NCBI GenBank assembly: GCA_023663725.1
Contig: JAMPGX010000026.1
Span: 1 to 34,475, forward strand
From: a bacterium
GTDB taxonomy: Bacteria > Bacillota > Clostridia > Lachnospirales > Lachnospiraceae
DNA length: 34,475 nt
Direction of reading: 5' to 3'
Part shown: positions 1-34,475 of the stretch, piece by piece
How the letters are laid out: each line of letters starts with the position of its first letter
How positions within the stretch are numbered: position 1 is the first letter of the stretch
The notes under the pieces: generated by a model
What the model saw: only the letters and a program-made list of their open reading frames with translations
What the model was told of the DNA's origin: nothing
Database searches by the model: none
Position numbers and translations under genes: made by a program

Positions 1-243
1 CCCACCGGCGCGCTCAATTCCAGGACGGGACTGCATGTACTGGACACATTGACAGAATTTAACCGGCAGGGACAGAGCGTGGTCATGGTCACCCACGATA
101 TGCGGTCGGCGCGGCGGGGCAACCGCATACTGTATCTGAAGGACGGCGTGATCCTGGGCGAGTGCGATCTGGGTAAATATGTACACGGAGATGCGAAGAG
201 ACATGAAAAACTCTCAGCATTCCTGACGGAAATGGGGTGGTAG
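1..243 (+). CDS. ABC transporter ATP-binding protein, C-terminal end (5' cut by window)
   Basis: The reading frame is open from base 1 and ends with TAG at 241-243. The first residues (PTGALNS) are the stretch that follows Walker B in MacB/LolD/BceA-type ATPases, including the D-loop. The switch histidine follows in VMVTHDM, and then the LYLKDG strand typical of this subfamily. It would bind and hydrolyse ATP at the inner face of the membrane to drive the permease that starts 1 bp downstream. Walker A, the Q-loop and the signature motif lie outside the window. The subfamily is confident; the substrate cannot be read from this fragment. Confidence 0.93.
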   Translation, partial: PTGALNSRTGLHVLDTLTEFNRQGQSVVMVTHDMRSARRGNRILYLKDGVILGECDLGKYVHGDAKRHEKLSAFLTEMGW

Positions 244-244
244 T

Positions 245-2587
245 GTGAGAAGAGCGTTACTTTTGGCACGTTCCAATTTGCGCCGGGCCAAGGGGCAGAC
301 CGTCTCCATCGCGGTGCTGATCCTGCTGGCGGCGGCCATGCTTAATATATGGCTGATGTTATCTATGGATTACAAGCAGAATTTTGACCGCTGCCATGAC
401 CGTCTTCATGCGGAGCATGTGACTCTGGTGATGAGCGGCGATCCCGAAGCAGTGCGTCCTTTCCTACGCCACACGCTGGGGGAGGATGCGCAGGTCACGG
501 ATTATGATATGGGAGATTCCCTGTCGATGGTGGGCAGCTTTGCTTACAACGGAGGCGAGGCCAACACGGAACTGGTGTTTCTGGAAAAGGAGGAGGCGCT
601 CTCCCGCAGTGTGGGCAGAGTGGAAATCGTGGAGGATAGCAATATAGGCAGCGGCGTATATCTGCCGATGCTGTACAAGACGGGAGACATTGATATCGGA
701 AAAACCATCGAGCTGAAGATCGGCAGCAATACGATGGAGTTCACGGTATGCGGGTTCTTTAACAGCGTTATGGCCGGTTCCCACAACTGTGTCCTGTGCG
801 AGTTTCTGCTGACACAGGACCAGTACAGGGAACTGGAGGATAAAGGATATGCTCTCGAAAGCACATTGCTTTCGGTTCGGATTGCGGACAGATCAGCCAG
901 CGAGGATTACGAGGCAGTGCTGAAAAGAAAAGTGTCGGCACAGTTTCCCGATGCCAGAGTTTCCAGCAATTCCTATGTGCTGGTCACAACCTCCCGCTAT
1001 ATTTCTCAGATGATCTGTTCGGGGATTGTCAGCGCCATGGCATTTTTTATCCTGCTGATTGCCCTGGTGGTCATCGCGTCCAATATCGGGAACTATATAC
1101 AGGAGAACATGAAGAATCTGGGGGCGCTTAAGGCGGTGGGATATACCAGCAGGCAATTGGTTGGCAGCCTTCTGCTGCAATTTACGGGAATATCCCTGCT
1201 GGTGGCGGCGCTGGGCGTAGGACTATCCTATCTGCTGTTTCCTTTTCTCAACGACATGATGATCTCCCAGACGGGTATTCCCTATGAGGTGCGTTTTCTG
1301 CCCCTGCCCTGTCTGCTGACTCTGCTTGCGCTGGGAGCGGCGGTGTCCCTGGTGGTATGGATCTCTTCCCGCAGGATCAAAAAGATCGACCCGATCCTTG
1401 CGCTGCGTCAGGGCATACGGACTCATAATTTCCGGAGAAACCATGTGCCGCTGGAGAAAACCGGAGCGCCGCTGCAACTGGCGCTGGCGCTGAAAAATAC
1501 GCTCTCAGGGGCGCGTCAGAATGTGACCGTGTGCGTGACGATGCTGGTGCTGTCGCTGGTGGTGGTATTTTCAGGACTGATGATCGAAAATATGATTGTG
1601 GATATCAGGCCTTTCCTGTACATGGTGGTGGGCGAGATGGCGGATTCCTGTATAAATGTCAACGCGGGGATCGAGGAGGAGTTTCTCAGGGAGATGGAGG
1701 CGGACGCGGACGTAGAGAAGATTTATCTGTATCATATGATGAATGTGAGCCATTCGGACGGTGCGGAATTGATGGCGTCGCTCTGCGACGATTTTACAAA
1801 GGTAAACAACCAGGGGGTCTGTATAGAGGGGCGTTTTCCCATATATGACAATGAGACTGCCATAGCGGTGAAATATGCCAGAGAAAAAGGACTGGAGATC
1901 GGTGATGAGATCACGCTGACCGTGGGGGAGCGGGAGGCAGATTATCTGATCACGGGCTATACGCAGCTTACGAACAATCTGGGTAAGGACTGCCTTTTCA
2001 CCAGGGAGGGATATGAGAAACTGGGAGATTTGCAGAATCTGAGCTTTTATATCAATCTTGGAGAGAGCGTGGATCTGGAAAGCTTTCATGAGAGGGTAAA
2101 AGAGCGGTATTCGGGGGATATCAATACCATGATAGATATACGGTCCATTATATCGGGTACGGCGTCGGTATACGTTACTCTGCTGACGATCATAGTATGT
2201 GCTATTCTGCTACTGAGCGTGGTGATCATCGCGTTCGTGTTGTACCTGTTGGTGAGAACCATGTTAAACCGCAAAAAGCGCGATTATGGCGTGTTGAAGG
2301 CCCTGGGATTCACCACCGGCCAGCTGATCCTGCAGACGGCCTTGAGTTTCATGCCTGCCATGATCCTGTCCACCGTCTTGGGGCTTATAGTGTGCAGTCT
2401 GTTGATCAATCCTTTGATGGCGGTGTTTCTCGGCGGTATCGGTATCATGAAATGTACCTTTGTCGTGCCAGGCGGATTTATCGTGGCGGCGGGCGTGGGG
2501 CTGGTGACGCTGGCCTTTGGGATCGCTTGTCTGCTGTCCCTGCGAATCAGGAAAATCGCTCCCTGTGCGCTGCTAAACGCGGAGTAG
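245..2587 (+). CDS. ABC transporter permease, double-FtsX type (MacB/LolCE-like)
   Basis: This 780-residue membrane protein starts at GTG one base after the ATPase stop, so the two are translationally coupled. One transmembrane helix lies at about 20-42, followed by a large extracytoplasmic domain. Three helices follow at about 262-372. A second unit repeats the layout: a helix near 425-448, another outside domain, and three helices at about 640-765. The cytoplasmic loops 'LGALKAVGYT' and 'YGVLKALGFT' are the repeated FtsX coupling motifs. Exporters of this kind move or extract lipids, lipoproteins or peptides, or act mechanically. The layout is not that of a 10-helix BceB bacitracin sensor. 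The substrate is unknown. Confidence 0.93.
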   Translation: MRRALLLARSNLRRAKGQTVSIAVLILLAAAMLNIWLMLSMDYKQNFDRCHDRLHAEHVTLVMSGDPEAVRPFLRHTLGEDAQVTDYDMGDSLSMVGSFAYNGGEANTELVFLEKEEALSRSVGRVEIVEDSNIGSGVYLPMLYKTGDIDIGKTIELKIGSNTMEFTVCGFFNSVMAGSHNCVLCEFLLTQDQYRELEDKGYALESTLLSVRIADRSASEDYEAVLKRKVSAQFPDARVSSNSYVLVTTSRYISQMICSGIVSAMAFFILLIALVVIASNIGNYIQENMKNLGALKAVGYTSRQLVGSLLLQFTGISLLVAALGVGLSYLLFPFLNDMMISQTGIPYEVRFLPLPCLLTLLALGAAVSLVVWISSRRIKKIDPILALRQGIRTHNFRRNHVPLEKTGAPLQLALALKNTLSGARQNVTVCVTMLVLSLVVVFSGLMIENMIVDIRPFLYMVVGEMADSCINVNAGIEEEFLREMEADADVEKIYLYHMMNVSHSDGAELMASLCDDFTKVNNQGVCIEGRFPIYDNETAIAVKYAREKGLEIGDEITLTVGEREADYLITGYTQLTNNLGKDCLFTREGYEKLGDLQNLSFYINLGESVDLESFHERVKERYSGDINTMIDIRSIISGTASVYVTLLTIIVCAILLLSVVIIAFVLYLLVRTMLNRKKRDYGVLKALGFTTGQLILQTALSFMPAMILSTVLGLIVCSLLINPLMAVFLGGIGIMKCTFVVPGGFIVAAGVGLVTLAFGIACLLSLRIRKIAPCALLNAE

Positions 2588-2590
2588 AGG

Positions 2591-3094
2591 TCACTGGGGG
2601 AACGGAGGTTTTTCTAAAGTCAGCAGTTGTTCCTTTCTGTCTGTTCCCCCGGCGTATCCCGTCAGACTGCCGTCTGTTCCCAAGACTCGGTGACAGGGAA
2701 TGAGGATGGATATTTTGTTGCGGCCAACTGCCCCGCCCACCGCCTGCGCGGACATATGGGGAAGTCCTCTCTGTCTGGCGATGATTCGGGCGATCTCTCC
2801 ATAGGTAGAGGTCTTCCCGTAGGGAATCTGGCACAGAATCTCCCAGACAGCGAGTTGAAAGGGTGTGCCGATCATATGGAGAGGTGGGCAGAAGGGCGGT
2901 TCCTTGCCCGAAAAATAGACCTCCAGCCATTCTTTCGTCTGCGCAAGGATGGGCGTATCTGCTTCCTGGTGTTTGGGGTCGAGGCCGTTTGCGTAATGTT
3001 TTGCTCTGTCAAACCAAAGACCGGTCAGGCCGGTATCGTCGGCGGCAAGGAGGATATCGCCCAAGGGCGAGTGATAATGAGTCGTAAAATGCAT
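2591..3094 (-). CDS. ogt: Methylated-DNA--[protein]-cysteine S-methyltransferase
   Basis: This 167-residue suicide DNA-repair enzyme transfers the alkyl group of O6-alkylguanine onto its own cysteine. The active-site motif PCHRV is present with Cys134, preceded by the helix-turn-helix/Arg-finger region (VGGAVGRNKISILIPCHRV). Length and the N-terminal 'SPLG' strand fit Ogt. A longer frame reaches 3127, but ATG at 3094 is preceded by AGAAAGGAAA at a good distance and matches the family start, so I use it. It lies 16 bp after the flavodoxin-like gene and shares its promoter. It ends three bases from the convergent permease gene with no strong terminator between them. Confidence 0.95.
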   Translation of the reverse strand: MHFTTHYHSPLGDILLAADDTGLTGLWFDRAKHYANGLDPKHQEADTPILAQTKEWLEVYFSGKEPPFCPPLHMIGTPFQLAVWEILCQIPYGKTSTYGEIARIIARQRGLPHMSAQAVGGAVGRNKISILIPCHRVLGTDGSLTGYAGGTDRKEQLLTLEKPPFPQ

Positions 3095-3110
3095 TTTGGT
3101 TTTCCTTTCT

Positions 3111-3656
3111 TTATTGAAAAAAAGCAAGTATGCTTTGTATTCCTATAAGGGCCTGTTCGTCCGCTGCGGCGGGCCTTGTGTTTGTGCCGTGGGAGCATAC
3201 GGCCTCATGTATATTCTGGCAGTTCATATGGCGCAGGAGGGTGCAGGCCGTCTCATAGGCTTTGTCCATGTGACAGTCCCCTCCACCCACCAGCAGAACA
3301 GCACCCTTTTTGGGTTTTGGTATGGGCTGTTCGCCCCGAAAAAATCTGGCGCAAAAGTAGGTTTGCAACCGGCTTCCTACATCCAGCAGTTTGCCGGTCA
3401 GCTCGGAGAAATAGATGGGGGAGGCGATCAGGATATTGTCGCACTGCTGTATATAATCGTAGATCTCCTGCATCTCATCCTCGATGGCGCAGCCGGAATG
3501 TTCCCAGCAATAGCGGCAGTCCATGCAGGGGCAGATAGCACAGTGGTATGCGTCCAAGACCTTGTATTCTCCCAGAAGGCCCTCTGTGACAATGCGGATC
3601 AGGCTGGCCGTGTCGCCGTTTGTCCGTGGGGAGCCGTTTAAAATCAGCGTTTTCAT
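3111..3656 (-). CDS. Flavodoxin-fold NADPH-dependent FMN reductase-like protein
   Basis: The 181-residue protein opens with KTLILNGSPRTNGDTASL, the phosphate-binding loop of the NADPH-dependent FMN reductase/flavodoxin family. A cysteine cluster follows (CAICPCMDCRYCWEHSGC), seen in clostridial members thought to carry an Fe-S site or redox-active thiols. 'ASPIYFSELTG' is the conserved FMN-contact loop. It is expected to be a cytosolic flavoprotein oxidoreductase of unknown substrate. It is the first gene of a two-gene unit with the alkyltransferase and has a good sigma-A-type promoter at 3700-3728. Pairing with a DNA-alkyl repair gene could mean a shared stress response, but that is inference. 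Confidence 0.9.
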   Translation of the reverse strand: MKTLILNGSPRTNGDTASLIRIVTEGLLGEYKVLDAYHCAICPCMDCRYCWEHSGCAIEDEMQEIYDYIQQCDNILIASPIYFSELTGKLLDVGSRLQTYFCARFFRGEQPIPKPKKGAVLLVGGGDCHMDKAYETACTLLRHMNCQNIHEAVCSHGTNTRPAAADEQALIGIQSILAFFQ

Positions 3657-3699
3657 GTCCTGTACCTCATTTCTGCTCTGGTGAGTGTCTGTCGTTTAC

Positions 3700-3728
3700 A
3701 GTATAGAATATTTTAGTGGAAATGGCAA
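3700..3728 (-). promoter_or_regulatory. Sigma-A promoter of the flavodoxin-like/ogt operon with overlapping dyad
   Basis: On the minus strand TTGCCA (3728-3723) and TATACT (3705-3700) are separated by exactly 17 bp. An inverted repeat GGCAAT-N6-ATTGCC at 3724-3741 overlaps the -35 box, as a repressor operator would. The transcript would start about 40 bp before the ATG at 3656. Confidence 0.72.
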
Positions 3729-3885
3729 TTGAGACATTGCCTGTATTTTTATCAGAAAAAATGTGATATACTGAAAAAACAAAATTCAGGAAATTTTATT
3801 ATGACATACCTTGTCAGGTTTTCCCTGTTACAATGAAGAAAATGTTTCGCACAGCCCTCATCAGAGGAGCGGCGGAACACAGATC

Positions 3886-3994
3886 AAGGAGGGATAGTGT
3901 GAAAAATGAATTTTTCACACGGCGATTTGTGTCTGCGCGCTGCTTGCCACAAAGTCGCTTATGCGCAAAGAGCAGCGCAGAAATGAGGATTAAT
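3886..3994 (+). repeat. Structured leader element with an embedded Shine-Dalgarno and GTG (element A)
   Basis: Within the 338-bp gap between the divergent genes, this stretch begins with AAGGAGGG (3886-3893). Five bases later comes GTG (3899), which sits in the 5' arm of a perfect 10-bp hairpin, GTGTGAAAAA/TTTTTCACAC (3897-3906 and 3911-3920). More complementary pairs follow: GCGATTTGTG with CACAAAGTCGC, and CTGCGCGCTGCT with AGCAGCGCAG. These could form alternative folds. The GTG frame stays open and runs into the next gene. The layout parallels the 137-bp repeats at 15871-16174. From 3743 to 3885 I see only AT-rich sequence and no confident gene. Confidence 0.55.
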
Positions 3995-4534
3995 ATGGGA
4001 AGAGCGACAACGAAAGCGGAATTACTCACCAGCTCGGAGGAAAAATTCCAGGAGTTAAATGAGCTGATCCAGACATTGACGGAAAAGGAACTGGCCACTG
4101 CCTTTGATTTCACCAAGATGAAATCCAAAACCCAGGCCCATTGGGGCAGGGACAAGAACCTGCGGGACGTGCTGGTACATCTTTATGAGTGGCACCGTCT
4201 GCTGTTGGACTGGGTGAGCGCCAACAGGGAGGGCGAGAGCAGACCGTTTTTGCCCGCCCCCTACAACTGGAAGACCTATGGGGACATGAATCGGGAATTC
4301 TGGAAAAAGCATCAAAATACTACTCTGGAGGCGGCGAAGGAGATGTTGGAGCAGTCTCACAGGGAAGTGATGGCGTTGGCGGAGAGCCTTACGGAGCGGG
4401 AGCTGTTTGAGAAGGATGTGTATCCCTGGGTGGGCGGCAGCGTGCTGGGCTCGTACTTTGTATCCAACACGACCAGCCACTATGACTGGGCGATCAAAAA
4501 GCTGAAGGCCCACAGAAAGAATTGTAAGGAGTAA
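3995..4534 (+). CDS. ClbS/DfsB-like four-helix-bundle protein
   Basis: The 179-residue protein has the ClbS/DfsB (DinB-superfamily-like) pattern: an N-terminal 'TTKAELLTSSEEKFQEL' helix, the 'RDVLVHLYEWHRLLLDW' helix, and a C-terminal 'TTSHYDWAIKKLKAH' helix. ClbS protects colibactin producers by hydrolysing the toxin's cyclopropane. Most family members in Firmicutes have no known substrate, so only the fold family is claimed. ATG 3995 follows GAGGATTAAT and gives the family-typical start. An in-frame GTG at 3899 has a stronger AAGGAGGG site and would add 32 residues encoded by the structured leader. It is followed 14 bp later by a WYL regulator, probably co-transcribed. Confidence 0.85.
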   Translation: MGRATTKAELLTSSEEKFQELNELIQTLTEKELATAFDFTKMKSKTQAHWGRDKNLRDVLVHLYEWHRLLLDWVSANREGESRPFLPAPYNWKTYGDMNREFWKKHQNTTLEAAKEMLEQSHREVMALAESLTERELFEKDVYPWVGGSVLGSYFVSNTTSHYDWAIKKLKAHRKNCKE

Positions 4535-4548
4535 AGGAGACGCCGCCC

Positions 4549-5454
4549 ATGCAGGAGAGCAGGCTGTTTAAGATCATATATTATCTGCTTGGCAGAGGGC
4601 AGGCCACGGCTGCGGAGCTGGCAGAGCGGTTCGAGGTGTCTGTCAGGACAATCTATCGGGATATGGACGTGCTCAGTCAGGCGGGGATTCCTATCTATGC
4701 CGAGCCGGGCAGAAACGGCGGCATATCTCTGTTGGACAACTTTGTGTTGGACAGGGCAGTGTTGTCCGAGCAGGAGAGACAGGACGTCCTGGCTGCTCTG
4801 CAGAGTTTGACGGCGGCGGGCAATCCTCTCGATAGAGATACGCTCAATAAGCTGTCGGCGGTGTTTCGGTTGCCGGCGGATAACTGGTATGAGGTGGATT
4901 TTTCCAGATGGGGAGTGGATAACGGGGACAACGAGAAATTTGAGGCGTTAAAAAAGGCGGTAATCCGCCGCAGGTGCGTCCAGATCAGCTATGTGGGGGC
5001 TTACGGCGGGGAGAGCAGCCGCAAAATCCACCCGCTGAAGCTCATGTACAAGTCCAGGGCCTGGTATGTGAAAGCATACTGCACGGAAAAAGAGGATTTC
5101 CGGCTGTTTCGGCTCAGTCGTATCACAAGATGGGAGCTTCTGGACGAAGAATTTACCCCTGAGTCGTGGCCGGAAACTCCGCAGCAGGGGGGGACCTATG
5201 AGCAGGAACCGGTAGTGTTGCGCTTTTCCCAGGAGGCCGCTTATCGGGTCTATGATGAGTTTGATGTGAGCCATATCCAGAAGCAGGAGAACGGAGATCT
5301 GCTGGTATCCGCCCCCATGCCGCAGGACGGGTGGCTCACGGGCTTTTTACTGTCCTTTGGGGCGCAGGTGGAGGTGATCAGCCCCAACTATCTCAGGGAG
5401 GTGCTTGTCAGGGAGGCTCAGGCGATCCTGGAGAAAAATCTGAGTACCCGCTGA
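4549..5454 (+). CDS. YafY-type HTH/WYL-domain transcriptional regulator
   Basis: The 301-residue protein starts with a DeoR-like winged helix (residues 5-60: 'ATAAELAERFEVSVRTIYRDMDVL'), followed by the 'YAEPGRNGGISLL' wing. The middle and C-terminal parts form a WYL domain ('HPLKLMYKSRAWYVKAYC', then 'FRLFRLSRI') and a WCX-like end. WYL regulators sense ligands, sometimes nucleic acids, and often control adjacent genes. It follows the ClbS-like gene by 14 bp, so it may regulate that gene or the radical SAM gene downstream. Its stop codon lies in a small CCCGC-TGAA-GCGGG hairpin (about 5447-5460). Confidence 0.93.
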   Translation: MQESRLFKIIYYLLGRGQATAAELAERFEVSVRTIYRDMDVLSQAGIPIYAEPGRNGGISLLDNFVLDRAVLSEQERQDVLAALQSLTAAGNPLDRDTLNKLSAVFRLPADNWYEVDFSRWGVDNGDNEKFEALKKAVIRRRCVQISYVGAYGGESSRKIHPLKLMYKSRAWYVKAYCTEKEDFRLFRLSRITRWELLDEEFTPESWPETPQQGGTYEQEPVVLRFSQEAAYRVYDEFDVSHIQKQENGDLLVSAPMPQDGWLTGFLLSFGAQVEVISPNYLREVLVREAQAILEKNLSTR

Positions 5455-5503
5455 AGCGGGCTGTTCGAAAAACGCCGGAAACAGGCGTCTTAGGGAGATA
5501 CTT

Positions 5504-6376
5504 ATGCATTATGTACAGGCAAAAGGAATATTGTCCGCTCAGAATGGAATGAATCTGTATCGCGGCTGTACCCACGGCTGCATTTACTGTGATTCCCGGA
5601 GCAGATGCTACCATATGGAGCATGCTTTTGAAGATATCGAGGTCAAAGAAAACGCGATAGAGCTGTTGGAGAACGCGCTGAGGCGCAAACGCAGGAAATG
5701 TATGATTGGCACGGGGGCCATGACAGACCCCTACATCCCTCTGGAGCTGGAATTGGGTTATATGCGAAAGGCTCTGTCCCTCATAAGCCAGTATGGATTT
5801 GGCGTGGCGGTGCAGACGAAATCAGACCATATCCTGCGGGATATGGACTTATTGCAGGAGATCAACAGACAGGCCAAGTGTGTGGTGCAGATAACGCTGA
5901 CCACCGCCGACGAGGAGCTGTGCAAAAAGCTGGAGCCCAATGTCTGCACCACGAGAGAGCGCTTTGCGGTGCTGAAAAAAATGCGGGACGCCGGTATCCC
6001 TGCGGTGGTGTGGCTCTCGCCGATCCTGCCCTTTATCAACGACACGGAAGAGAATATCTTAGGCATTCTGGAACTGTGCATCGAGGCCAGGGTCTACGGC
6101 GTGATCTGCTTTGGCATGGGCCTTACGCTGCGGGAGGGAAACAGGGAGTACTACTACAGTCAGCTGGACCGTATGTTCCCTGGCCTGAAGGAAAAGTATA
6201 TGCGGCGGTACGGATACCGTTACGAGGTGGGCAGTCCCCGCAGCAGGAAACTGATGGCACTGTTCCATCAGAAATGTGAGGAAAATGGGATCGTCCACGA
6301 CAATGGACAGATCTTTCAGTATATGCATACCTTTGAGGATAAGCGGGCGGGAGAGCAGATGAGCCTGTGGGAGTAG
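5504..6376 (+). CDS. SPL-family radical SAM protein
   Basis: This 290-residue protein carries the CX3CX2C iron-sulfur motif at Cys22, Cys26 and Cys29 (YRGCTHGCIYCD). The motif is embedded in the 'LNLYRGC.HGCIYCDSRS' context of spore-photoproduct-lyase-like proteins (COG1533). 'GTGAMTDPYIPLE' and 'VQITLTTADEELCKKLEPN' are further family strands. It should cleave S-adenosylmethionine with a [4Fe-4S] cluster, but the substrate is unknown; true SplB is longer and has a distinct C-terminal cysteine. The start ATG follows AGGGAG-N6, just after two small hairpins (5447-5460 and about 5473-5489). Confidence 0.92.
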   Translation: MHYVQAKGILSAQNGMNLYRGCTHGCIYCDSRSRCYHMEHAFEDIEVKENAIELLENALRRKRRKCMIGTGAMTDPYIPLELELGYMRKALSLISQYGFGVAVQTKSDHILRDMDLLQEINRQAKCVVQITLTTADEELCKKLEPNVCTTRERFAVLKKMRDAGIPAVVWLSPILPFINDTEENILGILELCIEARVYGVICFGMGLTLREGNREYYYSQLDRMFPGLKEKYMRRYGYRYEVGSPRSRKLMALFHQKCEENGIVHDNGQIFQYMHTFEDKRAGEQMSLWE

Positions 6377-6407
6377 CAAGCGTTATAGAAAACCAGCATG
6401 AAATTTT

Positions 6408-6446
6408 AAACAAGACATACAGACGTCATGTTTGGCCTGCTACAAT
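6408..6446 (+). promoter_or_regulatory. Putative extended -10 promoter with upstream inverted repeat
   Basis: An inverted repeat, AAACAAGAC-N8-GTCATGTTT (6408-6433, one mismatch), lies just before TGCTACAAT (6438-6446), an extended -10 box. No good -35 box is visible, which suits a TGn promoter that may depend on a bound regulator. It would serve the gene at 6482. Confidence 0.45.
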
Positions 6447-6481
6447 TGGGTACATAAATTTCTTCTACAGGGAGGTAAACT

Positions 6482-7399
6482 ATGATGAATGAGGTTTTTG
6501 AAAAGGCAAGGGCATTTATGTACCGCAACGCCAGGCCGTTGGACATGGCGCGTTTTCAATATCATTTTGAGAACGGCAGTAAGGAGGCGGTGCTGAACGC
6601 GCTGTCTTACTATCAGAATGAGGATGGCGGTTTCGGACACGCTGTGGAGCCGGACTGCTGGAATCCCCATTCCGCGCCGTTGCACAGCAGCACGGCGGGA
6701 GATATCATCCGAGAGATCGACTGTGAGGACGCGGGGCATCCTGTGATTCAGAAGCTGTTGAAGTGGTATGCGAGTGGCGACTGCTTCAATGGGAAGACAT
6801 GGGAGCTGGTGGTGGCAAGCAACAACGATTATCCCCATGCTCCCTGGTGGCACACGGGCAGCGTAAGCTCCTGTCATACGGATTACAACGGCACGGCGCA
6901 GATTGCGGGTTTTATTCTCCGCTACGCACAGCCGGGCAGCGACTTGTATCGGCTGGGAGCGCGCATTGCTAATGAGGCGGTGGACGCGCTGGAGCCCTCA
7001 GAGCTTGAGGATGTACACACCTGCGCCTGCTATGTGCATCTGCTGGAATACATCGTCAGGGCGAGGGCCACGGAGCAGTTTCCCTGTGAGCTGCTGGAGC
7101 GGCGGCTGCATGAGGCGGTGAAGAGACTGATCACGGCGGACACCTCCCAGTGGGGCGGCTATGTGTGCAGGCCCTCTCGGTTCATGAATTCCCGTGACAG
7201 TGCATTCTACCCCGAAAACAGGGAGTTGGCGGAATATGAGTGCGGACATATCAGGAGAACGCAGCTTGCGGACGGTTCCTGGGACATCCCCTGGGGCTGG
7301 GAAGGCTATCCGGAGGCCTGGGCAGTCAGCAAGAACTGGTGGAAAGGACAGGTGATCCTTGAGAATCTGCTGTATCTGAAAGGGTTCGGGGAGATTTAG
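6482..7399 (+). CDS. Prenyltransferase/squalene-cyclase-fold protein of unknown function
   Basis: The 305-residue protein contains the (alpha/alpha) toroid repeat 'YYQNEDGGFGHAVEPD' near residue 45, a QxxDGGFG-type signature of the prenyltransferase and squalene oxidase repeat clan. A later 'RTQLADGSWDIPWGW' resembles a second QW-like repeat. No signal peptide is seen, so it is likely cytosolic. I do not see the acidic catalytic motif DxDD of class II terpene cyclases, so enzymatic function is uncertain. The start has an excellent GGGAGG-N6-ATG site. A truncated pyrE begins seven bases after its stop. Confidence 0.82.
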   Translation: MMNEVFEKARAFMYRNARPLDMARFQYHFENGSKEAVLNALSYYQNEDGGFGHAVEPDCWNPHSAPLHSSTAGDIIREIDCEDAGHPVIQKLLKWYASGDCFNGKTWELVVASNNDYPHAPWWHTGSVSSCHTDYNGTAQIAGFILRYAQPGSDLYRLGARIANEAVDALEPSELEDVHTCACYVHLLEYIVRARATEQFPCELLERRLHEAVKRLITADTSQWGGYVCRPSRFMNSRDSAFYPENRELAEYECGHIRRTQLADGSWDIPWGWEGYPEAWAVSKNWWKGQVILENLLYLKGFGEI

Positions 7400-7406
7400 A
7401 GAGGTA

Positions 7407-7832
7407 GTGCAACCGTTGGTTGAGAAAAATACGAAGGCTGGGTGCTTGCGGGAGCGCTGCGGTTTTGCTGTGGCTGCGGCTACCGCGCTGTATACCAAGT
7501 ACGGCAAGACCTGCAGCTATTGCTATGACAGGCGTGTGGCGGACAGCAGAGGGCGGATGCTCTGCGGACATACGCTGCAGGACGGAGAGAGAGTGGTGAT
7601 CGTGGATGATGTGATGACCTCCGGCGCATCCGTGGAGGAGCGGATAGAGCAGCTTCGCTGTCAGGCAGATATTCGGGTGGCGGCGGTAATCGTCATCGTG
7701 AACCGCAGGAATCAGATGCCCGCAGGCATTCCGTCCGGCGAGGAACGGATTCTGGAAAAATACGGCGCGAAGGTGTATTCTTTGATCACAGACGAGGACA
7801 TTGACGCGGCATTGCGGGAGCGGATCATTTAG
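7407..7832 (+). pseudogene. pyrE: 5'-truncated orotate phosphoribosyltransferase remnant
   Basis: The 141-residue frame matches the C-terminal 60 percent of clostridial PyrE. It has 'AAATALYTKYGK', the '(L)GHTLQDGERVVIVDDVMTSGAS' PRPP-binding loop, and a C-terminal 'GAKVYSLIT' strand. The roughly 80-90 N-terminal residues with the substrate and dimer contacts are absent. The first 18 residues do not resemble the family. Its only start, GTG 7407, has GAGG just two bases away, too close for a normal site. A 104-bp palindromic element abuts its stop codon. I read it as a deletion remnant, though a read-through product from the upstream gene's mRNA is possible. Confidence 0.7.
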
Positions 7833-7936
7833 TATACTCATTAACGATTAGATTTTCCTTTCTGCACAGTGCATGTTGCCTGATTATGCGACATGTGCTG
7901 TGCGGAAATTGGAAAATCTTAACGTTAATCAGTATA
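7833..7936. repeat. 104-bp imperfect palindrome, MITE-like
   Basis: The two halves are near-perfect reverse complements: TATACT(C/G)ATTAACG...AGATTTTCC...GCACAG...CATGT(T/C)GC on each side of a short TGATTATG loop. The ends are TA-rich (tata...tata), as for elements that insert at TA. It touches the stop codon of the pyrE remnant. No transposase is encoded. As RNA it would form one long hairpin of about 45 pairs. Confidence 0.7.
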
Positions 7937-8271
7937 GCAGTAATACAGCCCTTGTTCCTATAGCGGGAATGAGGGCTGGATCATTTTTGCCAGTTAGCGG
8001 ATTCTATCAATTCAAAATTTCGCGGCTAGTGCGCGGAGAAAACTATTCAGATTATCATCAATGAAATATCTGTTGCAAATTATGGTGAGTCATACTAGAC
8101 TAAAGATTAGACAGACTGCATAGGAGTCTGGACCGACTGGGGGATAATGATAGGGGCGATCAGAAAGGAATAGATGACCTTTAGAGTCTCATTCAATTAC
8201 ACGACGTCCAAAAGTGTGATAACAGGTACATAAGGAAATAGGGGGCACAGGGCACCTTGTCCCCGTGAAGG
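7937..8271. other. Intergenic stretch without a recognised gene
   Basis: This interval is AT-richer than its neighbours. A reading frame near 8107-8240 is interrupted by stops and looks like decayed coding sequence, but I cannot assign it to a family. The right end contains the inverted repeat described separately (8243-8288). Confidence 0.5.
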
Positions 8272-8288
8272 TCAGGTGCCCTTGTCCC
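8243..8288. repeat. GC-rich inverted repeat overlapping the 3' end of the minus-strand gene
   Basis: GGGCACAGGGCACCT (8243-8257) pairs with AGGTGCCCTTGTCCC (8274-8288), with 12 of 15 positions matching. The last codons and the TGA of the minus-strand gene (stop at 8272-8274) form one arm. There is no T-run, so it is not a classic terminator. It may protect the 3' end of the mRNA or be a REP-like repeat. Confidence 0.5.
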
Positions 8289-8622
8289 ACTCAATGGCAG
8301 CGCCATCGACGTGGACGCGCCATTGCGCATCGGTGAGGACGTCCGCTATTTCGCGCAGGCACTTTAACCACCAATCCAGAACGTTGAAAATAAGTTCCAT
8401 ATCCTCGGCGGGCGGTAACTTTGTGGCGCCGGAAAAAATGACGATTGGCTGTCCATCGGCAGGGGAAGGGCTTTCTGCGGGCTCATATATGCAAAAACTT
8501 TCATATAATTCGCCAAACGGATACTGAGAGTTATAACGGTCGGCGATTTCGTTGCAGGCAGATTGTTCCTGCGGTGTAATTGGCCTTGTTCTTTCGGCTT
8601 CATAATAGAGTGATACGGACAT
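8272..8622 (-). CDS. Hypothetical protein, 116 residues
   Basis: I do not recognise the family. The product is acidic and soluble, with no signal peptide or membrane helix. It contains 'YYEAERTRPITPQEQSACNEI' near the start and a helix 'LIFNVLDWWLKCLREIADVL' in its second half. A longer frame reaches 8661, but ATG at 8622 has GGAAGGAGG seven bases upstream and is the better start. Its promoter is probably TTGACG-N17-TACAGT on the minus strand. It is a single-gene unit, flanked by a GC-rich inverted repeat at its 3' end and a Uma2 gene fragment on its 5' side, so it sits in a region of gene turnover. Confidence 0.7.
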   Translation of the reverse strand: MSVSLYYEAERTRPITPQEQSACNEIADRYNSQYPFGELYESFCIYEPAESPSPADGQPIVIFSGATKLPPAEDMELIFNVLDWWLKCLREIADVLTDAQWRVHVDGAAIEWDKGT

Positions 8623-8688
8623 GCTGGAGCCTCCTTCCGGTTTGTGGAGCATGACCGTCAATCTGCGTTGCGGCCCATGTTTTATATT

Positions 8689-8717
8689 ACTGTACCAGAC
8701 AACTGAAGCGGCGTCAA
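8689..8717 (-). promoter_or_regulatory. Promoter of the 116-residue hypothetical gene
   Basis: On the minus strand TTGACG (8717-8712) and TACAGT (8694-8689) are spaced by 17 bp, giving a transcript start about 60 bp upstream of ATG 8622. Confidence 0.5.
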
Positions 8718-8737
8718 GCCCTAAAATATGCGATAAC

Positions 8738-8812
8738 CGCGCGGCAGATATCTATTCATTGCCAGAGGGAGAGCGCACAGAGCTGATAGACGGACAAAGG
8801 ATGTCAGGGTAG
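8738..8812 (+). pseudogene. Uma2-family endonuclease N-terminal remnant
   Basis: The 24-codon stretch ends '...ADIYSLPEGERTELIDG' before a stop. This is the conserved N-terminal signature of Uma2/DUF820 restriction-endonuclease-fold proteins (D-x-LPEGER-ELIDG). The rest of the roughly 190-residue domain, including its catalytic acidic residues, is missing. The sequence turns abruptly into unrelated bases. It is a deletion scar, not a working gene. Confidence 0.6.
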
Positions 8813-8820
8813 GCGAAGCT

Positions 8821-8862
8821 ATGACGGAGCATACGCATACACATGAAAAAGGAGATAACTGA
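8821..8862 (+). CDS. Possible His-rich leader peptide MTEHTHTHEKGDN
   Basis: A 13-codon frame ends in TGA that overlaps the ATG of the transporter (TGATG), so translation could be coupled. The HTHTHE run resembles the His-rich tail of the downstream transporter. No strong ribosome site precedes it. It may be a leader peptide, or the 3' scar of a lost gene. Confidence 0.3.
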   Translation: MTEHTHTHEKGDN

Positions 8863-9893
8863 TGAAAAATAGTAAAGCGATAGTGTTAGCGCTGTTGGCA
8901 GCGGTATTTTACGCGATCAATGTGCCAGTGTCGAAGCTCCTGCTGCAAAAGGTAGAGCCGACGATGATGGCGGCGCTCCTGTATCTTGGGGCGGGAATGG
9001 GAATCGGAATACTGTCTCTGTTTCGCAGAAAAAAGGATGTGCAGGGAGAAAAGCTGTCCCGCGGCGATATGCCGTTTGTGATTGGCATGATCGTTCTGGA
9101 TATTGCCGCGCCGATCTTTTTGATGATGGGAATCCGTCTGGGTACTTCCGCCAATGTATCTCTGCTGGGCAATTTTGAGATCGTGGCGACAACAGTGATT
9201 GCGCTGTTTATCTTCAGAGAGGCAGTGTCAAGGCGCCTGTGGGCCGCGATAGCGCTTATCAGCTTATCCAGCGTCATGTTATCCTTTGGGGGTATGGAGA
9301 GCCTGCATTTTTCTCAGGGCTCGCTGCTTGCTCTGCTGGCGACAGTGTGCTGGGGCTTTGAGAACAATTGTACCAGAAAGATATCCTCCAAAAGCACCTA
9401 TGAAATCGTGGTGCTGAAGGGCATATTTTCCGGACTTGGCTCGCTGGCGATAGCTTTTCTTCGACGGGAGAGCATACCGCCAATCGGCTCTATAGGGGCC
9501 GCGCTGCTGTTGGGCTTTGTCGCATACGGACTCAGTATCTTCCTGTATGTGCGGGCACAGAACACTCTGGGGGCGGCGAAGACGAGCGCCTATTACGCGG
9601 TGGCACCATTTGTCGGCGCGTTTCTCTCCTTCGTATTCCTGCAGGAGAAGCTGTCAGGCATGTATCTGGCTGCGCTGGCGGTAATGCTGTCAGGCTCGGC
9701 TCTGGCGGTTGCGGACACGCTGATTCGCAAACACTCGCACCCGCATCAGCATACATTCACACATACCCACGACGGCTCCACCCATATCCACACCGTCACG
9801 CATACCCATGAACATGCCCATTACCTGACGGATGGCAGGCATGGGCATCGACACACGAGAGCGGAGCTTGCCCGCGAGGTAGGGGCTCTGTGA
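8862..9893 (+). CDS. DMT-superfamily (EamA) transporter with His-rich tail
   Basis: The 343-residue protein has two EamA repeats with about ten hydrophobic helices in residues 1-290. Conserved spots include 'FYAINVPVSKLLL' at the start and 'LGAAKTSAYYAVAPFVGAFLSF' in the second repeat. DMT proteins export or import small metabolites. After the last helix comes a cytoplasmic tail from about residue 292 with roughly 17 histidines in HTH/HxH patterns (HSHPHQH, HTHDGSTHIHTVTHTHEHAHY). Such tails usually bind Zn, Ni or Co and are typical of metal transporters, not common EamA proteins. The start follows AAAGGAG. It faces the MFS gene convergently, 9 bp apart. Confidence 0.92.
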   Translation: MKNSKAIVLALLAAVFYAINVPVSKLLLQKVEPTMMAALLYLGAGMGIGILSLFRRKKDVQGEKLSRGDMPFVIGMIVLDIAAPIFLMMGIRLGTSANVSLLGNFEIVATTVIALFIFREAVSRRLWAAIALISLSSVMLSFGGMESLHFSQGSLLALLATVCWGFENNCTRKISSKSTYEIVVLKGIFSGLGSLAIAFLRRESIPPIGSIGAALLLGFVAYGLSIFLYVRAQNTLGAAKTSAYYAVAPFVGAFLSFVFLQEKLSGMYLAALAVMLSGSALAVADTLIRKHSHPHQHTFTHTHDGSTHIHTVTHTHEHAHYLTDGRHGHRHTRAELAREVGAL

Positions 9894-9902
9894 AGCTGGC
9901 GT

Positions 9903-11105
9903 TTACCCACTGCTTTTACCGCTCGGATTTACCTGTTTTTTTGATCTGCCAAGAATGAAAAGCATCAACAATAATACGATTGGAAACACAAGGCCGACGC
10001 TCATTCCGATACGGATATTGTCTCCCGCATACTGTGTGACGCGACCGACGATACCCGGTCCGATGCTCCCGCCCAGATCTCCCGCCATAGCGAGCAAGGC
10101 AAACATAGCGGTTCCGCCCGCGGGGAATCTCTCGGACGAGATACTGATTGTTCCGGGCCACATAATGCCGACAGAAAAACCGCACATCATACAGCCGATA
10201 AGTCCCAGCAATGGATTCGGGGATATCGCGGCGAGGAGATAACATATCACACAGAGGATTCCTGAGCCTGTCATATACTTCATCAGATCCATTCTCCCGC
10301 CATTTTTGCCAAAAATGATACGGCTGATTCCCATCGTGACAGCAAACATACAGGGGCCAGCCAGATCGCCCACTGTTTTTGACAGGCCCAGAGCAGCCTC
10401 CGCGTAGGCGGATGCCCATTGCGCCATGGCGAGCTCAGATGCGCCGGAGCAGATCATCAGGCAAATGGCTATCCAGAACAAAGGGTTCCGGAAGAGTTCC
10501 CTGATCTCCATTCCGCGCCCCCCGTCTACCAGATGCTCAATGGGGCATGTCGCAAAATTATAGATGTTGACAGCCGGAATAAGCGCCCACAGCGCAGCCA
10601 GCCATTTCCAGCTGTCCATCCCAAATATGAGAAAGAATACCGTTGAAATCAATATTGTTCCCACCGATCCCCAACAGTAGAAGGAATGGAGCAGGCTCAT
10701 AGTCGCCTCCTTATTCTCAAACGGACATGCCTCTACAATAGGACTCACGAGCACCTCTATCAATCCGCTTCCTATGGCGTACAGAATTACGCTGCCTGTG
10801 ATTCCGATGAACGGATTCGGTGAAATGTCCGGCAGAAATGCCAGTCCGATCAGTCCGGCGGCAGCGCACACCTCGGAGGCTACAATACATACGCGGTAGC
10901 CGATCCTGTCCACAAATCTGGCGCAAAACAAATCTACCAAAAGCTGTGTAAAGAAAAAGCATATGGAAATCCAAGCGATTTTTCCAAGAGAAATCTGGTA
11001 GTCAATATGGAATTTAAGGAATAGCAGCGGTGCAAAATTGGCTGCAATCGCCTGTGTGATAAACCCCAGGTAACAGGCTATTTTGGTTTTACGATAGTCA
11101 GGCAT
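9903..11105 (-). CDS. MFS transporter
   Basis: The 400-residue protein shows twelve likely transmembrane segments and MFS features: an N-terminal 'FCARFVDRIGYR' loop 2-3 motif A variant and a central cytoplasmic loop around 'EHLVDGGRGMEIRELFRNPLFW'. A second-half motif is 'GFSVGIMWPGTISISSERFPAGGTAMFALLAMAGDLGGSIGP', like FucP/sugar-type MFS carriers. The substrate is unknown. It is transcribed divergently from an AraC regulator whose N-terminal cupin could bind the transported compound, so the two probably form a regulator-transporter pair. The last residues are basic and polar. The start ATG at 11105 is the only family-consistent one. Confidence 0.92.
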   Translation of the reverse strand: MPDYRKTKIACYLGFITQAIAANFAPLLFLKFHIDYQISLGKIAWISICFFFTQLLVDLFCARFVDRIGYRVCIVASEVCAAAGLIGLAFLPDISPNPFIGITGSVILYAIGSGLIEVLVSPIVEACPFENKEATMSLLHSFYCWGSVGTILISTVFFLIFGMDSWKWLAALWALIPAVNIYNFATCPIEHLVDGGRGMEIRELFRNPLFWIAICLMICSGASELAMAQWASAYAEAALGLSKTVGDLAGPCMFAVTMGISRIIFGKNGGRMDLMKYMTGSGILCVICYLLAAISPNPLLGLIGCMMCGFSVGIMWPGTISISSERFPAGGTAMFALLAMAGDLGGSIGPGIVGRVTQYAGDNIRIGMSVGLVFPIVLLLMLFILGRSKKQVNPSGKSSG

Positions 11106-11210
11106 AATCAGTGCGGAGTCCTTTCTAATGTCATTTGTTCCCCAATCATTTTTCGCTGTTTTCAGTCATCCAGCTTTATTGTATTATATAATATAGAGTT
11201 TTCCTTTTCA

Positions 11211-11240
11211 TTGATCTATATCGGATATTTGTTGTATAAT
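11211..11240 (+). promoter_or_regulatory. Sigma-A promoter of the araC-type gene
   Basis: TTGATC (11211-11216), an 18-bp spacer and a consensus TATAAT (11235-11240) lie 33 bp before the start codon. A minus-strand TATAAT near 11184-11190 probably serves the divergent MFS gene, though its -35 box is poor. Confidence 0.7.
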
Positions 11241-11272
11241 ATCGTAAGAAGTAATCTGGGGGAGGCTTGACT

Positions 11273-12193
11273 ATGAATTTTAACACATCCTACAACAAGA
11301 TCATGACAGACGAAAATCTGATGGAAACGGTGCAGCATGGCAGCAATGGCTATCCGTTTCATTTTTATTATGACAATCTGGCCCTGTTTGATTTCAACTG
11401 CATTGAATGGCACTGGCACACCGAGTTGGAGTTTGTGTATATAGAATCGGGAACCGTGAACTTCTGGATTGGGGAAAAACAGTTCGCTCTGTCGGCGGGA
11501 AATGGAGTGTTCATCAACTCCAAAATTCTGCATCGCTTTTATTCCCCCGCAGAGGCGGTTATTCCGAATTTTGTGTGTATGCCCAACTTTATCGCCGCGC
11601 AGGAAAGCGTCATACACCGCAAATATGTCCTGCCGATTCTATCCTCCTCCCTGACTTTTCAGATTTTTCATGAAGAAATCCGCTGGCAGGCGGAGGCTCT
11701 GGCGATTATGAGGCAGATCATAGCCGCCCAGGACTGCGCCTCATCCTGTGAGCTGGCAACCGCCTCTCTGATGCAAAGGCTCTGGCTGGTACTATATGAG
11801 AACGCGGACATTCCCTGTAAGAGAGACCACATCAATGATTCGGCATCCTCTCAGGCAAGGGTGCAGTTGATGATGCAGTATATTCATGAGAATTATGCGC
11901 ACGATCTCTCGTTGGATGACATCGCTGATCGTGCAGGGCTTAGCAAGAGCACAGTGTTGAATCTTTTCCGCCAATATTTACATATCACACCAATCAATTA
12001 CCTGATCAATTATCGCCTGAATGAAGCCGCACAGCTGCTCTCCAGGACGGAGAAAAAAATAGCGACGGTTTCTGATGAGGCAGGCTTCAATCATGTAGAT
12101 TATTTTTGCAGATTATTTAAAAAGCACTACCATCTGACACCTACGGAATACCGCGACAGAAAGCTTGCGGAACAGGAAGTGCATTCTGCATGA
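11273..12193 (+). CDS. AraC-family transcriptional regulator
   Basis: The 306-residue protein joins an N-terminal cupin-type sensor ('IEWHWHTELEFVYIESGTVNFWIG', a His-rich sugar-binding-like core) to a C-terminal double helix-turn-helix. That part reads 'SLDDIADRAGLSKSTVLNLFRQYLHITPINYLINYRLNEAAQLL', then 'VSDEAGFNHVDYFCRLFKKHYHLTPTEYR'. This is the normal AraC/XylS layout and length. ATG 11273 follows GGGGGAGG-N7; the upstream TTG 11267 has worse spacing. It likely activates the divergent MFS gene in response to a small molecule. Confidence 0.95.
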   Translation: MNFNTSYNKIMTDENLMETVQHGSNGYPFHFYYDNLALFDFNCIEWHWHTELEFVYIESGTVNFWIGEKQFALSAGNGVFINSKILHRFYSPAEAVIPNFVCMPNFIAAQESVIHRKYVLPILSSSLTFQIFHEEIRWQAEALAIMRQIIAAQDCASSCELATASLMQRLWLVLYENADIPCKRDHINDSASSQARVQLMMQYIHENYAHDLSLDDIADRAGLSKSTVLNLFRQYLHITPINYLINYRLNEAAQLLSRTEKKIATVSDEAGFNHVDYFCRLFKKHYHLTPTEYRDRKLAEQEVHSA

Positions 12194-12203
12194 AAAAGCA
12201 GGG

Positions 12204-12232
12204 TTGACAGTTTTGTCTATACGTGATAGACT
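12204..12232 (+). promoter_or_regulatory. Promoter of the first blaI/M56 operon
   Basis: TTGACA (12204-12209), a 17-bp spacer and TAGACT (12227-12232) form a sigma-A-type promoter. A dyad operator fills the spacer, so a bound repressor would block RNA polymerase. Confidence 0.7.
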
Positions 12233-12251
12233 GTGACTATAGAGAATAGAC
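12215..12251. promoter_or_regulatory. Two tandem dyad operators, 20 bp apart
   Basis: GTCTAT-N5-ATAGAC (12215-12231) is a perfect dyad. GACTAT-N5-ATAGAC (12235-12251) repeats it with one arm base changed. The centres are exactly 20 bp apart, about two helical turns on one DNA face, so two BlaI-like dimers could bind side by side over the -10 region and transcript start. The half-site differs from the TACA/TGTA of staphylococcal bla/mec operators. Confidence 0.65.
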
Positions 12252-12302
12252 ATTGATGTGGAAAACATTGGATACTTGGACAGATCAGGGAGGACGAAGA
12301 GG

Positions 12303-12659
12303 ATGGAGGAGTATACATTGGGACTGGTGGAGAGCCGTTTTGCGCAGATCGTGTGGGAGCATGCGCCGATGCCGATGACGGAGCTGGTGAAGCTGTGTGA
12401 GCAGCAGCTTGCGTGGAAGCGGACGACTACCTACACGGTGCTGAAGAAGCTGAGCGAGAGGGGCATTTTTGCCAATCAGGGCGGAACGGTGGTCGTGCTG
12501 ATGGGCAGGGAGGAATTCTATGGCAGGCAGAGCGAAGCCTATGTGGAGCGCTCCTTTCAGGGTTCTCTGCCGGGGTTTCTGACGGCCTTTACCTCCAGAA
12601 GAAAGCTCAGTGAGGAGGAGATTCACAGGCTGCGGCAGATCATAGAGGAGAATCGATGA
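12303..12659 (+). CDS. BlaI/MecI-family transcriptional repressor (first copy)
   Basis: The 118-residue protein has the BlaI winged helix: 'LGLVESRFAQIVWEHAPMPMTELVKLC', the recognition helix 'WKRTTTYTVLKKLSERGIFANQGGTVVVL', and a C-terminal dimerisation region 'SEEEIHRLRQIIEEN'. Such repressors bind operator dyads as dimers and are released by cleavage, normally triggered by a partner M56 peptidase. ATG 12303 follows GGGAGG at 9 bases; the upstream frame to 12258 is less likely. It overlaps the M56 gene by four bases (ATGA), so the two are coupled. The paired dyads over its promoter suggest autorepression. Confidence 0.92.
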   Translation: MEEYTLGLVESRFAQIVWEHAPMPMTELVKLCEQQLAWKRTTTYTVLKKLSERGIFANQGGTVVVLMGREEFYGRQSEAYVERSFQGSLPGFLTAFTSRRKLSEEEIHRLRQIIEENR

Positions 12660-15169
12660 TGGAAGAGTGGATGATGAGAGTGTTGACGGTCAGTGGCCAG
12701 GCGGCAGTCATCTTTGCGGTGCTGTTGGCGGTGCGGGGAGCGTTTACTCTGGGGCGGGTGCCGAAGAAATACAGCTATGCGCTGTGGGCGATCCTGTTTA
12801 TCAGGCTGCTGCTGCCAGTGCAGCTGGAGAGCGGCTGGGGACTGATGCCCGGGGAGGGCAGGCTGGTCAGGGTGGTGGAGAGCATGCTGGATTCGGGGTC
12901 GAACAGGGAAGAGCTGTCCGAGGGGCAGGGGAATGTCTCAGGGCATCTCTCAGAGGGAGGAGGCAGTGCATGGCGGCAGGAGTCAGGCGGCGGGGAGGAG
13001 CAGCCGTGGAATACGCCGTCATATCAGGCAGCAGGGGAGAGCCATGCGCAGAACCAGGCTCCGCATACAGATAACGGACAGAACACGCCTGAGAACATAG
13101 GAGCTTTCGCTTCGGGAGGGGGAGCCGGATGGCGGATAGAAGTATGGCTGATCGGCATATGGGCGGCAGGAGCGGCGCTTCTGTGGGGATATGGAGCAAC
13201 GTCCTATCTGCTGCTCAAGAGGCGGCTTCGCCTGTGTCTTCGACTGGAGGACTGCGGCGGCACAGGCAGTTGGCCAAGGTCTCCGGGAGGCAGAGCAGAG
13301 AGAGTATATCTGGCGGATGGTATCAGCACTCCCTTTGTGTTGGGCTTTGTCCGTCCTCGAATCTATCTGCCCTCGAATATGGGGGCGGAGTGTTACCCCT
13401 ATGTGGCTGCCCATGAGCGCACGCATATCAGGCGCGGGGATCATCTGATGAAGCTGGGGGCTTATCTGCTCACCTGTCTGTATTGGTTTCATCCGCTGGT
13501 CTGGGCGGGGTATGTCCTGATGTGTCGGGATATGGAGATGTCCTGCGACGAGGCGGTGCTCGGGGAGCTGGGAAGGGACTGCAGAGGGGAATATGCGGAC
13601 AGCCTGCTGCGCCTGACCTGTGGAAGTTATTATCCGGCGGGGGTTCCCCTGGCCTTCGGGGAGGGGGATACACAGGGCAGGATACGGCACATTATGCGCT
13701 ATAAGAAGCCAGTCCTTCTGACGGCGGCCGGGGCTGTGGTGTTGATCGCTGTTCTGGCTGTGGCGCTGCTGACCAGTCCCCGTGAGGGCGACGGTCTGCC
13801 TCAAGGCTCATCGCCTGCTGGGGAGAAAGAGGAGATGGACGCCCAGGGGTCTGCGGCGCAACAGCCTACGGGCGACGGCGATGCGGCGGATTTTCAGGTG
13901 GCATACGCGGAGATAGAGTGCCCCAAACCGGTGCGAACGGGCTATACCTCCCTGGGTGCGGACGGCGCTATATTGGACTATGCGGATGAGAAGACGGTAA
14001 TTTTCCACGGGTATTTTGGCCTGTATGTGTACTCTGTAGCTGAGAAAGAGCTTGTCGGGGCAGTGGATCTGCAGGCGCTGGGCTGCGGTGCGACCCAGGG
14101 CGACAATACCTGCCAGGTGCTCGTCAACAAGGGCGGGAGCAAGGTATATTTTTATCCGCTGAGTGGCATAGACATAGCGGAAAGGTATGTCGGGGACACC
14201 GAAGCCGAATCTGACAGAGAGGAGAATGGGCAGACAGTTGCCTGTTATGTGTATGAGGTATCCAGCGGTAAGCTGCGGGTCATGACCAGCAGTCTGTGGC
14301 AGCAGGCACAGTTTTATTCCCGCGACGGCCTCAGCGCTCTGACCGGAGAGGAGCTGAGCGGCTCGCAGGATACTTCCGGAGAAGCATCCTGGGATGTTTG
14401 CCGAGAGGTCTCATGGGAAGAGATCGGAATGGAACCGGCGGCGGGCTGGAGCTTTTACTCCGACTCCTGTATGAGCTTTCAGGGAGGAGACGACAGGAAT
14501 TATGGGTATCTGGCCAGCGTCAGCGGGATGCTGGAGGACCTGGTATATGTGTGGGGCCCCAATTCCCGGCAGATTGGCGGAGGGATGAGCTATGTGCAGC
14601 TGTTCGGAACAAAGAGCAGCGTCGCCTCCTACGGGCCGGAGTCGTCAACGCAGTTGACGATAGACGGCGTGGAGCATGATCTCGCCAGGGAGATGACCAG
14701 AGTGCTCGTGGGGGATGAGGTGCTGGAGAACGCTGAGGGAGTGGAGCTCGTAAATGCCATTTGGGGGTTGTACAGTCTCGATGGCTGCTGGCTTGTGGAA
14801 GGGCATATCGGACCGGATCGCAGCACCTACAGCGTCTACAATCCGACAAAGGGGCAGTGGGAATGCCATATTCTGGGAAGCTGCCTTGCCTGGTGCGATC
14901 AGCCGGAGGGTCTGGAGAGACAAGGGGATAAGAGCAGGCTGTACTCCACTGGCATCTATGCGCTGGACAATGTGATCTACACGGTGCAGGGGGAACGTCT
15001 GACTGCGGTGGAGCTGGAGCAGGGGGAAACTATCATGGGCTTGGAATGCGCGGTGAACGAGGCGATCACGGAGGTGACAGTGGTGATCGCCACAGGCGAG
15101 GCGGAGAGCGGATATAGAACGAAAGAGTTTGGCTATTCCACGGTCATGCTGCGGTGGCATCCCGATTAA
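12656..15169 (+). CDS. BlaR1/MecR1-like M56 metallopeptidase with long non-PBP sensor domain
   Basis: This 837-residue membrane protein has two helices near the N-terminus, a Gly/Ser/Gln-rich low-complexity outside loop (about 75-155), a third helix near 160-185, then the M56 domain. HERTH is at residues 253-257 (zinc ligands and Glu), followed by the conserved CDEAVL at 297. A fourth helix lies at about 350-373. The remaining roughly 460 residues are extracytoplasmic and rich in short strands. They show no SxxK/KTG penicillin-binding motifs, so the signal is not a classical beta-lactam sensor. The protease probably inactivates the co-transcribed BlaI-like repressor when its outside domain binds an unknown ligand. 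Confidence 0.9.
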   Translation: MMEEWMMRVLTVSGQAAVIFAVLLAVRGAFTLGRVPKKYSYALWAILFIRLLLPVQLESGWGLMPGEGRLVRVVESMLDSGSNREELSEGQGNVSGHLSEGGGSAWRQESGGGEEQPWNTPSYQAAGESHAQNQAPHTDNGQNTPENIGAFASGGGAGWRIEVWLIGIWAAGAALLWGYGATSYLLLKRRLRLCLRLEDCGGTGSWPRSPGGRAERVYLADGISTPFVLGFVRPRIYLPSNMGAECYPYVAAHERTHIRRGDHLMKLGAYLLTCLYWFHPLVWAGYVLMCRDMEMSCDEAVLGELGRDCRGEYADSLLRLTCGSYYPAGVPLAFGEGDTQGRIRHIMRYKKPVLLTAAGAVVLIAVLAVALLTSPREGDGLPQGSSPAGEKEEMDAQGSAAQQPTGDGDAADFQVAYAEIECPKPVRTGYTSLGADGAILDYADEKTVIFHGYFGLYVYSVAEKELVGAVDLQALGCGATQGDNTCQVLVNKGGSKVYFYPLSGIDIAERYVGDTEAESDREENGQTVACYVYEVSSGKLRVMTSSLWQQAQFYSRDGLSALTGEELSGSQDTSGEASWDVCREVSWEEIGMEPAAGWSFYSDSCMSFQGGDDRNYGYLASVSGMLEDLVYVWGPNSRQIGGGMSYVQLFGTKSSVASYGPESSTQLTIDGVEHDLAREMTRVLVGDEVLENAEGVELVNAIWGLYSLDGCWLVEGHIGPDRSTYSVYNPTKGQWECHILGSCLAWCDQPEGLERQGDKSRLYSTGIYALDNVIYTVQGERLTAVELEQGETIMGLECAVNEAITEVTVVIATGEAESGYRTKEFGYSTVMLRWHPD

Positions 15170-15481
15170 TGAGCCGCCTGCTGCGCGGAGAGCCTTGGAA
15201 ATAAATTTATTTACATCTATAAATGAATTGCGCGGGGAATCCGATATATGTATATAGGCATAATGCTGTGCAGATGCCATATGCCGGAGACCCGCGCAAT
15301 TTTGTCTGTCACTGCTGCGAAACTTCTGTTTTGTCACTTGCTGATCTCCGTTTTGGATTTACAGCGTGAGGGGACTTGCCGGCTTATGCTGACAGGCGTA
15401 ACCGTTCGTGAGTATTCGATGATGAGAGAAATATGCTTTCCGCCCGTTTCATGCGGGGCCTGGAAAGGGAAAGAGGTAGAG
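15170..15481. other. Gene-free interval between the two BlaI/M56 units
   Basis: The interval holds a perfect 14-bp AT palindrome, AAATAAATTTATTT (15199-15212), and a long stem-loop described separately (15226-15304). The remainder has an open frame that runs into the second blaI but lacks family similarity. No copy of the GTCTAT/ATAGAC operators was found here, so the second pair may answer to a different repressor site. Confidence 0.5.
15226..15304 (+). terminator. Long stem-loop, putative terminator or structured RNA
   Basis: AATTGCGCGGG (15226-15236) pairs perfectly with CCCGCGCAATT (15291-15301) and is followed by a short T-run. The 54-base loop contains its own GGCATA/TATGCC stem (15257-15262 with 15280-15285). 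The closing stem and T-run fit transcription termination after the first M56 gene. The large loop is unusual for a simple terminator. Confidence 0.5.
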
Positions 15482-15871
15482 ATGGGAGAGATCACGCCCA
15501 GCGAAAATGAATGGCTGGTAATGGAGGTATTGTGGGCCCACGAGGGGACTATGACGGCGGCGGAGATTATCGGGCAGCTGACAGGAAAGACGGAGGTGAG
15601 CCAGAAGACGATACGGGTTATGCTGAACCGCCTGCTGGCCAAGGGAATGGTGACTTACAGGGTGGATGAGAAGGATGCCAGGATCTATCACTATCAGGCG
15701 GCCAGGACCAAGGAGGAATGTCTGCGGCTCAAGAGCAAGCGCTTTGTCAGCCATTATTTTGGCGGCAACGCTTCACTGGCAGTGGCCAGCTTCCTCAAGT
15801 CGGCGCAGATCAGCAGGGAGCAGCTCGAGGAGCTGGGCAGCCTGGTGGAGAGTCTGAAGGACCAGAAATAG
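15482..15871 (+). CDS. BlaI/MecI-family transcriptional repressor (second copy)
   Basis: The 129-residue protein is a canonical BlaI: 'TPSENEWLVMEVLWAHEGTMTAAEII', the recognition helix 'VSQKTIRVMLNRLLAKGMVTYRVDEKDARIYHY', and a C-terminal dimer part. It is closer to consensus than the first copy. ATG 15482 with GAGG five bases upstream gives the family start; a longer frame to 15248 adds unrelated residues. Its TAG overlaps the first base of the 137-bp repeat array that separates it from its M56 partner. In most genomes the two genes overlap, so the insertion of repeats here is unusual. Confidence 0.94.
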   Translation: MGEITPSENEWLVMEVLWAHEGTMTAAEIIGQLTGKTEVSQKTIRVMLNRLLAKGMVTYRVDEKDARIYHYQAARTKEECLRLKSKRFVSHYFGGNASLAVASFLKSAQISREQLEELGSLVESLKDQK

Positions 15872-15900
15872 CCCGCCAAAGCGGGCGGACGGGAGTTTGT

Positions 15901-15954
15901 GTGAAGAGAAGTTCTAATGCTCACAGCATAGGCTGTTTCGCAAAGAACTTCTAA
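15901..15954 (+). CDS. Possible 17-residue peptide in repeat copy 1
   Basis: A GTG start with GGGAG five bases upstream opens a short frame encoding MKRSSNAHSIGCFAKNF, ending at TAA. The start lies in a hairpin arm. The frame is fixed by the stem sequences, so it may be incidental. No homologous peptide function is known to me. Confidence 0.25.
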   Translation: MKRSSNAHSIGCFAKNF

Positions 15955-16037
15955 AGCTTCACACCGAAGAATGCCTGAAATGCGGCATTCTTCATCCTGA
16001 TTTGAGAGCCCGCTAAAGCGGGCGGACGGGAGTTTGT

Positions 16038-16091
16038 GTGAAGAGAAGTTCTAATGCTCACAGCATAGGCTGTTTCGCAAAGAACTTCTAA
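16038..16091 (+). CDS. Possible 17-residue peptide in repeat copy 2
   Basis: This is an identical copy of the frame at 15901-15954, again with GGGAG-N5-GTG. The base differences between the units fall outside this frame, which is compatible with either recent duplication or selection on the frame or its stems. Confidence 0.25.
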   Translation: MKRSSNAHSIGCFAKNF

Positions 16092-16174
16092 AGATTCACA
16101 CCGAAGAATGTCTGAAATGCAGCATTCTTCATCCTGATTTGAAAGCCCGCCAAAGCGGGCGGACGGGAGTTAGT

Positions 16175-17638
16175 ATGAGAGTGTGGGAGTGGGCGGATAT
16201 GCTGCGGCGTCTCGCAATATTTACCTGTCAGTACAATTTTAGCAAGTGTATGCGCACCGCTGTATGCGGGCTCGTTGCCATGCTGCCGCTGCTGCTGGCG
16301 TGTGCCGTCAGGCGAAGGAGGGCAGGCAGATGGGCGGATGCGGGCTTTTACAGTTGGCTCCTCCTGTTGCCGACGGCACTGACAGGTATGAGCAGACTGT
16401 TTTACCAGCATTTTAGCTATAGGCTCACAGAGGCAATCAACAGACTGGGAGCGTCCTGGGTCAGCGGCGTGTATATTGCGGTGATGCTGGCGCTGGCAGG
16501 CTGGTGGCTGTGCAGAAGGAGGATGCTCAACCGCCAGGTGAGAGCGCTTCCCTGTTGGCGCCATCCGCAGGAGGGGCGTTTCGGTGACAGGACTGGCTGG
16601 CAAAGCTGTTTTCGGCAGGTGACGGCGGGCGATTGTCTGGGACTGGCCCGGTGGTATCTAAACAGGGTGCGGGTCTATGTCAGCGAGGAGGAGAGCAGTC
16701 CCTTTTGCGGCGGAGTGCTGCGTCCCTATATCGTGATGCCGGAGGCGTATCTGGAGCCTCAGAGGGGTGTCCGCCCTTGCCCAGAGGGGGGAAAAGCCTG
16801 TCAGGAGGACAGAAAAACAGCTCTGCGGCGCCGTCTGCGCCATCGCGTCTCTGCGGGGAGCGTATCCGGTGAGAGACGTCTGACCAGGCAGGGCGAGGTG
16901 TTGCTCTGCCATGAGCTGCTGCATTTGAAGTACGGACATATCCTCTGGCTCAATCTGTTTGCCCTTCTCCGGATCTATTGGTGGGCTAACCCTTTGATCT
17001 ATCTCTGTGAGAAATTGCTGCAGCAGGACATGGAGCTGGCCTGTGACGAGGGCAGCCTGTACTATACGGCGGCAGGGGAGAGGGAGTATGGCAGGCTGCT
17101 GCTCTCGGTGGCGGCGGGTCAGACCTCGGCAAAGCCTGTCGGTGCGGCTTCCTTTCTGAGGGACAGGGACTATCATTCTCTGAGGAGCCGCATCGAGCGC
17201 CTGCGGAGAGAAGGAGGACAACAGTATTCCAGACGTCACAGATTCCTGAGCTGGGGCTGCACCATGGCGTTGACCGTAGGTCTTCTGGCGGTGACCATGA
17301 CCTCCTATCCCCGCTACACTCGGATGTCGGAGCTGGTGTTGTATGACGAGGATCTGCAGATGATCTGTAACAACTCCCCGCAGCTGCGGGAGGCGGTGCA
17401 GGTGGTGGACGGTTATCTGCGGATTGATGCCAGGCAGATGGATGACTGTCTGGCGGAACTGGAGGTAGCGGGGAATTACGTCTACTTAGGCTATGACACG
17501 ATCATGAAGGTGCCGGGAGCGGGAGGCGGCGGCAACGTGGGAATGATTGCTGTCGGAGACTATGAGGATATCTTCTATTTGCGCGCGGAGACCTGGGAGA
17601 ATGATTTTCTGGAATTTTTCCTCAAATATCTGCTATAG
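16175..17638 (+). CDS. M56-family membrane metallopeptidase (BlaR1-like, second copy)
   Basis: The 487-residue protein has helices at about 25-45, 55-75 and 95-120 and a Cys/Arg-rich cytoplasmic stretch. The M56 motif HELLH is at residues 246-250, followed by 'WWANPLIYLCEKLLQQDMELACDEGSLYY', the family's second conserved block. A fourth helix ('LSWGCTMALTVGLLAVTMTSY') precedes a short outside domain of about 110 residues. It lacks a penicillin-binding domain, so the ligand is unknown. ATG 16175 uses a GGGAG site belonging to the third repeat unit. It is the likely protease partner of the second BlaI. Confidence 0.9.
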   Translation: MRVWEWADMLRRLAIFTCQYNFSKCMRTAVCGLVAMLPLLLACAVRRRRAGRWADAGFYSWLLLLPTALTGMSRLFYQHFSYRLTEAINRLGASWVSGVYIAVMLALAGWWLCRRRMLNRQVRALPCWRHPQEGRFGDRTGWQSCFRQVTAGDCLGLARWYLNRVRVYVSEEESSPFCGGVLRPYIVMPEAYLEPQRGVRPCPEGGKACQEDRKTALRRRLRHRVSAGSVSGERRLTRQGEVLLCHELLHLKYGHILWLNLFALLRIYWWANPLIYLCEKLLQQDMELACDEGSLYYTAAGEREYGRLLLSVAAGQTSAKPVGAASFLRDRDYHSLRSRIERLRREGGQQYSRRHRFLSWGCTMALTVGLLAVTMTSYPRYTRMSELVLYDEDLQMICNNSPQLREAVQVVDGYLRIDARQMDDCLAELEVAGNYVYLGYDTIMKVPGAGGGGNVGMIAVGDYEDIFYLRAETWENDFLEFFLKYLL

Positions 17639-17796
17639 CACAAAACGGACATAGTCGTTTGGTGCAAAAAGACTTGCCTGTATCCGGTGTGTGCCGATAT
17701 GCTATACGGAAGGCTTGCGATAAAAGGATTGACAATATTATTTGGGCAGCCGCGCGCAGCGCTTGTGGCAATGCCTGGCGAGGGGAGAACGGATAA

Positions 17797-18132
17797 GTGA
17801 CATTTACATTTGTGGAGGGGGCTGTAACTCTTCAACCGGAGGAAATTCTCTATATTGAGACCAGCAGACATAAGAACATATTTCACACATCAGATCGGAC
17901 CTACAGCATCTACCGCAAGATGGACGAGATCGAGGCGGACATGGCGGGGATGGGATTCCTGCGGTGTCATCAGAGTTTTCTGGTGAATATGCGCTATATT
18001 CAGAAGATCAGCAGCTATGTGATGACGCTCGTCACCGGTCAGGAATTGTCTGTGCCCAAGGCCAGATACAGGGAGGTTAAGCAAAAATATGCCGAATATT
18101 GCCTGAGCGCGGAGTCATCAATCAGCAATTGA
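17797..18132 (+). CDS. LytTR DNA-binding domain protein without receiver
   Basis: The 111-residue protein is almost entirely a LytTR domain: 'LQPEEILYIETSRHKNIFHTSD', 'MDEIEADMAGMGFLRCHQSFLVNMRYIQKI', and 'LVTGQELSVPKARYREVKQKY'. LytTR domains bind short direct repeats. Most are fused to a receiver, but stand-alone forms like this occur and may be controlled by protein partners or abundance. Start GTG 17797 follows GGGGAG; an in-frame stop sits directly upstream, so there is no lost N-terminus in this frame. Its stop codon lies within one copy of a 14-bp direct repeat. Confidence 0.9.
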   Translation: MTFTFVEGAVTLQPEEILYIETSRHKNIFHTSDRTYSIYRKMDEIEADMAGMGFLRCHQSFLVNMRYIQKISSYVMTLVTGQELSVPKARYREVKQKYAEYCLSAESSISN

Positions 18133-18163
18133 GTGGCACACATTTCATTTCAATCAGCAATTG
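18118..18163. repeat. 14-bp direct repeat, period 32
   Basis: TCAATCAGCAATTG occurs at 18118-18131 and 18150-18163, each followed by (A/G)GTG. The spacing is about three helical turns. The position between a LytTR protein gene and the XRE-receiver gene suggests paired binding sites, but no binding data can be read from sequence. Confidence 0.55.
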
Positions 18164-18315
18164 GGTGACAGGAGCTATGTTTTCCGCTAAAATAAAGTTA
18201 CATAGTAAAGCTTGACCGCGGAGAGCAGAAATTATGTCACGAAACCTAATATAGCCCTGAAATGCAGACAGAGCGCTGACGTGTCGGGGCGGAATTGAGC
18301 AAGGAGGATAAGCTG

Positions 18316-19011
18316 ATGGAAATAGGGAATGTGATCAAGGAGTATAGAGCTTTGAAAAATATGACGCAGGAGGAGCTAGGGGCTGCGCTGTTGGTGACAC
18401 CGCAGGCAGTATCGCGGTGGGAGACAGGGATATCTTATCCAGATATCGCCATGATACCGGAAATTGTCAAGGTGTTGGGGGTGTCTGCGGATCAGCTTCT
18501 GGGGTGCGGTAGCCCTGCGGCGGACGGAGACGGGGAGCAGCCGCCTGTGCTGGAGTATTCGGAATTGGTGGCATCCGTGCAGGGGATTGAAGGAAAAGTG
18601 CTGAATCAGAGCCAGATTGACAGTATTTTCAATTATGTGCCGACCCCCATTCCGGCGGCGAAGACGGTGCTTACCGTCGATGACTCGAATTTTATGAGAA
18701 TGATGCTGACGGATATGCTGAGCCATGAGCATCACAGGGTGATTCAGGCGGCAAGCGGCGAGGAGGGCCTGGAGATGTTAAAGGGTGAGACCTGCGGCGT
18801 CCCTGTCGATGTGTGTATCCTGGACATTAAGATGCCGGGCATGAACGGTCTGGAGGTTCTTGAAGTCATTAAGAGGGACTACCCTGATCTGAAGGTGATC
18901 ATGTTATCGGCGCTGTGTACGGAGGAAATCGTGAAAAAAGCTCTGGAGCTTGGGGCGGACTCCTTTGTCGCGAAACCGTTTCAGGCAAGCTCACTCTTAG
19001 AGCGCATCTGA
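18316..19011 (+). CDS. XRE helix-turn-helix fused to a CheY-like receiver
   Basis: The 231-residue protein has an N-terminal XRE domain (1-62: 'IKEYRALKNMTQEELGAALLVTPQAVSRWETGISYPD') and a C-terminal receiver from residue 116. The receiver has the full phosphorylation set: Asp122/Asp123, phospho-acceptor Asp170 in 'ILDIKMPG', Ser198 and Lys220. 'DDSNFMRMML' and 'KPFQASSLLERI' are strikingly like chemotaxis CheY. The linker holds 'VLNQSQIDSIFN' (95-106), similar to the LSQxEIDALL peptide of FliM that binds phospho-CheY. ATG 18316 follows AAGGAGG-N8. Unlike standard response regulators, the DNA-binding part comes first. No kinase is adjacent. It ends at a good terminator. Confidence 0.92.
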   Translation: MEIGNVIKEYRALKNMTQEELGAALLVTPQAVSRWETGISYPDIAMIPEIVKVLGVSADQLLGCGSPAADGDGEQPPVLEYSELVASVQGIEGKVLNQSQIDSIFNYVPTPIPAAKTVLTVDDSNFMRMMLTDMLSHEHHRVIQAASGEEGLEMLKGETCGVPVDVCILDIKMPGMNGLEVLEVIKRDYPDLKVIMLSALCTEEIVKKALELGADSFVAKPFQASSLLERI

Positions 19012-19018
19012 CAGTGCA

Positions 19019-19067
19019 GAAGCCAATCGGTTATTATTACGGTTGGCTTCTTTTTTGTTGTTTTTTT
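19019..19067 (+). terminator. Rho-independent terminator after the XRE-receiver gene
   Basis: GAAGCCAATCG pairs with CGGTTGGCTTC (19019-19029 with 19040-19050, one mismatch) and is followed by TTTTTTGTTGTTTTTTT. Confidence 0.88.
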
Positions 19068-19147
19068 GAAGATTTGTCGTTATAATAAAAATACAGGCCG
19101 TTTCCTGTCGGGGAAGATATCAGGCGGGCCGGTGGCAAATTTTACAA

Positions 19148-19185
19148 CCTGATTCGAGTGCCCGCCGGAGCGGGCGGATGGGAGA
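19148..19185 (+). repeat. Dispersed copy of the hairpin/Shine-Dalgarno end of the 137-bp repeat
   Basis: CTGATTCGAGT, GCCCGC-CGGA-GCGGGC and GGATGGGAG repeat the junction of the tandem units (CTGATTTGAGA, GCCCGC-N4-GCGGGC, GGACGGGAG). As at 16145, the GGGAG site lies right in front of a gene start. Confidence 0.75.
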
Positions 19186-19190
19186 AAAAA

Positions 19191-19433
19191 TTGGGAATAT
19201 TTGGAGCCAGGAAAAAGACGGGAGAGATCGATGCTCTGCTTCGCACGGTGGCCAACAGTCTGGCCAACAATTACAAGGACGCGGCCAGGGATGGATTGAA
19301 GGAGGCTGTGAGGCTCTTTGAGGCGTTGGAGGGAGAGCTGCCGGAGAGGGAGCGCCGGCGTATCAGCCAGCAGATTGACAGCTTCCAGGAGCAGATGAAG
19401 GGATACTCGCACTACAATCATATCGGGTGGTAG
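19191..19433 (+). CDS. Small charged helical protein, 80 residues, unknown
   Basis: I do not recognise the family. From TTG 19191 (GGGAG-N6) the product is highly charged and predicted all-helical: 'IDALLRTVANSLANNYKDAARDGLKEAVRLFEALEGELPERERRRI'. It has no signal peptide or membrane segment. A GTG at 19158 in the same frame would start within the hairpin and has no ribosome site. It is followed 35 bp later by the histidine phosphatase gene, probably in one transcript. Its ribosome site is supplied by the dispersed repeat. Real-gene status rests on codon pattern and this site. Confidence 0.65.
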   Translation: MGIFGARKKTGEIDALLRTVANSLANNYKDAARDGLKEAVRLFEALEGELPERERRRISQQIDSFQEQMKGYSHYNHIGW

Positions 19434-19468
19434 CGCGGAGGAAAGCTACTTAAAGAGAGGGTGATAGG

Positions 19469-20233
19469 ATGAGACTGGTAATCATACGGCATGGAGATCC
19501 GGATTACGAGAAGGACACTTTGACAGAGAAGGGCTGGCGTGAGGCTTCGCTCCTGGCGGAGAGGATATCTCGGCTGGAAGTGAAGGAGTTCTATGTGTCC
19601 CCGCTGGGCAGGGCCAGAGATACGGCTTCCCTGACACTGGAGAAAATGGGGCGGACGGCGGTGGAATGTCCATGGCTGAGAGAGTTCGCTCCTCAGATCA
19701 TGCGGCCGGATGTGCCGGAACACCCCATGATCTGTTGGGACTGGCTGCCCCAGGACTGGACGGAGGTGGACGAGTTCTATCGCCGCGACCTGTGGAGTAC
19801 GCCTCCTGTGATGCGGGAGGCTGTGGCTGCGGATCCGACCACCGGTGAGCAGCGGGTAGGCATACAGGAGGAATATGACTGGGTGGTGCGGGGGTTTGAT
19901 GAAGTCCTGGCAGAGCATGGGTATCACCGAAAGGGAGGGATATACCGGACCAAACAGTCCAATCGGGATACGCTGGTATTTTTTTGCCATTTTGGTGTAG
20001 AATGTGTATTGTTGAGTCATCTGCTGGGTATATCGCCCATGGTGCTGTGGCATGGCATGGCGGCGGCGCCCACCTCCGTTACCACAGTCTATACGGAGGA
20101 GCGCAGACGGGGCAAGGTATCTTTTCGCATGGCGGCCTTTGGGGATATCTCCCATCTGTATGAGGCTGGGGAAGAACCCTCCCGCTCCGCCCGCTTTTGC
20201 GAGGTCTACGACAGCAAGGCCAGACACGATTAA
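19469..20233 (+). CDS. Histidine phosphatase superfamily protein
   Basis: The 254-residue protein has the phosphohistidine motif RHGDP with His8. 'SPLGRARDTASLTLEKM' provides the second arginine of the catalytic pocket, and 'FFCHFGVECVL' the second catalytic histidine. This is the phosphoglycerate-mutase-like fold, branch 1. Substrates range from sugar phosphates to nucleotides to proteins, and none can be named here. An insertion with Trp-rich 'ICWDWLPQDWTEVDEFYRRDLW' lies between the motifs and occurs in clostridial relatives. The start has GAGAGGG-N8 upstream. Confidence 0.92.
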   Translation: MRLVIIRHGDPDYEKDTLTEKGWREASLLAERISRLEVKEFYVSPLGRARDTASLTLEKMGRTAVECPWLREFAPQIMRPDVPEHPMICWDWLPQDWTEVDEFYRRDLWSTPPVMREAVAADPTTGEQRVGIQEEYDWVVRGFDEVLAEHGYHRKGGIYRTKQSNRDTLVFFCHFGVECVLLSHLLGISPMVLWHGMAAAPTSVTTVYTEERRRGKVSFRMAAFGDISHLYEAGEEPSRSARFCEVYDSKARHD

Positions 20234-20368
20234 TATGCCGATACGCATAGAGCTGAACGTGTCAGCCCACTGGTACACCGACGAGTGGCATATGATAGAT
20301 ATCCACATATATTAATCATAAGAGCGGTCGAGGGCAGGAGCGCGGGAGCGGACAGATAGGAGTATTGC

Positions 20369-21151
20369 ATGCAGGTATTGACTGGATTGATGATTCCCTT
20401 TGTCGGGACCACATTGGGCGCAGCCATGGTGTTCCTGATGAAGAATGAAATGAATAGAAAGCTGGAGAAATTGCTTTTGGGATTTGCCGCCGGCGTGATG
20501 ATCGCGGCGTCTGTGTGGTCGCTGTTGATCCCCGGCATCGAGATGGCCGAACAGCAGGGCAAGATTGCCTGGATACCGGCCACGGTGGGCTTTTTGCTGG
20601 GAATGTTCTTCCTGCTGGCTCTGGATAGTCTGATTCCCCATCTGCATTTGGACAGCAGTAAGCCTGAGGGGGTAAAGACAGGCATGGGGAAGACGGCCAT
20701 GCTGGTCTTTGCGGTAACGCTGCACAATCTGCCTGAGGGCATGGCGGTGGGCGTGACTTTTGCCGGAGCAATGATGGGAAACACAGGGATATCCATGGCG
20801 GGAGCCTTCGCGCTGGCTGTGGGTATCGCCATACAGAATTTTCCGGAGGGCGCTATTATCTCTATGCCTCTTAAGAGCAGCGGACAGGGTATTTCCAAAG
20901 GCAGGGCATTCTATTATGGCATGCTTTCCGGTCTGGTGGAGCCTGTTGGCGCATTGATTACCATATTGTTGACCAATCTGGTGGTTCCTTTCCTGCCCTA
21001 TCTCCTGTCCTTTGCGGCGGGCGCCATGGTCTATGTGGTGGTGGAGGAGCTGATTCCGGAATCTCAGTCAGGGGAACACACCAATATTGGGACGATTGGC
21101 GTAGCGATAGGATTTACGCTGATGATGGTGCTGGATGTGGCGCTGGGATGA
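20369..21151 (+). CDS. ZIP-family metal transporter
   Basis: The 260-residue membrane protein has eight likely helices and the two ZIP signature segments that line the metal path: 'HNLPEGMAVG' in helix 4 and 'QNFPEGAIIS' in helix 5. These match the ZupT/GufA branch. It should import Zn2+ or other divalent metals such as Fe or Mn into the cytosol. A His-containing loop 'PHLHLDSS' precedes helix 4. Start ATG 20369 follows AGGAG-N6. It overlaps the next gene by four bases (ATGA), so they are co-expressed. The 135 bp before it hold no recognised site. Confidence 0.94.
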   Translation: MQVLTGLMIPFVGTTLGAAMVFLMKNEMNRKLEKLLLGFAAGVMIAASVWSLLIPGIEMAEQQGKIAWIPATVGFLLGMFFLLALDSLIPHLHLDSSKPEGVKTGMGKTAMLVFAVTLHNLPEGMAVGVTFAGAMMGNTGISMAGAFALAVGIAIQNFPEGAIISMPLKSSGQGISKGRAFYYGMLSGLVEPVGALITILLTNLVVPFLPYLLSFAAGAMVYVVVEELIPESQSGEHTNIGTIGVAIGFTLMMVLDVALG

Positions 21152-22035
21152 TTTCGGGGAACGGAGAACAGCGAGAGATGGTTTATTTATCACAGTTTAC
21201 ATTTCCCACAGGAGAGGAGGAATTTGACTTTTTTCTGAGGCAAAAGAGGACCTGCTACGATTCGTTCTACCCCTTTCAGATACTGTCTCGGAGAAATCTG
21301 CGGATGCTGGATTTTGAACCGGTGACAATTCTCTACGGGGGCAACGGCTCCGGCAAGACCACGGCGCTCAATGTGATCGGAGAGACGCTGGGACTGCTGA
21401 GGGATACCCTGTACAACCGCAGCAATTTCTTTGAGACATATTGCCGGATGTGCAGCAGCGAGACACAGCAGCCGATTCCAAAGCATAGCAGGATTATCAC
21501 CAGCGATGACGTGTTCGACTTCATGCTGAATCTGCGGTCTCTGAACGAGGGGATTGACAGGAAGCGGGAGGGCATGTTCGAGGAATACCTGGAGAACAAA
21601 TACGCCCATTTTCAGATGCGCTCCATCGAGGACTATGAGCAGCTGAAAAAGGTGGTGCAGGCGCGCTCCAAGACCCAGTCCAGATATGTGCGGGCCAATC
21701 TGATGGACAATGTGCGCGAGCATTCCAACGGCGAGAGCGCCTTTCTGTATTTCTCGGAGAAAATACAGGAGAACGGGCTGTATCTGCTGGACGAGCCGGA
21801 GAACAGTCTGTCTCCGGAGAGGCAGCAGGAATTGCTGCGCTTCTTGGAGGACTCGGCGCGGTTTTTTGGCTGCCAGTTTGTCATCGCCACCCACTCCCCG
21901 TTCCTGCTGTCGATGCGCGGCGCCAGGATATATGATCTGGATGAGGACCCGGTGGACGTGAAGCGTTGGACAGAGCTCGCGAACGTGAGGGCGTATTTTG
22001 AGTTCTTCAAAGAGCATGAGAGGGAGTTTCGCTAA
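21148..22035 (+). CDS. AAA ATPase with SMC/ABC-like fold
   Basis: The 295-residue protein has Walker A GGNGSGKTT (Lys70), a helical insert (about 90-200), an 'SNGESAF' signature-like motif, Walker B 'LYLLDEPENSLSP' and the His switch 'VIATHSPFLL'. This is the OLD/SMC-like AAA_21 group, related to predicted ATPases that recycle nucleic acids or act in defence. No nuclease partner is adjacent. The start ATG 21148 overlaps the ZIP stop codon. ATG 21178 (MVYLSQF) is an alternative start closer to typical homologues, but its ribosome site is weak. The function is unknown. Confidence 0.9.
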   Translation: MISGNGEQREMVYLSQFTFPTGEEEFDFFLRQKRTCYDSFYPFQILSRRNLRMLDFEPVTILYGGNGSGKTTALNVIGETLGLLRDTLYNRSNFFETYCRMCSSETQQPIPKHSRIITSDDVFDFMLNLRSLNEGIDRKREGMFEEYLENKYAHFQMRSIEDYEQLKKVVQARSKTQSRYVRANLMDNVREHSNGESAFLYFSEKIQENGLYLLDEPENSLSPERQQELLRFLEDSARFFGCQFVIATHSPFLLSMRGARIYDLDEDPVDVKRWTELANVRAYFEFFKEHEREFR

Positions 22036-22074
22036 GGGGATTAAATGTCGTTGGCATAGTATCAGGGTGAATTG

Positions 22075-22113
22075 CAGCCAGGGGTGGAATGAATGTTCTG
22101 CCCCTGGCTGTTT
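22075..22113 (+). terminator. Hairpin terminator after the AAA ATPase gene
   Basis: CAGCCAGGGG (22075-22084) pairs perfectly with CCCCTGGCTG (22101-22110), followed by a short TTT. The T-run is weak, so read-through is possible. Confidence 0.65.
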
Positions 22114-22376
22114 GTGAGGGGGAATGTGCAAAATATATACAAATATCGGGGAAGGACATTGCTCTATAGATGGACTTGTCATTTATACTGTCCCTTTAAG
22201 CCACATTCGATGACAAAATATACAAAGCAATGTAGAGAAAACGCGACGAAATTGTACAAAGAGTAAAAAAGATGCTTGTCGAGGTAAAGGATTTCCATTT
22301 ACTTGAATCTACCAATAGATTATACTTAATGTCAGATAAGAGATCACCAATAGGGTTGAGAAAGCTGTGAAAGAGA
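22114..22376. other. AT-rich gap before the lipoprotein gene
   Basis: This interval is clearly AT-richer than its surroundings. A 32-codon frame (22272-22370) is possible but has no ribosome site or recognisable similarity, so I do not call it a gene. No clear promoter with both boxes was found. Confidence 0.5.
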
Positions 22377-22913
22377 ATGAGGAGAATAAAGCGCATTGTA
22401 ATCAGGGGCATTCTGTTATGCGCCATGTTGGGTCTCGTCGGGTGCGGGAAAGCGGAGAGATGGGCATACATACATGATGCGGAGACAGAGATACTTCGCA
22501 TGGACAGCAATGGGAAAGCGGAGTATAAGGGAGAGAAATACAGCTATACGAGGGACGATCAGTATATTGAATTGACCGATCAGGCAGGTGGGCAGCTGAA
22601 GCTGCGCTATGTCATGGACGGAGAGCAGATGCTTCTCTATGAGAAATCCACATACCTCTATGCGGGAGAGGGTGAGAGGAATGGCTTGATCGGGCTGTGG
22701 ACACAGGGAAACGGATGGTCTTTTGAGTTCACCGACCAGGGTACATTCTGCGAGGACAGTTATTTTACCGGATATTATGCGGTGGATGAGGAGAATGCCA
22801 CGATCAAGCTGATGTACAATGACAGGTTCATGGATACCTATATCTATTACAGCATCGAGGGCGATGAGCTGTGCATCGAGTATCCGTGGCCCATGGTAAG
22901 GATGGAAAAGTAG
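22377..22913 (+). CDS. Predicted lipoprotein, 178 residues
   Basis: A basic N-terminus and a hydrophobic stretch lead to the lipobox LVGC (Cys23), so it should be anchored on the outer face of the membrane. The mature part is strand-rich and Tyr-rich ('KYSYTRDDQYIELTDQAGGQLKLRYV', 'GLWTQGNGWSFEFTDQGTF', 'GYYAVDEENATIKLMY'). This resembles the small calycin-like beta-barrel lipoproteins common in Clostridia (DUF5640-like). No ligand is known. The start ATG follows GAAAGAGA, a weak site. It is separated from the sugar-binding gene by an operator-like site, so it may be a separate unit. Confidence 0.82.
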   Translation: MRRIKRIVIRGILLCAMLGLVGCGKAERWAYIHDAETEILRMDSNGKAEYKGEKYSYTRDDQYIELTDQAGGQLKLRYVMDGEQMLLYEKSTYLYAGEGERNGLIGLWTQGNGWSFEFTDQGTFCEDSYFTGYYAVDEENATIKLMYNDRFMDTYIYYSIEGDELCIEYPWPMVRMEK

Positions 22914-22950
22914 TGGAAACGCTTTTCAATAAGACAATTGGCAGTATAGT
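22914..22950 (+). promoter_or_regulatory. LacI/CcpA-like operator and promoter region of the sugar ABC operon
   Basis: TGGAAACGCTTTTCAA (22914-22929) resembles the CG-centred operators of LacI/CcpA regulators but is one base off strict cre symmetry. It lies 16 bp before a possible -10 box, TATAGT (22945-22950), and would cover the -35 region. This fits carbon-catabolite control. Confidence 0.5.
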
Positions 22951-22983
22951 CTGCCGCACACAATTATCTAAAGGAGGGTTATT

Positions 22984-24264
22984 ATGAAAATGAAAAAAGT
23001 TGCTGCATCGCTGTTGGCGAGCTCGATGGTATTATCGCTTGCCGCCTGCGGAAACGAGGGCGGTACTCCAGCCGGAGCAGGCGGTGATGAGAAGGTCACT
23101 CTCAATATGTGGTGTATCGCCACAGAGAGCGATTCCAACCGCGCTTCCTATGAGAACGCGATCAAGGATATGCAGGACAAGTATCCCAATGTCACACTGA
23201 ACTGGGAGGCGTTCGAGAATCAGTCCTACAAGACCAAGATCAAGGCCGCGGTCTCCGCCAATGAGATGCCGGACATCTTCTTCACATGGTCCTGCGCGTT
23301 TCTGGGCGATTTCGTCGACGCAGGGAAGGTATACTGCCTCGACGACGCTTATCAGGAGTTCAAGGGCGAGCTTCCTGAAAAGATGCTGAGCAACACCACC
23401 TATAACGGAAAGCATTACGGCGTTCCGCTGACCATGAACATCGTTGGCCTTTTCGCCAATATGGATCTCCTGAAGCAGGTTGGCTACAGCGAGATTCCTG
23501 GCACCTACGAGGAGTTTATCGCGTGCTGCGATGCGCTCAAGGCTGCTGATATCATTCCCTTCGGCTGCGCTGGCAAGGAGACCTGGTGCGTGACAGAGTA
23601 TCTGGAGTCCGTTATCGAGAAGAGCGCGGGCGCGGATGTCCTGAATGATATCTTCCTGGGCAAAGCCACATGGAACAATCAGGATGTGGCTGACGCCGTA
23701 GACACCTTCCAGGGACTGGTTAACAACGGTTACTTCGATCCCGCCGGCATCGCACTGTCCAACGATGAAGTGAAAGCGAACTTTATGCAGGGCAAGTACG
23801 CGTTCTATATGAACGGTACATGGAACTGTGCCGACTTTGCCGCGAACGCAGAGTTTGCTCCTAAGGTTAAGGTTGGTGAGTTCCCGGTGATCAACGCGGA
23901 TAAATCCCAGCTGGGACAGTTGATCGGCGGACCCTCAGACACGCTGGCTGTGGCGGCTTCCTCACCCAACGCTGAGTTGGCGGCCAAGTATACCTTCGAG
24001 CTTGGCAAACTGATCTGCCATTACGGTTATCTTGACGGCTGCGGACTTCCCGCATGGACGCCTTACGGCGACACCAGCTCTGTCAATGCGCTGACCCAGA
24101 CGGTTGCCGAAATCGTGGCAAACTCCAACGCCATGGTACTGTTCGGAGACACGGCTATGAACGCAGACGCCGCCAACACCTATCTCTCCTATGTCGATCA
24201 GGTGTACGGCTGTGCGATTGACGGCAAGGGCTTTATTGAGGGCCTGGCCAAGGATATCCAGTAA
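22984..24264 (+). CDS. Sugar ABC transporter substrate-binding lipoprotein
   Basis: The 426-residue protein has a lipoprotein signal ending LAAC (Cys22) and a solute-binding fold of the MalE/UgpB cluster ('VTLNMWCIATESDSN', then 'NGKHYGVPLTMNIVGLFANMDLLKQVGY', 'AFYMNGTWNCADF'). Aromatic residues (Trp/Tyr) of the sugar pocket are frequent. It captures an oligosaccharide or sugar outside the cell and delivers it to the two permeases downstream. The start has a strong AAAGGAGGG site. A terminator-like hairpin follows, so it is probably made in excess over the permeases, as is usual. Substrate not predictable. Confidence 0.95.
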   Translation: MKMKKVAASLLASSMVLSLAACGNEGGTPAGAGGDEKVTLNMWCIATESDSNRASYENAIKDMQDKYPNVTLNWEAFENQSYKTKIKAAVSANEMPDIFFTWSCAFLGDFVDAGKVYCLDDAYQEFKGELPEKMLSNTTYNGKHYGVPLTMNIVGLFANMDLLKQVGYSEIPGTYEEFIACCDALKAADIIPFGCAGKETWCVTEYLESVIEKSAGADVLNDIFLGKATWNNQDVADAVDTFQGLVNNGYFDPAGIALSNDEVKANFMQGKYAFYMNGTWNCADFAANAEFAPKVKVGEFPVINADKSQLGQLIGGPSDTLAVAASSPNAELAAKYTFELGKLICHYGYLDGCGLPAWTPYGDTSSVNALTQTVAEIVANSNAMVLFGDTAMNADAANTYLSYVDQVYGCAIDGKGFIEGLAKDIQ

Positions 24265-24314
24265 AGATTGAACAAATGTTGCTATGAGCTATACTGCCAA
24301 GCGTAGTATAAAGG

Positions 24315-24366
24315 ATGCGGCCTTCCCAGGGCCTCCCTGCAGGGAGCCGAGAGGCCGCATTTTTAA
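24315..24366 (+). terminator. Intra-operon terminator/attenuator
   Basis: ATGCGGCCT (24315-24323) pairs with AGGCCGCAT (24352-24360), with an inner CTCCCTGCAGGGAG palindrome in the loop, followed by TTTTTA. It sits between the binding-protein gene and the first permease gene. Partial termination or 3'-end protection would favour the binding protein. Confidence 0.8.
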
Positions 24367-24390
24367 TTCCTTCGGAAGGTATCATAAATA

Positions 24391-25272
24391 ATGAAAAAGA
24401 AAAAAGCTCTTCAAGGTGTTACTGTATTTTTGTTTTTATTGCCCGCACTGATTCTATTTGTCGGGATACTGATCGCGCCAATTCTCATGTCCGGCTATTA
24501 CAGCTTCTTTGACTGGAACGGCTTTGGAGCCAAGGAATTTATTGGATGGTCCAATTATCGAGAATTATTCAGCAGTGATGCGATTGGCTTTATGAAAGCA
24601 TTGGGGAATTCCCTGCTGCTGGCGGCATTGTCTGTTTTCCTGCAGCTGCCCCTCTCGCTCGGCCTGGCGCTTATGTTGGGGAAAGGCATCAAGGGGGAAC
24701 GGGCATTCCTCTCGATCTACTTTTTGCCGGTTCTGATCTCCACCGTGGTCATCGGCCAGCTATGGCTGAAGATATATAATCCGGACTATGGTATTCTCAA
24801 TGTCGTCCTGCGTGGTCTTGGGCTTGACAATCTGGCAAAGATATGGCTGGGCACGAAGGAAACGGCGCTCGGCGCTGTATTTGTACCAACTCTGTGGCAG
24901 TATGTCGGGTATCATATGTTGCTGATGTACGCCGGCGTCAGGGGTGTGTCCCCTGATCTGCGGGAGGCGGCAAAGCTTGACGGCGCCACGGACGGTCAGG
25001 TAGACCGCTACATCGTGATTCCCAGCATCAAGCCGATTATTAAGGTAAGCGTTATCTTCGCCATCACCGGTTCACTGAAATCCTTTGACCTGATATATGT
25101 TCTGACCAATGGCGGACCCTTACATGCGACGGAAGTCCCCAGCACCCTGATGATTAATATGTTGTTCCTGCGCAATCGCTATGGCATGGGTAGCGCGATC
25201 GCCGTATTGCTGATTGCCCTCTGCTTTGCGTTTGCCCTCCTTGTATCCGCAATCTTTAAAGAGAGGGAATGA
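24391..25272 (+). CDS. Sugar ABC transporter permease (MalF/UgpA type)
   Basis: The 293-residue protein has six hydrophobic helices. The EAA loop 'DLREAAKLDGATDGQVDRYIVIPSIKP' contacts the ATPase. 'ALIL..GILIAPILMSGYYSFFDWNGFG' is the typical opening of carbohydrate permeases of the CUT1 family. It pairs with the MalG-type permease 82 bp downstream to form the membrane pore. No ATPase gene is present in the operon, so it should use a shared MsmK/UgpC-like ATPase encoded elsewhere. The start ATG follows GGAAGG at a longish distance. Confidence 0.94.
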   Translation: MKKKKALQGVTVFLFLLPALILFVGILIAPILMSGYYSFFDWNGFGAKEFIGWSNYRELFSSDAIGFMKALGNSLLLAALSVFLQLPLSLGLALMLGKGIKGERAFLSIYFLPVLISTVVIGQLWLKIYNPDYGILNVVLRGLGLDNLAKIWLGTKETALGAVFVPTLWQYVGYHMLLMYAGVRGVSPDLREAAKLDGATDGQVDRYIVIPSIKPIIKVSVIFAITGSLKSFDLIYVLTNGGPLHATEVPSTLMINMLFLRNRYGMGSAIAVLLIALCFAFALLVSAIFKERE

Positions 25273-25354
25273 GAGGGGAATGGAAGACAGGGGATACTCA
25301 TTGTTATCATGATGCGGAAATAGCCTGTGTCATGCAGGAAAGAGGAAAGAAAAG

Positions 25355-26233
25355 ATGGCAGAAATAAAAAACAAGAGTAAGGAACTTAACCAATATCATG
25401 TCAAAAAGACGAACAAGGTCGTCAGGGCCCTGATCTATCTGGGGCTGCTGTTGTGGGCCGTTGTCAATTTATTCCCAGTATACTGGATGTTCACATTCTC
25501 TCTGAAGAGCAATGATGAGATCTTTGGCAAGAATGTGGCAGGTCTTCCCTGGGAGTGGAGATGGGGTAACTATGTCAGCGCGATGAAGACCGGCAATATG
25601 CCCAGATACTTTATGAACAGTGTCATCGTCACGGTGGCGACTATCGTGATCGCCCTGATCGCCGCGCTCATGGCTACCTATGCTCTGACCCGTATCGTGT
25701 GGAAGGGCAGGAAGATGATGAACGGCTTCTTCATGCTGGGCATCACGATTCCGATTCACGCGTCCATCGTTCCCGTGTTTGTCACACTGTCCAAGCTGGG
25801 GATGCTGAACACATATATGGCTTTGATTTTGCCGTATTCGGCATTTTCCCTGGCGATGGCCATCCTGATCTGTTCAGGCTTTATGAGCGAGATACCCAAG
25901 GAGTTGGACGAGGCGGCCTGTATAGACGGGTGTGGGCTGTGGAGGACGTTTTTCTTTATCATCGCTCCGCTGATGAAGCCGGCGCTTGCGACGATTGGCA
26001 TCTATACATTCCTGCAGTGCTGGAATGAATTGATGTTTGCCAATATCTTCAACAGCAAGGACGCGCTCAAGACTCTGCCAGTCGGCATCCAGGCGCTGTC
26101 GGGACAGTATACCACCGAGTGGGGACCGATAGGCGCTGCACTGGTAATTGCTACGTTTCCCACATTGTTGGCCTATGTATTCCTGAGCAAAAGAATTCAG
26201 GACAGCTTCATCGCGGGCGCGATCAAGGGATGA
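25355..26233 (+). CDS. Sugar ABC transporter permease (MalG/UgpE type)
   Basis: The 292-residue protein has six helices and the EAA loop 'IPKELDEAACIDGCGLWRTFFFIIAPLMKPAL', in which the usual EAAxIDGxS/A is EAACIDGCG. 'LFPVYWMFTFSLKSNDEIF' is the family opening. It forms the second half of the CUT1 permease. The AGAGGAAAG ribosome site supports ATG 25355. It ends at a hairpin before the two-component genes, which have their own promoter. Confidence 0.94.
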   Translation: MAEIKNKSKELNQYHVKKTNKVVRALIYLGLLLWAVVNLFPVYWMFTFSLKSNDEIFGKNVAGLPWEWRWGNYVSAMKTGNMPRYFMNSVIVTVATIVIALIAALMATYALTRIVWKGRKMMNGFFMLGITIPIHASIVPVFVTLSKLGMLNTYMALILPYSAFSLAMAILICSGFMSEIPKELDEAACIDGCGLWRTFFFIIAPLMKPALATIGIYTFLQCWNELMFANIFNSKDALKTLPVGIQALSGQYTTEWGPIGAALVIATFPTLLAYVFLSKRIQDSFIAGAIKG

Positions 26234-26257
26234 TATCAGATCGTTAAGTCTGATGGT

Positions 26258-26301
26258 AAAGCCGCTACTATGACGAGAATTATTCGTTAAGTGGCGGTTT
26301 T
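26258..26301 (+). terminator. Hairpin terminator after the sugar ABC operon
   Basis: AAAGCCGCTACT (26258-26269) pairs with AGTGGCGGTTTT (26290-26301), using two G-U pairs in RNA. The T-run is part of the stem's 3' end, so strength is moderate. Confidence 0.6.
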
Positions 26302-26327
26302 GCTGTGTCCAGGGGCGGATAATCCAT

Positions 26328-26356
26328 TTGCATAAAACGTAAAAAAATGCTATTAT
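26328..26356 (+). promoter_or_regulatory. Promoter of the YesM/YesN-like operon
   Basis: TTGCAT (26328-26333), a 17-bp spacer and TATTAT (26351-26356) form a good sigma-A-type promoter 44 bp before the kinase start. Confidence 0.7.
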
Positions 26357-26399
26357 AGAGGAGCTTACTATAAAGTATAAAGTACGAGATGAGGATGAT

Positions 26400-28193
26400 A
26401 TGCGAAGCAGGGATAAGTACAAGGGATATAGCTTTAATGGCGTCAAGAAAAGATCACTTTCTGTCAGACTGCGTACTGTCCTGCTGGGCATTATCCTGAT
26501 TATGACAATCTCCTTTATCCTGTGCATTTTTATAATTATTAGAAAAGAGCGGAAAGCATATGAGATCAGGGAGTCAGAGCGTATGTTGAACAGCCTTTCT
26601 AACAGCATGCAGTCGAATCTGGAGAGGTATCTGGAACTTTCGCGCTTAATCATGGTGGATGACAGGCTTGTAAAGTTCCTTCGCGCCAGTACAGAGAGTG
26701 TCGGCACAGGCATTATCAATGATGCCAGGTACGGTGTGCTGGATATCCTCAATGTCACCAGCAATGTGGACTCTGTTGTTGTGATCCGCGAGGATATGAT
26801 CCTTATGGATACGAATCGCGCCGCCTATTGGTATGACTATGGTAAAATGAGCCAGGAGCCGTGGAAAGAGGAGATATTGAAGGGGCTCGGAAAGGCGAGT
26901 GTTTTTATCAATGGCAACAATACCATGGCCAGGCTTGACGGCAGTCCGGTAGTCACCATCGGTCGGGCTATCTATGATCTAAATTCTCAGAAGCGCACGG
27001 GCATCCTGCTGATGAATATCTCAGACGCCCTGTTGGAACAGATCATTGACTCACTGCACCACGACAGGATATGCATAATGGGAATGGACGGGACCTTTCT
27101 GGCGGGTGACGCATCCCTGAGGCAGTATTACAGGTATGGGTTTTCAACGGAGAGCGTAGTCCACAGGGAGATGAGAGATAACACTGGCAAAATTCTGGTA
27201 TCCGGCTGTAGGGTGGGGGATATGCCGATTGTCGCCATATGCGTCAACCAGGTGGGAATGGTGGGTATCCCACATGAGACAGGCTATGTGCTCTTGGCCC
27301 TGTTGCTGGAGTTTGTGATCTTCGTCCTGTTAGCGGGAGCTTTTATCGCCACAAACATAACTAACCCTGTGTTTGAGCTGATATCAGCCATGGAAAAAAA
27401 CAGGGAGTCGGGCTTGCTTGAGGAGATTGAATTGAATATGCCCTACAATGAGATCTATATGCTGGGGGAAAGCTATAACAGCATGATTGATCATGTGGGC
27501 GATCTGTTCAACCGACTGATTGACAAGGAAAAAAAGATTCAGAGAGCCCAGATGCGTGTTCTGCATGAGCAGATCAAGCCGCATTTCCTGTACAATTCTC
27601 TGGAAACCATAGGCTTCATGGCGATGGATGCCGGAGCGGAGAATGTGTATTCCGCACTGGAGACCTTGGGCAGCTTCTACCGCAATTTCCTCAGCAGGGG
27701 GGACAGGGAGATCCCGCTTCGAAATGAGGTCCTGATTGTGCAGGATTATCTGGCCATACAGAAGCTGCGATACGGAGATATCTTCTGTGACGAGTATGAT
27801 ATTGGGGAGGACACGGGAGAATATATTGTCCCCAAGCTGATCCTGCAACCCCTGGTAGAGAACAGCATCTATCATGGCATCAGGCCCAAGGGGGAGAGTG
27901 GGATCATCAAGATCAGCAGCCGAATGGAGGACGGCAATCTGCATATAGCGGTAAAGGATACCGGTGTAGGGATGGCGCAGGAGAAGATAGAGCAGGTGAT
28001 GCTCTGCGATAAGGACTGCTGCAACGGGGATACATTGGAGAGCTTTGGGTTATGGGGGACTATAGAGCGAATCAGATGCTATTGCGACCGCAATGATGCG
28101 GTGAGAATCCGAAGCGAGGCGGGAGAGTACACAGAGATAGAGATTATTATCCCGAAGGAAAAAGTAAAGAGGGTGAAGGAACAGGATGTATAG
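26400..28193 (+). CDS. YesM-family sensor histidine kinase
   Basis: The 597-residue protein has a helix near 25-47, an outside sensor domain (about 50-300), a second helix near 300-320 and a HAMP-like segment. The His_kinase domain carries 'EQIKPHFLYNSLETIGF' with phospho-acceptor His395. The ATPase part has 'PLVENSIYHGI' (N-box), 'DTGVGM' and 'GLWGTIERI'. This LytS/YesM group phosphorylates AraC-type response regulators and usually controls neighbouring sugar transport genes. Its gene overlaps the regulator gene by eight bases. It is probably the sensor for the sugar ABC operon upstream. Start ATG 26400 follows GAGG. Confidence 0.94.
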   Translation: MRSRDKYKGYSFNGVKKRSLSVRLRTVLLGIILIMTISFILCIFIIIRKERKAYEIRESERMLNSLSNSMQSNLERYLELSRLIMVDDRLVKFLRASTESVGTGIINDARYGVLDILNVTSNVDSVVVIREDMILMDTNRAAYWYDYGKMSQEPWKEEILKGLGKASVFINGNNTMARLDGSPVVTIGRAIYDLNSQKRTGILLMNISDALLEQIIDSLHHDRICIMGMDGTFLAGDASLRQYYRYGFSTESVVHREMRDNTGKILVSGCRVGDMPIVAICVNQVGMVGIPHETGYVLLALLLEFVIFVLLAGAFIATNITNPVFELISAMEKNRESGLLEEIELNMPYNEIYMLGESYNSMIDHVGDLFNRLIDKEKKIQRAQMRVLHEQIKPHFLYNSLETIGFMAMDAGAENVYSALETLGSFYRNFLSRGDREIPLRNEVLIVQDYLAIQKLRYGDIFCDEYDIGEDTGEYIVPKLILQPLVENSIYHGIRPKGESGIIKISSRMEDGNLHIAVKDTGVGMAQEKIEQVMLCDKDCCNGDTLESFGLWGTIERIRCYCDRNDAVRIRSEAGEYTEIEIIIPKEKVKRVKEQDV

Positions 28194-28926
28194 AGTAATG
28201 ATTATCGATGACGAGCAGGCGGCACGCAAGCTGATGCGCATGTCTGTCAAATGGGAAAGTCTGGGTATGGAGGTGGTGGGCGAGGCCGCCAGCGGGATAG
28301 AGGCAATCAACGTTATAGACGAGATGAGGCCGGATATTGCGTTTGTAGATATCTCCATGCCCTTTATGAACGGGATTGAATTCACAGAGCTGGCGACCAG
28401 GAGGTATCCCGAGTTGATTATTATCATCATGACAGCCATCGACCAGTTTGAGTACGCGAGAAAATGTGTCAGTCTTCCCGTGTTTGAGTATATGTTGAAG
28501 CCGCTGGTGCGCGCGGAGGTCGTCTCCGTGCTGGAAAAAGCCAGAAGAAAGCTCGACGACACGGCCAGGCACAATGAGGAGGAGGTCCCTGTACAGGAGA
28601 CGGAGGAGAATATCATAGAGCAGATCAAGAGATATATGGAGATGAACTATACCGATTCCAAGATCAATCTGGCCTCCGTCGCGCAGCAGTTCGGCTTTAA
28701 CGCGAGCTATCTGAGCAGAAAATTCAAGCAGGACACGGGCAAAAACTTTGTGGAATATCTCACGGAGTGCCGGATGGAGAAGGCGATGAAGCTGGCGAGA
28801 CACAATGTGAAGATGTTTAATGCCTCCGCGGAGGTAGGCATACCGGACCCCAACTATTTCGGGCGCTGCTTCAAGAAATATACGGGAGTGAGTTACTCGG
28901 ACTATGTGGCGGAGCACACGGAATAG
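28186..28926 (+). CDS. YesN-family response regulator (receiver-AraC)
   Basis: The 246-residue protein has a receiver (1-120) with Asp8/Asp9, phospho-acceptor Asp55 in 'FVDISMPFMNG' and Lys near 105 in 'YMLKPL'. A C-terminal AraC double helix-turn-helix follows ('INLASVAQQFGFNASYLSRKFKQDTGKNFVEYLTECRMEKAM'). At 246 residues it is much shorter than classic YesN (about 370-540) because the middle linker is brief. The second HTH ('SAEVGIPDPNYFGRCFKKYTG') keeps the canonical spacing. Phosphorylation by the partner kinase should activate binding upstream of the sugar operon. Confidence 0.94.
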   Translation: MYRVMIIDDEQAARKLMRMSVKWESLGMEVVGEAASGIEAINVIDEMRPDIAFVDISMPFMNGIEFTELATRRYPELIIIIMTAIDQFEYARKCVSLPVFEYMLKPLVRAEVVSVLEKARRKLDDTARHNEEEVPVQETEENIIEQIKRYMEMNYTDSKINLASVAQQFGFNASYLSRKFKQDTGKNFVEYLTECRMEKAMKLARHNVKMFNASAEVGIPDPNYFGRCFKKYTGVSYSDYVAEHTE

Positions 28927-28938
28927 AGTTTGAAGGCT

Positions 28939-28991
28939 GACAGGCCCGACACACAGATTAACCTGCTGTGAATCGGGCCTGTCTTTTGTCT
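28939..28991. terminator. Terminator between convergent two-component operons
   Basis: GACAGGCCCGA (28939-28949) pairs perfectly with TCGGGCCTGTC (28973-28983), followed by TTTTGTCT. It stops yesN-side transcription. The last bases overlap the stop codon of the minus-strand kinase. Confidence 0.85.
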
Positions 28992-31440
28992 ATATGTTAT
29001 TTTCCGATTGTGGGGACGTGTTGAGAATGCGGAAGGAGATCGTCACGACGAACAGATCCGCATTGGTTTCCCAGGTGAATGTTCCGCCGCAGGCCTCGGT
29101 GAAGCTCTGGGCGATAGAGAGTCCCAGACCGCTCCCGCCGTCGGTGCGGCTTGCGTCTCCGCGGGTAAAGCGCTCGGTGAAGTCCTTGCCCTTTTCCAGC
29201 TCCTGATGTGAGGTGTTCTTGACGCTGGCCACCGCCAGATTGCCGTCGGCGGACAAGGTCACGAACACGCGGGAGCCGCTCAGGGAGTACTGTATCGCGT
29301 TCTGGAACAGATTCTGGAACACGCGGTACATCCGCTGACCGTCGGCCAGAATCGGCACCGGCGCGTCGGGAAGCTCTGTGCGGAAGGTGACAGAGCTTCC
29401 GGCGATCTGCTCCTCCATATCCGCCAGAGTCTGGCGCAGCAGTTTGCCAAAGTCCAGCTCCTCCATATGCATCGGCAGCTCTCCCGAGGCCGCCTTGCTC
29501 ACGGAAAATACATCCTGCACCATATTGTTTAGTCGCTTCGACTTCTCGTCCAGTATCTTTACATAGTCCTGCACATGCTCCGGCAGATTTTTCTCCTCCT
29601 TGAGAAATTGCACATAGCTGATGATGGAGGTCAGCGGCGTCTTGAGATCGTGGGATACATTGGCGATCAGCTCCACCTTCATGCGCTCGCTCTTCATCTG
29701 TTCGTCCACAGCCTTCTCCATGCCGCTGCTGATGTCGTCCAGTTGAGTGAGAACATCGTCCAGGTCGTGGCCTGCGAATGCAATGGAATCATTGGGCGTT
29801 GCATCCGCCGCTTCGTGCCCAGTAGATGTGTCCTTCCGGTAGTCCCCGTTTCGGATGTCTCGGATGCGGCCGGAGAGCGTCTCCAGATCTCTGGCGGTCT
29901 CCATATTTTTTCGATTTATCTGATAGACAATTATTAGGAGACCTGTTGTAAGCAGGAAAAATAGAATGCTCATGCCATAGACTGTGACAATTCCATAGCT
30001 ATAGCGGTTTCTGCCCTGATACCATCCCAAGATGCTCCCGATCAGCATCAGCAGGCCGTAGAGGACGGCGGCAGCGAAGAGGATGCCGCTGCGGTGCGCA
30101 GTCCGTACGGCCAGAGTCTGGCGCAGCTCTCCAGCAGTGAAGGTCCGGTATAACTTGGCGATCAGTCCATGCCTCCACACCTTTTTGTTGTAGCGCAGAT
30201 CGTTGACGGTCAGGTAGATCAGCCAGAACAGGGGGAGCCAAAACGGGACGGCGGGAACAGAGAAAATGGTCCGGCCCAGATAGGAGAGAGTATATCCCCA
30301 GTCCTCATACATATAATAAGATATTTCCGTCAGAGCACTGCCATAATTGAGCCGTAGATATCTGGCAAATAGGGCAAAGAGTGCCAACAGCGGGGAAAGT
30401 AGCAGCAGTAGCTTGGCCTCGAACCAAAGCCTGCCTGTAAAGCGGGCGATGGCGGCCTCCGCCTCCCTCCTGAAGCGGCGCAGCAGCAGAGAAACGATCA
30501 GCAGGGACAACCCAACTGCCAGACATATGGCGTTCTGTGTCAGGAATTTTCTGCTCGCCAGCAGATTGTACTGCATCCAGTACAGGCTATTGTCCATCTG
30601 TCGGTAATATCCTGTCTGAGAGGAGCTCTCGGCATACAGCACCGGCTCACGGGCTGCGGCCATATAGATGACGGCCTTCTGCATCTCCTCATCCGCAGGG
30701 AAATTGCGATATCCCGGCACATACCAGTCGCTGCTGTCCTCACGGAAGTAGCCATCCCCGTAGACATCCAGCTCTTTTCCATCCTGGAAGATGCGCACCT
30801 TGCCCTCCGCGTAGCACAGGAGGAAATTGTAGCCCTCCGGCATCGCCATGCTGCCGTCGGTGGGCAACTGGTCCGAGTTGGCGTAGAGCACCTGGCCGTC
30901 ATAGGCGATAGAGTAGAGGAGGTTCTTATCCTTTTGAATTTGCTCATGATAGCGCTGCGCGAGCTGCCTGCGCCGTTCCGCCAGCTCCTCCTCCGAGGGG
31001 GAGTCCTCAGGCTCTCCCCGGAGACCGGCCTGATTTTCCTGCTGCCATTGGTAGTAGCCTTCCGCCACCTTTTCCTCGACGGAAAGCTGCGGTTCTCTAA
31101 GGGAGAAGAAGTCTGCCTGGCCGATTCCTTCCTGTATGACAGTCGCCTGCGACCAGTCCCGGGTGTCGATGATCTCGCCGTGTTCATTGCTGTAGTAGAT
31201 GTCATAGGAATCGTAGGAATAACTGTTTCGCAGCGAACCTGTCGCCATGGCGAGAAAGGTCTCCAGCCGGCCGGAGATATATCCCCGAAAGCGGCTGCTC
31301 TGTTGATAGTCCGTCTGCCATAATGTGTCCGGACTGCGCAGGGAGAAATCTCCCGGCAGATTCTGCAGGAGGCCAAACGCGCCGCACAGCGTCAGGCTGG
31401 CTCCTGCGAGAAAGATCAAAAAGCTAACTGTTTTTTTCAT
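28990..31440 (-). CDS. Large polytopic sensor histidine kinase
   Basis: The 816-residue protein starts at ATG 31440; the frame upstream uses only TTG. After one N-terminal helix comes an outside domain of about 280 residues. Then come about five more helices (e.g. 'ICLAVGLSLLIVSLLL', 'LLLLLSPLLALFALFARYL', 'FWLPLFWLIYLTV'), a HAMP-like linker and the HisKA motif 'ANVSHDLKTPLTSIISY' with His597. The ATPase domain has 'NLFQNAIQYS' and 'GGSGLGLSIAQSF'. Kinases of the VanS class usually have two helices; this extended form has a multi-helix sensor. It overlaps the regulator gene by 17 bases and partners with it. Confidence 0.93.
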   Translation of the reverse strand: MKKTVSFLIFLAGASLTLCGAFGLLQNLPGDFSLRSPDTLWQTDYQQSSRFRGYISGRLETFLAMATGSLRNSYSYDSYDIYYSNEHGEIIDTRDWSQATVIQEGIGQADFFSLREPQLSVEEKVAEGYYQWQQENQAGLRGEPEDSPSEEELAERRRQLAQRYHEQIQKDKNLLYSIAYDGQVLYANSDQLPTDGSMAMPEGYNFLLCYAEGKVRIFQDGKELDVYGDGYFREDSSDWYVPGYRNFPADEEMQKAVIYMAAAREPVLYAESSSQTGYYRQMDNSLYWMQYNLLASRKFLTQNAICLAVGLSLLIVSLLLRRFRREAEAAIARFTGRLWFEAKLLLLLSPLLALFALFARYLRLNYGSALTEISYYMYEDWGYTLSYLGRTIFSVPAVPFWLPLFWLIYLTVNDLRYNKKVWRHGLIAKLYRTFTAGELRQTLAVRTAHRSGILFAAAVLYGLLMLIGSILGWYQGRNRYSYGIVTVYGMSILFFLLTTGLLIIVYQINRKNMETARDLETLSGRIRDIRNGDYRKDTSTGHEAADATPNDSIAFAGHDLDDVLTQLDDISSGMEKAVDEQMKSERMKVELIANVSHDLKTPLTSIISYVQFLKEEKNLPEHVQDYVKILDEKSKRLNNMVQDVFSVSKAASGELPMHMEELDFGKLLRQTLADMEEQIAGSSVTFRTELPDAPVPILADGQRMYRVFQNLFQNAIQYSLSGSRVFVTLSADGNLAVASVKNTSHQELEKGKDFTERFTRGDASRTDGGSGLGLSIAQSFTEACGGTFTWETNADLFVVTISFRILNTSPQSENNI

Positions 31441-32134
31441 GTTTTTCCATTTTGTATCCAATGCCCCACACCACCTTTATATATTCTGGCTCTTTTGGAT
31501 TCAGCTCCATCTTTTCGCGAATGCGCCGGATATGCACCATGACGGTGTTTTCCGACGCGTAGGCGTCCTCGTTCCACACGCGGCGGTAGATTTCCTCCGC
31601 GGGGAATACCCGCCCGGGGTTACGCATGAACAGGTCGATGATCCTGGTCTCCGTAGCGGTCAGCTTCACTGGTTCCCCGTCCGCGTAAAGGGTCTTTTCG
31701 TCCGTGCGGTAGGTAAGGCGGCCGTTTCGGATCTCGTCGGTGTTGTTTCCCGCATGGATATCCCCCAGCAGCGTATAGCGGCGGAGCTGGCTCTTCACCC
31801 GGGCTGCCAGCTCCTGGGGATTGTAGGGCTTGGAGACATAGTCGTCCGCCCCCATGGAAAGTCCCAGCACCTTGTCGGTATCCTCGCTCTTGGCGGAGAG
31901 GACGATGATGGGAATGTTCTGTCTCTCCCGGATGCGCAGGATTGCTGACAGGCCGTCCAGCCTTGGCATCATCACATCGATCAGCACCAGCTTCACCGGA
32001 CGGGTGGAGAGGATGTCCAGCGCCTGCAGTCCGTCATAGGCCTTTAACACCTCATATCCCTCCCCTTCCAGCAGGATAGCGATGGCTTTAACAATCTCCC
32101 TGTCGTCGTCCACGACCAGTACGCAGTCACTCAT
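31424..32134 (-). CDS. OmpR/VanR-family response regulator
   Basis: The 236-residue protein has a receiver (1-115) with Asp9/Asp10, phospho-acceptor Asp53 ('LVLIDVMMPRLDG'), Ser80 region 'VLSAKSE' and Lys102 in 'VSKPYNP'. A winged-helix OmpR DNA-binding domain follows ('LTATETRIIDLFMRNPGRVFPAEEIYRRVWNEDAYASENTVMVHIRRIREKMELN'). Regulators of this class bind head-to-tail direct repeats about 11 bp apart; such repeats lie upstream (32223-32240). A good AAGGAAG-N4-ATG site supports the start. The pair's target is unknown; adjacent genes do not include van-type resistance functions. Confidence 0.95.
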   Translation of the reverse strand: MSDCVLVVDDDREIVKAIAILLEGEGYEVLKAYDGLQALDILSTRPVKLVLIDVMMPRLDGLSAILRIRERQNIPIIVLSAKSEDTDKVLGLSMGADDYVSKPYNPQELAARVKSQLRRYTLLGDIHAGNNTDEIRNGRLTYRTDEKTLYADGEPVKLTATETRIIDLFMRNPGRVFPAEEIYRRVWNEDAYASENTVMVHIRRIREKMELNPKEPEYIKVVWGIGYKMEKHEKNS

Positions 32135-32178
32135 GTTACTTCCTTTCCGCTAAAAAGCTTGCCAAATCTCTTGAGCTG

Positions 32179-32240
32179 ATAATAGCATAATCCGTATTTT
32201 TTACAAATTCCGCAGGATATTTCTTACAAATCTCTTACAA
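32179..32240 (-). promoter_or_regulatory. Promoter of the VanR/kinase operon with tandem repeats
   Basis: On the minus strand TTGTAA (32206-32201) and TATTAT (32184-32179) are 16 bp apart. Upstream, CTTACAA on the plus strand occurs at 32223-32229 and 32234-32240, 11 bp apart, which matches the spacing of OmpR-family direct repeats. This suggests autoregulation. Confidence 0.55.
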
Positions 32241-32345
32241 TATCCCTCTCAGTATACCTCTTTTGTGGGATGAGGGCAATGAGAATATGAAAATGAAAAA
32301 AGCCCAAAATGCTTGAATATAATAATATACGACGTTTAAAAACTA

Positions 32346-32374
32346 TTGACAGGTACAATATGGTAAGATATAAT
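32346..32374 (+). promoter_or_regulatory. Consensus sigma-A promoter
   Basis: TTGACA (32346-32351), exactly 17 bp and TATAAT (32369-32374) match the full consensus. It lies about 178 bp before the next start codon, leaving a long leader of about 170 bases. Confidence 0.85.
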
Positions 32375-32380
32375 ATAAAA

Positions 32381-32551
32381 TATAGAAAAAACGTAATATA
32401 TAGGAAACCATAATGCAGAAATGCCATGAACATAGGATGCAATAAGGCTAAGAGCTTGCCAATAGGTCGCTTGCCTTACGGTATAAATGAGCAGATATTG
32501 TTGTGTACACTCAATATAAATCTAAAATTTATTACAGAAGGAGGTGAGATC
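32381..32551 (+). other. Long 5' leader of the small secreted protein gene
   Basis: The predicted transcript begins near 32381. The leader contains an imperfect stem (AAGGCTAAG near 32445 with CTTGCCTT near 32471). No known riboswitch core was recognised. It ends with a strong GGAGG site. The gap upstream of the promoter (32241-32345) is AT-rich and holds nothing identifiable. Confidence 0.4.
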
Positions 32552-32812
32552 ATGAAAAAGAGAATAGCGATACTTGGCCTGGCTGGAGCGCTGCTCTGCT
32601 CTGGAATCAGTGCTTTTGCCGCAGCAGGTCAGTGTGGGCATCCGGCGGTTACGCTGTATTATGGGGAAGAGACTGTATATCCATCTTGTCCGGATGGAAA
32701 TGGTAACTGCAAATATTCAGAAGTTCAGTTGGTTGAATACGCGACATGTCATAATTGCTTCGTTACGTTCGCCACGGGGAAGAGATGGACTCTGAGCCAT
32801 AAGCATGAGTAA
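32552..32812 (+). CDS. Small secreted Cys-containing protein, 86 residues
   Basis: ATG 32552 follows GAAGGAGGTGAGATC. A signal peptide ends near 'ISAFAAAG', so the product is exported. The mature part (about 60 residues) has six cysteines and several histidines ('QCGHPAVT', 'SCPDGNGNCKYSE', 'YATCHNCFVTF', 'LSHKHE'), which may bind metal or form disulfides. No family recognised. A longer frame from 32426 runs through the leader and is unlikely. The near-consensus promoter implies high expression. Confidence 0.75.
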   Translation: MKKRIAILGLAGALLCSGISAFAAAGQCGHPAVTLYYGEETVYPSCPDGNGNCKYSEVQLVEYATCHNCFVTFATGKRWTLSHKHE

Positions 32813-32928
32813 AAAAGATTAGCAAAGCTGTATACAGCACAGGGGAGCGTCTTCACCGATACAAAGGTGGCAGGCATTCCCTTATGCTCATTACCATGAA
32901 TTGTATCAGGGGAGGAGGAAATACCTTT

Positions 32929-34475
32929 ATGAGAGGCTGGCGGGAAATTCTAAAGTTGTTGCCTGCGCTGCTCTGCATCCTGTTTTGTCTGACAGGCTGC
33001 GGTGATGCCGAGAGCGCCGGGGACCAGACTGCGAACTCAGTTCCGGTCTCCGGAGGCGGGGAGGCGGAGGAAGGCGCAGATTGTTCCGACTTTGACTGGA
33101 GAACCTCCGAGTGGAAGAGAACCTCGTCAAGAGGGAAGGGGGAAGCTCTCTATATAGGGGAATATACCGAGGGGCTGGAACCCGGAACGGAGATTGTCTG
33201 TGACAATAGATATTTTCCGAAAAGCGTTTATCAGTTTCTTGTCTGTGGAATGGATTTATATACAATGAACAGCGGAGAAATCTGCGGCCTCTATCTGTAT
33301 CGCTATGATGTGGAGACGGGAGAATCCGCCTATGTGGAGGTGGATACAGACAGCCTGCTTGCGGGAGAGAGCGAAGTCGCGATCGGATCGTTCGATATAC
33401 GCAGCGAGGAGGAGTATGTCTTCCTGCGGGCGGAGTACGAGGAGGGACATAATTTTGGAACAGGAATAATAGAAGATGATGAGGTGTGCGGCCTGACCGC
33501 TGTGCATGTGGATGCGGAGGGCAACCTGATCAAGACCGTGGACCTGTACCCGGGAGTGACAGAGAGCGATTACCTGACAGACTTGGGATGGGGGCATGGG
33601 CAGCAATTGTATGTGGACAGTCAGGGGAACTACTATTATTACGCCCGTTATGATGGGGGAAGGTTCAGAAAGATGGTGATGCTGGATCCTGAGGGACACG
33701 TGCTCTGTGTCGCGAACCCCTACCCCGACGGGCTGGAGGAGACAGAGGAGTGGGAGTATAATAATATCCAATATATCATGAAAGATCCGGACGGATACCC
33801 GGTGTTCTATCTGTCGCGCCCCAACCGTTCAGAGACCGTGCTGTTTACGTTTGACCGGCAGAGCAACGGGATCAGACAGACCGTGTTGCCCTACCTGGGA
33901 TACTCTCTGAGCTATACCTGTATGGCTGAGGACGGGATGTGTTACTTTGTGTCCGACCGTGACGGAATCCTCTACAGGTGGAATCTCTGCACGGGAAGCA
34001 TCTTTGAGCTGATGAATGTCGCGGCGGCGAATATCGCGACAAGCTGGCTGCGGCTGCTCACAGATTCTACCGGCAGACTGCACATATATGAGATAGAGGA
34101 CGATGACTGCTTCTCCCTCTATACGCTGACGGAGGAGGAGCCGTCCACGGAGGGTAACATGAGAGTAGTCAGTCTGACCTCAGACTGTATTCACCTGCAG
34201 GCAGCGGCGGCCGACTATACCAGAAAACACAGGGAGCATGGCATCACTGTGGAATACAATACCGAGGACCCGCAGGCTTACCGGGACCGTCTGATGCTGG
34301 AGCTGACGGCGGGAAAAGGGCCGGAGGTCCTGTATGTCTCCCGCGCGGACATGGAGAGGCTGTATGAGAAGGGACTGCTGGAGGATATGACGGAGGTGCT
34401 GTCGCCGGAGACCGTGGAGAGGATATTCCCGGGGGTTCTGGAGTGCGGCAGGATCGACGGCAGACAGATCGGCTT
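32929..34475 (+). CDS. Lipoprotein with propeller-like domain and solute-binding domain (3' cut by window)
   Basis: The frame is open to the window end (515 full codons). A signal ending LTGC (Cys24) marks a lipoprotein. Residues about 60-400 consist of repeated strand blocks ('LYVDSQGNYYYYARYDG', 'MCYFVSDRDGILYRWN'), like a beta-propeller. From residue 411 ('RVVSLTSDCIHLQAAAADYTRKHREHGITVEYN') it becomes an extracellular solute-binding fold ('LMLELTAGKGPEVLYVSRADMERLYEKGLLEDM'). This two-part layout occurs in Lachnospiraceae lipoproteins near two-component systems; its ligand is unknown. ATG 32929 follows GGAGGAGG-N10. Confidence 0.85.
   Translation, partial: MRGWREILKLLPALLCILFCLTGCGDAESAGDQTANSVPVSGGGEAEEGADCSDFDWRTSEWKRTSSRGKGEALYIGEYTEGLEPGTEIVCDNRYFPKSVYQFLVCGMDLYTMNSGEICGLYLYRYDVETGESAYVEVDTDSLLAGESEVAIGSFDIRSEEEYVFLRAEYEEGHNFGTGIIEDDEVCGLTAVHVDAEGNLIKTVDLYPGVTESDYLTDLGWGHGQQLYVDSQGNYYYYARYDGGRFRKMVMLDPEGHVLCVANPYPDGLEETEEWEYNNIQYIMKDPDGYPVFYLSRPNRSETVLFTFDRQSNGIRQTVLPYLGYSLSYTCMAEDGMCYFVSDRDGILYRWNLCTGSIFELMNVAAANIATSWLRLLTDSTGRLHIYEIEDDDCFSLYTLTEEEPSTEGNMRVVSLTSDCIHLQAAAADYTRKHREHGITVEYNTEDPQAYRDRLMLELTAGKGPEVLYVSRADMERLYEKGLLEDMTEVLSPETVERIFPGVLECGRIDGRQIG

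Follow-up and report, generated by a model that had tools for sequence, protein, structure and literature searches.

The sequence comparisons presented here indicated that the array separating a blaI gene from its M56 partner in a Lachnospiraceae genome had probably arisen by tandem duplication of a small, MIRU-like mobile element, which codes for no protein, is built of hairpins, occupies intercistronic spaces and restores a stop and a start when it inserts. The array lay in a window of 34,475 nucleotides (contig JAMPGX010000026.1), and relatives of its core were found at many unrelated gene junctions in related genomes.

The array between blaI and the M56 gene

In the window, a blaI gene of the penicillinase repressor family (15482-15871, plus strand; Penicillinase_R, Pfam PF03965, E = 8.3e-26) preceded a gene for a BlaR1-type M56 peptidase (16175-17638, plus strand; Peptidase_M56, Pfam PF05569, E = 7.4e-22). 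Between them, TRF reported an array at 15870-16178 with a period of 137, 2.3 copies, 95% matches and no indels, which bore out the exact 137-bp period given in a preliminary description of this DNA. The 137-bp unit was present 2.25 times across 15871-16178, all on the plus strand. Unit 2 (16008-16144) differed from unit 1 (15871-16007) by 5 substitutions in 137 bp, and the third copy, which was incomplete (16145-16178), by 2 in 34. The unit starts in the preliminary description were correct, whereas its end point of 16174 was too short, and the extension of the third copy to 16178 meant that the M56 start codon was contained in that copy. The array and the TAG stop codon of blaI (15869-15871) overlapped by a single base, at 15871. 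At the other end, the third copy consisted of hairpin C followed by GGGAG TTAGT and the ATG of M56 (16175-16177), with the Shine-Dalgarno-like GGGAG (16165-16169) located 5 nt ahead of the ATG. Because the array began on the blaI stop and the ribosome-binding site and start of M56 were in the third copy, the array made up the entire intercistronic spacer.

From 5' to 3', each full unit contained hairpin C, a GGGAG motif, hairpin A, hairpin B and a linker with TGATTTGAGA at its end, and the earlier statement that the units were packed with hairpins was borne out by the folding of these three stable structures. A single unit folded at -62.8 kcal/mol, compared to an average of -36.5 +/- 3.8 when its dinucleotides were shuffled (z -7.0), and none of the 200 shuffled sequences was as stable. 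In unit 1, hairpin C (15871-15886; GCCCGC CAAA GCGGGC) had a 6-bp stem that began on the G of the blaI TAG and folded alone at -11.2 kcal/mol (z -3.2). The Shine-Dalgarno-like GGGAG (15891-15895) was followed by a GTG at 15901 that opened a 17-codon open reading frame (ORF), which was not conserved in the family. Hairpin A (15899-15964), the core of the family, was a long stem with a nested hairpin and reached -29.1 kcal/mol alone (z -5.7), and hairpin B (15966-15993) had a 10-bp stem and reached -14.5 kcal/mol (z -5.9).

A second blaI-M56 pair in the window (12258-12659 and 12656-15169) had no array. Its genes overlapped by 4 nt (ATGA, 12656-12659, plus strand), in line with the preliminary statement that BlaI and M56 genes usually overlap or nearly do so. 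The two BlaI/M56 circuits were adjacent, the pair at 12258-15169 lying just upstream of the array-bearing pair. The window also held a short tandem repeat at 27287-27339 (period 27, 1.9 copies, 80% matches), which was located within an ORF of histidine-kinase type (26400-28193).

On the plus strand of 15700-16400, we found no intrinsic terminator and no promoter. The terminator scan of this region gave a single minus-strand match at 15890-15871, and shuffles yielded 0.8 matches. The covariance models of Rfam 15 gave no matches in the window at the gathering threshold, in 15400-16600 at E values up to 1 or in three relatives at E values up to 0.1. A search of viral_contigs with the exact core pattern, which was a strict test, returned 0 matches, so no phage carriage was seen.

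Spread, structure and position of the A+B core

A DNA search in which at most four candidates were scored per genome found the A+B core in 48 of 196 genomes, including the window's own. In the window's genome, a DNA search clearly found the core only at the array. We built a covariance model, R1, on 21 copies of the core. With 20 candidates scored per genome, R1 was positive in 70 of the 196 genomes, the window's own included, all of them members of the window's genus. In the window's genome, R1 matched six places at E values up to 1; two were the units of the window (unit 2 with E = 1.8e-21) and one was weak. A deeper R1 search of six genomes, with 150 candidates scored in each, returned at least 86 copies (genome G044), at least 45, at least 30, at least 26, at least 22 and at least 6 copies. 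Restriction of the core to one genus was ruled out, since 297 genomes of the same family but of other genera included 18 that matched R1 at E values up to 1e-5 (13 candidates scored per genome). The preliminary description had named a unit found only at this locus as part of the outcome that would count against it; the search of the host and related genomes found the A+B core widely. We found no description of such a family in the open-licence literature, as far as its listings show.

The R1 consensus contained 30 base pairs, 13 of which had changes on both sides, and 97.2% of the cells were paired, compared to 38 to 49% in slid controls. The covariation score was 0.247, and none of 500 shuffles scored as high. 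On one of the five covariation measures, further pair types, the alignment did no better than shuffles (170 of 500). The A+B core belonged to a covarying, dispersed and structured family whose stems were kept through two-sided changes.

Hairpin C with its GGGAG tail had two further occurrences in the window's genome, at C11:17034-17131, where the order read by eye was C, a short A-like hairpin and C. A C-only spacer of similar build was seen by eye at C12:45263 (a weak DNA match, E = 0.12). At other loci, neighbouring copies of the core were spaced about 81 to 154 bp apart, including about 137 bp in G117, G112 and G082, 154 bp in G038 and about 92 bp in G217. Because closely spaced copies occurred at these other loci, tandem growth appeared to be a habit of the element rather than of the blaI-M56 locus. 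In G217, which belongs to another genus, four weak R1 matches lay in a row (C25:27128-27552), the first three about 92 bp apart, and perhaps represented a denser tandem form.

Most of the examined copies were located between co-directional genes and in the orientation of those genes. The core was sense to both neighbours in 51 of 65 copies from G044, 36 of 44 from the rest of the genus and 9 of 11 from other genera, and it was antisense to both in 2, 3 and 0 copies, respectively. The G044 set comprised 65 of the at least 86 copies in that genome; the rest-of-genus set included the window's genome and left out G044, G090 and G062.

The core usually began no more than 20 nt from the stop codon of the gene upstream, and it often included that stop. 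Among the 57 copies in G044 with a same-strand upstream gene, the stop was within 20 nt in 44, inside the core in 31 and more than 20 nt upstream of the core in 11. It fell at core position 0 in 14 copies (13 TAG, 1 TAA), at -1 or -2 in 9 (8 TAA, 1 TGA), at +5 in 9 (the TGA of GTGTGA), at +7 in 2 and at +18 in 4; R1 spans three bases ahead of the core and possibly favoured TAG copies. Two of the 65 cores were inside a called ORF. In the rest of the genus, 36 copies followed a gene on their own strand, and 34 of these had its stop within 20 nt; in other genera, the figure was 9 of 10. The window's own copy, with its stop at -28, was one of the two misses in the rest-of-genus set, since hairpin C sits between the blaI stop and its A+B core. 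In G090 and G062, where the core was part of a larger repeat, just one of four copies was docked at a stop.

As a control, we used the non-overlapping co-directional gaps of G044 and its close relative G075 in which no element was recognised. A random point in such a gap was within 20 nt of the stop with a probability of 0.18 (by length) or 0.47 (by pair), and the by-pair value rose arithmetically to about 0.57 once the 34 of 183 overlapping pairs were counted as docked. The docking fraction of 0.77 in G044 was a moderate excess over 0.57, for loci that were picked by score, include several rows of the R1 alignment and have flanking ORFs called mechanically.

Occupied and empty junctions

In ten related blaI-M56 junctions, the A+B core was absent from all ten, both by eye and with R1 at E values up to 1. 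In the five closest relatives, whose BlaI proteins were 84 to 87% identical to that of the window, 14 to 183 nt separated the aligned parts of blaI and M56. Because these junctions had no core, it probably arrived between blaI and M56 in the window's lineage.

The flgK junction (FlgK domains, E = 2e-7; we read the downstream gene as flgL) could be read in 28 of 30 loci. R1 found the core in 5 of these 28, one of them weakly (E = 0.019), and a sixth, in G076, was seen by eye only. The close pair G044 and G075 carried different element variants at this junction. In another pair, G036 and G105, the sequences were 96.6% identical over 819 aligned bases upstream and differed by 140 bp directly downstream of the stop codon of flgK. 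The additional sequence in G105 (L239) opened with an A+B element, and the 'empty' site in G036 (L238) retained a left-arm-like sequence. This left arm, GGACGAAA, also began an element in another genus (L287), and we therefore dropped the idea that the arm in G036 and G105 had been copied from the host. It was more likely that G036 keeps a remnant; because of the left-arm-like sequence, the difference between the two genomes may reflect loss of an element, and the 'empty' site suggested a loss that left a scar on the stop codon. Look-alikes of the left-arm remnant were seen at the flgK junction of G050 and the coaX junction of G045. Comparison of stretches of G044 and G075 yielded 17 differences in length. 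Two of these involved the element, as judged by eye: one was an A+B copy in reverse orientation and the other a degenerate copy, and both were present in G044 and absent in G075.

In the case of the DUF6145-coaX junction of G075 (Pfam DUF6145 and Pan_kinase), an A-only element was flanked by 13-nt direct repeats with 2 mismatches. The repeat included the GGAGG ahead of coaX, the upstream gene stopped inside the element, and the coaX ribosome-binding site was retained. Another copy (L193) lay between exact 11-nt repeats; mismatched controls gave about 0.7 repeats of at least 11 nt per 65 copies compared to 2 seen, one of which was a repeated C hairpin. Across the 65 copies, the direct repeats gave no sign of a systematic target-site duplication, the mean longest repeat being 6.48 nt versus 6.27 nt in mismatched controls. 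A search for Y1_Tnp, the sole enzyme sought, identified no mobilising enzyme.

Regarding the preliminary proposal of a new family of mobile leader elements, a dispersed, structured family with presence and absence between close relatives was indeed found, whereas the term 'leader' did not fit copies that mostly lay after a stop and before a start inside operons.

Alternative explanations and related elements

The preliminary description had proposed that the array sets the ratio of repressor to protease. An array that evolved at this locus to set the BlaI:M56 ratio, with copy number as a tuning dial, would account for very stable hairpins placed exactly between a repressor and a protease, and a hairpin shortly behind a stop codon has been reported in one Escherichia coli study to lower translation of the upstream gene (PMC12306157). 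Against this, the A+B core occurred at many unrelated junctions, such as flgK-flgL and DUF6145-coaX, and was missing both from the ten related blaI-M56 junctions and from the second pair in the window. Such a locus-specific device therefore seemed improbable: a special role at blaI-M56 was unlikely as an evolved function and possible as a side effect on the ratio. A better case could be made for an RNA element maintained by the host, in which the hairpins between cistrons are kept because they make operon mRNAs more stable or direct their processing, while mobility merely spreads the copies. The covariation of the stems, the sense orientation and the occupation of flgK-flgL by different variants in several species were all consistent with such an element. 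However, its distribution was patchy (positive genomes by one model made up little more than a third, at 70 of 196), and most of the readable flgK-flgL and coaX junctions had no core. Sense orientation would also result from the purging of harmful insertions, and covariation would likewise be expected if a transposase recognised the hairpin as DNA. We regard host maintenance as possible and somewhat unlikely.

Two further explanations fared worse. Short, modular, intergenic palindromes would suit a REP-type element mobilised by a Y1 (RAYT/TnpA) transposase, and some element-rich genomes had Y1 sequences (a full-length match in G075 and fragments in G070). Yet Y1_Tnp had no match in the incomplete drafts of the window's genome or of G001, in which 20 of 20 scored candidates were copies; G044, with its at least 86 copies, had just a Y1 fragment containing a stop; and Y1 was present in genomes with no R1 matches, such as G002 and G003. 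Mobilisation by Y1 was thus very improbable. The remaining idea was that the array consists of tandem leader-peptide ORFs, each unit encoding a 17-codon peptide behind a Shine-Dalgarno-like motif. Both window units did contain the ORF (15901 and 16038), but the stop at that codon was kept in only 6 of 21 aligned copies while the stems were kept, 11 copies continued to another stop or to none, and the start in the form sought was missing in 4 of 21. A leader-peptide array was rejected because its frame was not conserved across the 21 copies, and we give this explanation hardly any weight.

Returning to the mobile intercistronic element, the nearest known concept is the MIRU (mycobacterial interspersed repetitive unit). 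MIRUs form tandem arrays, for example at senX3-regX3. A 2025 review described them as apparently mobile elements that insert at start codons, have an internal ORF coupled to the gene there and likely do little harm (PMC12548453). The A+B family was similar in being small, apparently mobile and located at stop/start junctions of the kind described as coupled in that review, with neighbours that would stay expressed (PMC12548453). The counts given above for co-directional neighbours in the genes' orientation and for nearby stop codons agreed with this likeness, coupling at the junctions being assumed. MIRUs also have an internal ORF that overlaps the downstream gene by 4 nt, and the A+B family had none, its 17-codon ORF having the low conservation noted above. 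The family was anchored on the upstream stop codon and conserved as hairpins, in a comparison made by description and between unrelated hosts. It shares the MIRU strategy, yet we did not file it as a MIRU because of the stop-codon anchor, the conservation as structure and the lack of a conserved ORF.

REP and BIME sequences of E. coli are likewise intergenic palindromes, some of them near a stop and with reported effects on upstream translation, and in one study just 446 of 4,072 predicted REPs were within 15 nt of a stop codon (PMC12306157). The A+B unit was larger and had several hairpins, with stops at the 5' end and, here, a ribosome-binding site at the 3' end, and a Y1 transposase was not found in every carrier, the genomes being incomplete drafts. 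BOX elements have a modular build, and to our knowledge, precise stop-codon docking is no defining trait of BOX, RUP or ERIC elements. These are also structured, dispersed repeats between genes (PMC2267715); by description, they differ from the A+B family in hosts and layout. As in bacterial MITEs, core A was nearly all inverted repeat, and two copies had suggestive direct repeats of 11 to 13 nt. A possible difference from MITEs is that the 65 copies showed no excess of direct repeats, and no parent transposon was found in a search for Y1_Tnp.

Candidate mechanism and consequences

The bases at the two ends of the element suggested how it could enter operons. The first bases, AGTGTGA, would complete TAG behind a T and TAA behind a TA, and in the third phase they would supply TGA. 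Because stops arise in different phases, a reading frame whose end received an insertion would likely terminate immediately. At the 3' end, a GGAG-type motif, seen by eye (uncounted) in the window and in many relatives, would restart the next gene. A stop at the 5' end and a ribosome-binding site at the 3' end would allow the element to land where a stop and a start lie close together and leave both genes functional, and with the stop ahead and the restart behind, it would be tolerable inside operons. The 3' end of the unit resembled the sequence before its own core, which would make tandem growth by slippage, recombination or repeated insertion easy. In the window, the putative series ran from C only to C-A-B-C and then to duplication; C-only and C-A'-C spacers occurred elsewhere in the window's genome, as described above, and C-only spacers were seen by eye at stop codons in G001 and G082.

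In the transcript, the hairpin that immediately follows the blaI stop and a structured spacer of about 300 nt would uncouple M56 translation from that of blaI. One E. coli study reported that ribosomes stall and translation falls where a REP hairpin is no more than 15 nt from a stop codon (PMC12306157), and by analogy, BlaI output may be lowered, which is a fair prediction. A broader proposal is that these are family-wide mobile intercistronic RNA elements that restore the stop in several phases at the 5' end, re-create the ribosome-binding site at the 3' end, and use their hairpins to uncouple adjacent genes and re-set their relative expression. Dozens of operons in each genome would be adjusted in this way, BlaI/M56 among them here, and the number of tandem copies would act as a rapidly shifting dial. 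In this full form, the proposal is speculative and rather unlikely.

Insertions inside operons usually break the coupling of neighbouring genes. An element that brings a stop at its front end and a ribosome-binding site at its rear, and that has at least 86 copies in one genome of a gut-bacterial genus, would readily give rise to re-tuned operons and would lend itself to experiments on the way in which coupled genes become separated. What makes the array of interest is the family to which it belongs, a spacer that is abundant, structured, tolerated in operons and probably mobile. Annotators should be aware that upstream proteins can end on stops supplied by the element and that short peptides translated from the hairpins probably do not represent genes.

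Other dispersed repeats were seen in these genomes. In G090, one of the more distant relatives, the blaI-M56 gap (L113) held a repeat of the GCGAAACGC...GTTTCGCAAACG type, which is a second element family at such a junction. By eye, an A-like core was also seen at about position 1500 of five loci in G090 (L077, L083, L089, L095 and L101) and one in G062 (L078), in each case enclosed by a larger repeat, which was closely similar among the loci and had long arms on its outer sides (GCGAAAC...GTTTCGC). This larger repeat with its embedded core looked like a second, recently active composite element.
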